Position numbers and translations under genes: made by a program. DNA of 64,000 bases from an uncultured Phocaeicola sp. (GTDB lineage Bacteria > Bacteroidota > Bacteroidia > Bacteroidales > Bacteroidaceae), in NCBI GenBank assembly GCA_947581855.1, contig CANPVZ010000007.1, positions 1 through 64,000 of the forward strand. The letters are read 5' to 3'. This document shows positions 1 through 64,000 of this stretch, piece by piece (positions within the stretch are counted from its first letter, which is position 1; every line of letters begins with the position of its first letter). The notes beneath the pieces are model-generated. The model saw nothing but the letters and a program-made list of their open reading frames with translations, did not search any database and was not told the origin of the DNA.

Positions 1-119
1 ATGGAACAAGCATTCCCAAGGGAAGTACGCTCTATTGTACGGAAGCTCCGCTTATAATTGGCAGGAAAGTAATATTTTGAAACTATCGTAATAAAAGTTC
101 ATAGTAGTGTAATAATGGA

Positions 120-380
120 GAAATAATTTACAATAACAATGAAAATAGCATATCAATTCTCCGTACAAGGAAAAGGCTTTCTTGCATAGACGTGATTGTT
201 GGCTGAGATTGGGAGAGTTGACACCTTTGCATTATTTAGAATACAAAGGATATATTGAAATATTTAAAGAAAATGACTTTTAGAAGCTTATAGATGTGGG
301 TAAGATGTTTGCTCCCAAATTTCAGTCAGGTATTTCTGATAGTTTGATTAATAAAATCGATAATTCTAGAGTAGAATAAA
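120..380 (+). pseudogene. Decayed C-terminal remnant of an unknown gene, probably from the polysaccharide locus
   Basis: Continuous reading ...SPYKEKAFLHRRDCWLRLGELTPLHYLEYKGYIEIFKENDF*KLIDVGKMFAPKFQSGISDSLINKIDNSRVE* with one in-frame stop, ending just before the next glycosyltransferase; family not recognised. Confidence 0.4.
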
Positions 381-383
381 AAT

Positions 384-1403
384 ATGAAATTAGCAGTAAT
401 AAACAGCGATTCTAAGGAATTCTCATATGGAGGTGTAGCCCCTATCATGCGCAATATGCACGAAATTCTTTGCGGGGAGTTTGATGTGGAATATTATTAT
501 TTGCCAGATTCATGGAAAAATTTTCCGGGTTTAGGGCGTTTTAAAATGATGATTTATCTTTGGATGCATCGAAAAGACTTGAGAAAGTGCGATTTTATAT
601 TATCTCATATTCCTGAAGGTTCTTTTGTTGTTTCCTATATGGGTGTGCCGTATTCTCATATTTATCATGGTAATGATAATCCCATGTCACAATCAAAATA
701 TTGGTTCGGCAAATACTTCGCTTTTGTCTTTAATATGTTCTTTAAGCGGATTGAGAAAACTTGTCCGTTAAAGTATACGGTAGGGCCAGTGTGGGATGAT
801 AAGAAGAAGCTGTTTAATCCGATTAGTCATTCAATTAAACCAAAGCCATATGAACAACGGAGTGGTTTCATGTTTGCGGGCAGGCTTGAGCTGATTAAGA
901 ATGTGGATAGGTTGATTTCAATATATTCTCAGTTGCCGGATGGAATTCAAGAAAATAATCATTTTTTCATTGCCGGATATGGAACCCAAGAGACAAAGCT
1001 CAAAGAACAGGTTAAGCGGTTGGGCTTACAGAACAAAATTCATTTTCTTGGTAATTTACCTAATGAGAAGTTGGTGGAAGAGGATTCAAAGCGCAAGATT
1101 CTTATTATGGCTTCAACGCAGGAAGGATTGCCTACAGCCATTGCGGAGGCTTTATCTGTAGGGTTACCTGTGATTTCGACCAATCCCGGGGATATTGGTA
1201 TAGTTCTTAAGAATGATTATAACGGTTTTGTATTTCCTCTTGATTTCAAGGATGAAGACTATGTTTCTGCAATTGAAAAAGTATTGTCGGATTATGGGAA
1301 GTACTCGACAAACGCGTTGGAAAGTTCTAAGGTGTTTAATGCTGAGACAATTACTCGTAATGTTATTAAGGATATAAATAATGTATTAAACACAAAGAGG
1401 TGA
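384..1403 (+). CDS. Glycosyltransferase family 4 / group 1
   Basis: 339 aa; GT-B signature 'FAGRLELIKNVDRLI...IAGYGTQETKLKEQVKRLGLQNKIHFLGNL...STQEGLPTAIAEALSVGLPVIST'. Confidence 0.9.
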   Translation: MKLAVINSDSKEFSYGGVAPIMRNMHEILCGEFDVEYYYLPDSWKNFPGLGRFKMMIYLWMHRKDLRKCDFILSHIPEGSFVVSYMGVPYSHIYHGNDNPMSQSKYWFGKYFAFVFNMFFKRIEKTCPLKYTVGPVWDDKKKLFNPISHSIKPKPYEQRSGFMFAGRLELIKNVDRLISIYSQLPDGIQENNHFFIAGYGTQETKLKEQVKRLGLQNKIHFLGNLPNEKLVEEDSKRKILIMASTQEGLPTAIAEALSVGLPVISTNPGDIGIVLKNDYNGFVFPLDFKDEDYVSAIEKVLSDYGKYSTNALESSKVFNAETITRNVIKDINNVLNTKR

Positions 1404-2390
1404 AAAAGATAACTGAGGGATACTTCAATGAGATTACATTATTGAAAGTAATGGCCACATTCCTTATCACATGGTTTCATTTTAAATGGACAGTTCCAGA
1501 GATATTCTCAAATCTTTTCGTTGGGGGTGCGATTGGAAATACTTTGTTTTTTTATACCAGTGGATATTTACTTCATTTTAGGGGAGAAAAATTTCGAGGA
1601 GAGTGGTTACTGAAAAAGTATATTAGGATAATGCCATCCATATGGGTATTTACCCTATTTTCGGAAGGTAATCTTGGTAAATGGTATAACCTAATATATC
1701 CAACAAACTTTTGGTTCGTAAATGTGATTTTGTGCTATTTTGCCATTGTATATTTGGTACTTTTTGTTAGAATCCCTGCTTTTAGCAGGTTGAATTGTGC
1801 TTTTTTTAACAATCTGGGGGGGGGGTAAATACTTAATCAGCCTAATGTTTTTGGCTTGTGTAACTCAAATTATATGGTTCTATATTTTCATTTATCCTTG
1901 CGAAAAAATCGTAATGGATGAAGGCGGTTTTAAATGTTTTTTTTTCTTTTTTTTCTTTTTGTGGGGTTATTGGGATAGGCAAAAAACAAGTATTTGGCGA
2001 GGTAGCGGATATTCAGCGTTGCTGTTACCTATTGCGATAATCGTGTTCTTCGCTTATAAAAAATGGGCGTTGACATACATGTTTTTATTGTCGTTGCAAG
2101 TCTTTCTGGTTCCTGTTTTTTTATTTTTAGTCTTATTGAGCGCACGTAAGTTCGTTGGCTATTTAAATGGTTTGTCTTTTCCGGATTGGGTTAAGAAACT
2201 ATGCATTGTTATCTCCAATTTAACATTAGATATATACATAGTGCAGATAGCGTTGATAGATTTTATAATGCCTTTATTCCCTTATTTCCCATGTAATGTT
2301 GTGCTGACATTTGTTGCGATATGTGTAGCTGCTTTCTTTAACAATCGGATAGCTGCTTGGATTTCTGATAAATTAAACAATTACCTATGA
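1400..2390 (+). pseudogene. Acyltransferase 3 family membrane protein, split into two ORFs (1400-1828 and 1797-2390) at a G10 tract; possibly phase-variable OFF rather than dead
   Basis: N-terminal ORF 'ITEGYFNEITLLKVMATFLITWFHFKWTVPEIF...FFYTSGYLLHFRG' resembles acyltransferase 3; the downstream multi-TM ORF is in the frame reached by deleting one G; fused product would be about 329 aa. Confidence 0.8.
1816..1825 (+). repeat. Poly-G tract G10 in the acyltransferase gene
   Basis: Direct read: aatctGGGGGGGGGGtaaat. Confidence 0.97.
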
Positions 2391-3256
2391 ATACTTTTTT
2401 AAATGACAAGTCTATTATTATTTGCGGTATTGTGCGTAATGCTGAAAAAGGTCTGATAAATAATATACCAGTAATTCGGTGTTTTTGTAAGTACTTTAAG
2501 GATTATCATGTCGTTATTTATGAGAATAATAGTGTTGATAAGACCAAAAAGTTGTTAGCGGAGTGGATGAAAGCTGATGCGACCCATGTACATTGCATCA
2601 TGGAAAATGTGGACGCAACGGCTACCATACCGAAAGTTTCTTCCGTATCTGTTAATCCATTCTATTCTCATAAGCGCATAAATAAAATGGCTTATCTCCG
2701 CAATCAATATATGGATTATATAGCAAGTAAAGAGTGGACTGCGGATTATCTGATGGTTGTTGATATGGATGTAGCACGACTTGATGTGGATGGCATCTTG
2801 ACTTCTTTCAATGTTTCCCAAGAATGGGATGCGTTGACAGCATTCGGTTATTCAACTTCACCAAAACTTTGCCGTAGGTTTCATGATACGTATGCTTTAA
2901 CGGAGTATGGAGATGAACAAAATCCTCAAACAGAATCAAAAATTAAGACGAATGCTGATAAATATGGAACATTGCATAAAGGAATGCCATTGGTCAGGGT
3001 TTTTTCTGCTTTTGGTGGATTGGCTATTTATAGATATGAAGCGGTACGTGGGCTACGTTACGATGTCTATAAAAATGATGATTCAAGAGTTGAGGTAAGA
3101 TGTGAACATTATAGCATTTACAAACAAATGAAGGATAGAGGATATGATAAAGTTTACATCAATCCTAATATGTCTTTTAAATATCAAAACCTTACAATGC
3201 GTATCATTTGGAATTCTTTGAAAAGGCGTATCTTTAAATGCAATAGTTTTTTGTAG
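2387..3256 (+). CDS. Putative glycosyltransferase (CAP59/mannosyltransferase-like)
   Basis: 289 aa; 'IICGIVRNAEKGLINNIPVIRCFCKYFKDYHVVIYENNSVDKTKKLLAEW...DYLMVVDMDV'. Confidence 0.7.
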   Translation: MNTFLNDKSIIICGIVRNAEKGLINNIPVIRCFCKYFKDYHVVIYENNSVDKTKKLLAEWMKADATHVHCIMENVDATATIPKVSSVSVNPFYSHKRINKMAYLRNQYMDYIASKEWTADYLMVVDMDVARLDVDGILTSFNVSQEWDALTAFGYSTSPKLCRRFHDTYALTEYGDEQNPQTESKIKTNADKYGTLHKGMPLVRVFSAFGGLAIYRYEAVRGLRYDVYKNDDSRVEVRCEHYSIYKQMKDRGYDKVYINPNMSFKYQNLTMRIIWNSLKRRIFKCNSFL

Positions 3257-3429
3257 GATTTATTAATGTAGACTTTTTTGTTTATTGTTTAATCAAGCAA
3301 ATCCGTAATGTTTTGAGTGCCGATAATCATAGCTCGTAGCCCAACAAATAAAATACTTTTGAAAACAAAACCGTATGTCGGTCGTCAGCTTTCATGGTAC
3401 TTTAGTGAAAAAACAATCAATCTATTTCC

Positions 3430-4158
3430 ATGTTCAGTCTTAAAAAAACGGACCTCCTGACAACTCGGGAGGAGTTATCTTTATTGCCTTCCGGCAAGCT
3501 GTTAATCAATACGATAAACGCTCATTCTTATAATACTGCCCGGCATGACGCGTTGTTTGCGGAAGCTCTGTCGCACGGGGATTGTCTGATTCCCGACGGG
3601 GCAAGTGTAGTGAAGGCCTGTCGTTGGCTCAATGCGAAGTCGCAACCGAGAGAGCGTTGTGCCGGATGGGATTTATTTGAATTTGAAATGAAACGTTTAA
3701 ATGAGCGGGGAGGCTCTTGTTTCTTTTTGGGAAGCAGCGAAAAAGTGTTGGGTCTGATTCGGCAACAGGCAGCAGTGAAATATCCGAACATAAAAGTGCT
3801 ATCTTATTCTCCTCCGTATAAACCTGAATTTTCGGAAGAGGATAACAAGGCGATGATAAAAGCCATCAATGAGGCCGATCCGGATTTGTTGTGGATTGGG
3901 ATGACAGCCCCCAAACAGGAGAAGTGGGTCTATTCCAATTGGGATAAACTGGATATCCATTGTCATTGTGGAACCATAGGGGCTGTGTTCGATTTTTTCG
4001 CAGGAACGGCCAAACGGGCACCTATATGGTGGCAGCGTCATTCGTTGGAGTGGCTTTACAGACTTATAATCGAGCCTAAACGCATGTGGCGCAGATACAT
4101 CCTTGGAAATAGTCTTTTTATTTGGCATATGTTGAATGAAAAATGGAATGATAAGTAA
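3430..4158 (+). CDS. WecG/TagA/CpsF family glycosyltransferase (GT26)
   Basis: 242 aa; 'LINTINAHSYN...LIPDGASVVKACRWL...CFFLGSSEKVLGLI...DLLWIGMTAPKQEKWV...IGAVFDFFAGTAKRAPIWWQRHSLEWLYRLIIEPKRMWRRY'. Confidence 0.93.
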   Translation: MFSLKKTDLLTTREELSLLPSGKLLINTINAHSYNTARHDALFAEALSHGDCLIPDGASVVKACRWLNAKSQPRERCAGWDLFEFEMKRLNERGGSCFFLGSSEKVLGLIRQQAAVKYPNIKVLSYSPPYKPEFSEEDNKAMIKAINEADPDLLWIGMTAPKQEKWVYSNWDKLDIHCHCGTIGAVFDFFAGTAKRAPIWWQRHSLEWLYRLIIEPKRMWRRYILGNSLFIWHMLNEKWNDK

Positions 4159-4161
4159 TAA

Positions 4162-4407
4162 TTGGGGAAAAGCAATATTGCATTTTGCAATCTCAATTAT
4201 ATTGCAGAGCCTTGTGATCTTATCAAGCCGGGCATCACAGGCTGGACTCAGGTAACGGGTTGCCGTGGTGAGACAAAAAGAGTTTTCTCAAATGGGACCC
4301 GTATCCGTAAGGATATCTGGTATGTAGAATATTGGAGCTTTTGGTCTGTCTTGAATACCTATCCCTATAAGAAACAGTGGGCAGTGATTTGTCCTGCTGA
4401 GTGTTGA
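4162..4407 (+). pseudogene. C-terminal fragment of an undecaprenyl-phosphate sugar transferase (WcaJ-like)
   Basis: 'VAEPCDLIKPGITGWTQVTGCRGETKRVFSNGTRIRKDIWYVEYWSFWSVLNTY' matches the family C-terminal motif (KPGITGWAQVxGxRGET...DxWYIENWSFWLD); no N-terminal or catalytic part. Confidence 0.75.
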
Positions 4408-4426
4408 CACCCATCATAAGTTATCG

Positions 4427-6409
4427 ATGAAATCTCGTGACGACTTTGGTCTGTTCGACTACCAGGTCGATATGAAAAGTTCGCTGTATGGGGCTTGGTA
4501 TGAGTCCCGTTCGGTGATGTGCCAGATGCCCACGGGTACGGGCAAGACTCACTTGTTGGTCTCCGTAGTGCGGGATTATGTCCGTTCGACAGGGGCGGGC
4601 GTTTGGATTGTGGTTCATCGGATCGAGCTGGTGGATCAGATTTCCGTCACATTATCCCATTACGGTGTTCCTCACGGTCGTATAGTCAGTGGCAGCGTTG
4701 GAAACAGTGAGCTTGTGCAGGTGGTTTCTGTCCAGACGCTCTCATCGCTGATAGCAAGGGGTGAACTTTCCCTGTCGGGAAGCCCTGCCATTGGATGTGG
4801 GGGAGTTAGGGAAATTAAAGATGGGAAGCTGCCCGTAAAGAGAAATTCGGGAAAAGGCGGAATGCGCGTTCCGGGCTTGTTGGTAATCGATGAGGCTCAT
4901 CATACTCCGGCGAGGAGTTATGCCCGTTTGTGGGAGTTGTTTCCGAATGCATACAAGCTGGGTCTGACAGCTACTCCTTGCCGGTTGAACCGTGGTGGTT
5001 TCACCTCCCTGTTCGATCGTCTGCTGACTTCCCGCTCGGTCTCCCGTTTTATCGAGGAGGGTCGTTTGGCCCTGTTCGATTACCTTTCGATCCTTCCCGA
5101 CAGCCTGGCTCAGCGTCGTGTGGACAGCCTATCGAAACGCGGGGCTGACGGCGATTATTCCTTGAAGGAGATGGGCAGTGTACTGGACTGTCCGGAGGCG
5201 ATAGCAGATCTTTATGAAGCTTACCGCACATTTGTTCCGGGCAAGAAGGGAATCGTGTATGCGGTGAACCGTTCTCACAGCCTTCATATCTGTGAGTGTT
5301 ACCGTTCTCATGGTGTCCGTGCGGCCAGCATCGACAGTCTTACTCCCGCTTTGGAACGCCGTGAATGCGTGGAACGCTATTCCCGGGGTGAGATCGACGT
5401 CCTTGTGAATGTGGATATCTTTTCGGAGGGTTTCGACTGTCCGGCGGTGGAGTTCATCCAGTTGGCGCGTCCCACGTTGTCGTTGTCTAAATACCTTCAG
5501 CAGGTGGGGCGTGGTTTGCGTGTGCATCCGTCGAAGGTCCGTACGGTGATTCTGGACCAGGTCGGCTTGTATCTCCGTTTCGGGCTTCCCACTGAAGAAC
5601 GGGACTGGCAGGCTTTTTTCCGCGGCTTCCGTTCCGGAAAAGGGATGAAGGATGCTTCTCGTGCGGCATGGTTGGCTGGTCAGGGGGAGCAGTGCGACTC
5701 CCGTTTTTCCTCTTTGGAAATGGGGGTTGTTCAGGGTTACGAGGAATTCCTGCGTGAAGCTGCTAACCGGCGGGCTGAGGTGGAGCCTTATCAGGAGGAT
5801 GGCCTGTATGGTCTTCGGAAAGGTGATGAGGTGATATTGCCTCCTTCCTATGTTCATATCGCTCCTTTTGTGGATGGGTATGCGGTGGTAACGTATGGAG
5901 CAGGCCGTTGCGGTATCGTGACGGGGAAAGGGAATCTTCTGCCTCTTCCCAAATGCCTTCGCATACACTTGTATAGGGGCGGTTTGGCTTATGTGGAAGA
6001 ATCTCCGTTGATACGTTATTATCTGGATTTGAAGACTTTTGAGCGCTATGCGCATCTGCCCGTCCTTTTGCAACTGGATTTTCTGGAGTTTGTGTATAAT
6101 GAGGGGTATTATTCGCTTCGGATACGCCAGCCGAGGTGGAAGGTTTTTCCTTTTTTCAGCCGTGAGGATTTGACGATTGAGGGTGATTTATTTTTCCACG
6201 GTGGTATTTTCGTTCACCGTTCTTCTCCTTCTGAAATATACTGGTATGAGTATACGGATACGGCTGGCAACCTAATGGTTTCTGACCGTCATGATAACCT
6301 TTATTTATGTGCGCCCGGCAAGTCGCCTGTGTATTATGGCGTGAAGAAATGGATAGAGGGGATGAAGAGATGGAAATATGTGAAGCAGGAAGGGAATACT
6401 CGTTTATAA
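4427..6409 (+). CDS. DEAD/DEAH-box SF2 helicase with a C-terminal WG-repeat-like region
   Basis: 660 aa; Walker A 'MPTGTGKTHLL', 'VIDEAHH', 'LGLTATPCR', 'QQVGRGLR'; C-terminal 'YGLRKGDEVILPPSYVHIAPFVDGYAVVTYGAGRCGIVTGKGNLLPLP'. Confidence 0.88.
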   Translation: MKSRDDFGLFDYQVDMKSSLYGAWYESRSVMCQMPTGTGKTHLLVSVVRDYVRSTGAGVWIVVHRIELVDQISVTLSHYGVPHGRIVSGSVGNSELVQVVSVQTLSSLIARGELSLSGSPAIGCGGVREIKDGKLPVKRNSGKGGMRVPGLLVIDEAHHTPARSYARLWELFPNAYKLGLTATPCRLNRGGFTSLFDRLLTSRSVSRFIEEGRLALFDYLSILPDSLAQRRVDSLSKRGADGDYSLKEMGSVLDCPEAIADLYEAYRTFVPGKKGIVYAVNRSHSLHICECYRSHGVRAASIDSLTPALERRECVERYSRGEIDVLVNVDIFSEGFDCPAVEFIQLARPTLSLSKYLQQVGRGLRVHPSKVRTVILDQVGLYLRFGLPTEERDWQAFFRGFRSGKGMKDASRAAWLAGQGEQCDSRFSSLEMGVVQGYEEFLREAANRRAEVEPYQEDGLYGLRKGDEVILPPSYVHIAPFVDGYAVVTYGAGRCGIVTGKGNLLPLPKCLRIHLYRGGLAYVEESPLIRYYLDLKTFERYAHLPVLLQLDFLEFVYNEGYYSLRIRQPRWKVFPFFSREDLTIEGDLFFHGGIFVHRSSPSEIYWYEYTDTAGNLMVSDRHDNLYLCAPGKSPVYYGVKKWIEGMKRWKYVKQEGNTRL

Positions 6410-6540
6410 AACTTCGCAGAAGAGGTATGATGGCGGATGCCCGTTTATCGAAACGGGAAACCTATACATCGATAATAACGATTTTCATTTACATATTTGT
6501 CGGTTAGACTTAACCAATAGAGAAATAAACTTTTAGCGAA

Positions 6541-6765
6541 TTGTTTGAGAATCGCCAGCTGGGTGCGTTTAACGATGAACTGCTGACCGACAAGGAGGTC
6601 GCACATATCTTGAAGGTAAGCCGAAGAACTTTGCAGGATTACCGTAACAATGGAATCCTGTCCTACATTCAGGTAGGCGGCAAAATCCTCTACCGCACAT
6701 CCGATGTGCAACGTACAATAATGAGCGGTTTCAAGGAAGCGTATCGGTTAAGGGATAGCGGATAA
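6541..6765 (+). CDS. Excisionase-like helix-turn-helix protein, probably N-terminally truncated
   Basis: 'DELLTDKEVAHILKVSRRTLQDYRNNGILSYIQVGGKILYRTSDVQRTI' HTH_17-type pattern; only a TTG start. Confidence 0.6.
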   Translation: MFENRQLGAFNDELLTDKEVAHILKVSRRTLQDYRNNGILSYIQVGGKILYRTSDVQRTIMSGFKEAYRLRDSG

Positions 6766-6851
6766 TCGATTTTAATATTATAAACAGTTGCTTTTAATCG
6801 CTTATTCTATACCACAAGTTTAGTTTAAGCAAATAAAAGCAACCGTTTTTA

Positions 6852-6881
6852 TTGTGCCTATTAAGAAATACACTATCTTTG
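6852..6881 (+). promoter_or_regulatory. Bacteroides-type promoter for the AbiE operon
   Basis: TTG at 6852-6854, 19 nt spacer, TATCTTTG at 6874-6881, 30 nt upstream of the ORF start. Confidence 0.6.
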
Positions 6882-6910
6882 CAGTTGAATTTAATCCTTT
6901 ATTATAAACT

Positions 6911-7675
6911 ATGAGTTTAGAATATCGAAGTAAATTAAACCGATTACTTGTGTCTGGTAAGAAGAACGGACTCTTTTTTTCTGATTGGTTAAGGAAGAAT
7001 GGCTATTCAGATCAGTTGATAAGAAAGTATCGACAATCCGGTTGGCTTGCAACTTTGGATAAAGGGGTAATGTATCGTACAGGAGATTCATTGTCTTCAT
7101 TCGCTGCATTGTCTTGTTACAATGAACAATTGAATAAAGAGGTTAGAGTGGCTGCTCATTCAGCATTGGAACTTTTCGGTTTTAATCATTATGTCCCGAT
7201 GGGAAAGCCTTTGCTTATGGTAGCCTATCCTAATTCCAAGATACCTAAATGGATGTCAAGTGAAAGTTTTGACAAAACCATCAAATCGTTTAGCACTAAA
7301 ATGGTTGATGTACCACAAACAAGTATAGTACAGGCTGACGGAGTTGATGTATTGGTATCTTCTCCTGAACAGGCCTTTATGGAGTGTTTGCTTTTAGCAC
7401 CCGAACAATACAATTATATGGACTTATACTATATAATGGAACAATTAACCTCATTGCGTGCCGATGTGGTACAAACACTGCTTGAAAACATAAAAAATCA
7501 GCGAGTAAAAAGAGTGTTCCTATATATGGCTGAAAAAGCAGGGCATTATTGGTTTGATATGCTGAATATAGATGAAATAAACCTTGGCACATCAAAACTG
7601 CAATTAGTAGAAAATGGAATATATATAAAAAAGTATAAAATAACAATATCTAAAGAGTTGAACGACTATGAATGA
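6911..7675 (+). CDS. abiEi: Type IV toxin-antitoxin AbiEi-family antitoxin
   Basis: 254 aa; N-terminal wHTH, 'LLVSGKKNGLFFSDWLRKNGYSDQLIRKYRQSGWLATLDKGVMYRTGD', overlapping an AbiEii ORF. Confidence 0.82.
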   Translation: MSLEYRSKLNRLLVSGKKNGLFFSDWLRKNGYSDQLIRKYRQSGWLATLDKGVMYRTGDSLSSFAALSCYNEQLNKEVRVAAHSALELFGFNHYVPMGKPLLMVAYPNSKIPKWMSSESFDKTIKSFSTKMVDVPQTSIVQADGVDVLVSSPEQAFMECLLLAPEQYNYMDLYYIMEQLTSLRADVVQTLLENIKNQRVKRVFLYMAEKAGHYWFDMLNIDEINLGTSKLQLVENGIYIKKYKITISKELNDYE

Positions 7676-8582
7676 TATGTACAAAAGACAAGTAGCCCTT
7701 TTGATACGCATAATGCCATCGGTTTATCGTATCAAGGATTTTGCAGTTCACGGAGGAACGGCAATCAATTTGTTTCATAAGAATATGCCTCGTTACTCTG
7801 TGGATATTGACTTGACCTACATTCCTATCCAAGATAGAGAAGAGGGTTTGAGAAGCATTAACGAACATCTTAAAACTCTTAAAGCCAATATTGAGAAGTC
7901 TATTCCAGGCATTAAAGTCGTTCCAAAATACGATGTGTGGAAATTGCAATGTACACTCAATGGTGCAACCGTTAAGATTGAGGTTAATGGAACAAAACGA
8001 GGCATCATTGGGAACACTGAGGATAAGATGCTGTGCGAGAAAGCACAGCAAGAGTTCAGTATGGCTTGCAAAGCTCGTACTGTATCATATTCTCAATTAT
8101 ATGGTGGCAAGATAACAGCTGCGTTGAGCCGACAACATCCACGAGACTTGTTTGATTGTAAGTATATGGAAATATCTTCTTTCGATGATGTAAAAGATGG
8201 CTTTATGCTATGCTTGCTGGGTAGCGACAAACCTATCATTGAATCTTTGCAGCCAAATGCCATTGACCAAACCGAAGCATTGGAAAATCAATTCAAAGGA
8301 ATGTCGGATGTTGAGTTTAGTTATGCTGATTATGAAGAAGCGAGAACAAATCTAATAACCCAAGTAAATATAGCATTAACAGAATCTGACAAGGAGTTTA
8401 TCCTAACATTTGAAGAAGGTGATCCCGATTGGACTAAGTGCAGTGCAGGTGATTTGAGTAACTATCCATCAGTTAAATGGAAATTACAGAACATCAACAA
8501 ACTCAAAGAGAGTAACCCACAGAAGCACAAACAAGGAATAGAGCGGTTGATACAGTTCTTTGGAAGGACAACTGAGGCTTAA
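7668..8582 (+). CDS. abiEii: AbiEii/AbiGii-family nucleotidyltransferase toxin
   Basis: 304 aa; 'DFAVHGGTAINLFHKNMPRYSVDIDLTYI' nucleotidyltransferase motif, 'LYGGKITAALSRQHPRDLFDCKYM'; overlaps abiEi by 8 nt. Confidence 0.88.
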   Translation: MNDMYKRQVALLIRIMPSVYRIKDFAVHGGTAINLFHKNMPRYSVDIDLTYIPIQDREEGLRSINEHLKTLKANIEKSIPGIKVVPKYDVWKLQCTLNGATVKIEVNGTKRGIIGNTEDKMLCEKAQQEFSMACKARTVSYSQLYGGKITAALSRQHPRDLFDCKYMEISSFDDVKDGFMLCLLGSDKPIIESLQPNAIDQTEALENQFKGMSDVEFSYADYEEARTNLITQVNIALTESDKEFILTFEEGDPDWTKCSAGDLSNYPSVKWKLQNINKLKESNPQKHKQGIERLIQFFGRTTEA

Positions 8583-8667
8583 TATTATTTTTTTGGAGGG
8601 AGTGCAGTTTCCCGTCTGTCCAATTATGATTATTCCTAAAAAATATCCCTCCCAATATAGAAACATA

Positions 8668-8716
8668 AACAGCGTACATTTAGGTCATCAGGTTATAGAC
8701 CTATCTGTACGCTGTT
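8668..8716. terminator. Strong hairpin downstream of the abiE operon
   Basis: AACAGCGTACA-tt-TAGGTC...GACCTA-tc-TGTACGCTGTT then gctttt. Confidence 0.55.
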
Positions 8717-8801
8717 GCTTTTCTGTCAATTACTTTTCCGTCGGTCGATTGTTTCCGTTGCCGTCTGCATTATTGAGTACAGGGCTTGAAAAGCCATATC
8801 C

Positions 8802-9017
8802 TTAACTTTGTATTTTTTTGTGTAGGAATCTTTTCAGATGGTTTAGTGCTACGCAGTATCGCTTATAGGTATCAACGGAACGATTGACGCCTACATTTTT
8901 ATAAAACTTCTCGTTGAGATATTCATAATGTTTGATCAATGTATCTTGCTCCGTTGCAATACCTTGAAAAGCGTTCTTTACATCCGTAGCAAGAACATTA
9001 TCGCTTTTTAGGGACAT
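8802..9017 (-). pseudogene. Truncated tyrosine-recombinase/integrase, SAM-like N-terminal domain only
   Basis: 71 aa 'AFQGIATEQDTLIKHYEYLNEKFYKNVGVNRSVDTYKRYCVALNHLKRFLHKKIQS', resembling the core-binding region of Bacteroidales integrases; no catalytic domain. Confidence 0.6.
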
Positions 9018-9086
9018 TTACTGAATATCCCATCTTAAACGCTATCTTATCTGTAAAGCTCATCTTACCATGTTGCACTCGTCTGT

Positions 9087-10520
9087 TTATTCCGTTAAAA
9101 TGTTTCCACGTACTCTTTTATGATCCAATGTGGTGAAATGCGGTGACAACTCTCTTCCATTGCTCCTAAAGGATGCGATGCCAGTTTCAGTAGTAGGCAG
9201 GTTCAGAGAACCATTGAGAATCCATTGGATGGTATATTTAAGCAAGGCATCGCTTTGCGGGTCTCCGATTTCTCCGAGAGGATCTGCATTGGAAAATTCA
9301 TTGTAAAAATAATCTGGTCGGATACCGTTTTCGTAATCCGATTGGTTCTTGCAATTATATATGGTTGCTACGATAGGGTGCAAAGTAAAATTATACGGTG
9401 AAGCGATTCCTAGAGAAGCTACGTTTTTACCCACAGTGGTGGAACCGATTACCTTAACGTCCATATAAGGTTTCAAGCAGTAAATGGTTGTTTCGGAAGC
9501 CGAGGCGGTATATGGGCTTGTTATGACATATAAAGTATTGAGGCCCAAATTTTGAGCTGCCAGATTCGCATTCAGATGGGACGTTGTATTGCGGTTGGTA
9601 TTCAGGTTGTTATATTGTAATGAAAAGAGGGGCTGTCCTAGATTTTGGACAGGAGCCAGAAAACTGCACAACTCGGTGATGCAGCTCATTACTCCTCCTG
9701 GATTATAACGCAGGTCGAGAATGAATTCGTTTACGCCCCGACTTTTGAAATCGCCGAAAATCTGTTTCATCTTCTCGTTATATTCCGTACTTGTGTCGGT
9801 GAGTCCGGGAGAATAATGATCATACATCAGGTAGCCGATATTTTTTCCCGATTGGCTGAATACCTCTACTTTATAGAAAGGGTTGCTGGTTACTTGTCGG
9901 GAAGCTCCTATCTCCAGAGTAGTCTCTTGGCCCCAGCTTAATACGATTTCTCCTTCTTCTGTAGTGGAGTTCAAACTCGCGGTGGTGAGTGTTGTAGCGC
10001 CTCCCTGCAATAGATAACCGTAATTGTTATCTGTCACATTTATTCCCCTTACTTTAAGAATCCAGTCACCCCGTTTTAAACCTGCTTCATCAGCAGGAGA
10101 ATCGGGGAGGACGAACAATACGCGTGCCATTTTATGGGCGGTAGTGCCTGTAGGGTCATTGTATATCATGAAGTCGAATCCATAGGATGAAGTTTCGTCG
10201 ATAAGCAAGGAGTTATCCGTTGCCGAGTTATCCGTTTTGTCACTCTCAAAATATGAAAAATGGTCTCCTTCTCCGTCACGGCATTTGGTGGAAAGCAGAC
10301 TTTCAAAAAATTCTTTAGGCTCGGCAAAATAATTCTCTTCTTTTACTGTCGGCATATCATAATACCATAGATAGATATTTTGCATTTGTTGCTCAATCCA
10401 CCGATCTTCCTGTGTCAGTTCGGCGTATTCTCCGCTACGGTCTTCTCCGCAGGAAGCGAAAATAAATAAAACAACGACAGTACACAGCCGGATAAAAGAG
10501 TATTTAGAGATTCGATTCAT
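9087..10520 (-). CDS. S41 family (C-terminal processing) peptidase lipoprotein with PDZ domain
   Basis: 477 aa; lipobox 'VLFIFASCGE', PDZ 'VLPDSPADEAGLKRGDWILKVRG', S41 'FILDLRYNPGG...VITSPYTASASE'. Confidence 0.9.
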   Translation of the reverse strand: MNRISKYSFIRLCTVVVLFIFASCGEDRSGEYAELTQEDRWIEQQMQNIYLWYYDMPTVKEENYFAEPKEFFESLLSTKCRDGEGDHFSYFESDKTDNSATDNSLLIDETSSYGFDFMIYNDPTGTTAHKMARVLFVLPDSPADEAGLKRGDWILKVRGINVTDNNYGYLLQGGATTLTTASLNSTTEEGEIVLSWGQETTLEIGASRQVTSNPFYKVEVFSQSGKNIGYLMYDHYSPGLTDTSTEYNEKMKQIFGDFKSRGVNEFILDLRYNPGGVMSCITELCSFLAPVQNLGQPLFSLQYNNLNTNRNTTSHLNANLAAQNLGLNTLYVITSPYTASASETTIYCLKPYMDVKVIGSTTVGKNVASLGIASPYNFTLHPIVATIYNCKNQSDYENGIRPDYFYNEFSNADPLGEIGDPQSDALLKYTIQWILNGSLNLPTTETGIASFRSNGRELSPHFTTLDHKRVRGNILTE

Positions 10521-10658
10521 ATTCCAATAGTTTAAAAACGTACAAATTTATATCTTTCCGTCCATATATCTTTCAAATCAGCTCTAAAAATTTATAAATA
10601 TGGAAATCTGTTTCAAGTATTCCTGATTGTTGAAAAAAAATAGTTAAAAGGTGTGGCT

Positions 10659-10667
10659 GGGGGGGGG
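10659..10667 (+). repeat. Poly-G tract G9, intergenic
   Basis: Direct read: gtgtggctGGGGGGGGGtaatttttattcatatTATCTTTGcaag. Confidence 0.95.
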
Positions 10668-10683
10668 TAATTTTTATTCATAT

Positions 10684-10691
10684 TATCTTTG
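10684..10691 (+). promoter_or_regulatory. Bacteroides -7 box (TATCTTTG) with the poly-G tract at the expected -33 position
   Basis: Exact TAnnTTTG match about 60 nt before ATG 10752. Confidence 0.5.
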
Positions 10692-10751
10692 CAAGCAGAG
10701 TAGAATATAAGAGATAATGAAGGCATATTGCGTCATTAAAGATTGAGTTTT

Positions 10752-10934
10752 ATGAATGAAATGAGTTATAAAAAGTCTCAGCGGAAATGGCTGTATCGTT
10801 GGATAGCTGTTAAACATTTTACCACCCCGCAGCATGTATATGATTTAGCCCACGGTTTTTTTCCGCTTGCCCATGAATGGGGTATCGTGAAAGATTTGGT
10901 TAAATATGGTATATTGGTAAAGAAAGAGCCTTAA
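10752..10934 (+). CDS. Small hypothetical protein (about 60 aa)
   Basis: ORF 10743-10934, ATG more likely at 10752; 'MNEMSYKKSQRKWLYRWIAVKHFTTPQHVYDLAHGFFPLAHEWGIVKDLVKYGILVKKEP'. Confidence 0.6.
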   Translation: MNEMSYKKSQRKWLYRWIAVKHFTTPQHVYDLAHGFFPLAHEWGIVKDLVKYGILVKKEP

Positions 10935-10964
10935 GAGAAAACAGAAGATGTATCTGGTTATTGA

Positions 10965-12902
10965 TTATTTTGTTTTTTCTGTGCCTGACGGAAAATAATT
11001 CCGTGCTTTTCCTTTCAATTCTATTTCCGGACGGACGGATGCTGCCTGTTCTTCGCTGATAACCCCGTGTTGTGCAAGTCGGTCGGTTAATAGTCGGTAA
11101 TACCCTGCCAGATTTTCTTTTAATTTCATGTCATCGGTAAAAGATCTTTTGAAATGTTTAGGGCTTGGAATAATGTGTGCCAGAAAGATACACTCTTCCA
11201 AAGTTAGTTGTGAGGGACGTTTGGCAAAATAGAATTCGGCGGCTTCATGTACTCCGTAAATCATGGGTCCCCATTCTATTATATTAAGGTATACTTCGAA
11301 CATGCGGCTTTTCGAAGTGAGCCGTTCGTTTTCTATCAGCCATACAATCAAAGCTTCTTCCAGTTTGCGCGCTATGTTTTTATGGCGGTTAAGGAATACA
11401 TTTTTTATCAGTTGCATGGAAATGGTGCTTCCGCCGCGGGCAAACCTTTTTTCTTTTAAATCCTGTATGAGTGCTTCGCGCATGGCATCCGGCAGGAAAC
11501 CGCGATGATAGAAAAATGCGTTGTCTTCGCTTTGCATTACAGTCTTTTGTAATAAGAGCGGAATACTGTCTAAGGGTGTGAAATGTTCCCACGAGGGGCC
11601 TATGGGAAAGGTACGCACCGGCTGGTCGTGTTCGTACGCCGTATATGCAAATTCCCCCGACATCTTTCGTAAATCGGTAGCGCCAAAATGTTCTATGCGG
11701 AAATCTTTCTTGTACAGTTCCGATTCGAATTTCAAACTGTCTAATTCGGCAAAATCCACATCGAAGAAGAAATGGTAGGCCAGTTGTCCGCTGGTTTGCA
11801 GTCCCGTCAGATTGTTGAACAATCCGTTAGGCAACGAGTTGAACAACTCTTGTGCCGGAAACCATTCTTTATTGACAGAGGCGGTGAAATGCCAAAGGCT
11901 GTCGTGTTTCTCCGCTTTGAGATAGGGATGAAATTTTAAATGATTGAATGAAACTTCGCTTATGCTGTCAAGCTCGATACTGTGCGAGGTCAAGTTCAGT
12001 TGATAATCGATAGCTCCACGGTTAAGGTTGATTGTTTCAGGTGAAAGTGAAGCATGATATACTTGCAAACCGTCTATTTGAGCTTTACCTTGCAGAGAGG
12101 TCCGGTTGGCAACGTTACTTTTGTGTGTCATACTGCAAGTTAAACTGTCGAAGGTAACCTCGGCACCCCATTTGCGGCGGATGTAGGGAAGAGTAATATG
12201 TTTCTTTTCCGTGGCATAAAGTTTGATGTGTATATGCCGTGTATGCCGATTCAGTTCGCCGGCGGTATTCCAATGCTGGCAAAGCGTATCTTCGCGGATG
12301 CATAGTTCGCTTTGGAAATGATTGTCGGCAATTCGGAAATAAGGAATGGTACAGGTTACGAAATTTTCATCTTTCCGTTCGCAGACGCATATGTTGTTCA
12401 ATGTCCCGTTTTCGGGTAACAGATTATAAAGGAGAGAAACCACACTGTCCGTTCGGGCGGCATAATTATTACCCGTAGACTTATTCGTCGGTTGGGCTAT
12501 ATTCCGGCGGTTTGGCATAAACAAGAAATCATAATTGGCAAGAGAATCTTGTCGGATAAACGACAGAACCAATCCGTCCATATCTGTCCGGTCTACGTTG
12601 AACTCTCCCCATATCATGTTCCATAAGTCGAATTTTACTCGTAATGATTGTAAGGTAAGTAGGGTGTCTCGTTCGGCTGGGACTACCGATAACCCCATCA
12701 GATTAACACAGTTGATTCCGTCGAGTTGTAATTGGCGGTAACGAATATCCAGTTGGTAAAGTTGTTCAAGCTGTTTAATCCGTTCTTTTGCGATGTGCCG
12801 TAACAGCACATTACGGTTGAGATAGATACCGGCTATGAATATCAGAAGAAATCCGATAGCGAAAGCTACTTTTTTAGGAAGCAGTTTAAAGTAGTTTCTC
12901 AT
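10965..12902 (-). CDS. Membrane GT51 transglycosylase with AsmA-like N-terminal region
   Basis: 645 aa; GT51 'KTVMQSEDNAFFYHRGF...RGGSTISMQLIKNVFLNRHKNIARKLEEALIVWLIE...EVYLNIIEWG' at the C-terminus; about 400 aa N-terminal region; no transpeptidase. Confidence 0.88.
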   Translation of the reverse strand: MRNYFKLLPKKVAFAIGFLLIFIAGIYLNRNVLLRHIAKERIKQLEQLYQLDIRYRQLQLDGINCVNLMGLSVVPAERDTLLTLQSLRVKFDLWNMIWGEFNVDRTDMDGLVLSFIRQDSLANYDFLFMPNRRNIAQPTNKSTGNNYAARTDSVVSLLYNLLPENGTLNNICVCERKDENFVTCTIPYFRIADNHFQSELCIREDTLCQHWNTAGELNRHTRHIHIKLYATEKKHITLPYIRRKWGAEVTFDSLTCSMTHKSNVANRTSLQGKAQIDGLQVYHASLSPETINLNRGAIDYQLNLTSHSIELDSISEVSFNHLKFHPYLKAEKHDSLWHFTASVNKEWFPAQELFNSLPNGLFNNLTGLQTSGQLAYHFFFDVDFAELDSLKFESELYKKDFRIEHFGATDLRKMSGEFAYTAYEHDQPVRTFPIGPSWEHFTPLDSIPLLLQKTVMQSEDNAFFYHRGFLPDAMREALIQDLKEKRFARGGSTISMQLIKNVFLNRHKNIARKLEEALIVWLIENERLTSKSRMFEVYLNIIEWGPMIYGVHEAAEFYFAKRPSQLTLEECIFLAHIIPSPKHFKRSFTDDMKLKENLAGYYRLLTDRLAQHGVISEEQAASVRPEIELKGKARNYFPSGTEKTK

Positions 12903-13281
12903 GAGGGAAGTGATATAGAGTTCCGGCCCATGCCCCAGCGAAAACGCATGCGATGCCTAAAAGGATGCTCAGGGTGATATAGAAACCGAAAATCGTGTAT
13001 TGGTTTTGACGCAATAAAGACAATGCTTCATGACTGAAAGTGCTGAAGGTGGTGAATCCGCCACACAGTCCGGTTGTCAACAGCAACCGCATTTCGGTGG
13101 TAAGGTTCCAGCGTGTGGATAAGCTGTAAAATATTCCAATAAAGAAACATCCCACAAGGTTAACTATGAACGTACCCGATGGAAATGAATGGAAGGAATA
13201 GTTTGCCATCCATCCAGATGTAAGGTAACGTAATGAGCTACCTATACCTCCGCCTATAAAAATGCATATCAGTTCTTTCAT
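12886..13281 (-). CDS. crcB: Fluoride channel FluC/CrcB
   Basis: 131 aa; 'GGGIGSSLRYLTSGW...FPSGTFIVNLVGCFFIG...GLCGGFTTFSTFSHE'. Confidence 0.93.
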   Translation of the reverse strand: MKELICIFIGGGIGSSLRYLTSGWMANYSFHSFPSGTFIVNLVGCFFIGIFYSLSTRWNLTTEMRLLLTTGLCGGFTTFSTFSHEALSLLRQNQYTIFGFYITLSILLGIACVFAGAWAGTLYHFPHEKLL

Positions 13282-13598
13282 TGTACGAATTACATAACAA
13301 AATCGGATGCAAAATTACTACTTAAATGGAGAGATTTGTTTCGTTATTAATAAATTTTAGATTTCTGTTTGTTCTTCTTTCCTATATAGTTTGCCGGGTC
13401 TTTGGGTAGGGTCTTCATCGTTTCAGGGTATTGCGTGGCGTTTTAACTTTACCGAACCGGGAAACTATCGTCAGAAGGCTTGTTTTAAAAGGAAATGAAA
13501 AAAATTGTGAAAATAATATTAAGTTGTACAAATTATATATATCTTTACCTCCGCTGAAACACACATTTCGGTAAATTATATTCGTTAACTCTATTATT

Positions 13599-16500
13599 AT
13601 GAAAAAAAATCAAACAATGGTGCGCCTAGTTATAGGTGCAAAAGGACGATGTTTCCTTATGGGAGGATTGTCGGCTGCTATCTTGTTTGCAGCAAATCCG
13701 GTGATGGCCGGAAATCCCATGGGGGGGGGTAAAAGTTCTGATTCCCAAGTAGTAAAACAAGTAAACACCGTATCCGGTACGGTTGTGGATGAAAATGGAG
13801 AACCGTTAATAGGGGTATCTGTATTAGTGAAGGGTTCTTCTCAAGGAACCGTGACAGACTTCGACGGAAAATTCTCTTTAAATGTGGCTGCCGATGCCAT
13901 TCTTAAGATTTCTTACATTGGCTATCAAACGCAAGAAGTAAAAGTAGGGAAGCAAAAGCTTTTAAAAGTGGCTCTTAAACCAGACACCCAATTATTGGAC
14001 GAGGTGGTGATTGTGGGTTATGGAACGCAACGGGTAAAAGACTTGACAGGTGCGGCTACAAGTGTCAAAATGGACGATATTATAGACGTCCCGGGTGCTT
14101 CGTTGGTGGATGCGTTGAGCGGACAGGTTGTCGGGTTATCGGTATCGGAGAGTAACGGGCGTCCCGGAGCTACCGGTACGTTCAAGGTTCGCCAGCCGGT
14201 GAGCTTTAACGATGCCAATAAAAACTTTAACCAACCGCTGATTGTTATTGACGACATTGTACAGGTGGATGAGAACGGAGAGCCTACCATGACGGCATTC
14301 AATATGCTGGATCAGTCGGAAATCGAAAGTATGACCGTATTGAAAGATGCTTCGGCGGCGGTATATGGTTCGCGTGCTTCGGCGGGTGTTATTTTGGTGA
14401 AAACAAAAAGAGGTACCCAAGGTGCACCTAAAATCTCTTATTCGGGTAAATTGGATTTTTCGGATGCGGTGAGCCACGCTAAAACGATGAGCGCGTATGA
14501 TTTAGGTGTGTATACCAACCGGATGTTCCGACAGACTGACCAAATCAATAAAAACAATGATTATGCCTATTATTTATATTCGGATGAAGAGCTGGAGGCT
14601 TTAAAAAGTTTGAATTACGACTGGCTGGATAAAGCATGGCATTCGGCAGTGTCGCAGCGTCATTCGTTAACGGTGAACGGTGGTTCCGAAAAAGTAACCT
14701 TTTTTGCCGGCGTAAATTATCAGGATCAACAAACCAATTTGGGCGATGTGCAGGATTACAGTAAATGGACTTTTCGTGCCGGAGGTGAAGTGAAGGTAAC
14801 TTCCGGATTGCGACTTTCGGCCAGTGTGTCCGGTTACAATACGGATAAGGTGGGCAATAATTTGCAAGTGTCCGTAAACCAGGGTCCTTGGGGAAATAGT
14901 AATGCATCGAAGGATTATGCCATGTTACGTCACATGCCGAAATACATTCCTATCGAGACGCAAGTATTCGATGAAGCTTCGGGCGAGATGCGAACCTATT
15001 ATATGTCGCCGTGGGGAGGCCCGAAATTGCTGGACAACAAACCTGACGCTTCGGTAAGCGGTTATCCGGTATGGAACTTCTTTGCGGATGAAGCTTCCAA
15101 GTCCCGTTCGCATGACAAAATGAATGGCTATAGCGCCAATTTCTCACTGATATATGATGTGCCGTTTGTGAAAGGCTTGAGTGTGAAAGGTACTTACGCC
15201 ATCGCTTATAATAATTCTCATGCGAATAAGTCGGGCGATTATTATACGCTGGCACGTGCGGGAAATACCAATGAACCGGGCAAACACTTGTTAGGGGAGC
15301 ACACAACTTGGAATTTAGTAAATTACGGCGATCCTGATGGGACGGATGTATCCAAGAAACCGTCCGTCTCGTATAAAAAACAGACCAGTAAAAGTGAATC
15401 GATGAGTTTAACTCTTTCGTATAGCCGTGTTTTCGGCAAACATGATGTAGCCGCCACTGCTGTAGTAGAACGCGGAGAAAACGAAGGTGATGATATCGCG
15501 CAGCTTTATCGCGGAATGGGCAAATCATACAATGGAGTAAGTTCCACTGCCGGAACATTGAGTACCAATGCTACCGATACCTATTATAAAAAGTACGAGA
15601 GCGGATCATTGTCCTATATCGGACGCGCAAGCTATAAATATGATAACCGCTATTTGGCGCAGTTCGTTTTTCGTTCCGATGCTTCCACTAAGTTCGCTCC
15701 GGAAAATTATTGGGGATTCTTTCCTACCGGATCGGTGGGATGGGTTGTATCCGAAGAAAAATTCTTTAAAAACAGCAAACTCTCGGGTATCTTTGATTTC
15801 TTAAAATTGCGTTATAGTTTGGGTAAGACTGGTAAAGACAATGTTTCCGCATGGTCGTGGTTACAAATTTATAACATTAATCCTACAGGCGGTTACGGAT
15901 TTGGTTCGATAGGAGGTCAGCAAACATCGGGTGCTATTATTAACGGTACAGCTAACCGAGATTTGAAATGGGACTCTACGATTAAACAAAATGTCGGTCT
16001 TGATATGAACCTGCTTAATAATCGTCTGTCGTTTACCACTGATTTTTATTATGATAAAACGGAAGATTTGATTATGATGATAGCCGACGATAACGAACCT
16101 ATCTATATCGGTGCCAAATTACCTTCCATTAACTATGGAAAGAAAAATGCTTGGGGATTGGAGTTCTCAGTAAGGTGGAGCGACAAGATTGAACAGTCGC
16201 TGGTGCCTGCGTGGGGTCCTGTCAAGTATTCTATAGGTGTGGATTATAGTGTCTCTTGGAATAAGACCGTGTTGGGTGATCAGCCGACATTTGATTATCC
16301 GTCGGAATTGGCGAACCAGAGTAACTGGACCGGTTATCACGGTATGGGCAGCACCTGGGGATTCCGTACATGGAAACATACCAGCAGTGGCGACGGTATC
16401 TTGCGTAACCAGCAAGATATTGATAATTACTGGAATTATCTGACCGAATTGGCTGAAGCTTCAGGTACCACTCCGAAGTTCTTGGATATCAGCGATAAAA

Positions 16501-17105
16501 AGGACTTGCATCCTGGTATGCTTGTGTATGAAGATGTGGCAGGAGATATTGATGCGGAAAACAAGACTATTGCCGGTCCGAACGGTGTGATTTCAAAAGA
16601 TCACGGGGAAGATTTTGTGAAACTGGCAAATAACCGCCGTCATGGTATCAACACTAAATTGCGTCTGCAATGGGGCAACTTCAGCTGGTCGGCGCAATTG
16701 TCTACTACGTGGGGAGGATTTACCGATTACCGTGGTTCCCAGACGAAAGCATCCGGTTTCATGTTCGGGCAATTCTCTTATATCAATGATATGTTCGATC
16801 CGGAAAGCAACCCGATGGGTAAATATCCGACCATGGCTGCCGGCAATGCTTATGGCGAAATCTCTGATTTCTGGCAAGTTTCTTCTTTCCGCATGTATGT
16901 GCGTAATATGTCGTTCGCATACTCTGTGCCGAAAAAATACTTGCAGAAAGTAAATGTAGATGCTTTATCACTTAGCTTGACGGGTAATAACTTGTGGGAT
17001 TTTTATAATCCGTATCCGGGTAACTTTATCAATATGTACGATGGTATTCGTACAGATTACCCGACCTTGAGAACATGGACATTGGCTCTCAACCTGACAT
17101 TCTAA
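13599..17105 (+). CDS. SusC/RagA family TonB-linked outer membrane protein
   Basis: 1168 aa; signal peptide, CarboxypepD_reg-like 'VSGTVVDENGEPLIGVSVLVKGSSQGTVTDFDGKFSL', TonB box/plug 'DEVVIVGYGTQRVKDLTGA'. Confidence 0.96.
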   Translation: MKKNQTMVRLVIGAKGRCFLMGGLSAAILFAANPVMAGNPMGGGKSSDSQVVKQVNTVSGTVVDENGEPLIGVSVLVKGSSQGTVTDFDGKFSLNVAADAILKISYIGYQTQEVKVGKQKLLKVALKPDTQLLDEVVIVGYGTQRVKDLTGAATSVKMDDIIDVPGASLVDALSGQVVGLSVSESNGRPGATGTFKVRQPVSFNDANKNFNQPLIVIDDIVQVDENGEPTMTAFNMLDQSEIESMTVLKDASAAVYGSRASAGVILVKTKRGTQGAPKISYSGKLDFSDAVSHAKTMSAYDLGVYTNRMFRQTDQINKNNDYAYYLYSDEELEALKSLNYDWLDKAWHSAVSQRHSLTVNGGSEKVTFFAGVNYQDQQTNLGDVQDYSKWTFRAGGEVKVTSGLRLSASVSGYNTDKVGNNLQVSVNQGPWGNSNASKDYAMLRHMPKYIPIETQVFDEASGEMRTYYMSPWGGPKLLDNKPDASVSGYPVWNFFADEASKSRSHDKMNGYSANFSLIYDVPFVKGLSVKGTYAIAYNNSHANKSGDYYTLARAGNTNEPGKHLLGEHTTWNLVNYGDPDGTDVSKKPSVSYKKQTSKSESMSLTLSYSRVFGKHDVAATAVVERGENEGDDIAQLYRGMGKSYNGVSSTAGTLSTNATDTYYKKYESGSLSYIGRASYKYDNRYLAQFVFRSDASTKFAPENYWGFFPTGSVGWVVSEEKFFKNSKLSGIFDFLKLRYSLGKTGKDNVSAWSWLQIYNINPTGGYGFGSIGGQQTSGAIINGTANRDLKWDSTIKQNVGLDMNLLNNRLSFTTDFYYDKTEDLIMMIADDNEPIYIGAKLPSINYGKKNAWGLEFSVRWSDKIEQSLVPAWGPVKYSIGVDYSVSWNKTVLGDQPTFDYPSELANQSNWTGYHGMGSTWGFRTWKHTSSGDGILRNQQDIDNYWNYLTELAEASGTTPKFLDISDKKDLHPGMLVYEDVAGDIDAENKTIAGPNGVISKDHGEDFVKLANNRRHGINTKLRLQWGNFSWSAQLSTTWGGFTDYRGSQTKASGFMFGQFSYINDMFDPESNPMGKYPTMAAGNAYGEISDFWQVSSFRMYVRNMSFAYSVPKKYLQKVNVDALSLSLTGNNLWDFYNPYPGNFINMYDGIRTDYPTLRTWTLALNLTF
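13721..13729 (+). repeat. Poly-G tract G9 in susC, just after the signal peptide
   Basis: Direct read: aatcccatGGGGGGGGGtaaaagt, encoding NPMGGGKS. Confidence 0.97.
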
Positions 17106-17142
17106 CCATTCAGTGATGTATAATTTGAAAAAAGAAAGAAAC

Positions 17143-19425
17143 ATGAAAAATAAAATATCAAAAGCATATATAGGTGTATGTTTACTGGTCGCTTTTTCTT
17201 CGTGCAGCGATTCGTTCCTGGAAGAGAAAAGGGATTATAACAACCTTACTACGGTGGACGTATATAGCGATCCTGAACAGGCTACGGCTGTGTTCGCTAC
17301 CATTTACAAACAGATTATGGAACTGTATAATTCCCCGTTTTGCGGTGCTGATCCGTTGATGCGTCAAGATCAGGGTACGGGTGGCAAACAGCATATTTAT
17401 ACGGAAGAGTTAGCCGATGGAGGTTTTAAAGACGGAAGGTATAACGGAACAAACGGTAAAAATACCAAAGCCGGTAACCATATCTCGAATCCGCCATATT
17501 GGAATGACCCCAAGAACCAGACGAAGAATTACAATAATTTCAGTCGTCGTACCTTATTCCCTACGGTGTATGTAATCAATAATTTCATTACCGAAATTGA
17601 TCGTTCACGCTCGTTGTGCGGTACGGAGCAGTTTTGGAATCACTTGAAAGGACAAGCTATTTTTACCCGGGCATGGCTCTATTTTGATGCGGTGCGTTTA
17701 TGGGGAGGTTTTCCTTACTATTGTACGGAAAATGATATGGCCGAAATGGGCGACCGTTCGCCGCGTATGCCTATTCAGGATTGTATCGACAAAGTTTGTG
17801 CTGACTTTGAAGAGGCTGCGAAATTGCTTCCTGCCAAATGGGAAGGAGAAGATTATGGCCGTTTTACCTCTGTGGCGGCTTTAGCCATGGCGGCAAGAGC
17901 AAGAGTTTATATGGCCAGTCCGGTATTTAATGCCAGTTGGGACAATCCCGACGGTAAACGGTGGCAAACGGCATTGGATGCCAGTTTGAAAGCATTGTCT
18001 GCCGCCGATGACGCTCAATACGGAACCAGCGTGACCGATATCGATTCGTGGGATAAGGCTTTTTATGCTTTCGACGGAACTGCGTTCAATCCTGAAGCTA
18101 TTATAACTGTCATGATGAATGATGATCCTTTGGTAGGCGGAACTTATAATAAATGGGAAGGTAAGATCCGACCGGGCGTGATAGCTAAAACCAATGCCAG
18201 CGGTATTTGCGCTCCCGACCAGATATTGAAGGCTTTTCCGATGAAGAGCGGTAAACCGGCTACGGAAGAAAATGGCTATGATGACGATAAATTCTATCGT
18301 AACCGGGATCCTCGATTTTATCGCACGTTTGCTTTTTCCGGTTGTGAGTGGCCGGGAGTGAATCAGCAAATCTGGCTGTATGCTTACAAATATGACGAGG
18401 ACGAGAATAACCGTTACCGTTATACGGACGGAAGTAAACAGGATGGAGGAGCCAAGGCTAAAAGTCGTGCCATTGTGTGGAAAATGTCAAATCCGGCCAT
18501 CCAGGCGGGAAGCGAGTCGACAGCAGGTACGAATGTATTGGAATACCGCTATGCGGAGCTGTTGTTGAATGTAGCCGAATGTTATGCGGCACAAGGAAAT
18601 GCTGGTAAATGTCTCGAATATTTGGGTAGAATACGTTCCCGCGTAGGTATCGATGCGGCTAATAATTATGGTTTAGGAGGAATTTCCGATCGTTATCAAC
18701 TGATTAAAGCCGTATTGAATGAGCGCCAAGTAGAATTGGCTTACGAAGGCAAGCGTTCGTGGGATATGCGCCGCTGGCTGTTGTACGAAGGAGGAGCCGG
18801 ATTTGATCCGAGAATTGGCGGAGGTTTCAATGATAACACCCGCGCTTATGATCCCGAAGGCGCTTGGGGAAGCGGTTGGAAGATATATGACGGCAAGGAA
18901 GGACGACCGAATTATACGAGAACAAACAATGTGCTTACCCGGTTAGGACTACCTCGTTTCTGCGGAACCAAACATACCAGTAAGATATGGGGATATGATT
19001 TAGATAATATTCATGCGGTACCTGAATATATAGGGACTGATCCGAACCATCCGTTGATTGACAATGTACTGTTGAAGTCGGTTCCGGGTATTAGAAGAGA
19101 TATGAACGAAGCGGAACGCGACGAAGCGTTCGACAGACTGGAAAATTTGTGTCAGAGCGTAGGTATCGAAACTTATGATCCTATTGAGAAAATGGGACCT
19201 AAATACGGGATGGAGTCCGGTACCAAAGAGGTAGACCAAAACTTCTTGTTTGCCTGGAGGGGTTGGTATTACATTTATCCGATACATTACGACATGTACA
19301 CAGTAGGGAAAGGAAACGAATGGATAGAACAAACCGCCGGTTGGATGATTGCTAATTCTAGTCCGGCAGGCAACAATATGGAAGAGCAGGATGGAACCTA
19401 TTTCTATTGTATGCCGGAAAAATAA
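17143..19425 (+). CDS. SusD/RagB family nutrient-binding outer membrane lipoprotein
   Basis: ORF 17113-19425, start probably 17143 (MKNKISKAYIGVCLLVAFSSCSD); lipobox; SusD-like 'RAWLYFDAVRLWGGFPYY', 'VLNERQVELAYEGKRSWDMRRW'. Confidence 0.94.
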   Translation: MKNKISKAYIGVCLLVAFSSCSDSFLEEKRDYNNLTTVDVYSDPEQATAVFATIYKQIMELYNSPFCGADPLMRQDQGTGGKQHIYTEELADGGFKDGRYNGTNGKNTKAGNHISNPPYWNDPKNQTKNYNNFSRRTLFPTVYVINNFITEIDRSRSLCGTEQFWNHLKGQAIFTRAWLYFDAVRLWGGFPYYCTENDMAEMGDRSPRMPIQDCIDKVCADFEEAAKLLPAKWEGEDYGRFTSVAALAMAARARVYMASPVFNASWDNPDGKRWQTALDASLKALSAADDAQYGTSVTDIDSWDKAFYAFDGTAFNPEAIITVMMNDDPLVGGTYNKWEGKIRPGVIAKTNASGICAPDQILKAFPMKSGKPATEENGYDDDKFYRNRDPRFYRTFAFSGCEWPGVNQQIWLYAYKYDEDENNRYRYTDGSKQDGGAKAKSRAIVWKMSNPAIQAGSESTAGTNVLEYRYAELLLNVAECYAAQGNAGKCLEYLGRIRSRVGIDAANNYGLGGISDRYQLIKAVLNERQVELAYEGKRSWDMRRWLLYEGGAGFDPRIGGGFNDNTRAYDPEGAWGSGWKIYDGKEGRPNYTRTNNVLTRLGLPRFCGTKHTSKIWGYDLDNIHAVPEYIGTDPNHPLIDNVLLKSVPGIRRDMNEAERDEAFDRLENLCQSVGIETYDPIEKMGPKYGMESGTKEVDQNFLFAWRGWYYIYPIHYDMYTVGKGNEWIEQTAGWMIANSSPAGNNMEEQDGTYFYCMPEK

Positions 19426-19502
19426 CGTTCGAGGGAATTTGATACTTCACTAAAATGTTTCAGGTTCTATGTAAAAACACATAGAGTCGTGTAATACATA
19501 GC

Positions 19503-19550
19503 TAAATAGATGGGGAGCTGCGCTGGAAAGTGCAGCTCCCTTTCTATTTT
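19503..19550 (+). terminator. Intrinsic terminator after susD
   Basis: AAATAGAtGGGGAGCTGC...GCAGCTCCCtTTCTATTTT. Confidence 0.75.
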
Positions 19551-19690
19551 GGTACTGTCTGGAATTTTGTCTCCGGTTACGGAACATGAGAATCCAAATA
19601 ATTTCTAACTTAAATCTTTCATCAAACCATATCTTTTTTCTACTTTTGTGAGCATTAACCAAACCTTAGTAATAAACAGAAACAAAATTT

Positions 19691-21097
19691 ATGGGTGGCT
19701 TTTTTGGAACAGTCTCAACAAAAGATTGTGTGACCGATTTATTTTACGGCACAGACTACAATTCTCATTTAGGAACAAAGCGTGGCGGAATGGCCACATA
19801 TAATACGGAAAACGGGTTTACACGTTCAATCCATAATTTGGAAAGTTCGTATTTCCGAACCAAGTTTGAACCTGATTTACCTAAGTTCAGCGGGCATGCC
19901 GGAATCGGAATTATCAGCGATACCGATGCCCAGCCGATTGTTATCAATTCGCATCTGGGGCGTTTCGCTATTGTGACCGTTGCCAAAATTGCCAATATTG
20001 AAGAAATTGAAGCGGAATTGCTTGCTAAAAACATGCATTTTGCCGAGATGAGTTCCGGAAAAACGAATCAGACGGAATTGATAGCCTTGTTAATCATTCA
20101 GGGGCGTACGTTCGAGGAAGGTATTGAGAATGTATATAACATGGTGAAAGGCTCTTGCTCTATGTTGATATTGACTGAGGACGGTATTATTGCAGCTCGT
20201 GACAAATGGGGGCGGACACCAATTATTATCGGGAAGAAAGAAGGAGCGTATGCGGTTACGAGTGAATCGAGCAGCCTTCCTAATCTTGAATTTGAAGTGG
20301 AACGTTTTGTCGGACCCGGAGAGATTCTGCGGATTTATGCCGACCGTGTGGAGCAACTCCGCAAACCGAACGAGGGGATGCAGATTTGCTCTTTTTTGTG
20401 GGTATATTACGGTTTCCCCGTGTCGTGTTATGAGAATAAAAATGTGGAAGAGGTGCGTTTTGCCTGTGGTTTTAAAATGGGCCAGAAAGATGATTCGGAA
20501 GTAGATTGCGCTTGCGGCATTCCCGATTCGGGAGTGGGTATGGCTTTGGGGTATGCCGAGGGAAAAGGTGTTCCTTATCATCGCGCTATTACCAAATATA
20601 CGCCTACCTGGCCTCGTAGTTTTACTCCGGGCAATCAATCCATGCGTTCGTTGGTGGCTAAAATGAAACTGATTCCCAATCGTGCCATGTTGCAGGACAA
20701 ACGAATCTTGTTCTGTGACGATTCCATCGTACGTGGTACTCAGTTGCGCGATAATGTGAAAATTCTTTATGATTACGGTGCAAAAGAAGTACATATGCGT
20801 ATTGCTTGTCCGCCGTTGATCTACGCTTGTCCGTTTATCGGCTTCACGGCCTCGAAAGGCGATTTGGAGTTGATTACACGCCGAATGATTCAGGAACTGG
20901 AAGGAGATCATACGAAGAATCTGGACAAATATGCGACTACCGATTCTCCCGAATACAACAGGATGGTGGAGATGATTCGTGAGCGTTTTGGTCTGACTTC
21001 TTTGAAATTTAATTCGGTAGAGACGCTGATAGAAGCTATCGGTTTGCCCAAATGCAAGGTGTGTACACACTGCTTCGATGGCAGTAGCCATTTTTAA
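19691..21097 (+). CDS. Amidophosphoribosyltransferase-like (PurF family) protein
   Basis: 468 aa; GATase II fold '[15 protein letters not shown]', PRPP motif '[14 protein letters not shown]', C-terminal '[10 protein letters not shown]'. Confidence 0.88.
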
Positions 21098-21129
21098 AAA
21101 GGAAGGAACTCATTAATTATAGAAAGATT

Positions 21130-22350
21130 ATGAATTTAGTAGAACGTTTTTTAAAGTATGTAAGTTTCGACACGCAATCATGCGAAGAGTCTGAAACTAC
21201 TCCCAGCACTCCCAAGCAATTGGTGTTTGCTAAGTATTTAAAGGAAGAGTTGGAAACGTTGGGTTTGCAGGAAGTTCTTCTCGATGAGAACGGCTACTTA
21301 TATGCTACCTTGCCCGCTAATACTGATAAGAAAGTACCTACGATAGGATTTATTGCCCATATGGATACAAGTCCTGATATGAGCGGTGAAAACGTAAGTC
21401 CGCGTATTGTGGAGAATTACGACGGTGGCGATATTATTCTTAGTGAAGCCGATAAGATAATTCTTTCTCCCAAGCAATTTCCCGAATTGTTGGATCATAG
21501 AGGAGAAGATTTAATTGTAACTGACGGTCATACCCTTTTGGGTGCCGACGATAAAGCCGGAATAGCAGAAATCGTATCGGCGATGGTTTATTTAATGGAA
21601 CATCCGGAAATAGAACATGGAAAGATTCGTTTGGGCTTTACTCCGGATGAAGAGATCGGTCGCGGAGCTGATAAGTTTAATGTAGAACTTTTTGGTTGTG
21701 ATTGGGCTTATACGATGGACGGTGGTGAAGTGGGCGAGTTGGAGTTTGAAAACTTTAACGCCGCGGCTGCTAAAATTACTTTTAAAGGTCGGAATGTGCA
21801 TCCTGGCTATTCTAAAAATAAGATGATAAATTCCATGTTGGTGGCAAACGAATTTATCGGCTTGCTACCTGCTAATGAGACGCCTGCCCATACAGAGGGA
21901 TATGAAGGCTTTTACCATTTGGTGGGTATGCAGGGTGATGTGGAATTGTCTGTTTTATCCTATATTATCCGCGATCATAACCGGGCTAAGTTTGAAGCGC
22001 GCAAGGCGGAGATGGAAAAGCAAACGGCTGTTATTAACTCTCGTTACGGGGAAGGCACTGCTACATTGGAGCTTCGTGATCAGTATTACAATATGCGTGA
22101 GAAGATAGAACCGGTAATGCATATCATCGATCTGGCATTCAAGGCGATGGAAGAAGTAGGAGTGAAGCCTGCAGTGAAGGCTATTCGTGGTGGAACGGAC
22201 GGGGCGCGTCTGTCTTTCGAGGGATTGCCTTGTCCGAATATTTTTGCCGGAGGTATTAACTTCCACGGACGTTATGAATTCTTGCCTATTCCCTCATTGG
22301 AAAAAGCATGCCGGGTAGTATCGAAGATTGTCGAGTTGAGTGCCCGTTAA
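21130..22350 (+). CDS. pepT: Peptidase T (tripeptide aminopeptidase)
   Basis: 406 aa; '[14 protein letters not shown]...[17 protein letters not shown]...[15 protein letters not shown]...[13 protein letters not shown]'. Confidence 0.95.
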
Positions 22351-22457
22351 TTATTTTTTCTCACAGATTGCATAGGGAGCGTAAAACATTCAGAATTCGT
22401 GCAACTTATGTAATCTGTGATGCGTTTATATATAAATACAACTTATAATAAAGCAAG

Positions 22458-24740
22458 ATGTCTGAATTGTCTCCGTTGATAAGTGATTTGGCACTTATTC
22501 TGATTAGTGCGGGCATTATCACTTTGATTTTTAAGCGGCTGAAACAACCCTTGGTATTGGGCTATATTGTAGCGGGCTTTCTGGCAAGTCCGCATATGCC
22601 TTATACCCCTTCTATCGGCGATTTGATAGATGTAAAGACATGGGCGGATATCGGGGTGATATTCCTTCTTTTTGCCTTAGGACTGGAATTCAGTTTCAAG
22701 AAACTGATGAAAGTAGGCGGAACGGCTGTGATCGCAGCTTGTACCATTATCCTTTGTATGATTGTTATCGGAATGTTCGTGGGGATGTCGTTCGGCTGGA
22801 AACCTATGGATTGTATTTATTTGGGTGGTATGTTGGCAATGTCGTCCACTACTATTATATATAAAGCTTTCGATGATATGGGATTGCGTCAGCAGCGTTT
22901 TGCCGGTTTGGTGCTAAGTGTACTGATACTCGAAGATATTTTGGCCATCGTGCTGATGGTTATGCTTTCTACCTTGGCCGTCAGTCGGAATTTCGAAGGA
23001 ATGGAGATGATAGGAAGTATCGGTAAATTGGTATTCTTCCTTGTTCTGTGGTTTGTTGTAGGCATATATATAATTCCCACCTTTTTAAAAAAAGCCCGGA
23101 AGTGGATGGGGAATGAGACCCTGTTGATTGTGGCGTTAGGCATGTGTTTCGGCATGGTGGTGCTTGCGGCCAAAACGGGTTTCTCTGCAGCGTTCGGAGC
23201 GTTTATTATGGGTTCCATTCTTGCCGAGACGGTTGAGGCGGAGGCTATTGAGAAATTAGTGGCACCGGTGAAAGACCTGTTCGGAGCTATCTTTTTTGTA
23301 TCGGTGGGAATGATGGTCGATCCGTCCATGATTGTGGAATATAAAATACCTATCATAGCCATTACGCTTGCTATTTTGTTGGGACAGACTATTTTCGGTA
23401 CGGGCGGTTTTATATTGGCAGGACAACCTTTGAAAGTTGCCATGCAATGCGGTTTCAGTTTGACCCAGATCGGAGAATTCGCCTTTATTATAGCTTCATT
23501 GGGAGTCAGTTTGGGGGTGACTAGTGAGTTCCTTTATCCGATTGTAGTGGCTGTTTCCGTCATTACCACATTTCTTACTCCTTATATGATCCGTCTGTCG
23601 ACTCCGGCTTATGGATTTCTTCATAAGAACCTTCCTTCCCGATGGCTAAATTTGCTGGATCATTATGCTGCCCGTTCGCAGACAACAGTCAATCAGGAAA
23701 ACTATTGGCGTAAATTCCTGTTTGCAGTGGTGCGAATCGTGTTGGTGTATGTTATCTTGACGATTGCCGTCATTGCCATTTGTTTTAATTTTATTACTCC
23801 GATGGTTCATACGATATTGCCTGATACTTGGGGCAATTGGGTGAGTGCTACTATAACGGTACTGGCTATTTCGCCTTTTTTACGAGCTATCATGATGAAG
23901 AAGAACCATTCGATGGAGTTCCAGACTTTGTGGAAGGACAACCGTTTCAACCGGGCGCCGTTGGTATCTATGGTTATGTTGCGTATGGTGATTGCTATTA
24001 TGTTTGTGGTATACGTTATTTCCCATTTCTTCCGTGCTTCCTCGGCCATATTGACGGGAGTAGCCATTGTGCTGGTATTGTTAATGGTCTATTCGCGTCG
24101 TTTAAAGAAACAATCGATCTTTATGGAACGGACTTTCATACAGAATCTTCGCGTGCGCGATATGCGCGCTGAGTTCGAAGGAAAGAAAGCTCCCGAATAT
24201 GCCGGTCATCTTCTGTCACGTGATATTCACTTGTCCGATTTTGATATTCCCGCCAACTCTTTATGGGCGGGTTTTACACTTCGTGAACTCGATTTCGGTA
24301 AGAAGTATGGTGTACATGTAGCGTCCATATTACGCGGACAGGACCGTATTAATATTCCCGGAGGTGACACTCGTTTGTTTCCTAATGATAAGATTCAGGT
24401 AATCGGCACCGATGAACAGTTATCCGTTTTTGCCCAGGCCGGTGAGCGGGTGGCCCATGTAACGGAAGATGATGATTTGGAGAAACGTGAAATGAGTTTG
24501 AAGCAATTGGTAGTGGATGCCGGTTCTTCCTTTTTGGGTAAAAGCATTCGTGAAAGTGGCATACGCAACCATTATAAATGTCTGGTTGTGGGTGTGGAAA
24601 AACCGGACGGATCTTTGTTTACTCCCAATGTTGACGATCCGTTGAAAGAAGGTGATGTGGTTTGGGTGGTAGGTGAAAAAGAAAATGTTTATAGTCTTTT
24701 AGGAGAAAAATTATCCAATAAGAGGGCTGTTTCAGAATAA
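22458..24740 (+). CDS. CPA2-family cation:proton antiporter with TrkA_C domains
   Basis: 760 aa; Na_H_Exchanger fold 'LKQPLVLGYIVAGFLASPH', 'LFALGLEFSFKKL'; C-terminal TrkA_C-like repeats. Confidence 0.9.
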   Translation: MSELSPLISDLALILISAGIITLIFKRLKQPLVLGYIVAGFLASPHMPYTPSIGDLIDVKTWADIGVIFLLFALGLEFSFKKLMKVGGTAVIAACTIILCMIVIGMFVGMSFGWKPMDCIYLGGMLAMSSTTIIYKAFDDMGLRQQRFAGLVLSVLILEDILAIVLMVMLSTLAVSRNFEGMEMIGSIGKLVFFLVLWFVVGIYIIPTFLKKARKWMGNETLLIVALGMCFGMVVLAAKTGFSAAFGAFIMGSILAETVEAEAIEKLVAPVKDLFGAIFFVSVGMMVDPSMIVEYKIPIIAITLAILLGQTIFGTGGFILAGQPLKVAMQCGFSLTQIGEFAFIIASLGVSLGVTSEFLYPIVVAVSVITTFLTPYMIRLSTPAYGFLHKNLPSRWLNLLDHYAARSQTTVNQENYWRKFLFAVVRIVLVYVILTIAVIAICFNFITPMVHTILPDTWGNWVSATITVLAISPFLRAIMMKKNHSMEFQTLWKDNRFNRAPLVSMVMLRMVIAIMFVVYVISHFFRASSAILTGVAIVLVLLMVYSRRLKKQSIFMERTFIQNLRVRDMRAEFEGKKAPEYAGHLLSRDIHLSDFDIPANSLWAGFTLRELDFGKKYGVHVASILRGQDRINIPGGDTRLFPNDKIQVIGTDEQLSVFAQAGERVAHVTEDDDLEKREMSLKQLVVDAGSSFLGKSIRESGIRNHYKCLVVGVEKPDGSLFTPNVDDPLKEGDVVWVVGEKENVYSLLGEKLSNKRAVSE

Positions 24741-24786
24741 TTTGTTATGTTTACATCATTAATTACTAATATATAATATTTATACT

Positions 24787-25212
24787 ATGAAAAGTGATCC
24801 AAAAGAATGTCTCTATTGCCAAAATAACGAGACTTTGCACAATCTGATGATTGAATTTGCCCAATTAAGTGTTTCACGCGTGTTTTTATTTAAAGAACAG
24901 ACTTATAGAGGCCGTTGTTTGGTGGCTTATAACGGTCATGTGAATGATCTTTTTGAGTTGAGCGATGAAGAACGCAATGCTTTTATGGCAGATGTAACAC
25001 GTGTAACCCGGGCTATGGACAAGGCCTTTCATCCAGAGAAAATCAATTACGGCGCATATAGCGACAAACTTTCCCATCTGCATTTCCATTTGGCTCCCAA
25101 ATATGTAGACGGTCCCGATTACGGAGGTACTTTCCAGATGAATCCGGGTAAAGTATATTTGACGGATGCCGAATATCAGGAGTTGATAGAAGCGGTAAAA
25201 GCTAATCTCTAA
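24787..25212 (+). CDS. HIT family protein
   Basis: 141 aa; 'CLYCQNNETLHNLMIEFAQL...LSHLHFHLAPKY' histidine triad. Confidence 0.85.
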   Translation: MKSDPKECLYCQNNETLHNLMIEFAQLSVSRVFLFKEQTYRGRCLVAYNGHVNDLFELSDEERNAFMADVTRVTRAMDKAFHPEKINYGAYSDKLSHLHFHLAPKYVDGPDYGGTFQMNPGKVYLTDAEYQELIEAVKANL

Positions 25213-25224
25213 TTGGTATAAGAT

Positions 25225-26124
25225 ATGAAAAAGAGCAGATATTGTGGCGTAGTAGTCCCGATGGTAACACCGGTGACGGCTACGGGCGCTCTGGATGTGA
25301 AGGCGGTAGAGCGCATTATCGAAAGTTTTGCAAAGAGTGGCGTGGCTCCTTTATTAATGGGAACCACCGGCGAAGGCAATTCCGTATCGGCAGAAGATGG
25401 TTTACTGATGGTACAGACGGCAGTGAAAGCTGCGCGAGGAAGGATTTTGATTTATGCAGGTCTGACGGGTACATGTGTATCGGAACAGATAAAGGCGGCA
25501 GAGGCTTATACGGCAGCCGGAGCGGATGTGATAGTTTCTACTCTTCCGAGTTATTATGCCCTGACGGACGAACAAATGTACAACTATTACAAGACATTGG
25601 CCGACAGCATAAAAGGTCCGTTGATGCTTTATAATATCAAAGCGACCACCCACATGACGATTCCGGTGGACGTGGTACGTCGTTTGAGCGAACATCCCAA
25701 TATTGTAGGTCTGAAGGATTCCGAACGCGATTTGGAAAGAATGGATGCCTGTATCGCTATTTCCCGCGAGAGGGAAGATTTTGCCTATTTCTGCGGTTGG
25801 GCTGCACAGTCGGCACACAGTTTGGAGTTGGGTGCTGATGGTATCGTTCCCAGTACGGGCAACTTTGTACCGAAGATGTTTCAAGATCTGTATGAAGCTG
25901 TTGAAAAAGGCGATATGGAAACAGCCAATCGTTTGCAGGACGAGACCAATGCTATTGCCAAGATTTATCAGGAAGGACGTACGTTGGGCGAATCGTTGAC
26001 CGCTTTGAAAGTGATGATGCAGACCGATGGTTTGTGCGAACCGTATATGTTGGCTCCTCTCACCCGTTTGCCGGAGGAGGTGGAAGCCGGGATTGCAGCC
26101 CGTGCGCGCATGGTAAACCATTAA
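25225..26124 (+). CDS. Dihydrodipicolinate synthase / N-acetylneuraminate lyase family protein
   Basis: 299 aa; 'GVVVPMVTPV...LLMGTTGEGNSVS...MLYNIKATTHM...IVGLKDSERD' with Schiff-base Lys. Confidence 0.9.
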   Translation: MKKSRYCGVVVPMVTPVTATGALDVKAVERIIESFAKSGVAPLLMGTTGEGNSVSAEDGLLMVQTAVKAARGRILIYAGLTGTCVSEQIKAAEAYTAAGADVIVSTLPSYYALTDEQMYNYYKTLADSIKGPLMLYNIKATTHMTIPVDVVRRLSEHPNIVGLKDSERDLERMDACIAISREREDFAYFCGWAAQSAHSLELGADGIVPSTGNFVPKMFQDLYEAVEKGDMETANRLQDETNAIAKIYQEGRTLGESLTALKVMMQTDGLCEPYMLAPLTRLPEEVEAGIAARARMVNH

Positions 26125-26179
26125 ACATGTCCTTTAAAACCTTTATATTCTAATACTTACTATTGAAAACATATTTAAT

Positions 26180-27748
26180 ATGCATGAACCTATAATTCAT
26201 TGGATTGATTATGTAATTGTTATACTTTCCGTTGTGTTGGCAGTAGGTATGGGCGTTTATTTTGCCCGTCGCCAGAAAAATACGGAAGCCTATTTTGCCG
26301 GAGGTGGAAATATACCGGCTTGGGCGGTGGGAATGTCTATTTTCGCCACGCTTATCAGTAGTGTCACTTTTCTGGCTTATCCGGGAGCCGCGTATGCTTC
26401 TAACTGGATATTGCTGGTACAAGGATTGATGGTGCCGATAGTGCTGGTGGCTATGATCGGAGTGATCGTTCCTTTATTCCGCAAAGTTATCAAACTAAGT
26501 ACGTATGAGTATTTCGAACGCCGTTTCGGTTTCTTTGCCCGTTTATATAGTTCATTGGCCTTTATGTTGGGTCATTTCTCTAAAATGGGTACAGTGTTCT
26601 TTCTAGTTAGTTTGGCATTGTCGGAGTTTCTGAGCTTCGATATTTATATGATTATTCTGATATTGGGTATTGCCATTATATTGCTGACGTTGCTCGGAGG
26701 TATGGAAGCCATTATCTGGATGGATGTGATTCAAGGTTTTATGCTGATCGGAGGTGGTCTGATATGCTTGGGCCTGTTGTTATTCCTTCCGGAAGGAGGC
26801 CCTTCTACAGTATTCTCCGTGGCAAAACAGTTTGATAAGATCAGTTTCGGCCCTTATGATTGGGATTTGACACAGCTTACTTTTGTAGTAATGGCTTTAA
26901 ACGGTATTTTCTATGCTATTCAGAAATATGGAACGGACCAGACCATCGTGCAACGGTATTTGGCGGCCAAAGATGACAAGAGCGCTAAAAAGGCGGCGTA
27001 TATCGGCGTGTTTATGAGTGTTCCGGTGTGGACGTTATTTATGTTTATCGGAACCGGATTGTTTGTCTTTTATCAGGTGTCGGGAAATCCCCTCCCGGAT
27101 GGTATTAAGGCGGATGCCGTATTTCCGTTCTTTATCGGAACCCAGTTGCCGGTAGGAGTAACCGGGTTGATTATTGCGGCTTTGGCGGCAGCGGCTATAT
27201 CGAGTCTCGACTCGGATATGAACTGTCTGGCAGCTATTGCCGTTCAGGATTACTACGTTCGTTTTAAACCGAAAAGTACGGATAAGCAACAGTTACGTTT
27301 CGGACGTTTGATTGTAGTGCTATCGGGTGTTGCATCGGTAGGTATTGCCATGCTTTATGTGGTATGGGGAGGAGAAGGAGTGCTTGGTGCTGTCTTTGGA
27401 CTATACGCTATATTCTCGGCCGGTATTGTCGGGCTTTTCCTTTTAGGGTTGCTCAGCCGGCGTGCCAATAAGCAAGGATTATATGTCGGTATTGCAGCAG
27501 CTATATTCTTTACAGCCTATGCCATGTTGACTTCTACGAAGTTTGATTTTGGAAACGGCAAGCAATTATTATTAGATTTAGGTTCGTGGAACTTTACCCA
27601 TCACAAATACATGTTGGGTGTTTACAGTCATATTATTGTATTTGTAGTCGGTTACTTTGCCAGCTTCTTCTTTAAAGCTCCGCTAGCCGACAAAGAACTT
27701 ACTATTTACGGATATTTGGAAAAGAAAAATAAAAAAGAAAAGAAATGA
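26180..27748 (+). CDS. Sodium:solute symporter (SSS family)
   Basis: 522 aa multi-TM; 'EAYFAGGGNIPAWAVGMSIFATLISSVTFLAYPGAAYA', 'YGTDQTIVQRYLAAKDDKSAKKAAY'. Confidence 0.93.
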   Translation: MHEPIIHWIDYVIVILSVVLAVGMGVYFARRQKNTEAYFAGGGNIPAWAVGMSIFATLISSVTFLAYPGAAYASNWILLVQGLMVPIVLVAMIGVIVPLFRKVIKLSTYEYFERRFGFFARLYSSLAFMLGHFSKMGTVFFLVSLALSEFLSFDIYMIILILGIAIILLTLLGGMEAIIWMDVIQGFMLIGGGLICLGLLLFLPEGGPSTVFSVAKQFDKISFGPYDWDLTQLTFVVMALNGIFYAIQKYGTDQTIVQRYLAAKDDKSAKKAAYIGVFMSVPVWTLFMFIGTGLFVFYQVSGNPLPDGIKADAVFPFFIGTQLPVGVTGLIIAALAAAAISSLDSDMNCLAAIAVQDYYVRFKPKSTDKQQLRFGRLIVVLSGVASVGIAMLYVVWGGEGVLGAVFGLYAIFSAGIVGLFLLGLLSRRANKQGLYVGIAAAIFFTAYAMLTSTKFDFGNGKQLLLDLGSWNFTHHKYMLGVYSHIIVFVVGYFASFFFKAPLADKELTIYGYLEKKNKKEKK

Positions 27749-28890
27749 AAGCGATAACACTTATGCAGCCTCAGAAAATTGTTTTCGGTACAGGTTGCAC
27801 CGCACAGTTTTGTGAAGAGTATCTGAAAATGGGATTCAAGCGCTTGTTTATCCTTACGGCTCCTCCCATCGTGCCGCTTATCCGCCCGATGGTGGATAAA
27901 CTCACTGCCGAGGGTGTAAACATTGAAATCTTCGACCATATATTGGCAGAACCTTCCGTGACGGATTTTAAGAATATTCTTGAAGTGGCTCGTCATTTTA
28001 AAGCCGATAGCGTGATTGGTGTAGGCGGAGGTAGTGTGTTGGATGTGACCAAATTAGTAGCAGCGTTGATTGACAGCGACCAACAGGTGGAAGACTTGTT
28101 GGGTACGGGCTTTGTAAAGAAACGCGGATGTTGGTTTGCCTGCATGCCAACTACGGCCGGTACGGGTAGTGAAGTCTCTCCGAACGCTATTTTACTGGAT
28201 GAACGGGATAAGTTGAAAAAAGGAATTGTGAGTCCTTATCTGATAGCGGATGTGGCTTATGTGGACCCACAACTCACGGTAACCGTTCCTCCTAAGGTAA
28301 CGGCGGAAACCGGAATGGACGCTTTGACACACTGCATTGAAGCCTATACGAATAAGTTTGCCCATCCGGCAGTGGATATGTATGCATTGATGGGTATTAA
28401 GCTTATTGCGGAGAATCTGTTGCGTGCGGTAAAAGACGGACAGGATATCGAAGCACGTGAAGCCCTCTTACTAGGTAGTTTATATGGAGGCTTGTGTCTG
28501 GGACCGGTGAATACGGCAGCAGTACATGCGCTTTCTTATCCGTTGGGCGGAGAGTTCCATATTTCCCACGGTCTGTCAAACGCTATATTGTTGCCCTCGG
28601 TGATGAAATTTAACCGTAGCGCGAATTTAGAGAAGTATGCTCAAGTAGCGCTCGCTTGCGGTGCGGCGAAAGGGGTAAACGATGACGAGACCGCTCAAAA
28701 CGGTGTGGACTTCGTTACACAGCTTTCGAAAGATTGCGGAATACCGACCAAGTTAAGTGAAATTGGCATACCTCACGATGCGGTAGACCATATGGCGAAA
28801 GCGGCTATGGAAGTGCAGCGCTTGTTGAAGAACAATCCGCGTACGGTAACCGAAGCGGATGCCAAAGAGATTTACGAAAGTCTTTATTAA
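27745..28890 (+). CDS. Iron-containing alcohol dehydrogenase
   Basis: 381 aa; 'GVGGGSVLDVTKLVA', 'MPTTAGTGSEVSPNAIL', 'MDALTHCIEAY', 'HALSYPLGGEFHISHGLSNAILLP'. Confidence 0.93.
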   Translation: MKAITLMQPQKIVFGTGCTAQFCEEYLKMGFKRLFILTAPPIVPLIRPMVDKLTAEGVNIEIFDHILAEPSVTDFKNILEVARHFKADSVIGVGGGSVLDVTKLVAALIDSDQQVEDLLGTGFVKKRGCWFACMPTTAGTGSEVSPNAILLDERDKLKKGIVSPYLIADVAYVDPQLTVTVPPKVTAETGMDALTHCIEAYTNKFAHPAVDMYALMGIKLIAENLLRAVKDGQDIEAREALLLGSLYGGLCLGPVNTAAVHALSYPLGGEFHISHGLSNAILLPSVMKFNRSANLEKYAQVALACGAAKGVNDDETAQNGVDFVTQLSKDCGIPTKLSEIGIPHDAVDHMAKAAMEVQRLLKNNPRTVTEADAKEIYESLY

Positions 28891-28972
28891 TTAAAAATTG
28901 AAAGGTGAAAGTGGAATATTTCCTTAACGGAGAGTATTCCTCTTCATCTTTCATTTTTCACTTTTAATTAAA
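28887..28972. repeat. Inverted-repeat element between the Fe-ADH and pdxA-family genes
   Basis: Arm TTAATTAAAAATTGAAAGGTGAAAGTGGAATA vs reverse complement of the 3' arm TTAATTAAAAGTGAAAAATGAAAGATGAAGAGGAATA. Confidence 0.75.
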
Positions 28973-28978
28973 TATAAA

Positions 28979-30025
28979 ATGAATCTTCCTATATTAGCAA
29001 TAACAATGGGCGATCCTGCCGGTATCGGACCGGAAATCGTAGTGCGCGCCCTGAATCATAAAGAGACATATGCTCAATGCCGTCCGTTGGTAACCGGCGA
29101 TGCAGCAGTGATGGAACAGGCTGTAAAGGTGTTGGGACTCCCTTTAACCGTACATGCTATAGATAAGGTGGCGGATGCTAAGTTTGAATATGGTTGCATC
29201 GATGTATTCGACCTGAAGTGTGTAGATATGAATACTTTCGAATACGGTAAGGTATCGGCGCAATGCGGAAACGCTGCATTTGTTTCCATTAAGAAAGCGA
29301 TAGAGCTGGCTATGGCAGATGAAGTAGATGGTACGGTGACGGCTCCTTTGAATAAGGAAGCCTTGAATCTGGCCGGACATCACTTTGATGGCCATACTGA
29401 AATTTATGCCACTTTTACCAATACAAAGAAATATGCCATGTTATTGGCTGATGAATTTTTACGTGTCATTCATGTTTCCACACACGTATCGTTACGCGAA
29501 GCATGCGACCGGGTGAAAAAGGACCGTATCATTGAGGTAACGGAATTAATCAACGATGCTTGCGTACAGTTCGGCATAGAACATCCTCGTATCGGCATTG
29601 CAGGTTTAAATCCCCATTCCAGCGATAACGGCTTGTTTGGTTGGGAAGAGCAGAAAGAAATTATTCCCGCCGTGAATGAACTGAAGGATAGAGGTTTCAA
29701 TGTGGTGGGACCTGTGCCGCCTGATACGTTATTTGCGAAAGCGAAGTGCGGACAGTTTGACGGTTGTGTAGCTATGTATCATGACCAGGGACATATTCCG
29801 TTTAAAGTGGTAGGTTTTAACTGGAACAAAGAAACCGGTAAGATGGATAGCGTGAAAGGGGTGAACATTACGCTTGGCTTGCCTATTATCCGTGTATCGG
29901 TAGATCATGGAACAGCTTTCGATGTGGCGGGCAAAGGTGTAGCGAGCGAGGACGCTATGATGCTTTCTATCGATTATGCTACCCGGATGGCAATTAGCCG
30001 TATGAATAACAGAAATAAACAGTAA
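28979..30025 (+). CDS. pdxA: PdxA family 4-hydroxythreonine-4-phosphate dehydrogenase (PdxA2-like by context)
   Basis: 348 aa; 'ITMGDPAGIGPEIVVRAL', 'GTVTAPLNKEALNLAGHHFDGHTEIYA', 'MYHDQGHIPFKV'. Confidence 0.92.
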   Translation: MNLPILAITMGDPAGIGPEIVVRALNHKETYAQCRPLVTGDAAVMEQAVKVLGLPLTVHAIDKVADAKFEYGCIDVFDLKCVDMNTFEYGKVSAQCGNAAFVSIKKAIELAMADEVDGTVTAPLNKEALNLAGHHFDGHTEIYATFTNTKKYAMLLADEFLRVIHVSTHVSLREACDRVKKDRIIEVTELINDACVQFGIEHPRIGIAGLNPHSSDNGLFGWEEQKEIIPAVNELKDRGFNVVGPVPPDTLFAKAKCGQFDGCVAMYHDQGHIPFKVVGFNWNKETGKMDSVKGVNITLGLPIIRVSVDHGTAFDVAGKGVASEDAMMLSIDYATRMAISRMNNRNKQ

Positions 30026-30037
30026 ATCCGCTTCAAC

Positions 30038-31201
30038 ATGATTGCAGTGATTGCAGATGATATAACCGGTGCCGCCGAAATGGCCGGCATCGGTTTTCGT
30101 TATGGTCTTCGTACCAGTCTCGTAACAGAGGTTAGTGGAGCCTTACCCTATTGCGATATATTGGTTGTTGCTACCGATACCCGTTCTATGGCTGAAGAAG
30201 AGGCCGTAGCAGAGACTCGTCGTGTTGTGCGTCGGCTATGGGATGCCGGTGTGCGTAAATTTTTCAAGAAAACTGATTCGGCATTGCGTGGACACGTTGT
30301 GCCCGAACTTATTGTCTTATTGGAAGAACTACCTTATACCCGTGTAGTTTATTTGCCGCAGAATCCCTCTAAAGGACGCGTTATAAAAGAGGGTGTATAT
30401 TATATAAACGGTAAACCGCTTCATGAAACCTCATTCGCGTTCGACCCGGAGTTTCCCGCAACTACCTCCGTTGTTACGGAACGTTTGCCCGGCATACAAA
30501 GATTAGAGGGAACCATTCTTTTTCCCGATTTTAAACCGAAGAAGGGGGAATTACCTATTTATGTAGCCGATGCTTTTAGTGAATCGGAAATCTCGCTTCA
30601 TCTTTCCGAGTGGATTCATCCGGATGTGTTGTTTGCCGGAGCGGCAGATCTATTTACAAGCTATATAAAGTTGGGCAGCCTCCGTCAAGATTCCGATGAC
30701 TTTTCCTTGTCTGCACCTTTCAAGGGGTTGCAGTCGGAACGTGCTTTGATCGTTTGCGGCAGCACACAAAGCAAATCGCTTTCCGAAGAAACATATATCA
30801 AGAAACATGCTATTCCTGTAGTGCAAATGCCTGAGGACGTTTTTGAAGGAATTGCACCGGCCCTGCAATGGAGTGAGCAGTTGAAGACTGTGTACCAATA
30901 TTCTCATTCGATGGTTCTTACTATCGGATATCCATCGAAAGGTGGAAAAGACTTCGCCCTTCGTTTGCGGACGACTTTATCGGAGGTGGTGGCTGCGTTG
31001 GTGGCAGAATCCTGTCCTGCAGAAGTGGTGATAGAAGGAGGGGCAACGGCTTTTGCTATTCTGAAAGCCTTAGGTTGGAAGAGTTTCCGTTTGACGGACG
31101 AAGTAGCTCCAGGGGTAGTGCGCATGCGACGGGAAGAGGTGTCTGATGTATGTGTAACTTTGAAGCCGGGAAGTTATCCGTGGGGAGACTTGTTTTGTTG
31201 A
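30038..31201 (+). CDS. Four-carbon acid sugar kinase family protein (DUF1537)
   Basis: 387 aa; 'IAVIADDITGAAEMAGIGFRYGLRTSLVTE', 'FFKKTDSALRGHVVPEL', 'VIEGGATAFAILKALG'. Confidence 0.9.
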   Translation: MIAVIADDITGAAEMAGIGFRYGLRTSLVTEVSGALPYCDILVVATDTRSMAEEEAVAETRRVVRRLWDAGVRKFFKKTDSALRGHVVPELIVLLEELPYTRVVYLPQNPSKGRVIKEGVYYINGKPLHETSFAFDPEFPATTSVVTERLPGIQRLEGTILFPDFKPKKGELPIYVADAFSESEISLHLSEWIHPDVLFAGAADLFTSYIKLGSLRQDSDDFSLSAPFKGLQSERALIVCGSTQSKSLSEETYIKKHAIPVVQMPEDVFEGIAPALQWSEQLKTVYQYSHSMVLTIGYPSKGGKDFALRLRTTLSEVVAALVAESCPAEVVIEGGATAFAILKALGWKSFRLTDEVAPGVVRMRREEVSDVCVTLKPGSYPWGDLFC

Positions 31202-31236
31202 AAGAAGGGTTTATCCGAAACATCGAAAGGAAGCCG

Positions 31237-31302
31237 GTGACGTGTTTGGCGGTGAAGAGTGACGTATTTAGGGATGAAAAGTGACATGTTTGGTGGATGT
31301 AT
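31237..31302 (+). repeat. Three degenerate tandem 22-bp repeats
   Basis: gtgacgtgtttggcggtgaaga / gtgacgtatttagggatgaaaa / gtgacatgtttggtggatgtat. Confidence 0.8.
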
Positions 31303-31323
31303 CCGCCATGTTAACGGCAGATG

Positions 31324-31395
31324 AAGTCGTAGGCCTGTCACTCTTCAAGCCGTAGGCCTACGGCTACCCCAAGCCATAGGCTTGCGGCTCTACAT
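31324..31395. repeat. AAGYCRTAGGCYT repeat units at 23-24 bp spacing, including an 18-bp perfect palindrome
   Basis: AAGTCGTAGGCCT (31324), AAGCCGTAGGCCTACGGCT (31347), AAGCCATAGGCTTGCGGCT (31371); AGCCGTAGGCCTACGGCT at 31348-31365 is self-complementary. Confidence 0.8.
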
Positions 31396-31609
31396 TAGAT
31401 AGGCCTATGCAATGATGCCGGCCTAACCTGTGTAACAACATTGGTCTGACTTGTGCAATATTACTTCAGTTGGTTCCTACCATTTTTTTATTTCCCTGTC
31501 TTTTTATTACGGCGGGTGGGCTGGTATGTGGTCTGCCGTAATTTGCCGAACTGTTGCTTGAATTATTCGGCCATAGGTTTGCTGTGACTAGTGGCCGTTG
31601 ACGGCCCTC

Positions 31610-31678
31610 CGTAACGCACACGGGTACGCACTTTCCGCTCGATTCCTGTGATAAGGCGGAGAGTACGTACCCGTTACG
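31610..31678. repeat. Long imperfect hairpin
   Basis: CGTAAC-GCACAC-GGGTACGcACTTTCCGC...GCGGAGAGTaCGTACCC-GTTACG. Confidence 0.7.
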
Positions 31679-31702
31679 AAATGGGATATTCAGTCTATCT
31701 GT

Positions 31703-34156
31703 TTATTTCATCCACGGAATATCTATAAAAGTCTCTTTCTTTCCCAACAAGTGTTCGGAGAAATAATCAACCAAGCGCCAGTAGAAGTATTCGTTCATAT
31801 CGCCGAATCCATGACGCTGTTGCGGAAGAATCAGCATATCGAAACGTTTTCCGGAACGAATCAGGGCTTCGGCTACCCGCAGGCTGTTACCCGGATGTAC
31901 ATTGTTGTCGATGTCACCGTGCACCAGCATCAGATGTCCTTTCAAGCGGCTGGCTATGGCCGGATTGGTTTCGATGCGATAAACGAATGTAGTGTCGCCT
32001 TTTTCACTTACTGTTTCTTTTACTCCGTGGTGTGTTTCACTCCACCAACGGTTGTAGATGTTATTATCATGATTGCCCGCGCAGGAGACGGCTACTTTAA
32101 AGAAGTCAGGATATTGTAGGATTGCGGCGGTTGACATAAAACCTCCGCCGGAGTGTCCGTGAATACCCACCTTATTGATATCGATAAACTTATATTTGTT
32201 GGCTAATTGGATGATGGCTGCCCGTTGATCGGCCAATCCGTAATCGCGCAAGTTGCCGTAACCGTAATTGTGATACCATTTGGAACGGTCGGGGTGGCCG
32301 CCGCGGTTACCTACGCTGATCACAATAAAGCCGGCTTGCGCCAAACGGTCGGTACGTATGTTCATGCGGGTAAACGGGTAATAGGTAGCTTCCACCTGAG
32401 GTCCGGGATAGACGTAGTCGATAATCGGGTACACTTTGGTTGAGTCGAAATCGTAGGGTTTGTACATTACTCCATATAAATCGGTCACGCCGTCATCGGC
32501 TTTCACTTTGAACGGCTCGGGGAACCGATAACCCGCAGCAAACAGTTGTGAGAAGTCGCTCTCCTCCAGATCCATTATTTTGTTACCCGAGTTATCGAAT
32601 AAAGCGGTGCGTGGAACCGTATTTATGCGGGAGAAGTTGTCAACGAAGTAACGGCAGTTATCGTCAACAAACGGTTCGTGGAAGAAATCTCCGTGAGTAA
32701 GCTCTTTCAGTCCGCTGCCATCGAAGTTCACCCGGTAGAGATGTTGGTAATAAGGATTCCAGGTATCCTCTTTCGGTTTGTTTTTGCTTGTGGCGTCCGT
32801 TCTCTTTTTCCCGTTGGCTGTAAAATAGATAGTGCGTGCTTTCTCGTCTACTTTCAGAATGTTCTGTACATGCCAGTCGCCTTTGGTGATAGCGTTTTTC
32901 AGCTTACCGTTACCATCGTATAAATAAAGGTGCGCCCATCCGTTGCGTTCGCTCCAATGGATGAGTTCTTTACCGTTGCCCGCTACTGCCAGTGGACGTG
33001 TTTCAATGTAAGTGTTCATCCGTTCTTCGATGAGTGGGCGGATGGAATCTTGTCCAATCTCGTACTTACAGATATCTACGCGATGAAGGTCGCGGCTGTA
33101 ACGGTTTACAAAGAATCCGTTCTCATCTCCTTGCCATACGGTAGACAGTTCACGGCGGTCGCGGTCTTTCTGTAAGTGCGGTCGGGCTGCCAGTTGTAAA
33201 GTCTGGTCTTTGAAAGCGGCAGTTTTGATTTCCTTGTAGCTGTTATCGTCCGTGTTAAAGATAAACAGATGCTCTTGAGGCGCTTCTTTCTCACCGGGCA
33301 TTTGGTATTTATATGTTTCGAGGGTAGGGCGCGGACGTGCCATGGAATTGATAACCCAAAGCTCTTTTACGTTGCGGCTGTCGGTTACGGTTACGGCAAA
33401 GTGTTTGGAGTCCGGCGACCATATGATATTTTCGCTACGGCGTTTCCCATTACATAATGTATCTGTATTGAGTGTGCTGTACGGTTGTCCGAAGCCGAAG
33501 TCTTTCACACCGAATTTCGTTAGTTGAGTTTCAACAATCGTACTGTCTTTTTCGTCCTTCTTGGCCTTCTCGTAATCGGCGCGCGACATACGGTATAAAT
33601 TTAGATCCTTTGCATAAACCACTGTTTGTCCGTCGGGCGAGATAGACGCCCATAAAGGATATTTCTCCGGTTCGTCCTGTTCCAGTAGTGTCAGTTTGCG
33701 CGAATCGGGATTATAAGAGAAATAAAAGATTTCTTTCCCTTTCTTTTTCTTTCCTTTCTTGTCTTTCTTTTTAGTGTCCTGCGAAGAGATTACCCGGAAG
33801 GTAAACGTTCCGTCTTCCATGGCTCTTAACGATTGAATGGGCAGTTGTTCGGCAATATAAGGGTCTTTGACAATTTCCGTTAATTGGGCGGCCAGTTCCA
33901 CTTGATCGAATAGCGGACGTTTGGTACGAATGGTGGCATCTACCAAATACCAGGTAGTGCCTTCCCCGGTTTTGTAACTATACCAGAAGCGGTCGCCTTT
34001 GGGAGTCCAGTGTGGATCGATAGAGGTGGAAAACAACATGTTTTTCAGTTTTTCGGCGGTGAAACGCCTTGCTTGTGTGTAACCCGGGAGCATTTCTTGT
34101 GCGGAAGAAGTTGCAACAAAGCTGCTCATAAGGAGTACAAAGAGTAGTTTTTTCAT
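31703..34156 (-). CDS. S9 family peptidase (dipeptidyl peptidase IV-like)
   Basis: ORF 31703-34204, start probably at 34156 (MKKLLFVLLMSSFVATSSAQ); 'VGIHGHSGGGFMST' Ser motif, 'MLVHGDIDNNVHPGNSLRVAEALI', 'LPQQRHGFGD'. Confidence 0.93.
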   Translation of the reverse strand: MKKLLFVLLMSSFVATSSAQEMLPGYTQARRFTAEKLKNMLFSTSIDPHWTPKGDRFWYSYKTGEGTTWYLVDATIRTKRPLFDQVELAAQLTEIVKDPYIAEQLPIQSLRAMEDGTFTFRVISSQDTKKKDKKGKKKKGKEIFYFSYNPDSRKLTLLEQDEPEKYPLWASISPDGQTVVYAKDLNLYRMSRADYEKAKKDEKDSTIVETQLTKFGVKDFGFGQPYSTLNTDTLCNGKRRSENIIWSPDSKHFAVTVTDSRNVKELWVINSMARPRPTLETYKYQMPGEKEAPQEHLFIFNTDDNSYKEIKTAAFKDQTLQLAARPHLQKDRDRRELSTVWQGDENGFFVNRYSRDLHRVDICKYEIGQDSIRPLIEERMNTYIETRPLAVAGNGKELIHWSERNGWAHLYLYDGNGKLKNAITKGDWHVQNILKVDEKARTIYFTANGKKRTDATSKNKPKEDTWNPYYQHLYRVNFDGSGLKELTHGDFFHEPFVDDNCRYFVDNFSRINTVPRTALFDNSGNKIMDLEESDFSQLFAAGYRFPEPFKVKADDGVTDLYGVMYKPYDFDSTKVYPIIDYVYPGPQVEATYYPFTRMNIRTDRLAQAGFIVISVGNRGGHPDRSKWYHNYGYGNLRDYGLADQRAAIIQLANKYKFIDINKVGIHGHSGGGFMSTAAILQYPDFFKVAVSCAGNHDNNIYNRWWSETHHGVKETVSEKGDTTFVYRIETNPAIASRLKGHLMLVHGDIDNNVHPGNSLRVAEALIRSGKRFDMLILPQQRHGFGDMNEYFYWRLVDYFSEHLLGKKETFIDIPWMK

Positions 34157-34426
34157 TATTTTATAAGGTTTTGATTTGTTGCAAATATAATGCTTACTAA
34201 TCAAAACTACTTCAATTCTGTTAAATAAATTATCGTTTTTTTCCTTAATCTCGATGTTTGATATAATGTAAATCGGTACACTGGAAAGATATATCAGAGG
34301 GAAAGATGATAATCAGTTTTATATTTCGTATGGAATTGTTTCATGATACCTGGAAGTTAGGGTTAAATTAGGAAGCCGTAAGGAGACGTTTATAACTTTC
34401 GGTTATTCTCCATAAAAAAATAACAA

Positions 34427-34457
34427 TTGTGAATATAGTAGTAAAGTTTTATCTTTG
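34427..34457 (+). promoter_or_regulatory. Bacteroides-type promoter for the YeiH-family gene
   Basis: TTG 34427-34429, 20 nt spacer, TATCTTTG 34450-34457. Confidence 0.6.
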
Positions 34458-34539
34458 CCGGCGATTTGTAAAACCGGATAAGGAGAATCCGGCATGAATG
34501 TCTTGAATATAAACCATTAGAATAAAATAAGATCAGACT

Positions 34540-35613
34540 ATGTTTAGTGAAAAAAGAAGTAACACCTTACACGGTGTATTGTTGATTATACTCTTTTCGT
34601 GCTCCGCTTTTTATATTGCGGAAATACCTTTTGTGAAATCTCTTTCCTTTAGTCCGCTGATTGTCGGTATTATATTAGGTATGTTGTATGCCAACAGTTT
34701 ACGCAACCATTTGCCGGAAACATGGGTGCCCGGTATCAAGTTTTGTTCGAAACAAGTGCTTCGTGCCGGAATTGTGCTTTACGGTTTCCGCCTTACATTG
34801 GCTCAAGTGGCGGAAGTAGGGCTACCGGCGATTGTAGTGGATGCGATTGTGGTGACGTTTACGATCTTGTTGGGTATTTACTTCGGTAAATTATTGAAGA
34901 TGGACAAAGATACGGCATTGATGACTTCTACGGGAAGTGCTATTTGCGGAGCGGCGGCCGTATTAGGGGCTGAGCCTGTGGTGCGTTGCGAAAGCTATAA
35001 AACGGCGATAGCAGTTTCGACTGTCGTTATTTTCGGAACCATTTCTATGTTCTTGTATCCGATTATGTATCGTACAGGAATACTTGATGGGTTGGACAAT
35101 ACGGCAGTAGCGATTTATACGGGCAGTACTTTACATGAGGTAGCCCATGTGGCAGGGGCGGGTAATGCCATGGACCCGACCGATGCGTTGGGCGTTGCCG
35201 GCCCGGCTACCATTACAAAAATGATTCGTGTGATGATGTTGGCGCCGGTGTTGGTGATCATGAGCTTTGCCTTGGCCGGACGAAAGAAAGTAGGTGCAGA
35301 CGGTAGGGTAGTGAAAAGCAAGATCACCATACCTTATTTTGCTTTCGGTTTTATTGGTATAATTTGTCTTAATTCTCTGCTTCAGTGGCTATTTGGAGTA
35401 GAAAGCGTGAAAGAAATACCTCTTAACGGTGCGATAGAATATATCGATACATTTATGTTAACTATGGCTATGACAGCCTTGGGAGCGGAAACCAGTATCA
35501 ACAAATTTAAACAGGCAGGGGCAAAACCATTTATGTTGGCTGCTCTCTTATATATATGGTTGGTAGGCGGAGGCTATTTGCTTGCTAAATATTTAGTGCC
35601 TATACTGAATTAG
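34540..35613 (+). CDS. YeiH family putative sulfate export transporter
   Basis: 357 aa; 'SPLIVGIILGMLYANSLRNHLPETWVPGIKFCSKQVLRAGIVLYGFRLTLAQV', 'STGSAICGAAAVLG'. Confidence 0.9.
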   Translation: MFSEKRSNTLHGVLLIILFSCSAFYIAEIPFVKSLSFSPLIVGIILGMLYANSLRNHLPETWVPGIKFCSKQVLRAGIVLYGFRLTLAQVAEVGLPAIVVDAIVVTFTILLGIYFGKLLKMDKDTALMTSTGSAICGAAAVLGAEPVVRCESYKTAIAVSTVVIFGTISMFLYPIMYRTGILDGLDNTAVAIYTGSTLHEVAHVAGAGNAMDPTDALGVAGPATITKMIRVMMLAPVLVIMSFALAGRKKVGADGRVVKSKITIPYFAFGFIGIICLNSLLQWLFGVESVKEIPLNGAIEYIDTFMLTMAMTALGAETSINKFKQAGAKPFMLAALLYIWLVGGGYLLAKYLVPILN

Positions 35614-35619
35614 TTTTTG

Positions 35620-35674
35620 GAGTTTTGCAAGTTACGTTTATTGGGAATAAAAGAAACCTCAGCTTGCAAAACTC
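35620..35674. terminator. Hairpin between convergent yeiH-family and LysR genes, likely bidirectional terminator
   Basis: GAGTTTTGCAAG...CTTGCAAAACTC, 12 bp perfect arms. Confidence 0.65.
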
Positions 35675-35748
35675 TTGGATTTGTTTTTACTGGTTTTGTA
35701 TAAGGTCTACTCTTAATCCGTGGTTATCAGTGCTGAAAAAACAAGACT

Positions 35749-36648
35749 TTAGTCCGTATTACAGATTTTGCAAAAATCAATGAATGTCTGAGGAAGCCCG
35801 CCTTCCTGTCCCTGTGGCTGTACGAAATTCAATTCACGATACATAGGCATATCTTTGATTTCCACTACGCGGAATTTGCCGGCTTGCAATTCTCTTGTTA
35901 CGCTGCGAATGGAGATGATACCCAAACAATCTGCACATTCCAGGAAACGTTTAATGCTTTCCGTGCTGCCTAGATGCATGACTATGTTGAGCGAGCTCAA
36001 TTTAATGTGGTGTTGCATAAGTGCTTGCTCTATGACGTCTAATGTACCAGAACCACGTTCCCTGAGAACCAAAGGAAGACGTTCCAATTCTTCCGGCGAA
36101 ATCTCTTCGGGTATGTTTAGCCCGTCTTTTCCTCCAGTGCGGAGAATGGCAACCAGTTCGTCATCTAAGAAATAGGTATATTTCAGGTTAGGTAGACGGG
36201 ATATGCCCTCAACCAGTCCTAAATCAATCTGATGTTCTTGCAAAGCCTGTTCTATCTCCCGTGTATTTCCATTAAGTAGTGATACTTTTACTTTCGGAAA
36301 TTTGGAAGTGAATTGCGCCAATAAAGGAGGCAACACGTATTGCGCTATAGTAGTGCTGGCGCCCAAGCGCAATTCGCCGGTATATTCTCCCTGAAGAAGA
36401 CTCATTTCATAGGCAAGCCGGTTATATTCCTCCAGAATATGCTCGCTGCGTTCTAACAATAATTTTCCTGCTTCAGTTAAAGCGATTTTATTTCCCAAAC
36501 GTTCGAACAGGCGAACCTTATATTGCGATTCTAACTCTTGCACATGTTTAGTTGTGGCGGGTTGGCTGATAAATAGCTCCTGCGCCGCTTTTGTATAACT
36601 GAGACTGCGTGCTACGCAACAAAATACTTTTAGTCTGAAATCGGACAT
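35749..36648 (-). CDS. LysR family transcriptional regulator
   Basis: 299 aa; 'LKVFCCVARSLSYTKAAQELFISQPATTKHVQELESQYKVRLFERLGNKIALTEAG'. Confidence 0.94.
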   Translation of the reverse strand: MSDFRLKVFCCVARSLSYTKAAQELFISQPATTKHVQELESQYKVRLFERLGNKIALTEAGKLLLERSEHILEEYNRLAYEMSLLQGEYTGELRLGASTTIAQYVLPPLLAQFTSKFPKVKVSLLNGNTREIEQALQEHQIDLGLVEGISRLPNLKYTYFLDDELVAILRTGGKDGLNIPEEISPEELERLPLVLRERGSGTLDVIEQALMQHHIKLSSLNIVMHLGSTESIKRFLECADCLGIISIRSVTRELQAGKFRVVEIKDMPMYRELNFVQPQGQEGGLPQTFIDFCKICNTD

Positions 36649-36747
36649 TCTATTCAGTTATTTAGATTTTGCAAGTTCATGATGATGTCAATAAAGGAGT
36701 GCTTATTTTATCCCTTACTTTCATGCTTTTTTCCTTGCCTCCGTATG

Positions 36748-37335
36748 TTACTTTAAATCTTTAGGAGTAATCCCGAAGGAATTAAGTAGCGAATGCCCTA
36801 ATTCTTCATGCCGGAAGTTAGGAAATGTTTCTCCGTCTTTCGGATTCATACTGAAAGATATGAATTGGGTTTCCTTTATCGTCGCAAGGTTTTCCACACT
36901 TCGTGGCGGACATTCGTTTAAATCAACAATTAAAGCCGCAAGAGATGTCTTTTCCTCTGTACAAAGGAACTGTGCCAGTTCGAGTGCGGCATTACAACTT
37001 GTATCATGCCCTAAGGTAGGGAGCGACCAGAAAATAAATTGTCCCATACTGTCACGGTAACAATTATCGTGAAATTCTTCAGCCAAATCGGATGGAGTGC
37101 AAAAAGTGAATTTCTCTTCTCTGCCTTCTCGGGTAAGGTACACCATGATATTTCGTTCTCCCGGTTCAAAGCCCATTTGAAAAGCGATACTGTTGATAAA
37201 TGTACCGAAATCAGCTTTGGGTAACGGATGTCCTAGCACATTGTTGCTGAAGAATTGTGACAGCCCTTTTCCCGTTCTATCCAGATAAGCTGCATCGATA
37301 AAGATAGCCGCATCCGCTTTGAATTTTTGTTTCAT
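36748..37335 (-). CDS. Hypothetical protein
   Basis: 195 aa intact ORF, good coding character; family not assigned with confidence. Confidence 0.7.
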   Translation of the reverse strand: MKQKFKADAAIFIDAAYLDRTGKGLSQFFSNNVLGHPLPKADFGTFINSIAFQMGFEPGERNIMVYLTREGREEKFTFCTPSDLAEEFHDNCYRDSMGQFIFWSLPTLGHDTSCNAALELAQFLCTEEKTSLAALIVDLNECPPRSVENLATIKETQFISFSMNPKDGETFPNFRHEELGHSLLNSFGITPKDLK

Positions 37336-38143
37336 ACTACTATTTTGTTTAGTGGGGCAAAGTTAGTAAAAAGAGTGAGATACAGAACAATTATCCTAGA
37401 GTTATGCACATTTCTAAGTTTTGTTGTCTTGAAACCTAAGATTTATAGCACTGCATGGCAGGATGAATTCTTGTGAATTTTAAGCTTCTCCCCTTGGATT
37501 TACGTATTTCTTTTTCTTTTCTCTTCTTTTTCTCTTGGAATAAGGTATTTCACTTTTTCTTTCCCCAAGGAAAAAGTTTGTATTATGTGTATATGCTTGT
37601 ATTTTACAGGGATGCATCCTAATGGGTTGGTAGATGAAAGGTTACTTATATGTATAAATGAACCTAGTTTTGTATAAAAGGGAAAATGGGCGGTTATCTA
37701 TCAAGTCTTGGATATAACTAAACTATAATCTTATAGTCTGGGAATCCTGAGGTAATTGTTTTTTCTTCAATGCTTTCCCCTAACAAAACAAGGACTTTCT
37801 GCAGATGGGATATTCATATTACTTTTACTTCTGTGAAATGCAATTATTTTAAAGAAAATAATAGTAATTTTTATTATTATTGCTTATATTAGGCGACATA
37901 AATCTTAATAATACTATAATCTATGTAAATGCCGTTTTATTGATTCACTATCCTGATCCTTGTGGTAACGTGATATATCTTTTAATTGATGTGGGAAATG
38001 GAATGCCTCTCCTTCTTCTCCGACTGATATGTTATTTACATTTCAAATGGCTATGACAAAAATGGATTGTTAAACTATTTTTTGTGTATGATTTTAATAG
38101 TGTTTTTTGCTGTTCGCTGTGAACCTTTAAAATACGAAGGCTT

Positions 38144-38668
38144 ATGAAAAGATTATTTGGTTTACTGATTGCATTAATCGTTATTTGTGAAGCCTCGTAT
38201 TCCCAACAATTTAAATCTTTAGAAGAATGTAGAAGTATACAGGATACGGCTCGATTTATGAAATATTTTTTTGTAGAAAAGAATCTGTCTCTTTTTAAAG
38301 GGAAAAAGGTTGGTCTTATGTATCCTCTTTTGGAGGCAATGCTTCCAATAGAAGATGTTTCTCTGCTTGAAACTAGTCCATATATAGATCCTGAAGCTAA
38401 ATCATATGCTGAGGGGATTCGGTTGGAGTATCAATCTAGAGAAGAAATTTTACGCAGATTTCGTACAAATGAGCCTATATTTGGGTTCGACATATATTTT
38501 GAAGATACTCATGTGGAAGCTTATAAGGTTTGGCAGCGAATACCGGAAGAGAAATTTGGATATAATAAAGAACTGCTTCCCTATGTAGGGGATTTTATAG
38601 TGAAGGATATTAAAGTTTACCTTCTAAATTATGATGATAAGTATCTTATGAGGCCTAATGAGGAGTAG
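38144..38668 (+). CDS. Hypothetical secreted protein
   Basis: 174 aa; signal peptide MKRLFGLLIALIVICEASYSQQ; isolated in an AT-rich interval. Confidence 0.65.
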   Translation: MKRLFGLLIALIVICEASYSQQFKSLEECRSIQDTARFMKYFFVEKNLSLFKGKKVGLMYPLLEAMLPIEDVSLLETSPYIDPEAKSYAEGIRLEYQSREEILRRFRTNEPIFGFDIYFEDTHVEAYKVWQRIPEEKFGYNKELLPYVGDFIVKDIKVYLLNYDDKYLMRPNEE

Positions 38669-38812
38669 GCTATCTGTCTTTTGAACAAGACAAAAGTTCA
38701 GTTGTTGTGAGTTATATATCTGACAATATGTCAAATAGGAAGGATTGGCAAACAGTTTGACGCATGCTATATAGATATCTGAAAATGAAATATAAAGAAA
38801 GGAGACAACTAT

Positions 38813-41401
38813 ATGAACTTTAACAATTTTACAATCAAATCGCAGGAGGCTGTGCAAGAAGCGGTAAATGCAGTCCAGAGCCGTGGACAGCAGGCTATTG
38901 AACCTGTTCATTTGATGGCGGGAGTGTTGAAAGTAGGCGAGAATGTAACGAACTTCATTTTCCAAAAGTTGGGAATGAATGCGCAACAGATTGCCCTTAT
39001 AATCGACCGCCAAATGGAATCTTTGCCGAAAGTATCGGGCGGAGAACCTTATTTAAGCCGTGAAAGCAACGAAGTGTTGCAAAAGGCTACTCAATATGCC
39101 AAAGAAATGGGGGATGAGTATGTAGCTTTAGAGGAAATAATTTTAGCATTGTTGAATGTAAAGAGTACAGTATCTACTATTTTAAAGGATGCCGGTATGA
39201 CGGAAAGAGACTTGAAAGCCGCCATTACCGAGTTGAGGAAAGGCGAGAAGGTGACTTCGCAATCCAGTGAGGATACCTATCAGTCGTTGAGTAAATATGC
39301 TATCAATTTGAATGAAGCGGCACGTAGCGGCAAGCTCGATCCGGTTATCGGGCGGGATGAAGAGATACGACGGGTATTACAAATTTTGAGTCGCCGTACG
39401 AAAAACAACCCGATATTGATAGGTGAACCGGGTACTGGTAAAACGGCTATTGTAGAGGGGTTGGCGCACCGTATCTTGCGCGGTGATGTACCGGAGAATT
39501 TGAAAGACAAACAGATCTATTCGTTGGATATGGGTGCTTTAGTGGCTGGTGCCAAATATAAGGGTGAGTTTGAGGAGCGTTTAAAATCCGTTATCAATGA
39601 AGTAATAAAATCGGAAGGAAATATTATTCTATTTATTGATGAAATCCATACTTTGGTGGGTGCCGGAAAAGGTGAAGGCGCTATGGATGCTGCCAATATA
39701 TTGAAACCCGCGTTGGCACGTGGTGAGTTGCGTTCTATCGGTGCGACAACATTGAATGAGTATCAAAAATACTTTGAGAAAGATAAGGCGTTGGAGCGTC
39801 GTTTCCAAACGGTGATGGTAAACGAACCGGATACTTTGAGTACTATTTCCATTCTTCGTGGGTTGAAAGAGCGTTACGAGAATCACCATAAGGTACGTAT
39901 TAAAGATGATGCGATTATAGCAGCGGTAGAGCTTTCTAATCGATATATTACCGACCGTTTTTTGCCGGATAAAGCTATCGACCTGATGGATGAGGCTGCT
40001 GCAAAGCTTCGTATGGAACGTGATTCTGTACCGGAAGAGTTGGATGAAATATCTCGTCACTTGAAACAATTGGAAATTGAGCGCGAAGCCATTAAGCGGG
40101 AAAAGGATGAAGTAAAACTAAAACAGTTGAATAAAGAGATTGCCGAGTTGAAAGAACAGGAGAACTCTTATAAGGCTAAATGGCAGAGTGAGAAAGCTTT
40201 GGTGAATAAGATTCAGCAAAATAAGCAAGAGATAGAGCAGTTGAAATTTGAAGCGGACAAAGCGGAACGGGAAGGTGATTATGGAAAAGTAGCCGAAATT
40301 CGTTACGGTAAATTGCAGGCGTTGAATGATGAAATTGCTCATATACAGACTGAACTGAAACACCAACAAGGTGATTCGGCTATGATTAAAGAAGAGGTGA
40401 CGGCCGAAGATATTGCTGATGTGGTATCTCGTTGGACGGGTATTCCGGTTAGCAAGATGTTGCAAAGTGAGCGTGACAAACTGTTACACTTGGAAGAAGA
40501 ACTTCATTTACGTGTGGTAGGACAAGATGAGGCGATTACCGCTGTGTCTGATGCAGTGCGCCGGAGCCGTGCCGGATTGCAAGATCCAAAACGCCCTATC
40601 GGTTCGTTTATCTTTTTAGGCACTACAGGTGTCGGTAAGACGGAATTGGCGAAAGCTTTGGCAGAGTATTTATTCGATGACGAATCGTTGATGACACGTA
40701 TTGATATGAGTGAGTATCAGGAGAAACATTCTGTTTCACGTTTGATTGGAGCGCCTCCGGGATATATAGGATATGATGAGGGCGGACAATTGACTGAGGC
40801 AGTGCGGCGTAAACCTTATTCTGTTGTATTGTTTGATGAGATAGAGAAGGCGCATCCAGATGTATTTAATATCTTGCTACAAGTGCTTGATGATGGTCGG
40901 TTGACAGATAATAAAGGACGTACGGTGAATTTTAAGAATACCATTATTATCATGACTTCCAATTTGGGTAGCACTTATATTCAGAGCCAGTTTGAGAAGA
41001 TCAATGACGAAAATCGGGAAGTGGTGATTGAAGAAACCAAGAAGGAGGTACTTTCCATGTTAAAGAAGACTATCCGTCCGGAATTTCTGAATCGTATAGA
41101 TGAAACCATTATGTTCCTGCCGTTAAATAAAGAAGAAATTGAGCAGATTGTGATGTTACAGATCGATGGTATCAAAAATATGCTGGCAAATAATGGCGTA
41201 ACTTTGGAAATGACCGACGAGGCAATTCGTTTTATTGCAAGTACGGGTTACGATCCTGAGTTCGGAGCTCGTCCGGTGAAACGTGCTATCCAACGTTATT
41301 TATTGAATGATTTGTCGAAAAAACTGTTATCGCAAGAAGTAGATCGGAGCAAGCCGATTATTGTGGAGACAGGAGGTGATGGGTTGATATTCAGAAATTA
41401 A
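38813..41401 (+). CDS. clpB: ATP-dependent chaperone ClpB
   Basis: 862 aa; '[17 protein letters not shown]', '[18 protein letters not shown]', '[19 protein letters not shown]'. Confidence 0.97.
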
Positions 41402-41423
41402 AACGCAGATGAGTTTATAATTG

Positions 41424-41476
41424 CAGATTACACGGGATATACTAACAAGGTATGAGCCTGTGTAATCTGTTTTTTT
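41424..41476 (+). terminator. Intrinsic terminator after clpB
   Basis: CAGATTACACGGG...CCTGTGTAATCTG followed by T8. Confidence 0.8.
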
Positions 41477-41678
41477 ATTTAATTCTAATCTGTATCGATC
41501 TGTTTCTGGAAGGCTTTATTGAATTCTTTTTTGGTGTATTTGGCTTTTACGGATAATGGTGATCTCTTACGAATAAACAGCTAAGAATGAGCCGAAAGAA
41601 TGTTCAGAAGAAACCGAATGTAGTGAAGGGATTTGATTGGAAATTGGAATCCGGTTGTATGGTTCTGAATCAATAAAG

Positions 41679-41732
41679 GAAGTCCTGAAAAACGGAGTGT
41701 TTACACTTGTATCTACCGTTTTTCAGGACTTC
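41679..41732. repeat. 17-bp perfect inverted repeat
   Basis: GAAGTCCTGAAAAACGG...CCGTTTTTCAGGACTTC, 20 nt loop. Confidence 0.85.
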
Positions 41733-41804
41733 AGGCTTGTAATTTAGATTTAAATCTTTTGTTTGTTACAATTTACGGGGTTAATTTGAGAGGAGAAACA
41801 GAAA

Positions 41805-42245
41805 TTATTCAGTAACTTTAGTTTCTTCCTCAGCTACTTCTTCTGTTGTTTTCTCTTCAAATTCCGTAATACCGTTCTGAATTAGAATGTTGTACCATGA
41901 AAGCAACTTCTTGATATCATTATTGTAAACACGGTCACGATCGAAGTTAGGCAGTACTTCGGCAAAATAGCTTTGCAATTCTTGTGCAGAAGCTTTTTTG
42001 ATATTAAGGGATACCGGAGCTCCGTTTTCTTTAGCTTTTACCGCTTCCAGCACTTTGCTCAATGGGATATCATCTTCGGTTGTATACATGGAAATGTCGC
42101 CTAATGAAGTCACTTTATCGTTACCGCGAGCCGGTAGACGTTTTTTTGTATCATCAAGTGTTTCCACTATCAGCATATTTCTTCCTTGGGAAATCAATTT
42201 AAACAATCCCGGTTTACCCGAGATAGACAAAATAGTTTTCAACAT
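41805..42245 (-). CDS. DUF5606 family conserved protein
   Basis: 146 aa 'MLKTILSISGKPGLFKLISQGRNMLIVETLDDTKKRLPARGNDKVTSLGDISMYT'. Confidence 0.8.
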   Translation of the reverse strand: MLKTILSISGKPGLFKLISQGRNMLIVETLDDTKKRLPARGNDKVTSLGDISMYTTEDDIPLSKVLEAVKAKENGAPVSLNIKKASAQELQSYFAEVLPNFDRDRVYNNDIKKLLSWYNILIQNGITEFEEKTTEEVAEEETKVTE

Positions 42246-42907
42246 AGCTTTTCGTATTTATTGTTTTTACAATTCTTAATGCAAAAGTACTATTCATAGC
42301 GGATACTAACAAAGTAATAGCAACAAAAAAAGTTTTTATTAAACAAATATTAGGAAACGGAACTCTGCTTACTTGTAGATAATTTTGTCATTTTGAATGG
42401 TAAAGATTCGTTTTTGTTTGGCATTGGATAGATTATGCAATCAGTAAGTGAGTGTGTTTGTGAGATATGAATAGCAAGGATTGGATTTTACTTTCATTTT
42501 GTAACTAGTATAAAGTGTTGGTTGGTATATCTTTTGAATATTAATAGTTTATTCTTAGGTTATCTGATAATCTAATGGTTGCTATTCGTTTTTTAGAATA
42601 AAATAGTCCGTATTCATAAATATCATTTCTTTATTTGATATAAAAAAACTGAGAATCCAGCCTCTTAAACTTGATATTAAAGATAAATTATAGGAGGATT
42701 GTCTAAAAAGTCTGAAAGTTTAAAGTAAATCTTTCAATTTAGAATTGATAGTACCCAAGTATAGAAGAAAGCGCCACTTCATATCTAATTCTTATAGGTT
42801 AAAGTGGCACTTTTATTTATTCAGTTACAATTTATTACTTTAGCTAATTCAATTTTTATTTTTTGGATAGCCCCATCTTTGCTCCGTTTGTTTGTACGGG
42901 AAGAAAA

Positions 42908-43483
42908 TCACTTTAGTAACTTTAGCACTTGTGGTAGGAGAGGGGTCTTTTCGTCATTGGTAATCACGATATCTGCCATATGGCATTTTTCTTCATCACT
43001 CATCTGACGGAGTATGCGGTTGCGAATTTGTTCTTCTGAAGCCTTATCCCGTAGCATGGCGCGTTGCAAGCGTAGTTCCAACGGAGCGTACACCATAACG
43101 ATTCGGTCGACTGTTTCGGCAAAGCCGGCTTCTATCAGAATAGCTGATTCTACGGCTATTATCGGATAATCAGCATGTTTTTTACACCATTGTATGAAAT
43201 CTTCCTTTACACGTGGATGGATAATGGCATTAATTTGGTTGGCGTGTTCCTCTTTGGCAAACAAGTAAGCGGCAAGATAAGGACGGTTTAGTGAACCATC
43301 GGGTAAATATACTTCTGTTCCCAGTAAAGTGATGAGTTGCCGGCGGATTTCGGAGTCTTCGTTTGTTAAGCGCTTAGCTTCGTTATCCGTCAGATAAACC
43401 GGAATTCCCATTATGCCAAGTAAGTGGGACACAACCGATTTTCCACTACCGATACCTCCGGTAATACCTAGTTTAATTGTCAT
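42908..43483 (-). CDS. coaE: Dephospho-CoA kinase
   Basis: 191 aa; '[35 protein letters not shown]'. Confidence 0.95.
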
Positions 43484-44486
43484 TCGATGTGTTCTGTTCT
43501 ATTAAGAAGTCTATTTCACTAGGAGAGATTCGTATATGACCGACATCTTTCGGCATATTCTTTAATTTTACCGTATACTTATCGTTTTTGCATTTCAGAA
43601 GTTCTTTATATGGAATTTCAATACTGAAATAGTCGGCCGTTATATCTTTAAAACGGCTTAACCCCACTTGGAAAGTAACCTTAACCTTCGAGGGAAAGGT
43701 TTTTAATGATTTGTTAATGGGGAAACCGGTTCCTTTGATGGGGACTTCTACTGTTTTTTCCGTATAAATATCTACTAAAAAGCGTATGTCAATAAAGTTT
43801 GGTACAAATTTGGCTCCTTTTATTCTTTTCAACACCGTACGTGTTACGGTAGTATCCGTCATATTTTTCAGTTCTATCGGTTCTGTGTAAGCATAACGGA
43901 TTGTATCCAATATCTTTTCGGGAGCAAAAACTGTCACCGAGTCCGGACGGTATTGTACTTTCGAAATGTAATACTGTTGCCCGGCTGTGTAATGTCCAAC
44001 CAATTGCACAGGCACTTTTTTTGCTTTTTCCCTTGTATAGATAATATCCAATGTATCTGGTTTCATAGAGGTTATCCTTGAAGAGATGAGCAATTGTGAA
44101 GCGATGAACTTCTGTAAGTTGCTGGAAAGAAGCCTTATCTGATTTCCCGATTTGGAATAATCTTTGAAATCTAAGGTTATAGGATAAAAGCTCTGGCCAA
44201 ATAAATAATTCATTAATACAGTGCCCTTATCTTTTACTGTGACGCGTACTTCTTGCGGCGGCGGTAAAGTGAGCACCACATCATCAGGTACATTTTTTAA
44301 TCGTAGAGGAATGGCAAATTCCGCTTCGTAGTCATAGTTTAAGGTTTGGATGAGCCAGAAAAAAGAAGCTACAAAAAAGAAAAATAAAAAAATCAGAAAC
44401 TCCCTGTTCTTTCTACTGAGCAGGAAGTCCCTGATTTGTTTGGTAATTTTGGAAATATTTGTTCGTATGTTCTTTTTGTCGGGCAT
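43473..44486 (-). CDS. YbbR/CdaR-like domain protein
   Basis: 337 aa; single N-terminal TM, '[39 protein letters not shown]' YbbR-type repeats. Confidence 0.8.
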
Positions 44487-44497
44487 CTTAAACTCCC

Positions 44498-44815
44498 TTA
44501 TTTTGCAGCGTTTTGCTGTTGTGTAGTAGGAGCGTCTGCGAAAATTGAATTACGGTCGATTCTAATCTTTACATTCGCTGCGATTTCTAAAACGACAACG
44601 TTATCTTCGAGTTCTTTAATTTTTCCGTAGATTCCTCCGGCTGTAACAACCGACTGTCCGATTTCCAAATTCTTACGGAAATTCATAATTTGTTTTTGCT
44701 TCTTGTTCTGAGGACGAATCATAAAGAAGTACATAATAGCGAAGATGGCAACCATCATTACAATAAACGAAAGGTTTGAACCACCTGCTTGTAGAAAAAC
44801 TGTTAATAAGCTCAT
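44498..44815 (-). CDS. yajC: Preprotein translocase subunit YajC
   Basis: 105 aa; 'YFFMIRPQNKKQKQIMNFRKNLEIGQSVVTAGGIYGKI'. Confidence 0.95.
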   Translation of the reverse strand: MSLLTVFLQAGGSNLSFIVMMVAIFAIMYFFMIRPQNKKQKQIMNFRKNLEIGQSVVTAGGIYGKIKELEDNVVVLEIAANVKIRIDRNSIFADAPTTQQQNAAK

Positions 44816-44873
44816 AATCTTTAATTATTAATGTTTAATATAAATCGTTCCGAAGAACAACTAACAAAGATAT

Positions 44874-45800
44874 TTAATTCTTGGTTAGTTTATTATCTTT
44901 TTTTAATTGATTAACAATATTGTCCAACATACCGTTAATAAAGGCACCGCTTTTAGCTGTGCTGTAAAGTTTGGCAATCTCTACATATTCATTTAACGAA
45001 ACACTGACAGGAATGTTCGGGAAACTTAAAATTTCTGCCAAAGCAATTTGCATAATGATTACATCCATGAACGCTACACGGTCTAATTCCCAATTTTTGG
45101 TATTTTCGCTCAAGAGATGACGATAGTAATCTGCGTTAAGAATGGTGCGTCGGAATAAACGGCGTGCAAAGTCTTGATCTTCTTCGTCTTTGAATTCGGG
45201 TAAAAGAGGTTGTTTTGAACCGGCCTTTTCTTCAAAGCGTTTGATGGTTTTCAATACGAACGTATCTACGACTTCTTTGTCATCATTCCAATACAGACTT
45301 TGATCTTCCAAACATTGATCCAATTTTTCGTTATTGAAAATAATGTTTTTGTAAAGTTTACGCCACAATTCACGATCAGCCTCATAGGAAGAAGTTTCCT
45401 CGGCCATATACTCTTTATAATATTCGCTGTTTACGATTTTCTCGTATAAGGCTTTAATACATTCGGGTTCGTTGTCCCACGTTTTCTTTTGGTTATTTAC
45501 GAAATCAGAAAGCTGTTCGTTGATTTCGAGTTGGGCAATAAAACGGTTTTCTACAAATTTCATGTTCGGCAGTAACTCTTCTTTAGTAGGCTTGAGTTTG
45601 TTTTTAGCTGCCATAATACGTTTATTCGCATACTTAGTTACTTCTACCATTAATAGTAATAAGTAATTGTAAAGATCGTACGCTTTCGACAAGCTGAAAA
45701 ATAGCTCTTTTTCTGCGGTCTCTAAATTTTTTCCGCCATTCTGATAGTAAGCATATACTATCTGCACAATCTTCAAACGAATAAGAACTCTGTTAATCAT
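44874..45800 (-). CDS. nusB: Transcription antitermination factor NusB
   Basis: ORF 44874-45863, start probably 45800 (MINRVLIRLKIVQ); C-terminal 'LDRVAFMDVIIMQIALAEILSFPNIPVSVSLNEYVEIAKLYSTAKSGAFINGMLDNI'. Confidence 0.92.
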   Translation of the reverse strand: MINRVLIRLKIVQIVYAYYQNGGKNLETAEKELFFSLSKAYDLYNYLLLLMVEVTKYANKRIMAAKNKLKPTKEELLPNMKFVENRFIAQLEINEQLSDFVNNQKKTWDNEPECIKALYEKIVNSEYYKEYMAEETSSYEADRELWRKLYKNIIFNNEKLDQCLEDQSLYWNDDKEVVDTFVLKTIKRFEEKAGSKQPLLPEFKDEEDQDFARRLFRRTILNADYYRHLLSENTKNWELDRVAFMDVIIMQIALAEILSFPNIPVSVSLNEYVEIAKLYSTAKSGAFINGMLDNIVNQLKKDNKLTKN

Positions 45801-46000
45801 AACTTTAATAATATTTACTAAGGAGTGGCAAAAGTAGGTAAATTCCTTATTTAACACAAACAAATTACAATTTTTTAGAGGAAAAAAGTTTTAGGCTCCC
45901 TAATATTTGTTTCAATATAGAAGTTTCTTTCTATTTCTTTTGCTTGATATGAAAATTTTAAGCAATTTTGAAGCCGATTTTAAATACATGACTTTGAACT

Positions 46001-46378
46001 ATGGATGAACTTAAAAAGAAAAGTGCAGTGGAAGCTGATAAGGAGATCGTTTTCTCCAAATCTATTAAAGCCGGCAAGCGTATCTATTACTTGGATGTGA
46101 AGAAAAACCGTAAAGAAGAGATGTTTTTAGCTATTACTGAAAGTAAAAAAATTGTGTCGGGTGAGGGAGATGATTCGCAAGTAAGTTTTGAGAAACATAA
46201 AATCTTTTTATATAAGGAAGATTTTGAAAAGTTTATAGGCGGATTGACCGAAGCCATACGTTTTATTACGGACGAACAGGGATCGGCTCTTCCTAAACAG
46301 ATGGGAGATCAGGAGGAAAAAGAAGGGACAGGGGCTCCCCTTGCAGATGAGGAAATAAAAATTGATATAGATTTTTAG
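46001..46378 (+). CDS. DUF3276 / PUR-alpha-like nucleic-acid-binding protein
   Basis: 125 aa 'IVFSKSIKAGKRIYYLDVKKNRKEEMFLAITESKKI...FEKHKIFLYKEDFEKFIGGLTEAI'. Confidence 0.85.
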   Translation: MDELKKKSAVEADKEIVFSKSIKAGKRIYYLDVKKNRKEEMFLAITESKKIVSGEGDDSQVSFEKHKIFLYKEDFEKFIGGLTEAIRFITDEQGSALPKQMGDQEEKEGTGAPLADEEIKIDIDF

Positions 46379-46388
46379 CCTTTAACTC

Positions 46389-46419
46389 TTTGATTTTTGG
46401 GAAATAAAATCTACCTTTG
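46389..46419 (+). promoter_or_regulatory. Bacteroides-type promoter for rplY
   Basis: TTTG 46389-46392, 19 nt spacer, TACCTTTG 46412-46419. Confidence 0.65.
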
Positions 46420-46521
46420 CACCCGCTTTTTGAACATCGTGTGATTATTACACATCGTGTGATGGTGAATTAAGCAATAGAGAATAAACTTAATTTAGAG
46501 TAACACAATTAATTAAAACAA

Positions 46522-47115
46522 ATGAAAACAATTGATGTAAAAGGTACCGCCAGAACAGAACTCGGTAAAAAAGGTACTCGTGAAATTCGTAAAGTTGATG
46601 CAGTTCCTTGCATATTGTACGGCGTAAAGAAAGATGAAAATGGAAAACCTGTTGCTACTCCTTTTACCGTAACTAATGACGGTCTTCGCAACTTGGTTTA
46701 TACTCCGCACATCTATGCGGTAAATTTGGATATTGACGGACAAAGCTGCAAGGCTATCATGAAAGAAATTCAATTCCACCCGGTAAAAGATAATATCCTT
46801 CATGTTGATTTCTATCAGATTTCTGAAGATAAACCTATTGTAATGGAAGTTCCTGTTGCTTTGGAAGGTTTGGCAGAAGGTGTACGTGCCGGTGGTAAAT
46901 TGCAATTACAGGTTCGTAAACTGAAAGTAAAAGCTACATACGATAAGATTCCTGAGAAGTTGGTTATCAATGTAACAAACCTCGGTTTAGGTAAAACAAT
47001 CAAGGTAGGTGAACTTTCATTTGAAGGTTTGGAAATTTTGAATGCAAAAGAAACCGTTGTTTGTGGTGTTAAATTAACTCGTGCCGCTAGAGGTGCTGCC
47101 GCTGCGGTTAAATAA
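46522..47115 (+). CDS. rplY: 50S ribosomal protein L25/general stress protein Ctc
   Basis: 197 aa; 'IDVKGTARTELGKKGTREIRKVDAVPCILYG...HVDFYQIS'. Confidence 0.95.
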   Translation: MKTIDVKGTARTELGKKGTREIRKVDAVPCILYGVKKDENGKPVATPFTVTNDGLRNLVYTPHIYAVNLDIDGQSCKAIMKEIQFHPVKDNILHVDFYQISEDKPIVMEVPVALEGLAEGVRAGGKLQLQVRKLKVKATYDKIPEKLVINVTNLGLGKTIKVGELSFEGLEILNAKETVVCGVKLTRAARGAAAAVK

Positions 47116-47146
47116 TAGAACTGTAGTTTTCAGTTAATTCCTTTCA

Positions 47147-47710
47147 ATGAAATATTTGATTGTAGGGTTGGGAAATATCGGCAATGAATATCGCGATACC
47201 CGCCACAATATAGGATTTAGAGTATTGGATGCCTTAGCTAAGGCATCCAATATTGTTTTCAGTGATAGCCGCTATGGAGCTACCGCTACGCTCTCATTGA
47301 AGGGGAGGCAGTTGATATTGCTGAAACCTTCTACTTATATGAATCTGAGTGGAAATGCTGTTCGTTACTGGATGCAGCAGGAAAAGGTACCTTTAGAGAA
47401 TGTACTGGTTGTGGTTGATGATTTGGCTTTACCGTTTGGAGCGCTTCGTTTGAAAGGGAAGGGAAGCGATGCCGGTCACAATGGATTGAAGCATATTGCC
47501 GCAACATTGGGTACTCAGAACTATGCACGTTTGCGGTTTGGCATTGGTAACGATTTTCCTCGTGGAGGACAGATTGATTTTGTACTCGGGCATTTTACTG
47601 AAGAGGATATGAAAACGATGGATGAACGAGTGGCTTTGGCTATCGACATTATCAAGAGTTTTTGTCTGGCAGGTATTGACATCACTATGAATCAATATAA
47701 CAAGAAATAA
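47147..47710 (+). CDS. pth: Peptidyl-tRNA hydrolase
   Basis: 187 aa; '[22 protein letters not shown]...[15 protein letters not shown]...[27 protein letters not shown]'. Confidence 0.97.
47223..47252. repeat. 30-bp perfect zero-spacer palindrome within pth
   Basis: TATTGGATGCCTTAG|CTAAGGCATCCAATA is its own reverse complement. Confidence 0.97.
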
Positions 47711-48133
47711 ATGGGTGAAGCAAGAATTGATAAATGGCTTTGGGCCGTCCGTATATTTAAAACCCGTACCATTGCAGCTGAGGCATGCAAGAAAGGGCGT
47801 ATTAGTATCAACGGTGTGCAGATAAAACCTTCTCGGATGATAAAACCGGGAGAGATTATTCAGGTGCGTAAGCCACCTATCACTTACTCCTTTAAAGTGT
47901 TACAAGCCATAGAGAAACGGGTAGGGGCTAAGCTTGTTCCCGAAATGATGGAGAATGTAACGACATCAGACCAGTATGAACTATTGGAGTTGAGTCGCAT
48001 AAGCGGTTTTGTAGACAGAGCTCGAGGAACCGGCAGACCGACTAAGAAAGATCGTCGTAGTTTGGATGAGTTTACTGCTCCTGAGTTCTTAGATGAGTTT
48101 AATTTCGATTTTGAGGAGGATGAAGAGGACTGA
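47711..48133 (+). CDS. hslR: S4-domain RNA-binding heat shock protein (Hsp15/HslR-like)
   Basis: 140 aa; 'RIDKWLWAVRIFKTRTIAAEACKKGRISINGVQIKPSRMIKPGEII'. Confidence 0.9.
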   Translation: MGEARIDKWLWAVRIFKTRTIAAEACKKGRISINGVQIKPSRMIKPGEIIQVRKPPITYSFKVLQAIEKRVGAKLVPEMMENVTTSDQYELLELSRISGFVDRARGTGRPTKKDRRSLDEFTAPEFLDEFNFDFEEDEED

Positions 48134-48198
48134 AAAGTCTATTTCTTTTATCATATAACCTTCGCCATCTTCACGTTATAAATAATAAAGAAATAAAT

Positions 48199-48286
48199 GA
48201 ACGCTTATTCTTTTGGAAACGAACGTTCGTTTACAGGACAATGAACGTTCGTTATGTCGATAATGAACGTTCATTATAAAAGATAT
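48199..48286. repeat. Four 22-bp tandem units beginning GAACG, three with the palindrome GAACGTTC
   Basis: Unit starts 48199, 48221, 48243, 48265. Confidence 0.85.
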
Positions 48287-48477
48287 ATTTCATTTCTGAA
48301 ATACCTTATGTGCCTTTTCTTTTTGTTACTTTTTACTTGTAAATAAAAATCATCCATGTAATGGCTAACTCTTTGCCTGTTTATTTGGTAAGCTTCTTTT
48401 CTAGGCATGTTCTTTTGACCATTACGCTTTTACTGTTTTTGAATGCTTACCTGGTAGGGATTTTACTGGAGAAGCAT

Positions 48478-49482
48478 TTACTGGCCAATAATATACTCTA
48501 TTTTTTCAAGTTCGGCTGAAGTAAATGTGGTATTCTCTATGGCTTTAAGATTGTCAGACAGTTGTGTTACTGAACTTGCGCCGATGATAACGCTGGTAAC
48601 TAATTCATCTTTTAATAACCACGCTAGTGCCATTTCGGCAAGCGTCTGTCCACGTTGAGCGGCAAGCTCATTCAAAGCCTTTATTCTTTCCAAGGTTTCG
48701 TTCGTTAGGCTTTCTTTCTTTAAAAAGTTATTATGAGCCATACGGGAGTTTTCAGGGATTCCGTTTAAATAACGGTTAGTAAGTAATCCTTGTGCCAGCG
48801 GAGAGAATGCAATGAATCCGGTGCCGTTATCTTTAGCTTGTTGTAAAATCCCTTGTTTCTCCGGTTCACGATGGAACAGATTGTATTTTCCCTGATAGAG
48901 CAGACAATGTACATCTCGTTCTTCCAAATACCGATAAGCTAGGGTCGCTTTTTCTACGGGATATTTCGACAATCCTACATATAAAGCTTTTCCCTGCCGT
49001 ACAATATCGACAAGTGCCTGTAGTGTTTCTTCAAGAGGTGTATCGGGGTCATAGCGGTGAGAATAAAAGATATCGACATATTCGAGGTGCATTCGCTTTA
49101 GGCTTTGGTCGAGGCTGTTAATTAGCGATTTACGGGAACCCCAGTTGCCGTAGGGACCGGGCCACATCTCGTGTCCGGCCTTGGTTGAGATGAACAGTTC
49201 GTCCCGATAGGGCATGAAAGATTTTTTCATGATCAGACCGAATGTTTCTTCGGCGGAACCGAATGACGGACCATAGTTGTTAGCGAGGTCGAAGTGCGTA
49301 ATACCTTGGTCGAAGGCATAGTGTGCCATTGCTTGTGAGTTGGCAAATGGGTTCACATCACCAAAGTTATGCCATAAACCTAGAGATATTTCAGGTAACA
49401 GGATACCGCTTTTTCCACAACGGCGATATTTCATTCCGCTGTTGTATCGTTCCGGTGCGGGAGAATAGACAGGGTTAATCAT
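48478..49482 (-). CDS. Aldo/keto reductase (YghZ / L-glyceraldehyde-3-phosphate reductase-like)
   Basis: 334 aa; 'MKYRRCGKSGILLPEISLGLWHNFGD...GITHFDLANNYGPSFGSAEETFG...DELFISTKAGHEMWPGPYG'. Confidence 0.93.
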   Translation of the reverse strand: MINPVYSPAPERYNSGMKYRRCGKSGILLPEISLGLWHNFGDVNPFANSQAMAHYAFDQGITHFDLANNYGPSFGSAEETFGLIMKKSFMPYRDELFISTKAGHEMWPGPYGNWGSRKSLINSLDQSLKRMHLEYVDIFYSHRYDPDTPLEETLQALVDIVRQGKALYVGLSKYPVEKATLAYRYLEERDVHCLLYQGKYNLFHREPEKQGILQQAKDNGTGFIAFSPLAQGLLTNRYLNGIPENSRMAHNNFLKKESLTNETLERIKALNELAAQRGQTLAEMALAWLLKDELVTSVIIGASSVTQLSDNLKAIENTTFTSAELEKIEYIIGQ

Positions 49483-49632
49483 ATAGTGTGTTATTTTAAG
49501 TTGACAGGTAAACTCTTTTTCAGGTAATTCATTCTCTTCTTCAGCTGATACTTGTTTGATTGAGCATGAAGAAGCGTAAGGATTTGATTATGTTATATGA
49601 AAGAATACCTTTAGGTAGTAATGATGAAAATT

Positions 49633-49676
49633 CTGTCATTCGGAAGTAAAATAAAAGAATTTCTTCCGAATGACAG
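49633..49676 (-). terminator. Hairpin downstream of recA
   Basis: CTGTCATTCGGAAG...CTTCCGAATGACAG (14 bp perfect); minus-strand 3' flank AATTTT. Confidence 0.65.
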
Positions 49677-49690
49677 CATATTAACTGGTT

Positions 49691-50722
49691 TTACATCTTT
49701 TTATCTTTCAGTTTCTCGAAGATAAGTTTTTCTAATTCTTCGGCCAGTTCAGGATTGTCGGCCATGCATTGTTTTGCGGCGTCTCGTCCCTGTCCGATTT
49801 TCGTGTCATTGTAGCTATACCAAGAACCACTCTTTTTGAGAATTCCCAGATCGGCACCTAAATCAATAATTTCACCGGTTCTAGAAATACCTTCTCCAAA
49901 CATGATGTCGAATTCCGCTTTACGGAATGGGGGAGCAACCTTATTTTTCACTACTTTTACTTTCGTTTGCTTGCCAATCACTTCGTCACCATCTTTCAAC
50001 TGTTGCGATCCACGGATGTCCAACCGTACCGAAGCGTAGAACTTCAAAGCGTTACCACCGGTTGTGGTTTCAGGGTTACCGAACATAACTCCGATTTTCT
50101 CACGTAATTGATTAATAAAAATACAAGTTGTTTTGGTCTTGTTGATTGTGGAAGTCAGCTTACGTAAAGCCTGAGACATAAGGCGCGCTTGTAATCCCAC
50201 TTTGTTTTCACCCATATCGCCGTCAATTTCAGCTTTCGGAGTCAGAGCGGCGACAGAATCGATAACAATAATGTCGATTGCAGAGGAACGAATCAACTGC
50301 TCGGCAATCTCCAGAGCTTGTTCGCCATTATCTGGTTGGGAAATCCACAGATTCTCTACGTCTACACCCAATTTTGCAGCGTAAAAACGGTCAAAAGCAT
50401 GTTCGGCATCAATGAATGCGGCAATGCCTCCCGCTTTTTGTGCCTCGGCTATAGCATGGATAGCCAGGGTTGTTTTGCCGGATGATTCCGGGCCATAAAT
50501 CTCGATGACACGTCCACGTGGATAGCCACCTACGCCTAATGCTGCGTTCAGGCCAATTGATCCGGTAGGTATCACTTCCACCTCCTGAATATTCTCGTCG
50601 CCGAGTTTCATGATGGAACCTTTACCAAAACTCTTTTCTATTTTGTCCATAGCCGTTTGAAGCGCTTTTAGCTTATCATTTACGCTTCCCGGTTCTATAT
50701 CGTTATTTTCTTTTTTTGCCAT
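49691..50722 (-). CDS. recA: Recombinase RecA
   Basis: 343 aa; '[24 protein letters not shown]', '[26 protein letters not shown]'. Confidence 0.99.
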
Positions 50723-50733
50723 ATAATTAATAT

Positions 50734-51180
50734 TTATAAAATTTGTTGAGCATGCTCTTTTGTTTTTATTTCTTTTGGAGTGAAGATACGTTCAATCACG
50801 CCTTCTTCATTGATGATAAAAGTGGTGCGAAATGTGCCCATATACTTGCGTCCGTACATGCTTTTTTCTCCCCACACACCAAACTGTTCCACCAGTTTTT
50901 TATCCGTATCAGCAATTAACGGGAAAGGTAGCTGATTTTTTTCAATGAATTTTTGGTGTGATTTAGCGTTATCTACACTTACTCCAATTACTTCGTATCC
51001 AGCTTTGCGAAGATCACTGTAACCGTCGCGAAAACTACAGGCCTCGGCTGTGCAGCCTGAGGTATTATCTTTAGGATAAAAATAAAGTACCACTTTATGT
51101 CCTTTGTAATTACTGAGACGGATTTCGTTTCCGTTTTCATCAAGCCCGAGTATTTCGGGTGCTTTATCTCCTACTTTCAC
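50734..51180 (-). CDS. bcp: Thioredoxin-dependent thiol peroxidase (BCP family)
   Basis: 148 aa; '[24 protein letters not shown]'. Confidence 0.95.
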
Positions 51181-51270
51181 TTCTTTATTAAATTAAGGAT
51201 TGAAAGTTGGGAATTGAGAGTAAGTATTTACATGAAGGTCTCTCACTCTACATTCTAAACTTTCAACTGA

Positions 51271-52464
51271 TTAAACTTCTAAATCTTTATCGAACACTTC
51301 ATGCCAGGGCAGTCCTTGCTTGTTTAGTTGTTCCATGAATGGATCCGGATCAAATTCCTCGACATTGAATACACCCGGCTTTTTCCATAAGCCTTTGAGG
51401 AACATCATTGCGCCAATCATGGCAGGAACACCGGTCGTATAGCTTACACCCTGCATGCCTGTTTCTTTATAAGCTGCCTGGTGGCTGCAATTGTTGTATA
51501 TATAATAGGTATGCTCTTTTCCGTCTTTGATACCACGAATACGGCAACCGATTGAAGTTTCCCCTTCATAGTTTTCGCCTAAGTCTTGTGGGTTAGGCAA
51601 TACGGCTTTCAGAAATTGCAACGGAACAATCTTCATACCATTATATTCCACTTCATCAATACGAGCCATGCCGATGTTTTGGATTACTCGTAAATGGGTT
51701 AGGTATTCTTGACCGAAAGTCATCCAGAAACGTGCACGCTTAATTGTCGGATAATTTTTTACCAACGACTCCAGTTCTTCATGATAAAGCAAATATGAAT
51801 CGCGCGGGCCGATATTTGGGTAAGTAAGAGCCTTATGAATCTCTAAAGGCTTGGTTGTTACCCATTCACCGTTCTCGTAATAGCGTCCGTTTTGGGTAAT
51901 CTCCCGGATATTTATTTCCGGATTAAAGTTGGTGGCAAATGCTTTATGGTGGTTTCCCGCATTGCAATCTACAATGTCCAGATAATGTATTTCATCGAAA
52001 TAATGTTTTGCTGCGTATGCTGTATAAATACCGCTTACCCCCGGGTCGAATCCACACCCTAAGATAGCTGTCAATCCAGCTTCTTCGAAACGTTTTTTAT
52101 ACGCCCATTGCCAACTGTATTCAAAGTGTGCTACATCTTTTGGTTCATAGTTAGCTGTATCTAAATAATTAACACCGGTTTTCAAACAAGCCTCCATAAT
52201 GGTGAGGTCCTGATAAGGAAGCGCAACATTGATAACAATTTCCGGCTTGAATTCATTAAACAAAGTTACCAGTTCGTTTACGTTGTCGGCATCCACCTGT
52301 GCTGTACGGATAGACGGGTTGCCAATGGCTTTTACCACAGCGTCGCATTTAGATTTGGTACGACTTGCAATCATTATATCCGTAAACACATCCGGATTTT
52401 GTGCTACTTTATGCGCAACAACTGTTCCTACACCTCCTGCGCCGATAATTAAAACTTTACCCAT
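51271..52464 (-). CDS. Saccharopine dehydrogenase family protein (carboxynorspermidine synthase-like)
   Basis: 397 aa; 'VLIIGAGGVGTVVAHKVAQNPDVF', 'TAILGCGFDPGVSGIYTAYA'. Confidence 0.9.
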   Translation of the reverse strand: MGKVLIIGAGGVGTVVAHKVAQNPDVFTDIMIASRTKSKCDAVVKAIGNPSIRTAQVDADNVNELVTLFNEFKPEIVINVALPYQDLTIMEACLKTGVNYLDTANYEPKDVAHFEYSWQWAYKKRFEEAGLTAILGCGFDPGVSGIYTAYAAKHYFDEIHYLDIVDCNAGNHHKAFATNFNPEINIREITQNGRYYENGEWVTTKPLEIHKALTYPNIGPRDSYLLYHEELESLVKNYPTIKRARFWMTFGQEYLTHLRVIQNIGMARIDEVEYNGMKIVPLQFLKAVLPNPQDLGENYEGETSIGCRIRGIKDGKEHTYYIYNNCSHQAAYKETGMQGVSYTTGVPAMIGAMMFLKGLWKKPGVFNVEEFDPDPFMEQLNKQGLPWHEVFDKDLEV

Positions 52465-52496
52465 TTATTTCAATAACTTGTTTATAAGATTGATGA

Positions 52497-53783
52497 TTAA
52501 TTGATTTCTGCTAATTTGCCATGCTTGAAAGTAAGAATTGAGTGGTCTTCATAGAACCAGTCTTCTCTTGCTTCTTCATGGTTTTTATGTACGCGTAACG
52601 GATTTCCTTTAGCCATACGACATTCGTCAGGGCTCATCCCTAGTTTTATTTCACCTTTGCTGATGAGATCCCATGTCTTATCGTCAATTTTCGGATAACG
52701 GGAACGTAAGTTCCCTTGGCCGAAGACATCGGTAAAGAAGTTTTCATGTTCTCCGGCAATATCTCCGGCTACACTTGATCGTTTAAACGTGATTTCCTTT
52801 GTGTAAGTGTTTCCTTCCAAGTCAAGTAGAGTCATCTTGACATAAGGTGAGTTATTGATGGCTTCAATGTCTTTAATAACAAACTGTTTGTAACGGTTGA
52901 TGCGTTTTGGACCTTTCTCACTGTTCATATCGCAGTTTTCTTTTGCATACACATCTTTTCCTGCATATTGTTCCATCAGGTTTTCCTGTACACTTTTGTT
53001 TGCATCATTCAGAGCAAAAGAATTAGGAAACCACATGGGTTTTAGGTCCATAATAAATTCTGTATCTACCATGCCGCTGTTCGTTTTAGAAATAGCCACA
53101 GATTGATAGAATTCTCGTCCCTTATCATCTTTTACTACTATTTTTACAGGGAAAGAACGGCTTCCCACTCCTATACCTGTCACTGTTACTTTTGTATTGT
53201 TAGGAATTTCTATTTCTTTATAACCTCCAGCAGCATTGTTTTCGTCTACGCGATATTTTTCGGCACGGGTGTAAAAAGTTTGTCCGATAAGCAGATTCTT
53301 AGCAATATCTACATCGCCTAAGAAAGCCAACGTGTTGATTCCCGCCTTTGGTTTGGAGCAATAGTCGCCTAACGACGTGTTTTTCACTTCATGATAATAC
53401 GTTTTGTTTTCGCAATCGAACATGAAATGCAGATATCCTTGTTCTGTTTCTTCTACACCAAGATATTCGAATATTTTGTATTTCAAGTCACCGCTACTTA
53501 CATTTTTTCCTGTTTCCTTTGATTTAAAGGTGGGGATAATTAAGTCTTTCCGTTCGGGAAGAACCATGAATTTCATGCCTGGTTGCCAATCACACAGGCT
53601 GTAATAACGGAAGTTGGCGTTAATAAAATCTTCTTCCGGTGTCGTAGTGGATTCTTTGTTTTGTTCCGTAGATGCTGCTTGTTGAGTTTTTACAAAATAA
53701 TCATTTTGTGCCGAAACTGTCAGGGTGTTGAATAAAAGAATAGTAGAAGCTAATAAGAAAGTTGTTTTCATATCTGCGTTCAA
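52497..53783 (-). CDS. Hypothetical secreted protein
   Basis: 428 aa; signal peptide 'TTFLLASTILLFNTLTVSAQ'; no recognised family. Confidence 0.75.
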   Translation of the reverse strand: MNADMKTTFLLASTILLFNTLTVSAQNDYFVKTQQAASTEQNKESTTTPEEDFINANFRYYSLCDWQPGMKFMVLPERKDLIIPTFKSKETGKNVSSGDLKYKIFEYLGVEETEQGYLHFMFDCENKTYYHEVKNTSLGDYCSKPKAGINTLAFLGDVDIAKNLLIGQTFYTRAEKYRVDENNAAGGYKEIEIPNNTKVTVTGIGVGSRSFPVKIVVKDDKGREFYQSVAISKTNSGMVDTEFIMDLKPMWFPNSFALNDANKSVQENLMEQYAGKDVYAKENCDMNSEKGPKRINRYKQFVIKDIEAINNSPYVKMTLLDLEGNTYTKEITFKRSSVAGDIAGEHENFFTDVFGQGNLRSRYPKIDDKTWDLISKGEIKLGMSPDECRMAKGNPLRVHKNHEEAREDWFYEDHSILTFKHGKLAEIN

Positions 53784-53907
53784 TTAATATTAAGTTTATA
53801 CTACAAAGATACTGCTTTTTTTCAAGACGTGGTAAATAATTCCTCTTTTTTTCTATGGACATTAGAGGAAAAATCAAAGATACGCGTTAATCTGCGTTAA
53901 TCCATGT

Positions 53908-53936
53908 TTGAAATTGTAGAATATAGCCTACCTTTG
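53908..53936 (+). promoter_or_regulatory. Bacteroides-type promoter for the META-domain gene
   Basis: TTG 53908-53910, 18 nt spacer, TACCTTTG 53929-53936. Confidence 0.5.
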
Positions 53937-53980
53937 CACCTCTTTATTTGTTTATTAGCAGAACTAAAATAATTTGAAAG

Positions 53981-54409
53981 ATGAAAAAAGTTACTTTACT
54001 CTTATCGATTGTAGCCTCTTTTGTAATAGCTGCATGTTCTTCAAGTAAAAATAGCGCTTCGTCAGTTGCTTTAACTGGTGAATGGGATATTGTTGCTGTA
54101 AACGGCACTGCTATAGATACTTCAAAAGTTGAGCAGGCGCCTTTTATCGGTTTCGACAGAGCAGAGAATCGTATTTATGGTAGCGCAAGTTGTAACCGTT
54201 TTTTTGCTGGTTTAAAGCTTGATTCGGTTAAATCGGAAATTAGTTTCGGAAATGCCGGTGCAACTCGTATGATGTGCCCTCATATGGAAACCGAAGATGC
54301 AATTCTTGCAGCCTTGGATAAGATTGTTAAGTATAAAGTGCTTAGCAATGGAGAGGTAAATATGTGTGATGCTGCCGGTCAGTCTCTGTTACTTATTCGT
54401 AAGAAATAG
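53981..54409 (+). CDS. META domain (HslJ-like) lipoprotein
   Basis: 142 aa; lipobox 'IAACSSSK', 'LTGEWDIVAVNGTAID', 'IYGSASCNRFFAGLKLD', 'TRMMCPHMETEDAILAAL'. Confidence 0.9.
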   Translation: MKKVTLLLSIVASFVIAACSSSKNSASSVALTGEWDIVAVNGTAIDTSKVEQAPFIGFDRAENRIYGSASCNRFFAGLKLDSVKSEISFGNAGATRMMCPHMETEDAILAALDKIVKYKVLSNGEVNMCDAAGQSLLLIRKK

Positions 54410-54503
54410 AAACAATTATTTCGGCTATTCTTTTTTCCCAGTTAGAAAGACTTTAAAAACTGATATCTGACAGGAAATAATAAATGCCTTTGCGCTTTTT
54501 CCG

Positions 54504-54573
54504 ACATACAGGCGGATAAGACTGTTTGAAAATCGATGAGATGGTTTGAAAATAGTTTTATCCGCCTGTATGT
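54504..54573. repeat. 16-bp perfect inverted repeat enclosing two GTTTGAAAAT direct repeats
   Basis: ACATACAGGCGGATAA...TTATCCGCCTGTATGT. Confidence 0.85.
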
Positions 54574-54901
54574 ATAATTAGTCGTCGTGTGAGTGAGGGA
54601 TATGGTCATAAGCATACGAATCGAGGCTACTTTTGCATAGCTTTTTGATTATAGATTTTTCGGCTGGAAGCTTTCTGATTATTTAATTCGGTTCACAAGA
54701 ATAAGTAATGATATTACACAACTATAAGTAATCATCATTCTATCCGACTTTTTCTGAATCTGCTGAAGAATTCCTCCCGTACGTTCAGAGCCGTTTGTTT
54801 ATTTCATGACTTATTTTATATGAGGTCCTTCTATTTTTTATTCTTAATATGTTTTATTTCAGTTTTTTTATGTATGTTTGTCGGGACAAAATGGAATAAG
54901 T

Positions 54902-56182
54902 ATGAATTTGAAAATCCGGCTTATTATAATGAACTTCCTGCAATTCGCTGTATGGGGTGCTTATCTGACCTCAATGGGAAGTTATTTAGTGAATGTAAAT
55001 TTGGCTGAAAGTATCGGCTGGTTTTATGCTATGCAAGGTGTCGTTTCCATGTTTATGCCGGCATTGATAGGAATTGTAGCCGATAGATGGGTACCCGCCC
55101 AACGAATGCTTGGCTTATGCCACTTATTAGCAGGGTTGTTTATGGCAGGTGCTGCGTATTACGGTTTAACTTCGGGCAGTGAAGTGGATTTTTCCATTTT
55201 ATTCTCTTTATATTCGTTTAGTGTAGCTTTTTACATGCCTACTTTGGCTTTATCTAATTCAGTTGCCTATTCTGCCTTGGAGGGAGCGGGCATGGACACT
55301 ATAAAACATTTTCCTCCTATTCGGGTATTTGGGACTATCGGTTTTATTTGTTCTATGCTTTTTGTCGATGGTATGGGCTTTCAGACAACTTATTCCCAGT
55401 TTTTTGTTTCTGCCGCATTAAGTATCGTGCTTGCTGTTTATGCACAGACTCTGCCGAATTGTCCGGTAGATCATTCAAATCGGAAGAAGTCGTTGGTGGA
55501 GGCTTTAGGACTTCGGGCTTTTACTCTGTTTAAACAAAAAAAGATGGCTCTATTTTTCATATTTTCTATGCTATTGGGTGTGTCTTTACAAATAACCAAC
55601 GGATTCGCGAATCCATTTATTACTAGTTTTAAAGGAATTGCCGAATATGCTGATACGTTTGGAGCAAATCATGCTAATGCGCTGATTTCGCTTTCTCAAA
55701 TGTCTGAAACTCTTTGTATCTTGCTTATTCCATTCTTTTTACGTCGTTTTGGTATTAAGAAAGTGATGCTCATTGCCATGTTGGCGTGGGTAGGGCGTTT
55801 TGCTTTCTTCGGGTTAGGTAATCCTGGTTCCGGAGTGTGGTTGTTTGTACTTTCTATGATTGTGTACGGTGTAGCGTTTGACTTTTTTAATGTTTCCGGT
55901 TCGTTGTTTGTGGATAAGGAAACTGATCCGTCCATACGTTCGAGTGCGCAGGGATTGTTCATGATTATGACTAACGGTTTGGGGGCTACTATTGGAACAT
56001 TAAGTGCGCAGGCTGTAGTCAGCCATTTCACTTATTCGATAGAATATAATGGAAACTTTTATACGGTGGGCGATTGGAGTACAGTGTGGTATATATTTGC
56101 AGCGTATGCATTGATAGTTGCTATTTTGTTTGCCCTAATGTTTAAGTATAAACATGTGCCGATACCGGAAAAAAAAGATTAA
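54902..56182 (+). CDS. MFS nucleoside permease (NupG-like)
   Basis: ORF 54878-56182, start probably 54902 (MNLKIRLIIMNFLQFAVWGAYLTSMGSYL); 'DKETDPSIRSSAQGLFMIMTNGLGATIG'. Confidence 0.88.
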   Translation: MNLKIRLIIMNFLQFAVWGAYLTSMGSYLVNVNLAESIGWFYAMQGVVSMFMPALIGIVADRWVPAQRMLGLCHLLAGLFMAGAAYYGLTSGSEVDFSILFSLYSFSVAFYMPTLALSNSVAYSALEGAGMDTIKHFPPIRVFGTIGFICSMLFVDGMGFQTTYSQFFVSAALSIVLAVYAQTLPNCPVDHSNRKKSLVEALGLRAFTLFKQKKMALFFIFSMLLGVSLQITNGFANPFITSFKGIAEYADTFGANHANALISLSQMSETLCILLIPFFLRRFGIKKVMLIAMLAWVGRFAFFGLGNPGSGVWLFVLSMIVYGVAFDFFNVSGSLFVDKETDPSIRSSAQGLFMIMTNGLGATIGTLSAQAVVSHFTYSIEYNGNFYTVGDWSTVWYIFAAYALIVAILFALMFKYKHVPIPEKKD

Positions 56183-56887
56183 ATGCATTTATTTTATACT
56201 CCCGATATAGTCGTTAAAAAGGAACTTCCTGAAGAAGAAGCCGCCCATTGTGTAAGAGTATTGCGTTTGTCGCAAGGCGATGAAATACTTCTCACTGATG
56301 GCTTTGGTTGTTTCTATAAAGCTGAAATTACAAATATTAGTGGGAAACGATGTTTGTTTGAGGTGAAAGAGTGCGTACCTCAAGCTCCTTTATGGACAGG
56401 GCATTTACACATAGCTATGGCTCCCACTAAAAATATGGATCGTACGGAATGGTTTGCTGAGAAGGCAACAGAAATAGGGTTGGATGAACTCACTTTTTTG
56501 AATTGTCGCTTTTCCGAACGTAAAGTAATTAAAACCGAACGGATTGAAAAAATATTGGTGTCGGCTATGAAGCAGTCACTGAAAGCACGTAAACCGATAT
56601 TAAATGAAATGACGGATTTCGACAGGTTTATATCATATGAAAGAAAAGGGCAGAAGTTTATAGCGCATTGTTATGAAGGAGAGAAGCCTTTATTAAAAAA
56701 TGTATTGAATCCTGGCGAGGATGCGCTGGTACTGATTGGTCCGGAAGGAGATTTTAGTCGGGAAGAAGTAGAGAAAGCCATTGCTTTCGGTTTCCGTTCC
56801 GTTAGTTTAGGGAAATCCCGATTGCGTACTGAAACAGCGGCTTTAGCGGCTTGTCATATATTGAACTTAACTAATCAAATAGAATAA
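56183..56887 (+). CDS. rsmE: 16S rRNA (uracil1498-N3)-methyltransferase
   Basis: 234 aa; 'APTKNMDRTEWFAEKATEIGLDELTFLNCRFSERKV', 'LIGPEGDFSREEVEKA', 'SLGKSRLRTETAALAA'. Confidence 0.95.
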   Translation: MHLFYTPDIVVKKELPEEEAAHCVRVLRLSQGDEILLTDGFGCFYKAEITNISGKRCLFEVKECVPQAPLWTGHLHIAMAPTKNMDRTEWFAEKATEIGLDELTFLNCRFSERKVIKTERIEKILVSAMKQSLKARKPILNEMTDFDRFISYERKGQKFIAHCYEGEKPLLKNVLNPGEDALVLIGPEGDFSREEVEKAIAFGFRSVSLGKSRLRTETAALAACHILNLTNQIE

Positions 56888-56890
56888 ATT

Positions 56891-58372
56891 ATGAAAAAAG
56901 GATTGGGCGTATGGCTGTGTTCGATAATTTTGTTACTGATAACTTCATGTGGCAAGAAGAATGATTACCGTATGGTAATACCCGCAGATGCCGGTATTGT
57001 GATGGGGATTGATTCTAAATCGATTACTAAAAAAGCAGGTGTAAATGGAGAGGCAGAACGGGCAAATATTGAGGCGTTTCTGAAGAATAAAGTAGATTCC
57101 TCTTTGTATAGTTATGCTTTAGAATTAATGAAGAATCCGGATGAGTCAGGATTAGATTTCTCTAAACTGATATATGCCTATTTTACTTCTGCGGGAGAAG
57201 TGGGTCTGATTGTGAAAGTAAATGATGAGAAAAAGCTGAAAGTTTTATTCGATAAATTGAGTGAAGAAAAAGTATGCCCGGCTCTCGAAATGAAAAATGG
57301 AGTATATTATGTTTCTTTGGATAAAGAGGTTGTGGCTGCATTCAACGAATCGGCTCTCTTATTGGTTGGAAATCTTCGAAAAGATGCTTCATTAGTAGAA
57401 CGAGGTATTGCTTTGTTAAATCAGAAAGAAGAACAAAGTTTTTTATCTAAAAAAGAGCAAGTTGCGGCATTTGAAGCTTTGAGGGGCGATGTGACGGCTG
57501 TGTTTTCGCTTGGGACTATGGTGCCTCCTGAGATGATGGCTATGGTAAAAGGAGTGATACCTGAAAATGTTTTCTTATCTGATCTTTCCATGTTAATGAC
57601 GTGTCAGTTTGAAAAAGGCAAGATTACGGCACAATTGGAAGGGCTTTATCTAACCGAGGCAGCTAAAGAGTGGGCGAGGAAAAGTGAGGAAATGACTATG
57701 CCTTTAAAAGGAATTTTTATGCCTAAAGATAATCAGATAGTGTGGGCCGGTTTTGGCGTGAAAGGAGAAAAACTATTTGATATGTTAATGGAATATCCTC
57801 AGTATGCCCAGCAAATGAAGCCAATGGAACCCATTCTTCGTAAGATGTTTGCTGCTATAGAAGGAGATTTATCTTTATTGATGCCAAGTACGTTGGGTGG
57901 TATGGAAATGACAGTGAACGTAGAATTGAAAAAAGGGGAAGGAATCGGATTCCTTGAAACTTTAAGCGGGTTGATGCAAGGCACGGGTATGCCTGTAGTG
58001 GTAGCTGGAGATAAAGAATATAGCATGGCGATACCTATGATGGGAGAGATTACTTTCGGATTAAAGGGAGAAAATCAGTTCTATTTGGGCATAAAGAGTC
58101 CGAATGTACAGGTAATGGAAACATCTCCGGCGAATTGGCTGGATGATATGAAAGGTAATCGTTTGTATTATCGCTTTGATGTACAGGCCTTGGCTAAAAA
58201 CATAACTCCATTAATGGATATGCAAGAAAATGTAGCATTTATGAGATTGTTCGATTATATTTGTATAAAGGCCCTTGATTATCCCAAAATAACTATGGAG
58301 GTCGTGTTGGAAAATCAAGAAGAAAACGTATTGAAACAAATTGTAGATTTAGCTAAATCGTTGAATGAATAA
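56891..58372 (+). CDS. DUF4836 family lipoprotein
   Basis: 493 aa; lipobox 'LLLITSCGKK', 'YRMVIPADAGIVMGIDSKSITKKAG'. Confidence 0.85.
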   Translation: MKKGLGVWLCSIILLLITSCGKKNDYRMVIPADAGIVMGIDSKSITKKAGVNGEAERANIEAFLKNKVDSSLYSYALELMKNPDESGLDFSKLIYAYFTSAGEVGLIVKVNDEKKLKVLFDKLSEEKVCPALEMKNGVYYVSLDKEVVAAFNESALLLVGNLRKDASLVERGIALLNQKEEQSFLSKKEQVAAFEALRGDVTAVFSLGTMVPPEMMAMVKGVIPENVFLSDLSMLMTCQFEKGKITAQLEGLYLTEAAKEWARKSEEMTMPLKGIFMPKDNQIVWAGFGVKGEKLFDMLMEYPQYAQQMKPMEPILRKMFAAIEGDLSLLMPSTLGGMEMTVNVELKKGEGIGFLETLSGLMQGTGMPVVVAGDKEYSMAIPMMGEITFGLKGENQFYLGIKSPNVQVMETSPANWLDDMKGNRLYYRFDVQALAKNITPLMDMQENVAFMRLFDYICIKALDYPKITMEVVLENQEENVLKQIVDLAKSLNE

Positions 58373-59009
58373 TATTACCTTACGGCAAACCCTTCCTGAG
58401 GTGTTTGCGGGTCGCAATGAAGTGCATTCCGAGGTGTGGCATCAAACGGTAGAATGGTGTAAAGGGGAGATTTATCTGGTGGAGGCTCAGTCGGGCACAG
58501 GTAAGTCCTCCCTTTGTAGCTATATTTACGGCTATCGAAACGATTATCAGGGTATTATCGATTTTGACGGAGAAAATATACGCCATAACACAGTGAAGCA
58601 ATGGGTAGAACTGCGTAGACATTCGCTGAGCATGATGTTTCAGGAACTTCGTCTTTTTACGGAGTTAACGGTTTGGGAAAACATTCAGTTGAAGAATCAG
58701 TTGACTCATCATTTGTCTAAGAAACAGGTAGAAGAGTATCTGGAACAGTTAGGTATAGCTGAGAAAAGAAATATTCTAGTGGCGCATATTTCTTTCGGAC
58801 AACAACAACGGGTGGCTTTATTAAGAGCTTTATGCCAGCCGTTCGATTATATCTTTCTGGATGAGCCGGTGAGTCATCTTGATAAAAAGAATGCTGAGAT
58901 TATGGCTGAGATACTGATGGCAGAAGTAAAGAAACAAGGGGCAGGTGTAATAGTGACATCTATTGGAAGTCGGCTGGACTTACCCTATACAAAAACATTT
59001 CGGTTATGA
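58365..59009 (+). CDS. ABC transporter ATP-binding protein
   Basis: 214 aa; Walker A 'AQSGTGKSSLCSY', signature 'ISFGQQQRVALLRAL', Walker B 'DYIFLDEPVSHLD'. Confidence 0.93.
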   Translation: MNNITLRQTLPEVFAGRNEVHSEVWHQTVEWCKGEIYLVEAQSGTGKSSLCSYIYGYRNDYQGIIDFDGENIRHNTVKQWVELRRHSLSMMFQELRLFTELTVWENIQLKNQLTHHLSKKQVEEYLEQLGIAEKRNILVAHISFGQQQRVALLRALCQPFDYIFLDEPVSHLDKKNAEIMAEILMAEVKKQGAGVIVTSIGSRLDLPYTKTFRL

Positions 59010-60208
59010 GGTTAGTTTGGAAACTTTTACGTCAGCATATAAGCTTGCCACAGTTGGGAGGCTTTTTTCTTGCCAATTTGTTTGGTATGGTCATTATTTT
59101 ATTAAGCATCCAATTTTACAATGATATATTACCGGTGTTTACCAGTCGGGACAGCTTTATAAAGAAGGACTTTTTGATTCTGACTAAACAGGTTAGTACG
59201 GTAGGTTCTTTGTTAGGGTCGAGTACAACGTTCTCTGCTTCCGAAATAGAGGAATTGAAAGAACAACCTTTTATTAAGAATATAGGTGCCTTCCGTCCTT
59301 CGGATTATAGTGTGGCAGCCTCTATGGGAATGCAGGGAACAGGTATTCACGTATCCACTGAAATGTTTTTCGAGTCAGTACCCGATGAGTATGTCGACGT
59401 GGATTCCAAGCAGTGGAATTATACACCGGGAGACCGGACTATACCTATTATATTACCTCGTAACTATTTGAATCTTTACAATTTCGGATTTGCCCAAAGC
59501 CGAAGCCTTCCGAAAATATCCGAGGGGTTACTTTCCATGATCCGTTTGAATATCCGATTAAGAGGCAATGGATTGAGTGAGGCTTTTGAAGGAAGCATTG
59601 TCGGTTTCTCAAATCGTTTGAATACTATTTTAGTGCCGGAAACATTTATGAACTGGGCAAATGCCCGTTTTGCTTCCCAAAAAGAAAATTCTCCATCAAG
59701 ACTGATAGTGGAAGTGCATAATCCTACGGATGATCGGATTGTAAAGTTTCTGAAAGAGAAAGGATATGAAACAGAGGGCGATCAGTTAGATGCCGGAAAG
59801 ATGACATGGTTTCTAAAAATGATTGTAGGTATTGTCATGGCTGTCGGACTCATTATCTGTATTCTTTCGTTTTATATCCTGATGTTAAGTATCTATCTGA
59901 TTTTGCAGAAAAATACAATGAAGCTTGAAAACTTATTGTTAATAGGTTATTCTCCTTTTCAGACTGCATGGCCATATCAAATGCTCACTTTATTGTTGAA
60001 CGGACTGGTTTTATTATTGGCTGTCGGATGTGTTGTTTGGATACGTAATTTATATATAGATATGTTCGCACCTTTGTTTCCAATGTTAGACGACACAAAT
60101 CTGTTTCCGGTAATTAGTATAGGCGTTCTGATTTATCTAGGAGTATCATTGTTAAATGCGATAGCTATCCGACGTAAAATAAACTCTATTTGGATGCACC
60201 GTAGTTAA
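59006..60208 (+). CDS. ABC transporter permease (FtsX/MacB-like)
   Basis: 400 aa; overlaps the ATPase gene by 4 nt; one N-terminal TM plus C-terminal TM cluster. Confidence 0.8.
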   Translation: MRLVWKLLRQHISLPQLGGFFLANLFGMVIILLSIQFYNDILPVFTSRDSFIKKDFLILTKQVSTVGSLLGSSTTFSASEIEELKEQPFIKNIGAFRPSDYSVAASMGMQGTGIHVSTEMFFESVPDEYVDVDSKQWNYTPGDRTIPIILPRNYLNLYNFGFAQSRSLPKISEGLLSMIRLNIRLRGNGLSEAFEGSIVGFSNRLNTILVPETFMNWANARFASQKENSPSRLIVEVHNPTDDRIVKFLKEKGYETEGDQLDAGKMTWFLKMIVGIVMAVGLIICILSFYILMLSIYLILQKNTMKLENLLLIGYSPFQTAWPYQMLTLLLNGLVLLLAVGCVVWIRNLYIDMFAPLFPMLDDTNLFPVISIGVLIYLGVSLLNAIAIRRKINSIWMHRS

Positions 60209-60239
60209 GTTGAAATATTATATTGAAAAACAAAAAAAG

Positions 60240-61133
60240 ATGGTAAAACACTCATTGAAAGATTGGTTTATAGCTACTCGCCCTTGGTCCTTTCCGGCAT
60301 CACTTATGCCCGTATTAGTGACGATCGCTTATCTTTATTGGATGGGAGTAGAAATAAATATTATGTATGGAGTCTGTGCATTAGTAGGAATGCTGTTATT
60401 TCAAGCCGGAGGCAATACATGGAGTGATTATTATGATTATAAAAAGGGAGTGGATGCTGCTGATACTTTCGGCGCCAAAATTCTTACCGATGGACTGTTT
60501 GCTCCCAAAGAAATACGTAGCTTAGGATTTATCCTGCTTTCGGTAGCTGTTGTTTTAGGGTTATGGTTAGTCATTCGCACAGGTCTTCCTTTGTTATGGA
60601 TTGGTCTGGCCGGAGTGGTTTGCGCCTTATTTTATCCTTTCTTTAAGTATCATGCATGGGGCGATTTGCTGATTTTTATAGCTTATGCCGTGTTACCTGC
60701 TATAGGTACTTCGTATGTGACGACAGGAATGATGCGATGGGATACAATATGGGTTGTTGTCCCGGTTGGTCTGATAACAGTTGCTATTTTGCATGTGAAT
60801 AATATGCGGGATATAAAGACAGATACTCGGGCGCGGATATCAACGCTAGCAATGAAGATAGGTCAAAAGCTATCAGTTGCTTTATATACAGCAGAATTAC
60901 TGGTACCTTTCTTATGGGTTCTGGTATGTATTGTTATGGAATATTATCCGCTTTGGACTTTGATCTGTTATTTGGTATTGCCTGTATCCTTGAAAAATGT
61001 GCGTACGGCATGGAGTTTCCCGAAGAAAGGGTATAAAGTTATACTTAATTTAGATGAACGTACGGCTCAGTTGCAGTTGTTATTCAGCATGATTTTCTCG
61101 CTCTCGTTTTTTATTGGTAAATTAGTTGGATGA
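60240..61133 (+). CDS. menA: UbiA-family prenyltransferase (MenA-like)
   Basis: ORF 60210-61133, start probably 60240; 'ATRPWSFPASLMPVLV', 'GNTWSDYYDYKKGVD', 'VNNMRDIKTDTRARISTLAMKIG'. Confidence 0.9.
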   Translation: MVKHSLKDWFIATRPWSFPASLMPVLVTIAYLYWMGVEINIMYGVCALVGMLLFQAGGNTWSDYYDYKKGVDAADTFGAKILTDGLFAPKEIRSLGFILLSVAVVLGLWLVIRTGLPLLWIGLAGVVCALFYPFFKYHAWGDLLIFIAYAVLPAIGTSYVTTGMMRWDTIWVVVPVGLITVAILHVNNMRDIKTDTRARISTLAMKIGQKLSVALYTAELLVPFLWVLVCIVMEYYPLWTLICYLVLPVSLKNVRTAWSFPKKGYKVILNLDERTAQLQLLFSMIFSLSFFIGKLVG

Positions 61134-61747
61134 TGAAACAAGTTTTGTTCTCAATTTGTATAGCGGCGTTATTGTGGTTTCTTATGTTTTCCCCTTATAC
61201 TCGTGATTGGGTAAATTTTTGGGCAAGTATGAGTTTCTCGGCTATCATATTGTCAATTCTGGCCGGTAAATTTCATCCTCAATGGACTTTGGATATCTCT
61301 ATCGGTTGGAAAACTGTATGCTTGGGTATTCTGATAGCGGTAGCATTATGGTGCGTTTTTTGGTTAGGCGATAAGGTCACATCTTTTCTGTTTGCGTTTG
61401 CTCGTCCGCAAGTTGATTTGATTTATAGTTTAAAAGACGGCGAAAATAAATGGTTGCTTGCAGCTTTATTATTTATAATAATCGGTCCGGCAGAGGAGGT
61501 TTTTTGGCGTGGTTATATACAGCGGGTTTTATCCGACCGTTGGAGTCCGAATATAGGTTTTGTCTTCACCACCTTGTTTTATGCTTTGGTACATATCTGG
61601 TCATTTAATTTTATGTTGATTATGGCTGCCTTAGTAGTAGGCATAGCATGGGGATTATTGTATCGTTTTTATCCTAAACAACTTTCGGCTATTATGTTAT
61701 CTCATGCTCTGTGGGATGTAGCCGTGTTTGTCTTATTTCCTATATAA
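61130..61747 (+). CDS. CPBP family intramembrane glutamic endopeptidase
   Basis: 205 aa; 'GPAEEVFWRGYIQRVL', 'TTLFYALVHIWSFN', 'IMLSHALWDVAVF'. Confidence 0.92.
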   Translation: MMKQVLFSICIAALLWFLMFSPYTRDWVNFWASMSFSAIILSILAGKFHPQWTLDISIGWKTVCLGILIAVALWCVFWLGDKVTSFLFAFARPQVDLIYSLKDGENKWLLAALLFIIIGPAEEVFWRGYIQRVLSDRWSPNIGFVFTTLFYALVHIWSFNFMLIMAALVVGIAWGLLYRFYPKQLSAIMLSHALWDVAVFVLFPI

Positions 61748-61806
61748 ACTTAGCGGTGGATCTTTTGAATACTTTAATATACGGTAAAATGAAAATTCAA
61801 TAAAGA

Positions 61807-61840
61807 TTTGCTTGCCTCTTTTTTATATTTCCTATATTTG
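61807..61840 (+). promoter_or_regulatory. Bacteroides-type promoter for the histidine kinase
   Basis: TTTG/TTG at 61807-61814 and TATATTTG at 61833-61840. Confidence 0.5.
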
Positions 61841-61947
61841 CGCCCATTTTATAGAAACTCTTTTTAGTATGTTTACAGTGGAGATTGGGATAGTTATTGT
61901 TTTTTATAAAATAGGGATGGCTAGTGGGGATACATAACATTTTTTGT

Positions 61948-63846
61948 ATGGAAGAAGATATTCAAAATAGTTTCTTATCGGAATTGATGACGAAAGCTCA
62001 TATGGGTTGGTGGGAGGCTGATAGTAGGAGCGAAAGTTATATGTGTTCTGAATATATTTCTAATTTGTTAGGTCTGGGTGAAGACAGAACTATCAGTTTT
62101 AGTGATTTTAACAGTCGTATATTGCAAGAGGGACAGCGCTATGCCACAATTCATTCTTTTGACAACACGCAACCGAAACCGGAAGTTATTTATCTGCTCG
62201 ATACGGTGAAAGGAGCGGTGTGGATACGCAGTAAAATTTGTTTTCGTAAAGAATATGAGAACGGTAACATCAAAGTTTATGGCATTGCGGAAGAATTGGA
62301 TGGACCGAATATGACTTCTGCTTATCAAGCTCTTCAACGTAGCGAACGCTTATTGCATAATATTTATAAGAACCTTCCCGTAGGTATTGAGTTATATGAT
62401 TTGAAAGGTATATTAATTGATTTGAACGACAAGGAATTGGAGTTATTTCATTTGGAACGGAAAGAAGATCTTTTGGGTATCAATATTTTCGATAATCCGA
62501 ATTTTCCTGAGGAGATGAAAAAGAAAATGAGAAGAAATGAGGATGCCGATTTTACTTTCCGTTATGACTTTTCTAAAATCGGTAGTTACTATCACAATAA
62601 AAAGAAAGAGGGAACGATTGATTTGGTAACCAAAGTGACCACTCTTTATGATGATAATCATAATCCGACCAATTATCTGGTGATAAATGCCGATAAAACC
62701 GAAATGACGGTAGCTTATAATAAGATTCAGGAATTTGAAGGTTTTTTCGAACTTATCGGTAACTATGCTAAGGTTGGGTATGCTCATTATAATATGTTGA
62801 CCAAAAAAGGATATGCCCAGAAAAGCTGGTATCAGAACGTTGGTGAAGCGGAGGACACCCCGTTGGTTGATGTAGTAGGCGTTTATAGTCATTTTCATCC
62901 GGATGACCGTGCTCCGGTGATCGCGTTTTTAAAGGACGCAGAGAATGGAATGGGGATAAAGTTTAGTAAAGAAGTGCGTGTTATCAGAAACGATGGTAGC
63001 TATACATGGACTCGCATTAATTTGTTGGTGAAAAAATATGATCCGAAGAATGATATCATAGAGTTGATTAGTATTAATTATGATATCACGGAATTGAAAC
63101 AAACAGAGATGATGCTTATTAAGGCGCGTGATAAGGCTGAAGAATCCGATCGTTTGAAATCTGCTTTTCTTGCTAATATGAGGCATGAGATACGTACGCC
63201 TTTAAATGCTATTGTGGGCTTTTCCAATTTATTGATTTCTGCAGAGGATTTTTCAGAGAAAGAGCAATACCATTTGCTTATCCGGCATAATAACGAGCTT
63301 TTGCTCAATATAATCAATGATGTGTTTGATATTTCCAAAATAGAGTCGGGAGATATCGAATTACATTTAGTGTGGTTCAATTTGTCGGATATTGTAAAAG
63401 AAACAGTTGCGGGATATGTTTCTCATGTTCCGGCGGAGGTGGAGCTTTTGGCTACTTATCCGGAACAGGATTATTTTGTCGAATTGGACAGCACGCGTGT
63501 GAAACAAGTGCTGAATTATATCCTTTCGAATGCGCTGAAGTATACCTCAAAGGGAACTGTTACGGTATCTTATAAAGTCTGTGAGGGAAGTGTAGAAATA
63601 AGTGTCGTTGATACCGGATGTGGAATACCCGAAAATAAAACAGATAAAATTTTTGAAAGATTTGAAAAGTTGGATCCGTATGTACAAGGAGCGGGGTTAG
63701 GTTTATCCATTTCCAGATTACTTGTGGATAAGATGGGTGGAAGAATTGAAGTAGATTCTACTGTAGGAGTAGGCAGTACGTTTCGTGTGATATTGCCTTG
63801 CCGGATGATGTTGATAGAGGAACTGATAAGCAAAGGAATAGAATAA
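61948..63846 (+). CDS. PAS-domain sensor histidine kinase
   Basis: ORF 61924-63846, ATG probably 61948; PAS-like regions, HisKA 'AFLANMRHEIRTPLNAIVGFSNLL', HATPase 'VVDTGCGIPENKTDKIFERFEKLDPYVQGAGLGLSI'. Confidence 0.95.
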   Translation: MEEDIQNSFLSELMTKAHMGWWEADSRSESYMCSEYISNLLGLGEDRTISFSDFNSRILQEGQRYATIHSFDNTQPKPEVIYLLDTVKGAVWIRSKICFRKEYENGNIKVYGIAEELDGPNMTSAYQALQRSERLLHNIYKNLPVGIELYDLKGILIDLNDKELELFHLERKEDLLGINIFDNPNFPEEMKKKMRRNEDADFTFRYDFSKIGSYYHNKKKEGTIDLVTKVTTLYDDNHNPTNYLVINADKTEMTVAYNKIQEFEGFFELIGNYAKVGYAHYNMLTKKGYAQKSWYQNVGEAEDTPLVDVVGVYSHFHPDDRAPVIAFLKDAENGMGIKFSKEVRVIRNDGSYTWTRINLLVKKYDPKNDIIELISINYDITELKQTEMMLIKARDKAEESDRLKSAFLANMRHEIRTPLNAIVGFSNLLISAEDFSEKEQYHLLIRHNNELLLNIINDVFDISKIESGDIELHLVWFNLSDIVKETVAGYVSHVPAEVELLATYPEQDYFVELDSTRVKQVLNYILSNALKYTSKGTVTVSYKVCEGSVEISVVDTGCGIPENKTDKIFERFEKLDPYVQGAGLGLSISRLLVDKMGGRIEVDSTVGVGSTFRVILPCRMMLIEELISKGIE

Positions 63847-64000
63847 AAAGACGGCTTTTAGTCCGGATGAATGAAAAATAATCAAACCTTTCATTTTTAA
63901 TAATATAAAGAGCATGTAAATATATCAAAACCACTGTTACATCTATCTACAGTATCTATTACCGACAGAAAAAGTAGCGATCAGAGAGTGTGTCCGATTA

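Follow-up and report, generated by a model that had tools for sequence, protein, structure and literature searches.

Phase variation in the Bacteroidales has been described mainly as DNA inversion (PMC11868660, PMC4747536). In Bacteroides fragilis, SusC/SusD pairs vary through a shufflon driven by the invertase Tsr0667 (Nakayama-Imaohji 2009, cited in PMC4747536 and PMC11868660). Switches based on poly-G tracts are known from other phyla. The poly-G/C phasome of Campylobacter, catalogued with PhasomeIt, has 53% G9 and 26% G10 tracts (PMC6321876). In Bifidobacterium breve, a G tract switches a sortase-pilus operon, for which polarity has been proposed (PMC9187656), and in Neisseria the haemoglobin receptors HmbR and HpuAB are switched by poly-G tracts inside their ORFs (PMC3786947). 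The literature searched, largely outside subscription journals, yielded no description of a poly-G phasome for the Bacteroidales.

The locus analyzed here lies in a 64,000-nt stretch of DNA (the window) from the 3.62-Mb draft genome of an uncultured Phocaeicola sp., assembled in 39 contigs. Judging from sequence, a run of nine Gs near the start of a SusC gene in this window is very probably a slipped-strand phase-variation (contingency) switch. Like the Campylobacter phasome, the genome holds dozens of G tracts that peak at lengths 9 and 10, lie mostly in ORFs and read ON or OFF by frame. In contrast to that phasome, it belongs to another phylum, its targets include SusC/SusD transporters and FecR, and N-terminal cassette exchange is probably involved. 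A directional flank (an A-rich block, about 7 nt, G9 and TAAA) is a feature of the tracts described here; no mention of one was found for Campylobacter in the available part of the same report (PMC6321876). As in B. breve, the switch belongs to a gut commensal, and its G tract separates the Sec signal from the rest of the protein in the first gene of an operon; the B. breve strain, by contrast, has two loci, controls pili and belongs to another phylum, whereas our set is genome-wide and includes outer-membrane transporters (PMC9187656). HmbR and HpuAB are likewise outer-membrane receptors switched by in-ORF poly-G, but they are single receptors of another phylum without a SusD partner (PMC3786947). 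The B. fragilis shufflon concerns the same protein family and likewise varies outer-membrane nutrient receptors of Bacteroidales stochastically, but it operates by site-specific inversion, whereas homopolymer slippage is proposed here.

The gene under study (13599-17105, forward strand) encodes a SusC/RagA-family TonB-dependent transporter of 1168 residues, with CarboxypepD_reg and Plug domains in Pfam and a TIGR04056 score of 749.9 bits against a cut-off of 368. It is followed on the same strand by an ORF for a SusD-family lipoprotein (17113-19425; SusD_RagB, 126.7 bits), whose likely true start, ATG 17143, lies 37 nt past the SusC stop codon. An inverted repeat with 26-nt arms and a 4-nt loop (19499-19554) probably marks the end of the susCD unit. 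With a spacing of 37 nt, a polar effect of SusC truncation on SusD is plausible. Invertase-driven SusC/SusD shufflons being known from B. fragilis (PMC4747536), SusC might instead be phase-varied by DNA inversion, with the G run incidental; yet we found no strong inverted-repeat pair around the promoter or the N terminus (12700-14100) and no recombinase among the Pfam-tested neighboring genes, which makes this explanation extremely improbable.

The original prediction placed a poly-G tract encoding NPMGGGK right behind the signal peptide of this 1168-residue SusC, and inspection of the sequence and frame bore it out. The signal-peptide region, identified by inspection of the translation, occupies 13599-13709, with a predicted cleavage at ...NPVMA|GNPM, and the nine Gs are at 13721-13729, all on the forward strand. 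The codons at 13719-13733 read ATG GGG GGG GGT AAA, so that the tract corresponds to residues 41 to 44, (M)GGG, followed by K45. An in silico frame check showed that one additional G yields ATG GGG GGG GGG TAA and a product of 44 residues, close to the predicted truncation after about 45, and that loss of one G yields a product of 50 residues. Either single-G change thus truncates SusC, as expected of a phase-variable simple sequence repeat, and G9 exceeds both chance and the 7 to 8 Gs that such loci require. A search of viral contigs for tract-length variants gave no match.

The proposed switch would operate as follows. At the current G9 length, translation would pass through the signal peptide and the short GNPMGGGK linker into the transporter, which is the ON state. 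If a G were gained or lost as the DNA is replicated, the frame would shift and translation would end at 44 to 51 residues, leaving no transporter (OFF); another slip would restore the transporter frame. Such slippage may occur in cells at useful rates and be reversible. In OFF cells SusD may also be lowered through translational or transcriptional polarity. The payoff would be variation of a surface protein that may serve as a phage receptor, as an antigen or in nutrient uptake.

Long G runs are far more frequent than chance allows. With a second-order Markov model built from the window, about 0.02 runs of at least nine Gs are expected in it, against three found: G10 at 1816, G9 at 10659 and G9 at 13721. 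Run lengths in the window reach 5 and then restart at 9 to 10, with none of 6 to 8. The first of these runs (1816-1825, forward strand), a member of the same set, lies within a polysaccharide cluster and splits an acyltransferase-like gene into 1400-1828 and 1797-2390; the gene reads OFF. The second (10659-10667, forward strand; C9 on the coding strand) precedes an S41 peptidase gene (9087-10520, reverse strand) by about 140 nt and is possibly a promoter-region or promoter-spacing element. An AbiEi/AbiEii type IV toxin-antitoxin pair is present at 6911-8582 of the window, near the polysaccharide cluster.

The whole genome contains 57 runs of at least nine Gs (39 G9, 17 G10 and one G11), 68% of the tracts being G9 and 30% G10. 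The length distribution is bimodal: among the runs listed for contigs C1 to C3 there are 25 G6, two G7, three G8 and 15 of at least nine. Runs of at least nine As or Ts are few (6 in 273 kb). Across 14 genomes of the same genus, the number of runs of at least nine Gs varies from 0 to 51, and most other members of the family have 0 to 10. The mismatch repair gene mutS1 is intact in 15 of 15 genomes of the genus; thus, loss of mutS1 does not explain the tract set.

Thirteen of the 37 SusC genes that score above the model cut-off carry a tract at the 5′ end, where about 0.2 would be expected. In 12 of the 13 it falls after the start, either ahead of the CarboxypepD domain or inside it, and in one (C21) it lies in the leader. 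The reading-frame check found five of these genes ON (the window gene, L041, L055, L064 and L071) and seven OFF with a long intact body downstream (L036, L042, L060, L061, L063, L066 and L068). Because the assembly is a draft, homopolymer errors could account for part of the OFF states. Tracts are also found in three FecR genes (L049, L054 and L062), each beside one of three further SusC genes, and in genes for glycosyltransferases, acyltransferases, an AMP-binding enzyme, cytidylyltransferases, CMP-sugar transferases, an SDR protein, a fimbrillin-like protein and an AraC regulator; most of these genes have surface or regulatory roles. The FecR genes are on contigs C6, C7 and C12 of this genome (G000), and the FecR anti-sigma gene of L062 reads OFF. 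If the FecR tracts beside SusC genes switch, whole SusC systems would come under indirect phase control. By a simple open-frame rule, about 20 tracts are non-coding. Composite T8-9 G9 runs devoid of the TAAA flank are present in non-coding DNA at L033 2230, L037 4008 and L051 2260.

Some glycosyltransferase and cytidylyltransferase genes have tracts at their 3′ ends (L056 2277-2285, L057 2238-2246, L075 3538-3546 and 4339-4347). At these sites one frame stops at the tract's TAA or a few codons on, and another continues for 60 to 78 nt until its end overlaps with the start of the following gene (AAAGGAGG...ATG). Such an arrangement may possibly provide phase-variable translational coupling.

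In sister species, homologous genes with roughly 40 to 90% protein identity carry tracts at equivalent positions, with lengths of 9, 10 and 12. The reading state can differ between them: L042 has G10 and is OFF and its counterpart L196 in genome G008 has G9 and is ON, and L197 of G008 is OFF and L189 of G007 is ON. This length variation at the same position was seen for other SusC tracts of the genome; the closest orthologues of the window SusC (L010 and L011) have no tract, which speaks against the slippage reading as far as conservation of this gene's own switch is concerned. The predicted poly-G ON/OFF switch is strongly supported by the genome-wide phasome, the fraction of SusC genes with a 5′ tract, the OFF copies with intact bodies and the positions kept between species. 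By comparison, we give a very slim chance to the view that the tract is an ordinary glycine linker that uses GGG codons by coincidence and does not switch. A short flexible linker after a signal peptide does tolerate Gly, and the nearest orthologues do without one. However, the decay of shorter runs predicts well under one run of at least nine Gs for the genome, the runs also occur in non-coding DNA and, as C runs, where they encode Pro, more than half of the tract-bearing SusC genes are OFF, and orthologous positions retain a run while their flanks diverge.

The tracts share a directional flank. In this genome, TA follows 68% of them and TAAA 51%, against 9 to 12% and 1 to 2%, respectively, after G3 to G5 runs, and A is common at positions -11 to -8. 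At the window SusC, the 3′ flank TAAA (13730-13733, forward strand) supplies one of the three frames with a stop codon and belongs to this common motif; the 5′ A-rich position (13710-13714, forward strand; -11 to -7 from the tract) reads ggaaa, a weak form of it. The pattern GGGGGGGGGTAAA is present 29 times in this genome and its reversal not once; the corresponding ratios are 23:0 for G007 and 12:0 for G009. TA follows 52 of 60 tracts in sister genomes, a set partly chosen from TAAA hits, and the same trend appears in 40 G007 and G009 tracts listed without a flank condition. Coding tracts show the flank most strongly; in the non-coding tracts of the genome itself it is weak (30% TA).

This directionality bears on the possibility that the tract states are homopolymer sequencing or assembly errors. 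G tracts are known to be difficult to sequence (PMC9187656) and the genome is a draft, but errors would yield neither so many runs with a one-way flank nor their placement at SusC starts, and G008, a sister genome nearly complete at 3 contigs, has tracts of the same kind; we thus consider error very unlikely. Another possible reading is that RNA polymerase slips, or the ribosome shifts frame, at G9, so that each cell would produce full-length and truncated forms together and DNA length would set an expression level instead of a clean ON/OFF state. The conserved flank is in its favor, and long G runs with a stop in one frame may be slippery. The upstream non-coding tracts (window 10659, L040 and L052), in contrast, require a role at the DNA level, and orthologues differ in DNA tract length, so we judge this mechanism unlikely compared with slipped-strand switching.

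As to the origin of the flank, runs that read C in the coding strand also carry it, giving (T)TTACCCCCCCCC; TA is present in 5 of 5 such tracts in this genome and in 3 of 3 in relatives, these three being classed by the open-frame rule only. Selection for a stop codon therefore cannot be its sole source. Growth of the tracts from random short G runs was ruled out as well: TAAA is as rare after G3 to G5 runs as given above, and TAA follows 0 of 20 G6 to G8 runs. Nor is the flank a general bias of the Bacteroidota, as 148 other genomes of the phylum gave 20 matches against 14 for the reversed pattern. We put forward, as a tentative and rather doubtful idea, that the tracts, rather than being plain slippage sites, all derive from one site specific to the lineage (A-rich block, about 7 nt, G9-10, TAAA) and recognized by a postulated factor that would create or maintain 9 to 10 Gs whichever strand codes, with site-bearing N-terminal SusC cassettes shuffled between paralogues.

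The N-terminal part of the window SusC has a history different from that of its body. Its nearest body relatives, on contigs C20 of G007 (L010, 66% identity) and C71 of G002 (L011, 65%), have an orthologous SusD (62%) but another signal peptide and no G run. The first 40 residues of the window SusC are instead 50 to 53% identical to those of L036, L063 and L170, and its CarboxypepD region 67 to 69%, but beyond it identity falls to 27 to 29%. Comparison with L010 shows the reverse pattern, 52% and then 72%. The changeover occurs 90 to 120 residues past the tract, at the CarboxypepD/Plug boundary (in 30-residue steps). At the DNA level, a segment from about 13584 to 14027 (forward strand), comprising the start codon, signal peptide, G9 and CarboxypepD domain, is 69% identical to the matching part of paralogue L036, and protein similarity to L036 fades near its end. 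These comparisons suggest that the window SusC probably acquired the switch through recombination in which SusC paralogues exchanged an N-terminal cassette, with transfer possible in either direction. The proposed check for mixed Gly codons in orthologous SusC N termini is inapplicable as framed, since L010 and L011 have another N terminus without a glycine linker. The ON/OFF reading of the original prediction is well supported. The tract is no isolated feature of this gene: it belongs to an N-terminal cassette shared among SusC genes and to a set of tracts across the genome that have their flank in common.

With a poly-G set extending over about a third of the SusC genes as well as FecR regulators and capsule enzymes, this gut commensal would have a second, simpler route of variation. 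Nutrient receptors, phage receptors and antigens could all be varied in this way, and the states would be readable from sequencing data. Through the directional flank that the tracts share and through the exchange of cassettes, the origin of such contingency loci becomes testable.
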